This document shows positions 1 to 28,482 of a stretch of 28,482 bases of DNA, one piece after another. The position numbers were made by a program, and so were the translations under genes. Each line of letters opens with the position of its first letter. Position 1 is the first letter of the stretch. The notes under the pieces were generated by a model. It ran no database searches and was not told the DNA's origin. It saw nothing but the letters and a program-made list of their open reading frames with translations. The stretch is from Saccoglossus kowalevskii. Lineage: Eukaryota; Hemichordata; Enteropneusta; Harrimaniidae. The stretch lies in the NCBI RefSeq assembly GCF_000003605.2, contig NW_003156733.1, positions 675,500 through 703,981 of the forward strand. Direction: 5' to 3'.

Positions 1-1351
1 TGGCTTCGGCTGAATCACTACAGAATTGTGTATACATTCGAATTACGTGTTTACTTGGCCTCCATAACACCACACTGTGCGTACGTAAAACAGAGACGTA
101 TACCCCTAAACAATGAACTAACTTGATTATACGTGTACGACTGTAACATAGCGAACTTTACTTCAGTTTTAAAGCCCACATTTATTATTATTAGAAACAA
201 CATTTTGCCGAGTGTGCTATTCTGGTATCTTGATTTGATGATGATACGGGATAGGTAATTAAGATAAAATTTCGTCTTTAAAATATGTAGCATTCCAGTA
301 AAGTATATCTCACGACCACACCATAACGCTCTATCACGACCCATACTATGACAACGGTATATTTATTATAGGTAATTGATTGAACTCTATACTATTTTTT
401 TGCCTTTTCTAGATAACTCTTTGTGACTGTATAAAACTTGAGTTTGGTTCGAGCTTTCGTGTGATTTCACCGAATAATGACAATTACTACGGAGGAAATA
501 ATTTATATATTTTAAAAATTGCCCATCCTCAGCTGTGTATCGGGATGAAAAGATACAATAAAGATATATACAATGAGTTTAGTGTTCTTTTGTATCGTCG
601 CTGTAATTTGTTTCATGGGTTACTAGGGAGGGGAGATAATTCTTTATGCAAGCATGTTAGAGAATACCATAGTACACGTGGAAATAAAAACATACTGGCA
701 GTATTTAATTAACCCGGAAAATGGTATTTCGTGTAAAATTAAAACGGATTTCCGACAGAAAGAGCAGTTTGAATACGGGCTATTAATGTTTAAATTAATA
801 GTTAGCCGGGCACTGTAGATACATGCTTTGTTCAGCGCCCATTCAAGTAGTTACGTTAATACGTTATATAATCCACCAGTAAATTTCTGTAATTGAATAA
901 ACACATGTCAATTTCCGTGGATATTTCCATACTAACGCCAGATGACAATCTTGAACCTGGGCATATGGTTGACCTTGGAATTGTGTTACTCTGAAGGACA
1001 GTGCATATCCATGGATAAAGTTTTCATTCGTCAAAATGTGTGGATCTTGTTTAAAAAAATACAAATCTACACTACTACCGCCGTCCTAGAATGTTCTGTT
1101 TCGGTCACCTTCTCAATTTGTGCTGTACGCTAAATGGCGACGTTTACGGGAACCAGGTGGGAACACTGAATTTCAACGGCAACTGTTTTTTAGGGACTAC
1201 ACTCTAACTCGGACAAGACAAGGAGGTCATGTTCACCGCACCCTCAGAACTACAGCAATCATCGGAAGGGAGTGAGAACTGTCGCCTCTACCATGCACAG
1301 TACAAGTAGTTGAAAAATACCTAATCAGAAAAGATTAAAAATTAAACATAC
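1..1351 (-). other. Presumed first intron of the CIMIP5-like gene; no coding signal found
   Basis: The interval downstream of the donor at 1351 has several short open frames on both strands (for example 51-344 minus and 461-712 plus). None has a domain, a signal peptide or exon-like borders. I found no acceptor followed by the expected NW-F-L-DYD continuation of the upstream exon. It is most simply read as intron. Confidence 0.45.
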
Positions 1352-1590
1352 CATTTCGCAAGACCTTTCTGTTCATTCGACACACTCTGTTTCCAGATCT
1401 TGTCTTGCGTCACCGCATCACATTTCTCATAAACCTCCTGGGAGTAATTTTGAGGAGGTGCTGGCGCTGGGTTGCTCTTCTTCTCTGCCGGTATACACGT
1501 CTGATGGTACGAGCTGTGGGGACGAGGAGCAACAGGAAAACGGTAACCAGCGGAAGTGCTTCGGTTAGTCATAGTAACAGTGCGATCCAT
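1352..1590 (-). CDS. CIMIP5: First coding exon of a CIMIP5/C2orf50-like ciliary microtubule inner protein
   Basis: Seen: an ATG at 1590 in a good Kozak context (AAAATGG) opens a 79-codon exon. It ends in a strong donor (AAATG|GTATGT, minus strand) that splits a Trp codon, so it is a phase-2 exon. Residues 11-24 contain RSTSAGYRFPVAPRP. A Pro-rich stretch follows (about 35-48), then CDAVTQDKIWKQ (about 57-68), ending QKGLAKW. From memory, human C2orf50 (renamed CIMIP5) begins with an RTTSAGYRLPPTRPP block and has CDGVQQDQLWREL followed by a Gln/Arg-rich run and W, so the two conserved blocks match in order and spacing. The vertebrate protein is a small component of the lumen of ciliary doublet microtubules. 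The remaining exons, expected to carry an NW-F-L-DYD motif, were not found between 1 and 1351 and probably lie left of the window. The identity rests on two short blocks, so it is likely but unconfirmed. Confidence 0.72.
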
Positions 1591-2068
1591 TTTGTGTCTC
1601 TGTAGTGTTTGTGTCTTTTAGTAGAGAGGTGTGTATAACAAAGTGTGTCTTAGTTATAGATAGCTGCTCCTGTGGCGATTTACTCTGTATAACTGGCCAG
1701 TCTAAGAGAAAAGGAACCGGTTAATACTCAAGTGGTGTACTTTAAGCACCCGCGGACAGTTCTTGGTTGATATAAAGTGTCGTTGAGTTTTGAAACGCTT
1801 ATATCACTGTTTATCAATGGCCGCGAATTGTAGCCAGCGGTGAGATGCCGATCTCATTAATACCTGCCAGTTGAGGCCGGTTAAAGCAGCAGTGTTAAAC
1901 AGTGTACTGTGTTACGTCTCCCACTCTCTCTCTGCAATTATATAGCAACCTGATGCGCGTAATAACCGGTAATTTACTAGGTCAGTTCCCTCGTCGCGTC
2001 GACAGCTGCTGGTAACGACCTTTCTGTTTTCCGGTGTCGACTCTAGTAGCATCCGTTCCTTATTGCAG

Positions 2069-2208
2069 TATGATAATAATCCAAACAAACACAGTCCGAC
2101 GCTCGTACGATATCAACGATCTCCGTAGAACTACGTTTCTGGTAAAGCCGCTCACAGATGTACGTACAGCGCAGTGGAGAATTAACGCCGTAAAAATAAT
2201 ATTGCTCA
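2069..2208 (+). CDS. Candidate coding exon, unknown product, divergent from the CIMIP5-like gene
   Basis: A plausible acceptor (TTCCTTATTGCAG at 2056-2068) precedes an open frame starting with ATG at 2070. That frame runs 46 codons to a strong donor (CTCA|GTGAGT at 2208/2209). The translation (MIIIQTNTVRRSYDIND..., ending ...RINAVKIILL) has mixed, ordinary composition. I recognise no family. If real, it would be transcribed away from the CIMIP5-like exon and share its upstream region. It could also be a chance open frame with chance splice sites. Confidence 0.25.
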
Positions 2209-2321
2209 GTGAGTACCCCTTTGACACGAGTTATATTGTAACTACCGTATCATGCTCGATCAAAGAATAATAATGGGGTGGGACCATACGCTTAGTGTAT
2301 GCAAATTAGGTTGTTTAGCTT

Positions 2322-2335
2322 GTTGCCAGGCCAAC
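2322..2335 (+). promoter_or_regulatory. X-box-like site (GTTGCCAGGCCAAC)
   Basis: It differs at two positions from the RFX palindrome GTTGCCATGGCAAC. RFX factors drive ciliary genes through X-boxes, so its place upstream of a CIMIP5-like gene is suggestive. The distance to the ATG (about 730 bp) is longer than usual, although an unseen 5' UTR intron could explain that. Confidence 0.3.
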
Positions 2336-2348
2336 ACAACAAATCTTC

Positions 2349-2357
2349 GCGCATGCG
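2349..2357 (+). promoter_or_regulatory. NRF1-type site (GCGCATGCG)
   Basis: The 9-mer GCGCATGCG is the core of the NRF1/NRF-type promoter motif. It lies about 760 bp upstream of the ATG of the minus-strand CIMIP5-like gene, just beyond the candidate divergent exon. Its use as a promoter element is inference. Confidence 0.35.
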
Positions 2358-2382
2358 TTTCGCGTTCTAGCCCGAGCTGCAA

Positions 2383-2790
2383 AATACTGGTATGCTGATT
2401 GCTGTATCTGATCATGGAACTATAGTTCCATGATCTGATTCAGAGATAACACAGTTGCCAACAACTTCCATTTCCTGCGAGAAAACAACTCAAATAAATC
2501 AATCGTTATTTTAATCATAATGCAGTGTAGTATATTATGGAAAAGGTGAACTTCAAGCACACGTGAAATGAAATGAAAGAACATAATGCGTGTATTTACA
2601 ACTGTATCATTTCACAAAACTGAATACAGTATGCTGATTGCTTTATCTGATTCAATGACACCACGGTGGTCAACAACTTCCATTTCCTGTGGGAAAACAA
2701 CTCAAATAAATCAATCGTTATTTTAACCGTAATATAAAGTATATGTTAGAAAAGACGAGTTTCAAGCACGCGTGAAATCAACTAAAAGAA
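2383..2790. repeat. Diverged tandem duplication, about 240-bp period
   Basis: Copy 1 (2383-2580) and copy 2 (2623-2790) share long blocks in the same order: ATGCTGATTGCT-TATCTGAT, CAACAACTTCCATTTCCTG, GGGAAAACAACTCAAATAAA or a close match, TCAATCGTTATTTTAA, and TTCAAGCAC-CGTGAAAT. The copies differ by scattered substitutions and by a palindromic insertion present only in copy 1. No coding frame is shared. Confidence 0.85.
2410..2435. repeat. Perfect 26-bp palindrome inside copy 1 of the duplication
   Basis: The sequence reads GATCATGGAACTA then TAGTTCCATGATC, an exact inverted repeat with no loop. It is flanked by a direct TCTGAT on both sides. The second duplication copy has a single TCTGAT here and no palindrome, so the segment looks inserted with a 6-bp duplication. 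Confidence 0.9.
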
Positions 2791-3714
2791 AGAAAGAAAA
2801 AAAAAGAAGGTTACTATTTCCGAACATTTCACTAAAAATGGAGCGTTCCTTGATAATGTGCTGCTTGGGATATGCAGTAAGCGAGGAGATAAGCTTCATT
2901 TGTATGCTGATGTCAAAAATGAAATACTCATTTTCCGTGCGGAATAAAAAGAAGTACCAACCTAACTGAATTCATGTTTTGACTCTCAAGCTTCCCAGTC
3001 GTACTAGTCGGTTGGAGGGGTCAGAGACTTGACTAGTCTGTAACAGTATTTGTCATCGTGTCATCTGTGACAGATCCAAACGTCAATTTTTTGTATTTAT
3101 TTTGTTTTATAAAAGTTACACAATTGATACTTTACGCACTCTGTGGCAACGAGACAGGGAACAATTGTATACATATTCTAGTGACAGTTCGAGTACAGAA
3201 GTACACCCGGGAGACACTAACACCAACCGTTGCTCAGAATGACTATGGAAGCGCGCAATGACGAAGAGAACTTCGTGAATCTGAATAAAATTGGAATTTT
3301 CGCAGGAATGATAGCATAATATTTGTGGCGTCATCAATTTCGAAGGTTACACGGTGATAGTATAAAAGACTGTAAAACTATTTTCATTGGTATTCAATTT
3401 CACTATTTTGATGTTTTGAACAATTTCACTCGGTTTTTGTTTCACGAACTTGGCAAAGAAACAAAATCAATCCAAGTTCATGTGTATTTAGTTAAGTGAA
3501 TTTTACGCATCTCATTAGTGAAAATAGCGCAATTAAAAAACAGTGAATAATTAATGCATTTACAGGAATAGTTATCGTTAGATTCAACACCTCAATCGCA
3601 ACCTCTTAAAATGCTTATCTCCCGATGATGCGAGTGTTATAAGTCCAACCAGTCTCAAGTCCCCCAAAGAAACCCAAACCCTAAGTATATATGCGTTTTC
3701 GACCGGGGTGAAAT

Positions 3715-3731
3715 GGGGGGGGGGGGGGGGG
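3715..3731 (+). repeat. 17-base poly-G run
   Basis: An uninterrupted run of 17 G on the plus strand, preceded by GACCGGGGTGAAAT. Such a tract can form G-quadruplexes and is prone to length errors in assembly. Confidence 0.9.
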
Positions 3732-4922
3732 CTGACAATATGTATTACTTATTCATCGTATTAATATTAGCAAGAAGACAATTTGTTAATTGCGGATAGT
3801 TGAGTACATTTCAAGCGTCATAATGGCACGTTTACTCAACAGGTTGCTATGGCAATAACACGCCGCAGTCGTACAGTTGCCTTCCTTTCAAGTATTATAC
3901 TAGTGTTACACAAGCTGTCTGTTATAACTAATAATGTCATGTTCTTCGAATCGTTCTCAACACGTATCACGTTTACTCTTTTCATTTTATTTTCCGCAGT
4001 TACCACATTGATACTGTAAGTGTGTCCCGACGGGGCGGGAGGGGTAGGGCGTTTCAGTCATAAATATAAACAATATTCGGTGCATATTCGCCAGCATGAA
4101 TTTCAAAGAGGATATCATATTTAACACTGGAAATATAAAACGAATGAGTTACACTTGAACTGAAATGAGCAGCACCCGATGTGCGGCGATCAGTATAATG
4201 ATGTACATTTCATGAAATGTATGAATTCACAACAACGTGTAATTCGCGGCGCAGGTTTCACCACTCTTACCTTTTTGACATGATGTTTCATAGAAATACG
4301 CACGTACCCATATTTGCTGAGAAGGTACGCTGCTCGCCCTATAGCAAAGACGACATCGTGAGAATTGCAGCAATACAGGTCGCCGGTGAGTCAAATAAAC
4401 GTAACACAGTTTGACAAAATATAATTTGCATTTTGCTCATCAATTATGCATACAATTTCAAAAGTCGACACGATCTACTGACTTCCTATGGTGAAGCTTT
4501 ATTCAATACATTAGGCTCAGAGACTTCGATCTCATCCATCAGGCCAATTATGACGAACCGCGTCGATAGGAGTCTTTCAAAACAAATCTTTGCGAGACGT
4601 GTACTAGAATTCGCTTGTTAACTATTCAGTCCTGTTCATGGAATTGATTTTTTTGAATTGACTTTCCGTGTTTTTGTTCAAAGTTTGTCTTTGTGTGTGT
4701 AGTCGTTTAATTCATTCAATGGGGTATGCGTGCTGGCTTGATTCCCAGGTGTGCCTAGTATAGCAGCATTATTACGCCCGTTAACTGAGTTGAGTCATCG
4801 ACGGGCACATTGTTATAGAGACATGTTTTATACTGCGATATATTACTGAATTATACCTGTTTATGACTTTAGTTGTTCTTAGAAATCGAAATGTTTTTAC
4901 AAATATTTATTCATTATACACC

Positions 4923-4936
4923 GTTGTTATGGTAAC
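4923..4936 (+). promoter_or_regulatory. X-box-like palindrome GTTGTTATGGTAAC
   Basis: It follows the RFX pattern GTTNYYATRGYAAC. It sits in a gene-poor stretch with no adjacent coding exon, so a target gene cannot be named. Confidence 0.35.
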
Positions 4937-5261
4937 GTCAACGCACCCTTCAATCTTAGAATGCAACTCGTGTCTTATCAGAAATCGAAAATGAATTTTC
5001 GTGCATATAGTCAATAATGTTGTCACAATTCAATTGCTTTTAACCGGACTATATAGCACTTTTACGCACTGACGACTTTGACAAATTATTTCCGGTGTTT
5101 TACAGTTAATACGGAAATTGCTATTTAACTTCTATAGTAGTCTAAGCAAATACGAGTAAAACACGCTGTAACAACATATAAAACACCGAAAAGTAATGTG
5201 ACTTGAGTACCGTGACATGACGAAATGGCTGAAAGACTGTGCGTTATTCAAGCGCGCAATG

Positions 5262-5400
5262 TTAAAGCGGGGGAGTCGTCGCCTGCGCATGCGTCAGATG
5301 GCCATAGCGTGTAATTGTTTACAAACAAGCATCTACCCATGAGCCTTTACGTTTTTAGCGTGTATTGTTATCGTCGCAGGTGACGACCCTCCCGCTTTAA
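5262..5400. mobile_element. TTAA-flanked MITE-like element with 22-bp terminal inverted repeats
   Basis: TTAA occurs at 5262-5265 and 5397-5400. Immediately inside are the inverted ends AGCGGGGGAGTCGTCGCCTGCG (5266-5287) and the reverse complement of AGCGGGAGGGTCGTCACCTGCG (5375-5396), which differ at only three positions. The 131-bp body has no coding capacity and is GC-richer than its surroundings. A TTAA target duplication is the hallmark of piggyBac-type transposition, so this is probably a non-autonomous piggyBac-like element. The terminal sequence itself is not one I recognise. An NRF1-like GCGCATGCG overlaps the left repeat. Confidence 0.75.
5285..5293 (+). promoter_or_regulatory. NRF1-type site (GCGCATGCG) within the TTAA element
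   Basis: The 9-mer begins at the inner edge of the left terminal repeat and continues into the element body. It could be an element-supplied promoter motif; no adjacent gene was found. Confidence 0.3.
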
Positions 5401-5402
5401 AC

Positions 5403-6484
5403 GTTTTTCCACAATTTATCATATTTCTATCACGATTGAAGATAGGAATATGGCTTCTCTAGCCAGCTATCTGCTAGTCACGGTGGCCAACGTGAAATCC
5501 TCTCCTATAAGCGGTCCATCACATGTCCGTTATGCGCGATATTATGATTATTACCACACATCAACGATACTAAAAAAAACAAATTTCCGGATTTCGTAGT
5601 TGAAACAAATTGTGTTTATATGAGAATTGACAACACGCTGTGCATCTCGAGTAGTTCAAGGTTGCAACAGCAGAATTATACGCCGGGTACGTCACCATTT
5701 TCTGTCAACAGTATTATCGATTTCAAATCGTTATCCCGGAAAATTGTCCCGATGTGTCCCCGTTTTAATTTTATAATTATTAAAGGAAATATAAATTAAA
5801 ATGTTGAATGGCAGTTGGTCCATGAATACGACGCTCGGCGTGAAATTATTTGGAACGATTGCTGCGCAAGAACCACACAATTTTTTAATTATAAGGTAAT
5901 TTCGCAGTTTGTCATGGCAACTGAAATTCAGTTGATCAACTGATCATTTAATTTGCGCAACTATTGAAGAGTTTAAAGAGTATGGTCTGAATTACTAATA
6001 AAATACATAAGATAGGAACGCTCTGAAAGAAATGCTTCCAAAAAGTCGATACATAGAATTCAAACAGAATTTAAATGTGAACTTGTATTCGACGTGGTCC
6101 CCGTGCGAAGTATATGCGTGTAAAATTACAACAGGAAATTTGCACAGTCACAACAGCAGGAGTCCAAAGCTGTGATGCCCAGATTCGGAAAATCAAATAA
6201 TAAAAACGAGATGAAATACTGAGCAAGTTCAATCACCTGAAATTCATTAGTATATATATATTACTGATATTCTGATTGTCGAAAAAAAATATGCTATAAT
6301 ATTAAGTTTGTTTTCGATATTTTTTGTAATAATATGTTTGTAATAACAAAAATAAAAGCAGTGCAATACGGATTACAAATACGATAATGCGTATATTTCT
6401 ACACTGTAGAGGGCGCTTATACAGCAGTGCAACTTGTTGAGTAAGTAAGTATTCGCATTTGAGATAAGGCTTATGCAACACAGG
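5403..6484. other. Intergenic stretch, nothing supported
   Basis: AT-rich sequence with no coding frame of note. It contains one X-box half-site (GTCATGGCAAC, 5911-5921) and a short (TA)n-like run near 6250. Confidence 0.5.
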
Positions 6485-6627
6485 CAGGGGCGGATCTAGG
6501 ATTCTGGAATAGGGGGGGGATAAGTTGGCCGAATGCCAAGTTCGCGAGCGCCGATGGCGCGAAGTCCTGTTGGTTGTAAAAAATAGGGGGGCCGCGGCCC
6601 CTTCGGCCCCCTCTAAATCCACCAATG
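6485..6627. mobile_element. Small non-autonomous hAT-like element
   Basis: The left end CAGGGGCGGATCTAG and the right end CTAAATCCACCAATG are imperfect inverted repeats, flanked on both sides by ACAGG (6480-6484 and 6628-6632). The interior has a TTCG...CGAA hairpin around GCGCCGATGGCGC and a very GC-rich hairpin (GGGGGCCG...CGGCCCCC). CAGGGGCGGATC-type termini followed by a G-run are, from memory, common in non-autonomous hAT elements of invertebrates. hAT insertions usually leave 8-bp duplications, so the 5-bp match is a caveat. Confidence 0.6.
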
Positions 6628-7230
6628 ACAGGTGACACATCATCAAAATCGCACGTTTCGATCTACCCGATAATTTCATACAAAACTTGAAAACTACTAG
6701 TTTGCATGACTTTTCTCCGTTGCGTTGAATCATTATGTTGCTGGCCCGGGTGAATGTTGCAGATTGACCGTGACGATCCGAATCTTAATAACTCCAACAC
6801 CGAGGGCGCACTTTCAATACCGGTAGTAGACACTACTGTACCCAACAAAAAACGTGTAGGAGAGACACTGAGTGTCGTTACAGACTTCTGGATCACATAT
6901 AGCGGTTGTTATATAATATGCCAGTATTCCAAGTCAACATTTCTCTAAAAAACGTATTTATGTCTATACTTTATTTGCGCCAGACGGGAGCAACTGCTAT
7001 TGAAACAGTTTGCAATTGTGTTCAGTAGATTTCTTGACAAATAAAACACGATAAACAAGTGTGCATCCACAATGTGTGTTTATTCGATGATAGCACCTGT
7101 TCATGGAGATTGGTAATTCGTGGAAACTTTAACGATAGGATTTATTTATTTTTTAATTTTTATTGTTTGTACTCGGAGTCGAGAAAGCTGTCGAGATAGT
7201 TAAAATAATACACAATTTACCTAATTAATT

Positions 7231-7258
7231 TAATAATAATTAATAATAATAATAATAT
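7231..7258. repeat. (TAA)n microsatellite
   Basis: About nine imperfect TAA units with one interruption. Confidence 0.85.
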
Positions 7259-7310
7259 AAAAAAACTACAAAATAGTAAAAAATACATGCCGCCCAGTAC
7301 ATCATATTTC

Positions 7311-7360
7311 GATCAGATTGATTGATTTTGATCAGATTGGTTGATTTTGATCAGATTGAT
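7311..7360. repeat. Tandem repeat, 19-bp unit, about 2.6 copies
   Basis: The unit GATCAGATTGATTGATTTT occurs at 7311-7329 and 7330-7348 (one mismatch), and a partial third copy ends at 7360. Confidence 0.9.
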
Positions 7361-9092
7361 ATACGCATTTCTCAATTAATAAACATTTCGGACTGGACTT
7401 TATACTAATTAATCTCTGTTTTTTCGACAAAACAAACAAACAACTGAAAGCATACTAGTATTTCATTATGATGGGAAAGTTAAGTCTTTTGCGTGGTGCA
7501 ACGCCAATTGTGTCGCCGCGACAGTGGCAAAACAGGCCCGGGAACTGACCGGAGCTAGACAGGGAACTAAACTACGAGGCGTGTAGCAGTATCGTGGCAC
7601 ACGTTACGGTAAACATACTATGTAGTTAGAACAGGCAAATTATATTACAAGTGCACTCTTATGAGATTTCTTTCTTCCAATAATTCCACTGGTCATTTGA
7701 AATTAAAGATCATCATGCTGGCGCGAAATATGTCATGGTGAAATGAGCGTCGTAGAGTGTGCTGCTATTGGCTTGCGATAGTCACTAACATACACATGTG
7801 CGACTGGTGAATATAGCATCTGTAAGAAACTGCTAGGAAAAAAAACTATTCATGATTATGATCATATATTTTTTTTTTTTAAATCCTCGGATTCATAAAT
7901 GAAGCCACCCAATATTCACGATCACACAAAATTGTGCTCAGCCATTGAGGGCGCTTGTTAGTTGCGGCCACAGGACGATTCGCATCATCGGAGCGGTTCA
8001 GTGTCACAAAGCACCACTGCCGGTTATTGTGAGAAATATTTGTTGTTAATTTGCGGCCTTCCCAGAAACAGGTGAATCGCGGCGGTTATTCCGAAACAGT
8101 GCATTGAACCGCAATCAAGACTGGCGGCTTTCGTCTTTTTATTTAAGTTCCAAATAAGTTGAACAGGGGTGACGTCTTTTCTTGGAAGAGCGTTTGATCA
8201 TATCTTATCATATGATACATGTGTTTACGAATCATTCTATTGATACAACCGTGGAATCTGCCTCCACGTTATTTTTTTTTTAGAATTAATTAAATTTATA
8301 TACATCCCGATTTAACGACATTTCATGATTCGATGCATTCCGTACTGGCAATATGTGTATGACGTCACACAATTTTATGATAATTTATTATCTATTTTGT
8401 GAGCTGTTAAATTAATTTGCATAATTAGTTCATAAGCGTCGAGTCATCATGACGCCAAGCCGTTGTAAAAATGACATGACACAAATTAATTCGTGTTACT
8501 ACTAATTAAATGTAGTCCGGTGGTGACGTATTCCGTATGTTGTGTATGTGAATCGGGGGGGGGGGTGTCTCTATGATACAACGACGCAGTGTTGGGTTAT
8601 CCTAGGCTCCCATCACAATCAACGAAATGGAAATCCCGATGTAATCGAATTTGTTCGACTATTAAGATGCGTTTTTCGGAACGAGAAACACATCTAGCTT
8701 GTAATTATTATCCGTTGCTTGGATACGTACTTAACAACGTCTGGTGTAAATTGAAATCATCAGTGAGGGCATTTAACCAATCCAAATGACATAGAACGCA
8801 GTGGGAGAGTGGAACTCCGTTTGGAGGTTACCATATGTAGGGGTTGTCACTACGAGTTTAGCCTGCATGAGATAAATTTCCCAGTGACTGGTGCGTCGAT
8901 CTTAAATTATGTCAATAATGATCTTCATTGCGTTGGTATTCTTTTATGTTTTGAATTGCGTAATCCAAATCGTTGACAACATGGCACAATCAAACGCTGT
9001 ATAATGTTGAACTTATGGCAGTGACGTAGGTGTAAACGTATTTATCACACTGAACAAGACGAGTTTTAGTAGCAACTAATTTAGCGATGTCT

Positions 9093-9106
9093 GTCACCAT
9101 GGCAAC
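9093..9106 (+). promoter_or_regulatory. X-box palindrome GTCACCATGGCAAC
   Basis: It fits the RFX consensus GTNRCC-N2-RGYAAC at every defined position. No adjacent gene is known. Confidence 0.45.
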
Positions 9107-9377
9107 TGTGTAATTAAGATGGCAGCTAACATGAAAATACGTTCGTTGGCACGTCCATGCTTTCACATGGCGATATCGCATCCGACTTTTGCACGTACAG
9201 TGTTGCATCATTTTTTTTTATAAATTAAACTAAAAAAAAGAAATCATAAACGTATCGGTACGTAGTCGTTCACTTACCGCCGTTCCATACGATACAATGG
9301 ATATATGGATGGTGGAAAAAATGTTACCGAGCTCATTATGCTCGTCTACACGTAACGACGAATAACATGTGACATGT

Positions 9378-9391
9378 GTTGTCATGGCAAC
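9378..9391 (+). promoter_or_regulatory. X-box-like palindrome GTTGTCATGGCAAC
   Basis: One mismatch from the RFX consensus, 285 bp from the site at 9093. Confidence 0.4.
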
Positions 9392-9602
9392 GAATACACG
9401 CTTTAATTTACGACACAATGTGAAACGAACCATTTAACCTAATTATCCCATAGTTCTCGTTATTTTCCGTAGTATTAACATGGGAATCCGACGATCGCGT
9501 TCAGAGTCCTACTTTTTTAAATTTTATTCGGAGATCACTATTAGTCGGGTCAGAATTTATGAAGGCACCTGCGATTTATACACTCCCGTCATGTAATCCA
9601 AC

Positions 9603-9943
9603 CGTAGACTCATCAGATGAGTATAAAATCCAATTGACTAGATGTTGATACAAATAACAGTAGTCGAAATACACCTTTAAACGTGATAGTTCAAATAAAA
9701 CAGCGTTCTTGGTAACAAACTATGACAGTTATGCTACCTGTGTTATCACATCAGAATTATGCGTGGCATACATTTTATTTTTAAATTTTCGGAGTAACAT
9801 ATGCTGCAATTTCTTTCCATCGTAAATTCCAAGTAACGCTGCTTCATATGCAGTTATAAACGTAGACTGGTCAGAAAAGTATACGATTCAATCTACTGGA
9901 TGTTAAGAATAATAATAATAACAGTAGTAGCAGTACACCTTTA
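9603..9943. repeat. Diverged direct repeat pair
   Basis: Segments 9603-9680 and 9861-9943 share CGTAGACT, TCAGA, AGTATA, ATTCAAT or CAATTGA-like blocks, CTAGATGTT/CTGGATGTT, AATAACAGTAGT and TACACCTTTAA in the same order. They are about 258 bp apart, and the second copy carries an AAT microsatellite expansion. The 180 bp between them are unrelated. This is an old local duplication or two copies of one repeat. Confidence 0.7.
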
Positions 9944-11027
9944 ATGTGGCAGTGTTTTGTTCAGAGATACTTTCCTGTAATTCATTAATTAAGCAACCGT
10001 CTGGTTCATGTGCACGTGCATTATACCATACAACGCCATATTCGATCGGATCCTTCCTGCAATTCTCATGTGTAATTATCTGAGGATGACGTCGATGATG
10101 ATGCGTCACTAGAGAGTTTTTATTCTCTAGCGGCGATCATACTTAAATTGCCACCCTGGCGAGCAAACATGTGTTTTATAATTAGTCATTGAATTTAAAT
10201 TCAAATATTCGAATCGATTGTTTCTATAATGTATATGGATTGAATGTGTTTAAAAGACAACCCTGGCTATGGGTGTAACACGTACCCACGGACCGGCAAC
10301 GCCGCGGCCTAGATCATTAAAAAAAAACTTAGGCCAGAGGGGCTGACGAAATCTACCCACTAGCATGCAAGTAGAGCGAATTCAAGAAGAGAAGAGATCG
10401 AGTGACTAGTTCAAACGATAGGAATATTTACAGCCAGACAAACGCTACTAGGAAACTAGTTTGTTTTCATCGGTGGCGTATCCGGGTCAATGCGTCCATC
10501 CGTATTGCTAAAGGTTGCTGTCAACAACCATGATAAACACGCCAGGATATCACAATAGAATATTCAAGTATATCACCGTGTTATTGTGTATGTGTACTTG
10601 GATAGAAGTAAGTCATTCGACAAAGCGCCTATAATTGCCTGCATATAGTACAAGGGAATATAAACCCCGGAGAGAATTTCTTTGTTCATTTTCCCTAAGT
10701 GTATATTCCTATGAAACTGTTCTTGAAAAACAAAAAAAAGATTACGTAATGTGATTTAGCCTCGATCTCAAATGCCCATAAGTAGCGTTCGTACACGAAC
10801 GACTGAGCTTGTGGTGTACAACTGTTGGACTCTTGGTCTCAATAATATATCTGTCAATCATTTTCGAGATGTAAAAATAAACAGTATTATTATACATCTG
10901 TCACCGTAACGCCATACGTTACAGCGTGCCGTAATTTTGCGGTATTTTACGGAGTATTTTCATCCTACCATATTAGGGAATGCGAATTCCATATATGAAA
11001 TGATAACGCGCGTAGGCGTCCTCTAAT
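9944..11027. other. Intergenic stretch, nothing supported
   Basis: A short hairpin (CTAGAGA at 10109-10115 with TCTCTAG at 10124-10130, 8-nt loop) is the only structure seen. Open frames here are short and unremarkable. Confidence 0.5.
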
Positions 11028-11146
11028 AATAAAAACAAACATGGCTGCCACCGGGGTTTGACCGAACTCCATACAAAGAAGTTCGCTGATTCTGTTCTAA
11101 ACTTTTTAGATTTCGGCATTCCCATGATGTATCCTTGGTAGGGAAA
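11028..11146 (+). repeat. Dispersed repeat, copy A, cut by the assembly gap
   Basis: It matches copy B at 22328-22447 nearly base for base: AACAAACATGGCTGCCACCG, GGGTTTGACCGAACT, GTTCGCTGATTCTGTTCTAA and TTTCGGCATTCCCATGATGT have close counterparts there. It runs directly into the N gap, so its right end is unknown. No terminal repeats are visible. Confidence 0.85.
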
Positions 11147-11335
11147 NNNNNNNNNNNNNNNNNNNNNNNNNNNNNNNNNNNNNNNNNNNNNNNNNNNNNN
11201 NNNNNNNNNNNNNNNNNNNNNNNNNNNNNNNNNNNNNNNNNNNNNNNNNNNNNNNNNNNNNNNNNNNNNNNNNNNNNNNNNNNNNNNNNNNNNNNNNNNN
11301 NNNNNNNNNNNNNNNNNNNNNNNNNNNNNNNNNNN
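11147..11335. other. Assembly gap (189 N)
   Basis: An unbroken run of N. The left edge is inside a dispersed repeat, which may be why the assembly failed here. Confidence 1.
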
Positions 11336-12240
11336 TGTTCGATATAGGACTCATACCGACGTATACAACGCGTGTAAACTACATTGTTTATTTACATGAA
11401 ATTTGAAGACGCGCTGCGCGACGACCACCACGCTTTAAGTAGTGTATTCCGTATACTCATTTAATCAAGGGAGGCGGGCGTACAAAATAGAAGACGCAAA
11501 TACAGTACAACTCTGGCTGAGTGACAGACAAAATACAACAACCTGTTGCGCCGACTGTATACATTTCTACGAGAAATGGTGTTTATTTAAGTGACAGTCG
11601 TGGTAATACAAATCATCGATACATCGGGAAATGCACTGCATTGGGCGTTTTCACTGGGGATAGGCTCCGTGGATGGATCGCCATTATATCGTTTCCGATG
11701 TAAATCTCTTAACGTAGTTAATGATCTAAAGTTAACACGAAGCGCCATATTTCCTGCTAGTTAGTTCGTGGTTGCAGTTAAAGGGCTTCATAAGCTGCGT
11801 ATTGGCAAATTGTTTTCGTGTTTTAATCTAGGTAACGATAGTGACCTTTGACACATACGGTAAAATGCACTAGATAGAAGTAAAATTAATTTTTGTTTGT
11901 TTGAGTGAAAAATTATTTTCCAACAATTTGAATGTTATTGTAATAAATATACGCCACATTAAATGACATATCACCACGTGTTTACACGCTCAGCTCATTT
12001 GACTTCAATTTCAATGATTACAAACATGATTACAACGAAACCCTCATTATGTTGTGCCATTATTCTGACACGGTTATTTACTAGTTCCGGGTAAAATAAT
12101 TCTGATTTGAATGTTACATTTCATAATACCAAGTAAAACACGCATTATAATATGTCCTGAACTGTTTACACAATACATGTTAACAGCAGTCGTGCGTACA
12201 TGTATGCATGTCTCCTTTTTGAAATCTGTTGAAGACAACA
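11336..12240. other. Intergenic stretch, nothing supported
   Basis: Short open frames only, with no recognisable element. The sequence right of the gap does not obviously continue the dispersed repeat seen on its left. Confidence 0.45.
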
Positions 12241-12342
12241 ATGGGGCAAGCTGGATCTTCAGCGGGTCACGGGTCGGCAGCTGTCAGTGGTCTCAATGGA
12301 CCTTACGCGCGCACGACCCCTACAGTTCACACAACCTTGTGA
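12241..12342 (+). CDS. Candidate 33-residue ORF with an N-myristoylation signal
   Basis: ATG at 12241 has a near-ideal context (ACAACAATGG). The frame reads MGQAGSSAGHGSAAVSG, then LNGPYARTTPTVHTTL and a stop at 12340-12342. Residues 2-7 (GQAGSS) satisfy the general N-myristoylation pattern: Gly2, small residues, Ser at position 6. The local base composition is GC-richer than the flanks. No clear splice donor lies before the stop, so it would be a tiny protein or a chance frame. The family is unknown. Confidence 0.22.
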   Translation: MGQAGSSAGHGSAAVSGLNGPYARTTPTVHTTL

Positions 12343-12766
12343 TTTAGCGGTGTATTATACGTCATTTTTCAACGTTCCCTTTTTTTTCGAACTAAAATTC
12401 ACCAGCTTGCGTTATTTAGGGGAAAATCATTGAAAAATTCTGATTCACGGGGAAACTCTACCGATTGAAATTACCCAGATGATTTGTCACCCCCTAGGAG
12501 GTTACGCATAATGCCTATTTAGTTAAGTTTAGTAATCCAACACGTTATTCACGGAACAAAGTTCCATGTGTTTTACGACACGTTGAAATTACATCCACAG
12601 TTCACCGGGGTCAGTAAAACCAACGTTTGCATGACACAGCATTGTGTCTCCATAAACGAAATAAAAAAAATGGCCGTCTTTCGAGAACGTTCCCATAGCA
12701 ATACCATCACGTCCTTCTAATATGTATCATTCACCCCATCGTGTCTACCAATTGACGTAAATCAAT

Positions 12767-12780
12767 GTTACCATGGCAAC
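12767..12780 (+). promoter_or_regulatory. X-box palindrome GTTACCATGGCAAC
   Basis: A full match to the RFX consensus GTNRCC-N2-RGYAAC. The target gene is unknown. Confidence 0.45.
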
Positions 12781-13703
12781 ATGAACCGAACGTTGTGACA
12801 GCTTCAACCCCAGGCTGTAGTTCGGCTGTATGATATACACATACTATAAAAGTGAATGGCTGTGTCTATTTTTTTCCCCGTTATATATGGTTCGACGCTT
12901 TAAATGCGTGCTTATTATACTAAAAACTAAACTTATTGTACTAAAAATAGACATCTAATTTCAATTTCTGTCAGTTGTAATTTATCCTTGTCACAAGTCT
13001 CAAAACATATGTCTTAACCGTATAAACAACTGAATTCCAACCGACTATTGGGGACTTGTTGTTTATGGAGATCGTTATATGTTAAAAAGATAAATACCAG
13101 TTAACACCAAATGATTCATGGGTCGACTATAAATTTCACAAAAACAAATGATTGATTGGTTGAAAAAAAAAATTAACCCAACTATTTGTGATCCAGCGCC
13201 AATTTTCTGAACTTGCCGGATCACAAATTTAATTGCCGAACGCTATCTCTCGTTATGACGGCACAGGGTGCTCGCACAATGACATATATCACTTACAAGA
13301 CATCGACTTTTCAGGGCGGGCACGTGACAATGCATATTAAACGCTGCGGACAATTGGCCCGGTAATCAAACCCTCCAAGCGATTATTTCACGACACTGAG
13401 TAAATGCCTCGCACACAATGAACAGTTGAAATGCAATACCAAGTTACAAGGAATTACAACAATAAACCGCTATTCAAAGGGGGAAACGGTCTAAATGTAA
13501 ATATGCATTTCATAAACAGTCAGTCTAAGCACCTACACTCAGATGCAAATACGCGTTACTACCCTGAAATCAACTATACGCGCACAGGCAGTGTTGAAAT
13601 GAAATAAAAACTACTGATTATATCCTACGTTTACCCAATCTGAAAACAAGTGGGCTGATAGGTTTAGGCACTTTGCCCATGGCCGTGGCCCCATGGACTT
13701 GTT

Positions 13704-13717
13704 GTTGCTATAGCAAC
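13704..13717 (+). promoter_or_regulatory. Perfectly palindromic X-box-like site GTTGCTATAGCAAC
   Basis: An exact 14-bp palindrome that fits the RFX pattern with C-to-T at one position of the left half. It lies about 1 kb downstream of the candidate minus-strand exon donor. Confidence 0.42.
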
Positions 13718-14192
13718 GTGGCGCTTAGCTGAAGGTATGCGTGCCAAAGATCATCCATAACTCGAAATTGCGACGGACAATGAGGACAACACAATACGGA
13801 GGCCCGCCTCTTGCCATTTAATTAACGTAGACATTTCGCCTTTAAATTTGCTCAAATGAGTGGAATGAGAACGTCACGTGACGGGTTGATTACTCGAGCT
13901 GCCAAAAGTTTGGCACTTCAAGAATGCTGAAATCACAATATTTTCCCCAAAACAAACTTTTCTGGAGAAATATATAAAAAACACGAATATTATTAGGTAT
14001 TTAGGCGATTTTCGAAGAGGTGAGAGGTCATTTTCAAAAGAAGCAATGACTGGTTAAGTATTAGAATCATGGCAACAAAGAAACAAATAAATTAATCCCG
14101 GTAACTTCATGAAGCCTATTACACGAAAATAAAAATCCGTCAGTATTAAAAAATAAAACGCGAGTATATGTAGATACCACAGCGTGGTTGTA

Positions 14193-14227
14193 ATTGCCTT
14201 GGTAACCAGCCTGGTCGCCATAGTTAC
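14193..14227 (+). promoter_or_regulatory. Paired X-box-like sites, 21 bp apart
   Basis: ATTGCCTTGGTAAC (14193-14206) and GTCGCCATAGTTAC (14214-14227) both resemble the RFX palindrome with one or two mismatches. Their starts are 21 bp apart, about two helical turns. Confidence 0.38.
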
Positions 14228-14712
14228 CTATAGTATATATATGTAGTGCTTTGTGTTATGATTAAATCGTTGTAAATGAATATATATCCACACGTACTCA
14301 TCTGTGGGTGTTACAATGTATATGGTAATATATTTTAATGGATGTTGTTCTCGCTGCACGCTATTACATGGATGGCTTCAAATCTTATAAAAAGAAAATA
14401 TTCAGTCTTAAAAATTATCCGTTTCCCGGCATGTGTGTGTCGCTTTGAGATTGCTTACCGGTGGTAAAAACAACAAAACACGCAATGCTTTGGTCTTATC
14501 GATTTACAGTACCGGCGTTGACTTGAAATGTACATGTATATATCGACCGACTTGATTATAAACCAGATAGGTCGTGTATACGGATCGATTTTGTTTAAAT
14601 TCGGTACGGCGAGGTGGCGAGTTCAAGATTAAATTGAAGTTCATGGTAGTGCTGTACTCGTACTGGTATAATTGTTATTGAGTACCGACAGCGTAGAGTG
14701 AAATGTACACCT

Positions 14713-15048
14713 ACCTCTTTTCATAGTATGAAAACGACATCTTTCTTGGGTTGAGCTAATAGCAACGTCGGCAGCGATCCTATTTTTCCACCGAGCGTAG
14801 GTGCATTCAAAAATACACCAGCATTAATGGGAAATTCTTTCGGCGGTTCAGTGACGATATAGTCGAATTCCCAGGACGATTTGGCCACTGCGAACGGCAG
14901 CCTCCTTATACACTGTTCGTTGTATAAATAACCAGACAATACTCAACAGCTGAGTTGTTACCAAGCTAAGTGTGGGAGGGCTGTTACGTTCAGTGTTTGC
15001 GCTCCCCCGGTCGCGAGGGGCAATGAATTGATAATGTCGCTCTAACAT
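14713..15048 (-). CDS. Candidate exon region of an unrecognised minus-strand gene
   Basis: Two overlapping minus-strand frames look protein-like. One (14939-14721) includes SSWEFDYIVTEPPKEFPINA and then a Gly/Leu-rich stretch ending PKKDVVFIL. The other (15048-14848) includes the block SPPTLSLVTTQLLS. A strong splice donor (AAAGAG|GTAGGT, minus) follows at about 14713/14712. An alternative reading is a short first coding exon starting at the ATG near 14740 (MSFSYYEKR|), with the rest as 5' UTR. I do not recognise the product and cannot choose between the frames. Confidence 0.28.
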
Positions 15049-15660
15049 TTGACGTAGCTGAAGCGTGGATGAATATAATCGTGTTGCAACCGATCGGATT
15101 CATTTGTCTGTGTCCAGCAGGCATAATTTCCAGAGGAAAGGTTTCGAACAGTGGTCGACGGACAATTCGCTTTCACATTTACACAACAATGGATCATTGT
15201 ATAAGCTATGCAACTGTACTTATTCAATTTAAAATTTAACGGCAATCAATCTTCAAACACATTAACATTTTGCCGATTTTGTGAAAACACCTCTTGCGAA
15301 AACACATCGTTTTCACAAGTGGTTACTTTTATCTAAATCAATATTTGCTGGAAATGCCAAAGCGTAATGTTTATTGCCGACACATAACATACAATACATC
15401 ATTCATTTCATTTTACGTACTAAGCATAACAAGGCCAGAGGTTACATGAATGTTGTCAGGTCGCTACTCCAGTAGAATATTTCCAATTGTTGCGGCCTGA
15501 ATGACAATTAATAGAGCAATCGAGCCCCTCTCTATAGAATCAAACAAAGTGCATTGACATATATGTACACATATACACACTGACAAACACTGACAAACCA
15601 TGGAAAGCACTTTCCTTGCATTTGGACAAACCAAATAAAGATTACGTGACTCCACAGCAA

Positions 15661-15669
15661 GCGCATGCG
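15661..15669 (+). promoter_or_regulatory. NRF1-type site (GCGCATGCG)
   Basis: Followed by TGCGTG. It lies about 600 bp upstream of the candidate minus-strand exon region at 14713-15048, so it could belong to that gene's promoter. Confidence 0.3.
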
Positions 15670-16717
15670 TGCGTGTACTGAATAAATAGACCCAAGGACA
15701 ATCACAGAAACACTGTAGTTGCAGACATTACCCACATGTGCAGGGAAGCCTTTACAATGTTCCCCCAGGATGCAATGAATGAATAAATGGGGTTCAACTT
15801 CAAATATCGTTCCTAAAATCAGAATCAAATAACCGCCGAGGATGCTGCGGTCAACAATGACCCAAGAACGACATACATGTATATCAGTGTTACATGTAGT
15901 AGATCAAAATTTTTGAAAAAGTACAGTTAATCAAACTTTTTACTAAATGTGAGAGACTTTTGGAAAATCAATTTCTCGTTGGATTTCATCGCACCACCGC
16001 GACCCAATATTGTACACCAAGCATCAAATGCGTGATCTCACTGGTGTATTTTATGTTGCATAACTCTCTGAAATGGCAGCATTTTAATTTGGAATGTATT
16101 TCAGCGTAACACTGTTAGTATCGCTCTTACGGGCACGGTGGTGTCGCGAAAGGGAAGTAAATGATTGGAACAGCCGATTAGTTCCCGCGTATCTTTGTAT
16201 TTGACTATTGTTTATCTCCTTGTCATGGCTGTACAATACACACTTACGTGGACAAACAACAATCAGATAATGTGTGAGCGTTGTTATTGTATAAACGCAT
16301 TGTGTGCAGTTTAATAGAACAAAGAGTTAACTGTCATGTTCGGGAATGCCATCGAAACGTCGTAATCGGCTGGAGGTAAGCCACCTAGTGGCATTCTTTG
16401 AACTTCTTTTGTTTAAGTTCGGTGAATGAACAAGGGTAATTTCCAGTATTCGAACATTTGCACACGTAAACACAAATTCTCACCCGCCTCGAAAAAAAAA
16501 TGCATTTTACAACGTGTTTTGTGGTAGCCATAAGGTGCCGTAAAAAGGCCGTGATTTACGACAATGTTCAGACAAACTATACATCATAAAACTGGAATAG
16601 TCAAAAATGGCATTTGTTAGATTAAATCACATAAATATTGCATTTATAATTGCATGTACATTTTGAATAGATAGTAACCAAATGTCGGTTCATTGCAGGG
16701 AAACTGCCGTAATAAAT

Positions 16718-16726
16718 GCGCATGCG
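16718..16726 (+). promoter_or_regulatory. NRF1-type site (GCGCATGCG)
   Basis: It lies about 1.2 kb upstream of the signal-peptide exon at 17944. A second short CpG-containing segment (TCCGCGC) follows within 15 bp. Confidence 0.3.
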
Positions 16727-17943
16727 TATTTTCTCCGCGCACACTATGTAAAGTATTAAACGCTGCTCACAGTTATAGTTAGTATTTTTTTATCTCAATT
16801 TGTTTTATTATTTTTTTTTTGTATTAACAGCGTGTTTTTTTTGATGTGTGACTTTTGTTGCTTGCACGACGACGAACTACCGGTACGTAATTCAGGAGCG
16901 CGAACTAGTACCTTATTCAACATTATAATACACGTCAGTCATTGTATGGTCACACGCAAAATGATCCGTTTTTTCACGCAATACCACTGACTGTATCCTT
17001 CTGTGTCTCTCAAGCATTGAACAGTATTTTTTTCGACATCTCATTACTATGGTTTGTATTAGAACAAACATGATGATGTAATGATGATGTAAGAATTCTG
17101 GCTGTACAAATAGGATTTACGATTTCAAAATAAATTATGTTAGCTGTAAAAACAAAACAGAAAGCAGTAATTGTACCTACTAAAATCTTACACAGTCATG
17201 ACAACCATGTAAGCGTGTTTTATTGCTGTTGGAACCATCGGTGTTTAAATCAGAGTTGCGATGCATCGGGTATTTTAAGGTCCATATTTTCCGTGAAGTG
17301 TTACCTTATGATTGATATTTAATGCACAAACCTAGTATGTTTTATATGTATGTTCTGTACAAAATGAATTATTTACTATATCGCTTGGCCCGCTTGTTGT
17401 AAGTCGAAAAGACGGTGACCGAATACGCATGTGGTTCCAATTAATCAATCAGTTGAAATAGTGTAAACGCAATAACGTTAAATTGCCCACTCAACGAACT
17501 TAAGAAACGACGTGAGGAAAAGTCAAAACATTTTTTCACACTGAACATTCAGTTCAATAAAATTTCTGTTTATTCTCAATAAAATGTAAACCATTACACA
17601 GCGACATTTCTGACGCATCGAGACTTTGTTGGAGTTTTTTTTTATTGAAGACACGTGGTTTGGACAAACATGCATATACATGTATATATATCCACAAGGA
17701 AACAGTGGCGTGTACAGAATACACTCAGATAAAGTAGAATCAGAAAGTTTTAGCAGAAACGCCACTTAGGTAAGTACCATCCGTACGGTAATGTGCTTAT
17801 ATCATTGGCAAGGTTCAGTTGTACTACGATGCTTTTGAATTGATCCAGCCTTGGTACTTTCGCTAGTAGATTTTTCATCATTGTTTGCAACAGAGAATCG
17901 GACGGTTTACATTCTTATAACATCTGTTTTCCAGTTCTAAAAA

Positions 17944-18011
17944 ATGAGGACGCAGAATATCATCGCTGTCTCCCTGATATTGATCGTGTTGTTGGCCGAC
18001 ACCTTTGCAGA
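17944..18011 (+). CDS. Secreted Arg-rich/acidic protein, coding exon 1 (signal peptide)
   Basis: This is the first of five coding exons of a 104-residue protein: 17944-18011, 20037-20120, 20968-21078, 22060-22095 and 22241-22256. The exon encodes MRTQNIIAVSLILIVLLADT followed by FA, a textbook signal peptide cleaved near Ala22. It ends at a strong donor (GCAGA|GTAAGTATG). A good acceptor (CTGTTTTCCAG, ending 17934) lies 9 bp before the ATG, so an upstream noncoding exon is likely. All four coding introns are phase 2. The mature protein starts basic, with three Arg triplets, and ends very acidic. I recognise no family. Possible roles are a matrix or polyanion-binding protein, or a peptide precursor processed at the Arg clusters; neither is shown. 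Confidence 0.8.
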
Positions 18012-18517
18012 GTAAGTATGTATTACATCAACCCATGTATTGGGGGCTGCGTCGCACAAATTAGAAGTAAAAAGAGAGAAGGCAGTTGTTTTGGGCAAAC
18101 ATAATGAACAATTGTAATATATACATAATTTGAATTATACAAGCCGTGGCTATGTGTACGTTATTCCACAATTCTCAGTATTGAGAAGTAGGCCCAAAAC
18201 CTGATTAGCACACGATAGGGTTAAATCTTTCTGTCAGAAAATCGACAAAAATAGTATTTTGCGCTGCGGATGAAGAACATTGCGACCCTTGGGTATTGGG
18301 GATTCAAGCGATAAGCATGAGAAAAACAATTGTTCAGAATTACGCCGGCAAACGACGTCGAAAAGGATTGGCTCGCTCGTGAACCTGGAAGCTTTGTTGA
18401 CCCTCAAAACACAATCAGCCACACTTGCACGACACTAATCAACTTTTGTGTTTTTTTTTTTTTTTAAATTAAGTCAATTGAGATGAGTTTACATATATAA
18501 ACGTTGCTTCTAACACG

Positions 18518-18535
18518 CACACACACACACACACA
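18518..18535 (+). repeat. (CA)9 microsatellite
   Basis: Nine uninterrupted CA units inside intron 1. Confidence 0.95.
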
Positions 18536-18784
18536 AAGAACTACGCGAATAAACCTATAATAACGCAGTAATACGGTTGCGAATTTGCGCCACCGTTCGG
18601 TATATTTATAATCGCTTCGTGCATGCTAGTTCCAGAGCCAATTTTTGTTTTACCACGGTTACAAGTAGAACGTTCTCAGTACTGTATCACATTTGTACAT
18701 AGTGTTTAGTTTACGTGTGTCAAAATTACCTTTAAAATGAAGTTGTTATAATAGAATAATTAACATAGCCGCCCAAAAGAATAG

Positions 18785-19338
18785 TATTATCACGGGGACG
18801 ATTCTTCTCCTCCGGGGTTCTTCAATACGTGTCAGGGGGGAATACCTTCTGGTCTCTATATCACGTTTGCTTGAGGTACGGGATCTGGAACGTTTCTTAA
18901 ACTTTACAGTCAAATAGATACACACAACTAAATACGTATCAACTCTCGTCTTTAAACGGTCAGTCGAGTACTCTATAAGACACAGCGCCCTGGGGAAAAG
19001 TCTTCAAGACTATCGCAAGGCTGATCCAAGACTGCGTCTCTCCTGGTGTTCTCGCCAAGACCAACTAAAAATTCTTTATTCACTTTCAAAACCTTAACCA
19101 ATTACAAAGACGTTAAAAGACTCCAAGGCGTGGCCTTCACACATACAGCCAATCACACTAAGTACTGGACACGTCATACCTACTGATTAATCCGACGTCC
19201 GCCATATTATAAACTACGCATACCAAACGTTAGAAATAGTAGTCCGGATAGCGACGGCTATATCATAATTAGTTCCAAGTCACTGAGTCGAGTTCCATCC
19301 AGGACCTCACATGAGTCTAATTGATGACAAATATAACA
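18785..19338 (-). mobile_element. LTR-like segment (putative solo or truncated LTR)
   Basis: Read on the minus strand, it starts TGTTATATTTGTCATC, contains a TATA-like TATAATATGG and, further on, an AATAAAG signal. It ends ...CCCCGTGATAATA, so the ends resemble the inverted TGTTAT/ATAACA of LTRs with one change. The order promoter, polyadenylation signal, end is that of an LTR. No second LTR, clear primer-binding site or target duplication was found, and no protein is encoded. Gypsy-like by feel only. Confidence 0.4.
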
Positions 19339-19364
19339 CAGCCTTTCACTAGTAATCAGCTAAA

Positions 19365-19576
19365 TACTGTAAAATACTTTATTTTCACTGGAATTTATTT
19401 TCGCTGAAAAGACTTTTTAGGTGTGTTATATGGAATTTATTTTCACTGATTTTTGGCGAGTTGAATGTAAAAGATAGGAAAACAGGTATATTCGCTGGAT
19501 TTTATTTTCACTGAATCATTCCTTTAGCGAAAAAGGCGAAAATTAATTCCAAACGAAAATAACGTATTCCACAGTA
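19365..19576. mobile_element. TA-flanked MITE with about 22-bp terminal inverted repeats
   Basis: The left end TACTGTAAAATACTTTATTTTC and the reverse complement of the right end (TACTGTGGAATACGTTATTTTC) differ at three positions; the outer TA is probably the target duplication. The interior repeats TTTATTTTC[AG]CTG about four times. Elements with TACTGTAAA...TTTATTTTCGC ends are common, from memory, in marine invertebrate genomes. It has no coding capacity. It lies 26 bp from the LTR-like segment. Confidence 0.8.
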
Positions 19577-20036
19577 AGTCGATCAACAGATACGCGAAAA
19601 CTAATTCATGACAGTATACCACCCGATTTTGTACAGCTCACTCCGTATACATATTATTTATCGCTTCGGTGTGTATACTGTATGTCGTACTACTGGTTAA
19701 AAACTCGTGGTATACTCGCCTCTTGGATGGCGGGTGGTGTAGTTCCCCTTAAATAAAGTTACTAAATCGTTAATTGTCGGCACAATTTTGTATTACGTGT
19801 GAAAAGATATTGATCAATGTATTGAGATTTTGTTTCGTTTACTACTTTTTTGACGTTGTTGTGAAATACAAGTCATATTCCTAACCACGTCAATACAAGG
19901 GGGATATTATAGTGCACTTTTTCTCAACAGGTTTTAGGCTGGGTAAGAAAATGCACTAGTTGCAAAATAAACTCATTGTTGCGCAGTCGTTTCGTATTTC
20001 GTATCACCCACATCGTATTTTGTGTTCACTCTTTAG

Positions 20037-20120
20037 GGCTGCTGCAAACCGACGTCGTACTAACAAACCTCGACGTCGTAACACTGGCAGAGACCTTGAC
20101 CAAGAAGGGCTACAAACAAG
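20037..20120 (+). CDS. Secreted Arg-rich/acidic protein, coding exon 2 (basic repeat unit 1)
   Basis: Acceptor TTCACTCTTTAG, donor ACAAG|GTAATT; 84 nt, phase 2 at both ends. It encodes AAANRRRTNKPRRRNTGRDL followed by DQEGLQT. Two Arg triplets are possible proprotein-convertase sites. The order N-R-R-R-[TS]-N ... G-R-D-[LV]-D-Q recurs in exon 3, and the nucleotides still align, so the two exons are duplicates. Confidence 0.82.
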
Positions 20121-20967
20121 GTAATTAGTGACCGTATGTATCATATGATTTCGCCATGTTGTGTTTATTTCATATTCTAAAGCCACAACTGTGTGTGGTT
20201 GTTTGGTATTTCATATCTCTAATGCATGCATGACTAGAATACAAGACACGCGGGTGCATTCAATTGTCCATGTCAGTATGTGTTGACTTTCCCATGTAAT
20301 ATTACATTTGTCTTTATTTCAACCGAACACCTGGAGTTAACATATTAATGCATTGTGCATGCCTTGGCCATACTCACACTTTCAGGCACGTCACATCGAG
20401 TCGAATGTCTAGCTTTCCTTATTTTGCAAGTTATAGGTCGAACCAATCACATTTGCTTAATCTGAGCGTCACGGTGGCGTCACGAGGCCACGTGATTCTG
20501 CTAATGAAAAGCTTGTATACAGTACACATGTCGTTTAGATACAATTTGGTGACGGTGCACATGTGAATAAATGCCCCGACTCACGGTAACATAGCCATTG
20601 TCATCACAATAAAAAAACAAATTTCTATGCGTTTTAAATGCAAATCTGCTGAAGAACAATAAATAACTACACCAAATGCCAATGGTGAATGGACTGGTAA
20701 CATTATACACCAATGTTTCTTACTGTATATAGCTTCCAAACACGGTGCTCGTGACACTAAACATTCGTAACATATTTTTAAAGGGTGAGATAACTTTGTT
20801 CTGAGGCAATTTGTGTATCGTTGTACTGCACTCACGTTAGTTCACTTTGGTGCCGGTAAACAAAATTATATTGTAATTACTGTTTCATTTGGACCACCAG
20901 CTACTTTATTGTATGGGACAGATGGATGACAAAGTTTAACTTTTAATTTTAAACTCTGATCGTGTAG
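20121..20967 (+). other. Intron 2 of the secreted-protein gene
   Basis: An 847-bp GT...AG intron with no identifiable repeat or gene. The minus-strand open frames at 20501-20835 have no recognisable content. Confidence 0.75.
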
Positions 20968-21078
20968 GGGTAGCGGCAACCGGCGTCGTAGTAATAACGG
21001 CAATGGCAATGGCAGGGACGTGGACCAAGATATTGTCACCCTGGACGACGACTTTGAAGAAATATCTCCGCAAGAAAG
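20968..21078 (+). CDS. Secreted Arg-rich/acidic protein, coding exon 3 (basic repeat unit 2 and acidic linker)
   Basis: Acceptor GATCGTGTAG, donor GAAAG|GTAACA; 111 nt, phase 2 at both ends. It encodes GSGNRRRSNNGNGNGRDVDQ then DIVTLDDDFEEISPQE. The first part mirrors exon 2 (NRRR-S/T-N, GRD-V/L-DQ). The rest is a new acidic stretch. The frame stays open only with this phase, which supports the splice sites. Confidence 0.82.
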
Positions 21079-22059
21079 GTAACATGAGATCGTCTGTTAC
21101 TATTGTTTCCCCTTCCTCGATGTGAATCCACGTTCGAAATGAGCTGTTTTCTTTAGATGTAACCATTACTGGCGACATTACTGGAGTGAAATGGCGCACT
21201 TGTTTTACGTATTGAGTCGAAAAAATAATTATTCATTGGTTTCACTCAAAAAAAAAAAATATTCTTTCGTTTTCTGATAAATATTTCAATACTATTTCTG
21301 GCTTGAACACGTTCAACTGAACACGTTCAACTGTTCCGCGCATAGGAGCTATATAACTTTCCCTAGTCAGCTTAAAAAAAAATTAGTTAGTCGTTTATTG
21401 CACGATATAATGTCTTAACAACTTCAACTTGAACTAATCTGCATCTTTTTTTAACAAAAATCAGAAATATTTTAATCTGTTTAACAGGACGGGCGACTTA
21501 ACATACCTGTGTTAAATTAGAACGCTACACAAAAGTAAAAATATTGTCATTTTCCTTATTTTTGCATATTTGCTATGCCATGTTACCATGTTGGTGTCGA
21601 TCATTAAAACACAGTGAAAATAGCATGTTTTGATCGTTTTATGACATTTCACCATTATATTGTTTCACATGGCAAGGATATATTTCAATGTCTCAAAATG
21701 TCGATAGGTTACGAATGGTGTTGTTAGTGGGTAAATGATTAGAAAATGTGTTTTCACTGTGGTCTATGGAAGCCGCTGCTAAAATGGAATATTACATTAT
21801 GCAGTCTACCTTAACCAACATGAACTTGTAGTTTAAATTATTCGAATATGCAAATGATTCGTATGCAAATCTGCCCTGTGTTTTTATGTGTATGGTCTAT
21901 ATTTAGTCCTTTTGTATCATGTTACGAGTTGGGTATCCGATGCAGTGAAGTGTAGGTGTACTTCAAAACACACAATTACAAAGAAATTTATCGCAATTCA
22001 CGGCATACATTTACATTGCGTACAGATAATATCGTGATTTATTTCGTTACATTCTACAG
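21079..22059 (+). other. Intron 3 of the secreted-protein gene
   Basis: A 981-bp GT...AG intron. It contains a 14-bp tandem repeat (TGAACACGTTCAAC twice, 21304-21331) and nothing else recognised. Confidence 0.75.
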
Positions 22060-22095
22060 ATTTCTTCAGGAGAACGAAGACATAGAGAATGATTG
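22060..22095 (+). CDS. Secreted Arg-rich/acidic protein, coding exon 4 (36-nt acidic microexon)
   Basis: Acceptor TTACATTCTACAG, donor GATTG|GTAGGT; 12 codons, phase 2 at both ends, reading FLQENEDIEND with a split Arg before and a split Trp after. A second donor 4 nt downstream (TAG|GTAACC) would end the protein at Trp with an in-frame TAG, so two isoforms with nearly the same end are possible. Confidence 0.7.
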
Positions 22096-22240
22096 GTAGG
22101 TAACCAAATTATATCGTTGCACTCATACTAGTAGCGATGAACAGCGCCCCCAGTTTCTAATCTTGATAATAACTACTTGATTGTTGTCGACGATCAATTT
22201 TTCGCGTATCTGACAATTGTAAATTTGTTTTACCTGCTAG

Positions 22241-22256
22241 GTTTGAAGAGGAATGA
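22241..22256 (+). CDS. Secreted Arg-rich/acidic protein, terminal coding exon
   Basis: Acceptor TTTGTTTTACCTGCTAG. The frame completes Trp, adds FEEE and stops at TGA (22254-22256). The exon continues as 3' UTR to 22284, where a good donor (TATGAG|GTATGT) joins it to the last exon. A stop codon upstream of a spliced 3' UTR exon is unusual (see findings). Confidence 0.65.
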
Positions 22257-22327
22257 AGATGACTGAGATATGTATTTCTATGAGGTATGTTTTAATTCGT
22301 GATTGAAATTAGAGTACATATTAGGGC

Positions 22328-22447
22328 ATAATAAAACAAAAATGGCTGCCACCGGGGTTTGACCGGACTTCACACAAACAAGTTCGCTGATTCTGTTCTA
22401 AACATTTTCGATTTCGGCATTCCCATGATGTATCCTCGGAAAGGAAA
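22328..22447 (+). repeat. Dispersed repeat, copy B, in the 3' UTR intron
   Basis: It is nearly identical to 11028-11146 across about 120 bp (ATGGCTGCCACCGGGGTTTG, GTTCGCTGATTCTGTTCTAA, CGGCATTCCCATGATGTATC). It may extend right towards about 22560, where copy A is hidden by the gap. It is inserted in the intron between the terminal coding exon and the last exon. Confidence 0.85.
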
Positions 22448-22690
22448 GATGTATAATAATAAGCTTATACCGCACACCGTCGCACCTAGCCCCTGCTGCG
22501 CGTCGATCGATTCTCAAGCTGTACTGTCTTCGTGCATACTTTGAGGTATCCTCGTAATAACCTCATATTATTACAATACACTGTGACGTGATGTAATATA
22601 TTTACATTGTATTTTAATGCTACGTGCTATAGTGTATTACTGTATAATAATGACATAAATGTAACACAGGCTACTTATTTTATTTTTCAG

Positions 22691-22840
22691 CGTTGTTTCT
22701 GGAACAACTATATTTATGACGCGGATAACGACCATGACGACAGCGTTGTCAGGGAATAGTGTTGTTTACATTTACGAGACCCGTGTAACGCGTATTTACG
22801 TTTTAAAAATATAATAAATCATATGCATATAACACTTTAA
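22691..22840 (+). other. 3' UTR exon of the secreted-protein gene (approximate right end)
   Basis: A strong acceptor (TTTTATTTTTCAG) ends at 22690. The exon runs to a polyadenylation signal about 120 bp later and a T/GT-rich tract. It contains an open frame of 22 codons from its first base to TAG at 22757-22759, whose acidic composition is like the main protein. Confidence 0.65.
22813..22818 (+). terminator. Polyadenylation signal AATAAA
   Basis: A canonical hexamer followed 25-45 bp later by a GTTGTTTTTCTTTGTTTTG downstream element; it fits the end of the secreted-protein gene. Confidence 0.75.
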
Positions 22841-23040
22841 ACCAATGTTGTTTTTCTTTGTTTTGGGTTCGGTGAGGTAACCCCGCTCCCTAAAGAAAAG
22901 CGAGGTGCCTTCACAGCATCGTTATGGACGCCATCATAAGCTTGATAATGATTACTGCCCACATTCTAGTCATATCGCCCTCACACGCATTCAAGAAAGA
23001 TATAGATAACGTCTTGCCAATACAGTTTTAACTTCACTTA

Positions 23041-23337
23041 TTAATAACAACACAACTCGTAATTGTTATTCAAATAATTAACAATACTTTTACGCCCTTG
23101 AACGTCACATGGATACCACTGCCTGCAGCAATTGCGAGACAGCAACTGAGGCACTAAAGCGACAAACGTATTTGTGAGGTTTTGGAGTTTGGCTGGCTTG
23201 TTGGGGAGGATGTGGACAGACTTAACGTCTTGGGAGTAGGATTCGAGTGCAACATGAAACGTACTCGCGGAACGAACGCAAGAGAGAACACACAAAATAA
23301 GTAGAAAGGTAGCAATGATGATACCAGGGTGATACAT
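23041..23337 (-). CDS. Candidate Cys-containing amidated peptide precursor (98 aa)
   Basis: A single-exon frame of 98 codons. Residues 1-23 (MYHPGIIIATFLLILCVLSC then VRS) form a good signal peptide with a hydrophobic core at 6-19. There is an N-glycosylation sequon at 53-55 (NLT). Near the C-terminus LLSRNCCRQWYPCDVQGRK contains Cys70, Cys71 and Cys77, followed by Gly-Arg-Lys (81-83), the classic signal for cleavage and C-terminal amidation. A short tail follows, ending ELCCY. This layout is that of a peptide hormone or neuropeptide precursor. The ATG context is weak, no clear polyadenylation signal follows (only AATAAG), and I know no matching family. It is convergent with the upstream secreted-protein gene, about 200 bp away. 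Confidence 0.42.
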   Translation of the reverse strand: MYHPGIIIATFLLILCVLSCVRSASTFHVALESYSQDVKSVHILPNKPAKLQNLTNTFVALVPQLLSRNCCRQWYPCDVQGRKSIVNYLNNNYELCCY

Positions 23338-23757
23338 ATGAGCGGCAACACAAATCGTTAATTGGTCCAGTGACGACTCGTGATTGGAGAATAAATCGCA
23401 TCTGTGATTGGACCAAATTTAATTAATTTCATAGGTTGTGATGTTTATCTCGGAATCCAAAATGTCGTATCAAAGTGCAACTTATTGAAAATGATTCTTC
23501 GAATTTTCTGCACCACAAAAATAATATCATTAATATTAAGGTCGCGTTTATATCAATTTTATCGCGATGTTGCGGCAGTGGATTAAATAAATAAATCAAA
23601 GCTCGCGAGCACACAACCTCAAAAATATGGGTTTACTCATTCTCGACCTTACCGATCGTTTAGTCTTAAATTTGATAGACGATGTTATTGTGAAAGCCAA
23701 TTAAATACCGAGGAGTCAGTTCCAGGGATTACTCAAGCCAAAATAGGTGTATGATAG

Positions 23758-25010
23758 TTGAATTGAATTTTATTCATTTAATTTACAGGCAATATTGATA
23801 AATGAATACAATACAAATAACACTGAAATACGTATTGAATAGGAAGCTGGAAACTAGTGTAAAACACTAGTCGAGTCCACCCCCTTTTCTAGGTGAAATA
23901 CAAACTATAATAATAAGTGGACGCTATTTTTTTTACATACAACTCAATTATGCATGCATAGTGTAAAAATCTGTTCATTTCTTTTTTAAATGAATTTCTT
24001 GAGCTCATGGAACGAATTTCTTCTGTGAGTTTATTCCAGAGTTTAGCCCCAGCATATTTGATTGAATGTTGTCCAGAATTAGTATGGTATTTTGGAATTA
24101 TAAGATTACCTAATGCTTTTGATTTTGTGTGATAAGAGTGTTGGATGGAAGAGAATTATTGAGAAAACCCTGTTGGTAACTTGCCATTGAGATTATCATG
24201 AACAAACAAAGACATTTGCAAATCATGTTGTTTATAGATATTTAGTACATGGAGCTGATTAAAAAGTGAAGAAATGTGTGAGAGGCGATCTGATCCTGTT
24301 ATTATGCGTACAATTCTTTTCTGTGTGAGATGTAAGTTGAGTACGTGTTCCCCCAAACTTCTAGTACATAGGAAATATGTGGTAGGATGAAACAGTTATA
24401 TAATAGTAAAAGAATAAATGGTGGAATAATGTCCCCCAACTTGAAAAGAATACCTGCTTTACTAGTTATTGTTTTGTTTACTTTTTGTATATGGTTCTTC
24501 CAGTCAAGGTTATTGTCCAATTCAACACCAATGTACCCAGTTGTTTCAACTTCATCTATTGTTACCCCTTTTATATTAATTGTGCCCGTTGAATGCATTG
24601 ATGCCTGTTTACCTCTAAATATAATGTATTCAGTTTTTTTGGAATTTATTGTTAATTTATTTGTATCGCACCAGTCTACAACATTGTTTAAATGGGAATT
24701 TACATTTGAAAGATCTATTGTGTTTTTTGAGTTGAAGGTATGAAATAGGCTGGTGACGTCTGCAAATAAACGGGTGTCGAAATATTCTGTGGCACTTGCA
24801 ATATCATTTACGTAAATCAGAAAGAGTGTCGGACCTAGCACAGAGCCCTGTGGAACTCCACAAGTAATTGGTAGTTCATTTGACTGCATCCCATTAATAT
24901 TGACATGTTGATTCCTGCTTGTTAAGCAATTTGTGAAGAGATTTTTAGGGATCCCCCGAAAACCGTAATTGTCTAGTTTGCTAATTAGAATATCACGATT
25001 CACAGTGATC
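23758..25010 (-). mobile_element. 5'-truncated non-LTR retrotransposon
   Basis: The minus-strand homology starts abruptly at about 25010, inside the N-terminal RT region, and runs to a 3' end with AATGAATAAAATTCAATTCAA (plus coordinates about 23758-23778). 5' truncation and a short simple 3' tail are typical of target-primed reverse transcription. The RT type suggests the CR1/Jockey-like group, but I cannot place the clade. No target duplication could be defined. Confidence 0.8.
23889..25003 (-). pseudogene. Broken reverse transcriptase/pol of a non-LTR retrotransposon
   Basis: The longest frame (25003-24302, first codon GTG, so it is not a true start) has the RT motifs VNRDILISKL, GVPQGSVLGPTLFLIYVNDI and KLTINSKKTEYI, in the expected order. 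The catalytic FADD box reads FADV near residue 80 (codon at 24757-24755), so an active-site Asp is lost. A frameshift near 24325-24345 moves the homology into another frame (HLTQKRIVRIIT...). An in-frame TAA lies at 24156-24158, after which the C-terminal homology continues (KYAGAKLWNKLTEEIRS) to a final stop at 23889-23891. It is a dead copy with no likely product. Confidence 0.9.
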
Positions 25011-25844
25011 TTCTATTGTGTAAAATTCGGTATTAATTCTAACACCCAAACTGCACTTAGAGCTAATGTCAGTCTTTTCCTTGTTAATGTCTACTACGAT
25101 TCTCGAGTCCTAGCGCGATACTGATTCGGCATGCCCTTCGGGGATGTACCAAGACTACATATACCTCGTCTGCAATACACATCTCCCATGGGCAATACAA
25201 CCGATGTCAGTATTGAATCAACTAACTTACCAATGATCACAGTACACATGCCATCTAACCTACCATCAAATCATTCATGTTGCAATAAACTAAGTCAACC
25301 ATGAGATCCAAAACAGAATCAAACTCCAATAATTGACCCAATTATCGAATGTATCAAAACTATTATAGTTCTTATACACTCACAAACTCTCCAAACCATC
25401 ATGTATTCCTAATGTCAAGCAAACTTCTATTCTGCCAAGTATTTCATCTACTAGCAACAGACAGTTTTAGGACCCTTATACACTGTAACCTCGCTACAAC
25501 GAGCCCATTGAAGGACACGAATTTAGTTCGTTACAATTTAATGGTATACATACAAGTCACGATAGTACGATTACACATTAAGTACTAGTACATAAACAAC
25601 GTTATATCAATTGATAGAGCATTTAATAAAATAGTTAATAAAAAACTCTCGTCACTGTTTGATTTATTATTTTCTATGCATGTATAAAGGCCGAGAGCTG
25701 ATAAGTCTCAATATTTCGCAATAGCACTATTATATATAAAGATCCATGGAGCTGGAGATATATACTTTCAAATATTAGTACGCTTTGATAAACATAAACT
25801 CGTTAATAGTAGGGGTGAATATATTGATCGTGTACAGTCTTTAT
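25011..25844. other. Intergenic stretch, nothing supported
   Basis: AT-rich sequence with short frames and no recognised element or RNA. Confidence 0.5.
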
Positions 25845-26352
25845 GGGGGGGGGGCAAAGGTTATTTTCGTTCAACGTAATTGCAATATTTTTTTGTTCGT
25901 ACAATGTAAATTGAAAAAAATAAATTCCGTAATTCTGTAATCACAGGTTAGACGTACAACGTAATCAATTAAATATTTTTTTCGTACACTGTAAAAATGT
26001 GTCATTTTTCGCGGTACGTACAAGAATTTACATCCAAATAAAAAAAAATCGTAAACAATAATCCAGGGAAATTACATTTCAGAAACTGTAAAACGACTAG
26101 ATGACACAATTCACTACAAAATTGAATGTCAAGACGTAAAAGGCCCTCTAACAGAATGAAGAGCATTACGAGGGTAATATGCGCATGCGTCTTTACACAC
26201 GGCGCAGTATTGGCGGAGAATTTGAGTCGGAGAGCTCTTCGGACCATTCAATGTTCCATTTTTTAACACTTTAAACTGTAAAAACGTCTTTTTTTCTTGT
26301 AAATTGTACAAAGCCCTTTTTATTTCCTGTAAAACCGTACAAGCTACCCCCC
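25845..26352. mobile_element. Possible decayed repeat bounded by a G-tract and a C-tract
   Basis: It opens with ten G followed by CAAAGG and closes with GTACAAGCTACCCCCC. Between them a GTACA-NN-GTAA-like motif recurs (near 25894, 25952 and 25982), with inverted forms near 26300 and 26328. The overall look is of an old non-autonomous element, but no clean terminal repeats or target duplication could be fixed. An NRF1-type GCGCATGCG lies inside at 26181-26189. Confidence 0.35.
26181..26189 (+). promoter_or_regulatory. NRF1-type site (GCGCATGCG)
   Basis: Fifth copy of this 9-mer in the window, inside a suspected repeat; no adjacent gene. Confidence 0.25.
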
Positions 26353-26990
26353 TTTCCTCCCCTCTTTATAAAACTGGCAATTTGTTCCGTGTTTATCTAT
26401 TTAGATATCCGTACTATACAGTAACACCGGTTTTTTTTTCTGATACACAACGTAAATGCAGTTAGTTCAATTTACAGCTGTAACACAACGCCAACAGGCT
26501 TAGTCTGTTTTCAGTCTGCAGGCAGACCACAGAAAAGAACACTCCAGTGAATTTTTGAAGTACGTGTAAACTGATGCATCTCATTGGCCCGCTCTTTGGA
26601 CGAAATCTGATAATGGGATGTCGTTTCCATCATTCTTCAATCGACCGCACATCTGTGTTGACATCGACCCTGGGAAAAGGTAAAATAATTCTACCATCCA
26701 TTGGTTGTATTTTGTTGGTTGTATTCTTTTGAATTAGATTCATGGCAGAATGGGAGATACAGTTGCCAATCGAAGAAATTGCTTTCTGCTCCAAACCACG
26801 TCATCGAAAAAGCGATCGTTTCGATGGAACAAATTCTTCACTGTAACCATTTACTGAAAAGTTCTGATCTCATGCAGGCACTTTTGCCGTGTTGCTGAGT
26901 GGTAATTTATCGAGATTCATATGCTTCACATAACGTGGGTCCTGAAACTTGCCAAAACACAGATGTCACAGTTTATACCTGAACTGTTCG
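26353..26990. other. Intergenic stretch, nothing supported
   Basis: It holds only short frames (for example 26701-26898) without recognisable content. Confidence 0.5.
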
Positions 26991-27235
26991 CAGGCCCGTA
27001 GCCAGAACTTTTGAATAGGGGGTTCGAAACAACAATAATATATTTGATATGAAACGTGTGAATTTTATAATATTCAAAAAGTGAGCTCTGTTACAGACAT
27101 TCTTATATTCTCGGTTTTAAATTCAATTGGTTTACTTTGTGTTACATTGGTAAGTTATTTGACATAACATCTTTGAACTATTTTCCATTTTGAGAAGGGG
27201 TCCTGAGCCATTCCCAACCCACAAACACACCCACA
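26991..27235 (+). mobile_element. Decayed DNA-transposon-like fragment
   Basis: It starts CAGGCCCGTAGCCAGAACTT, followed by TTGAATAGGGGGTTCGAAAC. This terminal sequence, from memory, recurs in non-autonomous elements of many marine animals. A GAGAAGGGGTCCTGAGCC segment near 27193 fits the right half of such elements, but the mirrored GGCTACGGGCCTG end is missing. The right border is approximate. Confidence 0.5.
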
Positions 27236-27429
27236 CCCATGATCCACCACGGCAAAATGTTGTACACAAAAAAGACAAGACTGTACGTATCTTAGCATTA
27301 TTGTCTAAGCATTTTAAGGTAGAATGCTACTTACGAGGTTTTTCGCTCTTCGCAGATGTTAGCGCACATAAACGTGACACGATTTCATGTCGAAATCTGT
27401 CTACAATTATTCATTTTAATATTAGTAAA
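27236..27429. other. Short unassigned spacer
   Basis: No gene or repeat recognised between the decayed DNA element and the retrotransposon 3' end. Confidence 0.4.
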
Positions 27430-28260
27430 TTTTGTATTATGTAATTTTATTTCTGTGCAGGGCCTCAGCCCATTTTACAAAATGTAATGGGTAGAAAAGT
27501 GCATAGCACGTTTTAAAAACAATACAAAATCCATGTAAACATATTGAACTAAGTTAAGCTGGCTCCATATTCATCTCGTCGCTTGAAAACTTTTAAAAGA
27601 TACAGAGCTAGTTGATATATGGTGTGGCAATTTATGTAGCGACGAAGTAAGCCTAGATTGTCAGTAATTGCATAGGATTATTGACAAAAGATCAGCCCTT
27701 AGATCATTATATAATGGACATATAAAAACAAATTGAATTTCATTTTCTACCATGCTAAATTCAAACGTATCACTGCAAAAACTACAAATTTATTGATCAA
27801 ACTGTATTTTTGTATGTCCGTCTAATTCAACATTATGTTTATGGCCAAAAACAGCGAAAACTCGTCATTAATATTTTAGTCTATAATTGCTTGCCAATAA
27901 ATTTCCCAGGTTATAATACTACTTTGATTTTTCCGAAAGTACACAGCCTGGATGATTGTGAAACTGAGGCATGCCATTCTTGCTGACAACATTTTTTTAT
28001 TCCTTGAGTAAATATCCCTAAGAAATTTGCAGCATCTCCAACTTGTTTTTCAAACCAGGCAATGCCGAAACCATATTTGAACAGAAGATTTTTATATGGG
28101 TTTCCCAAGTAAGTCTGTCGGTTTTGTCTAATCGTTTTAGCATGATATAACATGTTTTGGGGTTCCAGCTATTTTTTACTTCAAATAATTTTAACCAATA
28201 TGAGACACAGCACTTGAAATAACCACAGCATAATGGCAGCCTTCCATATTCGCCCAACTG
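27430..28260 (-). mobile_element. 3' fragment of a second non-LTR retrotransposon
   Basis: The minus-strand homology starts near 28260 and ends after a GGGC-TGAG-GCCC hairpin (27460-27471) and an AATAAA signal (27446-27451), a 3' UTR arrangement seen in such elements. It differs in sequence from the element at 23758-25010, so two families are present. Only the region after the RT domain survives. Confidence 0.7.
27475..28257 (-). pseudogene. C-terminal pol remnant of a non-LTR retrotransposon
   Basis: The first frame (from 28257) includes CCVSYWLKLFEVKNSW and CYIMLKRLDKTDRLTWETHI. A one-base frameshift in the T5 run at 28089-28093 moves the homology to another frame (LLFKYGFGIAWFEKQVGD, later KCCQQEWHASVSQSSRL), which stops at about 27911. 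After a decayed stretch, a zinc-knuckle-like CSFC...ICPLYNDL segment and a final block resembling known C-termini continue to a stop at 27475-27477. These motifs match the post-RT tail common in invertebrate pol proteins, from memory. Several stops show it is inactive. Confidence 0.75.
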
Positions 28261-28482
28261 TCATGATTTATATTTCAGTCAGTTTGACAGTGGTTGCCAT
28301 GACATATACTGATAAAGGTTAATGACAAGGCCAGATGGCGAGCTAGTCGAAATCAACCAAAACATCTTATGAGCCTGCAGTTTTTAAGATACAATACAGT
28401 AGCTGTAATCCTAAACCAATTTTGTTTGCGATTCTAACTAAGGTGGTATCTTTGTGGAATGTTAGTGCAAGACTATTACCCC
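28261..28482. other. Right-edge flank, nothing supported
   Basis: No element homology continues past about 28260 and no coding frame is evident. One X-box half-site (GTTGCCATGACA) lies near 28293. Confidence 0.45.

Follow-up and report, generated by a model that had tools for sequence, protein, structure and literature searches.

Within the window, by which I mean the whole stretch of 28,482 nucleotides of Saccoglossus kowalevskii DNA that was analysed, lies a small gene that is confirmed as real at the level of sequence and that has a tandem copy in its own genome (572 Mb), about 27 kb past the gene's end. Its product is predicted to be secreted and is plausibly a peptide precursor; that the peptides are linear, cationic and serve host defence, with an acidic pro-tail behind them, is a narrower proposal that I place a little short of even, the antimicrobial function being drawn from the layout of the protein alone.

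Splicing of the five coding exons (17944-18011, 20037-20120, 20968-21078, 22060-22095 and 22241-22256) yields 315 nt and 104 amino acids, and each of the four coding introns is of the GT-AG type and in phase 2. The initial annotation had proposed this five-exon, 104-residue model with consensus splice sites and introns of uniform phase 2, and its junction coordinates proved exact, the phase recurring in the tandem copy; its span of 17944..22840 holds for the coding exons but leaves out the 5'UTR exon (~17713-17769). The features are as follows.

17683..17689, + strand: TATA-like box, ~30 nt upstream of the putative transcription start
17713..17769, + strand: 5'UTR exon, its start placed from the TATA box, its end set by the donor at 17770
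17935..18011, + strand: exon 1, with 9 nt of 5'UTR, ATG at 17944, the entire 22-residue signal peptide and a phase 2 end
20037..20120, + strand: exon 2, 84 nt, phase 2-2, basic repeat A
20047-20064 and 20086-20103, + strand: repeat A motifs NRRRTN and GRDLDQ in exon 2
20968..21078, + strand: exon 3, 111 nt, phase 2-2, basic repeat B followed by an acidic stretch
20978-20995 and 21011-21028, + strand: repeat B motifs NRRRSN and GRDVDQ in exon 3
22060..22095, + strand: exon 4, 36 nt, phase 2-2, acidic RFLQENEDIENDW, first and last codons split with the adjoining exons
22241..22284, + strand: exon 5, final codons WFEEE, TGA at 22254-22256 and 28 nt of 3'UTR up to the donor at 22285
22328..22447, + strand: dispersed repeat inserted in the 3'UTR intron, outside the gene product
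22691..22835, + strand: exon 6, 3'UTR only in the main model, with a putative end
22813..22818, + strand: polyadenylation signal AATAAA in exon 6

Among the 429 GT sites in 17000-23400 the donor at 17770 scores highest, and its sequence, GTAAGTACC, is also present in the tandem copy; the exon 6 acceptor at 22691 ranks second of 290 AG sites in the same interval. The dispersed repeat has a second copy at 11026-11146 (91% identity over 121 aligned nt). Several other coding possibilities were set aside. A 140-residue form results here if exon 4 is spliced to exon 6, but the tandem copy stops in that frame after CAVSGTTI, and the ending in exon 5 was therefore chosen; another acidic-looking frame of exon 6 is not acidic in the copy (both were read by eye), an antisense ORF at 20939-21232 has no Pfam match, and an extra 12-nt micro-exon at 19931-19942, which would use the top-scoring acceptor of the region, introduces an in-frame stop.

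A sceptic would say that the model is spurious and consists of chance ORFs between splice-like sites, pointing out that it was built from sequence with no transcripts, using splice matrices typed from general knowledge and thresholds taken from the model. A spliced-ORF search on both strands of the window returned six chains of at least five exons and at least 300 nt, six on the + strand and none on the - strand, and exons 1-4 are common to all six; at the same splice thresholds such a chain arose in 0 of 1000 first-order Markov controls of the 5.5-kb region (1 of 200 in an earlier version of the script), and at looser thresholds in 11 of 1000, two of these being same-phase. Since the thresholds were placed just under the model's weakest site, this test is partly circular, and the decisive support came from outside the window, from a tandem paralogue (L008) that keeps every coding exon, junction and phase. 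The five coding exons of L008, in its own positions, are these.

1775-1842: coding part of exon 1, 68 nt
2659-2748: exon 2, 90 nt
4521-4616: exon 3, 96 nt
6000-6035: exon 4, 36 nt
6198-6213: coding part of exon 5, with the exon 5 donor also kept

The two proteins are identical at 69 of 99 aligned residues, and likeness extends beyond the coding parts, since the UTR junctions are conserved, including the exon 6 acceptor, with TATATAT upstream of the 5'UTR donor and ATTAAA in the last exon. Exon lengths differ between the copies by 6 and 15 nt, each divisible by three, and the overall dN/dS between them is 0.40, with a bootstrap interval (0.22-0.74) that applies to this overall value only. Given the paralogue in the same exon order, a chance gene model is extremely improbable, and both neighbouring copies appear, by this measure, to be selectively maintained. 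No third gene emerged when the genome was searched at the protein level; the count of two is a lower bound.

That exons 2 and 3 arose by duplication of one another had been claimed at the outset, and the claim has held, as the paralogue keeps both the reading frame and the two repeat exons, with N-R-R-R-[ST]-N followed by G-R-D in all four repeat exons of the two genes. Within the window gene, none of 5000 codon shuffles reached the alignment score of exon 2 against exon 3, uncorrected E values from tblastn within the window lay between 0.003 and 0.026 for the different queries, and random placement of an equal number of substitutions matched the BLOSUM score with P 0.003; identity alone is not significant by that placement (P 0.11), and the pair is not among the best 25 of 387 ORF pairs in a composition-corrected, low-complexity-filtered comparison of ORF against ORF. 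The intron flanks were rejected as proof of exon duplication, being mostly dissimilar between the two exons: the score of the 200-nt flanks was reached in 256 and 273 of 300 shuffles, that of the 40 nt upstream in 287 and that of intron 1 against intron 2 in 164, with weak similarity in the 40 nt downstream (8 of 300) and between introns 2 and 3 (11 of 300). No third repeat or paralogue was found in the window or in the readable 134 kb of a 280-kb sequence, where two exon matches were at chance level (E 0.36 and 0.88). Because the introns are uniformly of phase 2, a module exon can be copied without shifting the frame, and, as had been predicted, exons could also be skipped, all eight skip combinations of exons 2-4 keeping the frame when computed from the sequence. 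Most likely the copying of the module exon happened once, before the whole gene was duplicated.

The protein begins with a signal-peptide-like stretch of 22 residues, judged as such from its hydrophobic run and lying wholly in exon 1, in agreement with the proposed secretion, and the description of an Arg-rich front and an acidic end is matched by the charges, residues 25-67 carrying a net +10 (pI 12) and residues 68-104 a net -16 (pI 4.05). It has no Cys; its RRR triplets, at 28, 35 and 56, all lie inside the basic part, and its only two Gly-basic pairs occupy the equivalent position in both repeats. The view that it belongs to no recognised family survives the protein searches, which gave no match at E 10 in Pfam or NCBIfam and one chance match (E 2.1) among PDB sequences; L008 likewise reached only chance level in Pfam, with PF10917 (fungus-induced protein; E 0.04, 14.7 bits where the cut-off is 24) and PF04697 (pinin/SDK; E 0.11, 13.2 bits against 31.1). 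Pattern matches in prokaryote genome contigs (388) and viral contigs (79) contained no confirmed relative, and the motif strings matched literature text only in two optics papers and a paper on a fish-virus capsid.

If the gene does encode host-defence peptides, signal peptidase would cleave the product, which would then be secreted, the acidic C-terminal pro-tail would hold the basic peptides inactive, and further cuts at the RRR triplets, or after the G-R preceding the acidic D-x-D stretch of each module, would release at least one linear, cysteine-free, arginine-rich peptide, its Gly possibly trimmed to and amidated, to kill or bind microbes. The nearest models are the myticalins and modiocalins, linear cationic antimicrobial peptides of mytilid mussels, for which I draw on excerpts of two accounts (PMC5577615, PMC12294457). 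Shared with them are the signal peptide, the Arg-rich basic middle, the acidic C-terminal extension, the lack of cysteine (noted for myticalin-type peptides in PMC12294457), a UTR-only first exon with an intron immediately 5' of the ATG, adjoining gene copies, Gly-Arg at the basic/acidic boundary (often so in myticalins) and a conserved signal peptide with a variable middle. Myticalin precursors are tripartite, with a well conserved signal peptide, a moderately conserved acidic tail and a hypervariable basic middle frequently ending in Gly-Arg, and 215 have been described, against two copies here. Unlike this gene with its five coding exons and four phase-2 introns, they have two coding exons, one phase-1 intron shortly after the acidic extension begins, and one basic region closed by Lys-Arg where here there are two duplicated Asn/Gly/Arg modules and no Lys-Arg site, only G-R, between the basic and acidic halves. 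With these differences in the number and phase of introns, in the number of repeats and in the cleavage site, the gene is not assigned to the myticalins. By eye, the signal peptide has no obvious likeness to the excerpted consensus MKGxxLLLLTI... (PMC5577615).

By part, dN/dS between the copies is 0.36 for the signal peptide, 0.88 for exon 2, 0.35 for exon 3 and 0.035 for exons 4-5 (the acidic tail), values that come from few sites (28 codons in exon 2, 5.7 synonymous sites in exons 4-5), and basic exon 2 is far more diverged than signal peptide and tail. That faster divergence, the two duplicated basic exon modules and the acidic tail speak for defence peptides; the scarcity of hydrophobic residues (9% of residues 25-67), a basic region that is not proline-rich, the missing Lys-Arg site, the basic half of exon 3, which is conserved and not hypervariable, and the finding of two copies speak against them. 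The same figures weigh on a neuropeptide-like or hormone precursor, whose modules would release basic, amidated peptides ending at G-R, with the D-x-D stretches and tail as acidic spacers. Acidic residues do follow G-R in all four modules, RRR triplets are present, and monobasic sites, C-terminal amidation and acidic spacer peptides occur in sea-cucumber precursors (PMC6586643, in excerpt), but exon 2, with its putative peptide, is conserved least and the 'spacer' tail most, the opposite of the pattern expected for a receptor ligand, and the triplets lie within each module's conserved core instead of flanking it, making such a precursor improbable.

The strongly conserved acidic tail would fit a presumably disordered protein of extracellular matrix or mucus, or one that binds mineral. 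Such a protein would function without being cut: the basic half and the acidic tail would each attach to partners of opposite charge, or to mineral, and the small same-phase exons would tune its length. The polar, low-hydrophobicity blocks of opposite charge would fit it as well. Like vertebrate SCPP genes such as ameloblastin, this gene has a product predicted to be secreted and introns of one phase, with frame-neutral exon duplication and skipping, but SCPP introns are virtually all in phase 0, going by the excerpt of PMC6732285, whereas these are in phase 2; with no Pfam family at threshold, I consider a matrix role rather unlikely. Schistosome micro-exon genes, as excerpted from PMC4671649, also encode small proteins that are secreted, and their internal exons, most of them symmetrical, can be left out without a frame shift, but their central exons are mostly under 36 bp, against 84, 111 and 36 nt here and 90, 96 and 36 nt in L008.

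Returning to the peptide-precursor reading, a bolder and rather unlikely extension of it is that the gene represents an undescribed family of modular secreted precursors in which one phase-2 exon is a complete unit, made up of a basic core, a Gly-Arg processing site and an acidic spacer, peptide number and sequence changing by exon copying and in-frame skipping with the acidic tail fixed. The gene and its second copy place in one genome a secreted protein that Pfam, NCBIfam and PDB sequences fail to recognise, and may offer an example of a peptide precursor that grew through frame-neutral exon copying. It could otherwise be an ordinary case, one more secreted protein of limited distribution; if the pairing of a fixed tail with a free basic exon is upheld in more species, it would be a signature of precursors that combine a processing tail with a diversifying released part.

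What is decisive for the reality of the gene lies outside the window, which is placed at G000:C4609:675500-703981 in a genome of 572 Mb and 4830 contigs: a tandem paralogue in the neighbouring locus L008, on the same strand and about 27 kb past the gene's end, where tblastn recovers exons 1 to 4 in order. The paralogue's full model predicts a product of 101 residues with all four coding introns in phase 2, and the two proteins are identical at 69 of 99 residues in a global alignment (67 of 106 columns by BLASTP). Conservation extends to the 5'UTR donor, the acceptor before the ATG and, further on, the donor of exon 5 and the acceptor of exon 6; the exon-length differences between gene and paralogue (+6 and -15 nt) are both multiples of three, and the indels in the aligned intron parts include other sizes.

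Within the window, joining the five exons of the initial annotation does give 315 nt and a 104-residue translation, with each coding intron GT-AG and in phase 2 (4/4), as had been proposed. Under a generic animal splice matrix, coding donors 1-4 rank 8th, 2nd, 9th and 17th among the 429 GT sites of 17000-23400, and coding acceptors 1-4 rank 4th, 16th, 8th and 11th among its 290 AG sites. To this model we add two flanking untranslated exons.

Exons of the paralogue and untranslated exons of the gene
L008 1775-1842, 2659-2748, 4521-4616, 6000-6035, 6198-6213 (contig 725756-730194), same strand as the gene: coding exons of the paralogue, full model
Donor at 17770, + strand: 5'UTR exon; single top-scoring donor of 17000-23400, joining an acceptor 9 nt upstream of the ATG
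22691 to near the AATAAA at 22813, + strand: 3'UTR exon; its acceptor, 22691, is the second-best in 17000-23400

The stop codon lies 28 nt upstream of the last exon junction, too short a distance to flag the mRNA for nonsense-mediated decay, for which 50-55 nt is the usual limit. Each of the three internal exons is symmetrical and the frame is computed to survive all eight skip combinations, so any skipping would be frame-neutral, as first suggested. Intron 1 holds the region's top-scoring acceptor with a good donor 12 nt downstream (19931-19942), a stretch that would add an in-frame stop if included and may be either chance or a poison micro-exon. Parts of this intron (18788-19615) belong to a dispersed repeat with 77-93% identity to sequence in three neighbouring loci (L003:9833-9993, L004:7-511, L007:7202-7382). 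Another dispersed repeat (11026-11146 and 22328-22447, 91% identity over 121 nt) has one copy abutting an N gap (11147-11335), the other inside the gene's 3'UTR intron and a relative in L008 (80%).

A search of both window strands for spliced chains (at least 5 exons, at least 300 nt, a hydrophobic N-terminus at the start) returned six, all with exons 1-4 of the gene model and differing solely in the last exon, and among first-order Markov sequences modelled on the region such a chain arose in 0/1000 at the same thresholds, 11/1000 at looser ones and 1/200 in an earlier script version; the thresholds derive from the model itself, so this test is insufficient alone to settle the gene's reality. 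Between the copies dN/dS is 0.40 (Nei-Gojobori; bootstrap 2.5-97.5%, 0.22-0.74), reaching 1 or more in 5 of 2000 replicates, with dS 0.46. Point values without intervals are 0.36 for the signal peptide, 0.88 for exon 2, 0.35 for exon 3 and 0.035 for exons 4-5, the last from 5.7 synonymous sites with dS nearly saturated. Together with the paralogue's conservation, these values show that selection has maintained the reading frame in one copy at the least, and on that footing we take the gene to be real.

The repeat unit, in which N-R-R-R-[ST]-N and then G-R-D-x-D-[QP]-[ED] stand on either side of a linker whose length varies, occurs in all four repeat exons of the two genes, and none of 5000 codon shuffles reached the exon 2/3 alignment score, in agreement with the initial annotation's exon duplication. 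Three copies have a linker dominated by Gly, Asn or Arg, and in the fourth it is a single Lys; what is conserved is a basic core, Gly-Arg and an acidic stretch. Within the window, tblastn scores the exon 2/3 likeness at E 0.003, 0.008 or 0.026 by query, uncorrected for composition; substitutions are conservative (P 0.003, BLOSUM; identity P 0.11), and the pair is absent from the best 25 of 387 in a composition-corrected, filtered ORF comparison. Duplication of the exon most likely preceded that of the gene, since the modules occupy the same exon positions in both genes, the two genes align in the DNA surrounding exon 2 (E 8e-12) and exon 3 is much closer to its counterpart in the other gene (E 6e-11) than to either exon 2 (1e-4 and 0.01). 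Against this order counts the gene's exon 2 peptide, slightly closer to the paralogue's exon 3 (E 0.011) than to its exon 2 (0.041), as fits exon 2's fast divergence.

A whole-genome six-frame protein search (E up to 10) found five places: exons 1, 2 and 3 of the gene, the paralogue's exon 3 and a chance-level match on another contig (E 7.3). It missed the gene's exon 4 and the paralogue's other exons, a sign of limited sensitivity; exon 2 as an 84-nt DNA query matched itself only, and no third gene was found in the 134 kb readable out of 280 kb around the window. Given this insensitivity and the partly readable surroundings, two genes is a lower bound. That no known family would be recognised also held: the window protein matches nothing in Pfam or NCBIfam and has a single chance-level PDB match (E 2.1), the paralogue's Pfam matches are all sub-threshold, and motif strings retrieved nothing relevant from open papers, "unrecognised" being relative to these sources.

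Elsewhere, 24302-25012 (-) is a reverse transcriptase ORF fragment (Pfam RVT_1, E 7.7e-14), presumably of LINE type. An ORF at 1345-1617 (-) may belong to an LLC1/C20orf85-like gene as one of its exons; it matches Pfam LLC1 (PF14945) weakly, at E 0.0025 and 18.9 bits where the cut-off is 27.3, and has no PDB match. Diverged local repeats (2434-2546 and 2577-2734) contain ORF pairs of 26-32 residues, 73-78% identical in several frames. GC is 0.32-0.44 per kilobase, and CpG observed/expected for the whole window is 1.14, a lack of depletion that suggests low germline CpG methylation in this animal.

As to function, the protein is basic first and acidic last, as initially described (net +10 over residues 25-67, -16 over 68-104), with no cysteine, no N-glycosylation motif and no Gly-basic pairs other than two Gly-Arg. 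Linear cationic antimicrobial precursors such as the myticalins of mytilid mussels (PMC5577615, PMC12294457) likewise have a signal peptide (putative here), a basic variable part and an acidic tail, cysteine-free, with G-R at the basic/acidic border and a conserved signal peptide and tail around a freely diverging basic part (here exon 2). On this layout, border and divergence pattern the most likely reading, tentative and a little short of an even chance, is a defence-peptide precursor of this type, for which we infer expression, cleavage, amidation and activity. It is not a myticalin: the coding part of a myticalin gene has a single intron, in phase 1, and its product a Lys-Arg site, whereas this gene has four phase-2 introns and its protein no such site. 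The G-R sites would suit a neuropeptide-like precursor, an unlikely alternative with which the weakly conserved exon 2 is at odds. The charge blocks agree with a putatively disordered matrix or mineral-binding protein, somewhat unlikely in our judgement, and, like vertebrate SCPP genes, this gene keeps its coding introns in one phase, but that phase is 0 in SCPP genes (PMC6732285) and 2 here. Overall, this is a secreted, peptide-precursor-like protein that has grown by frame-neutral exon duplication.
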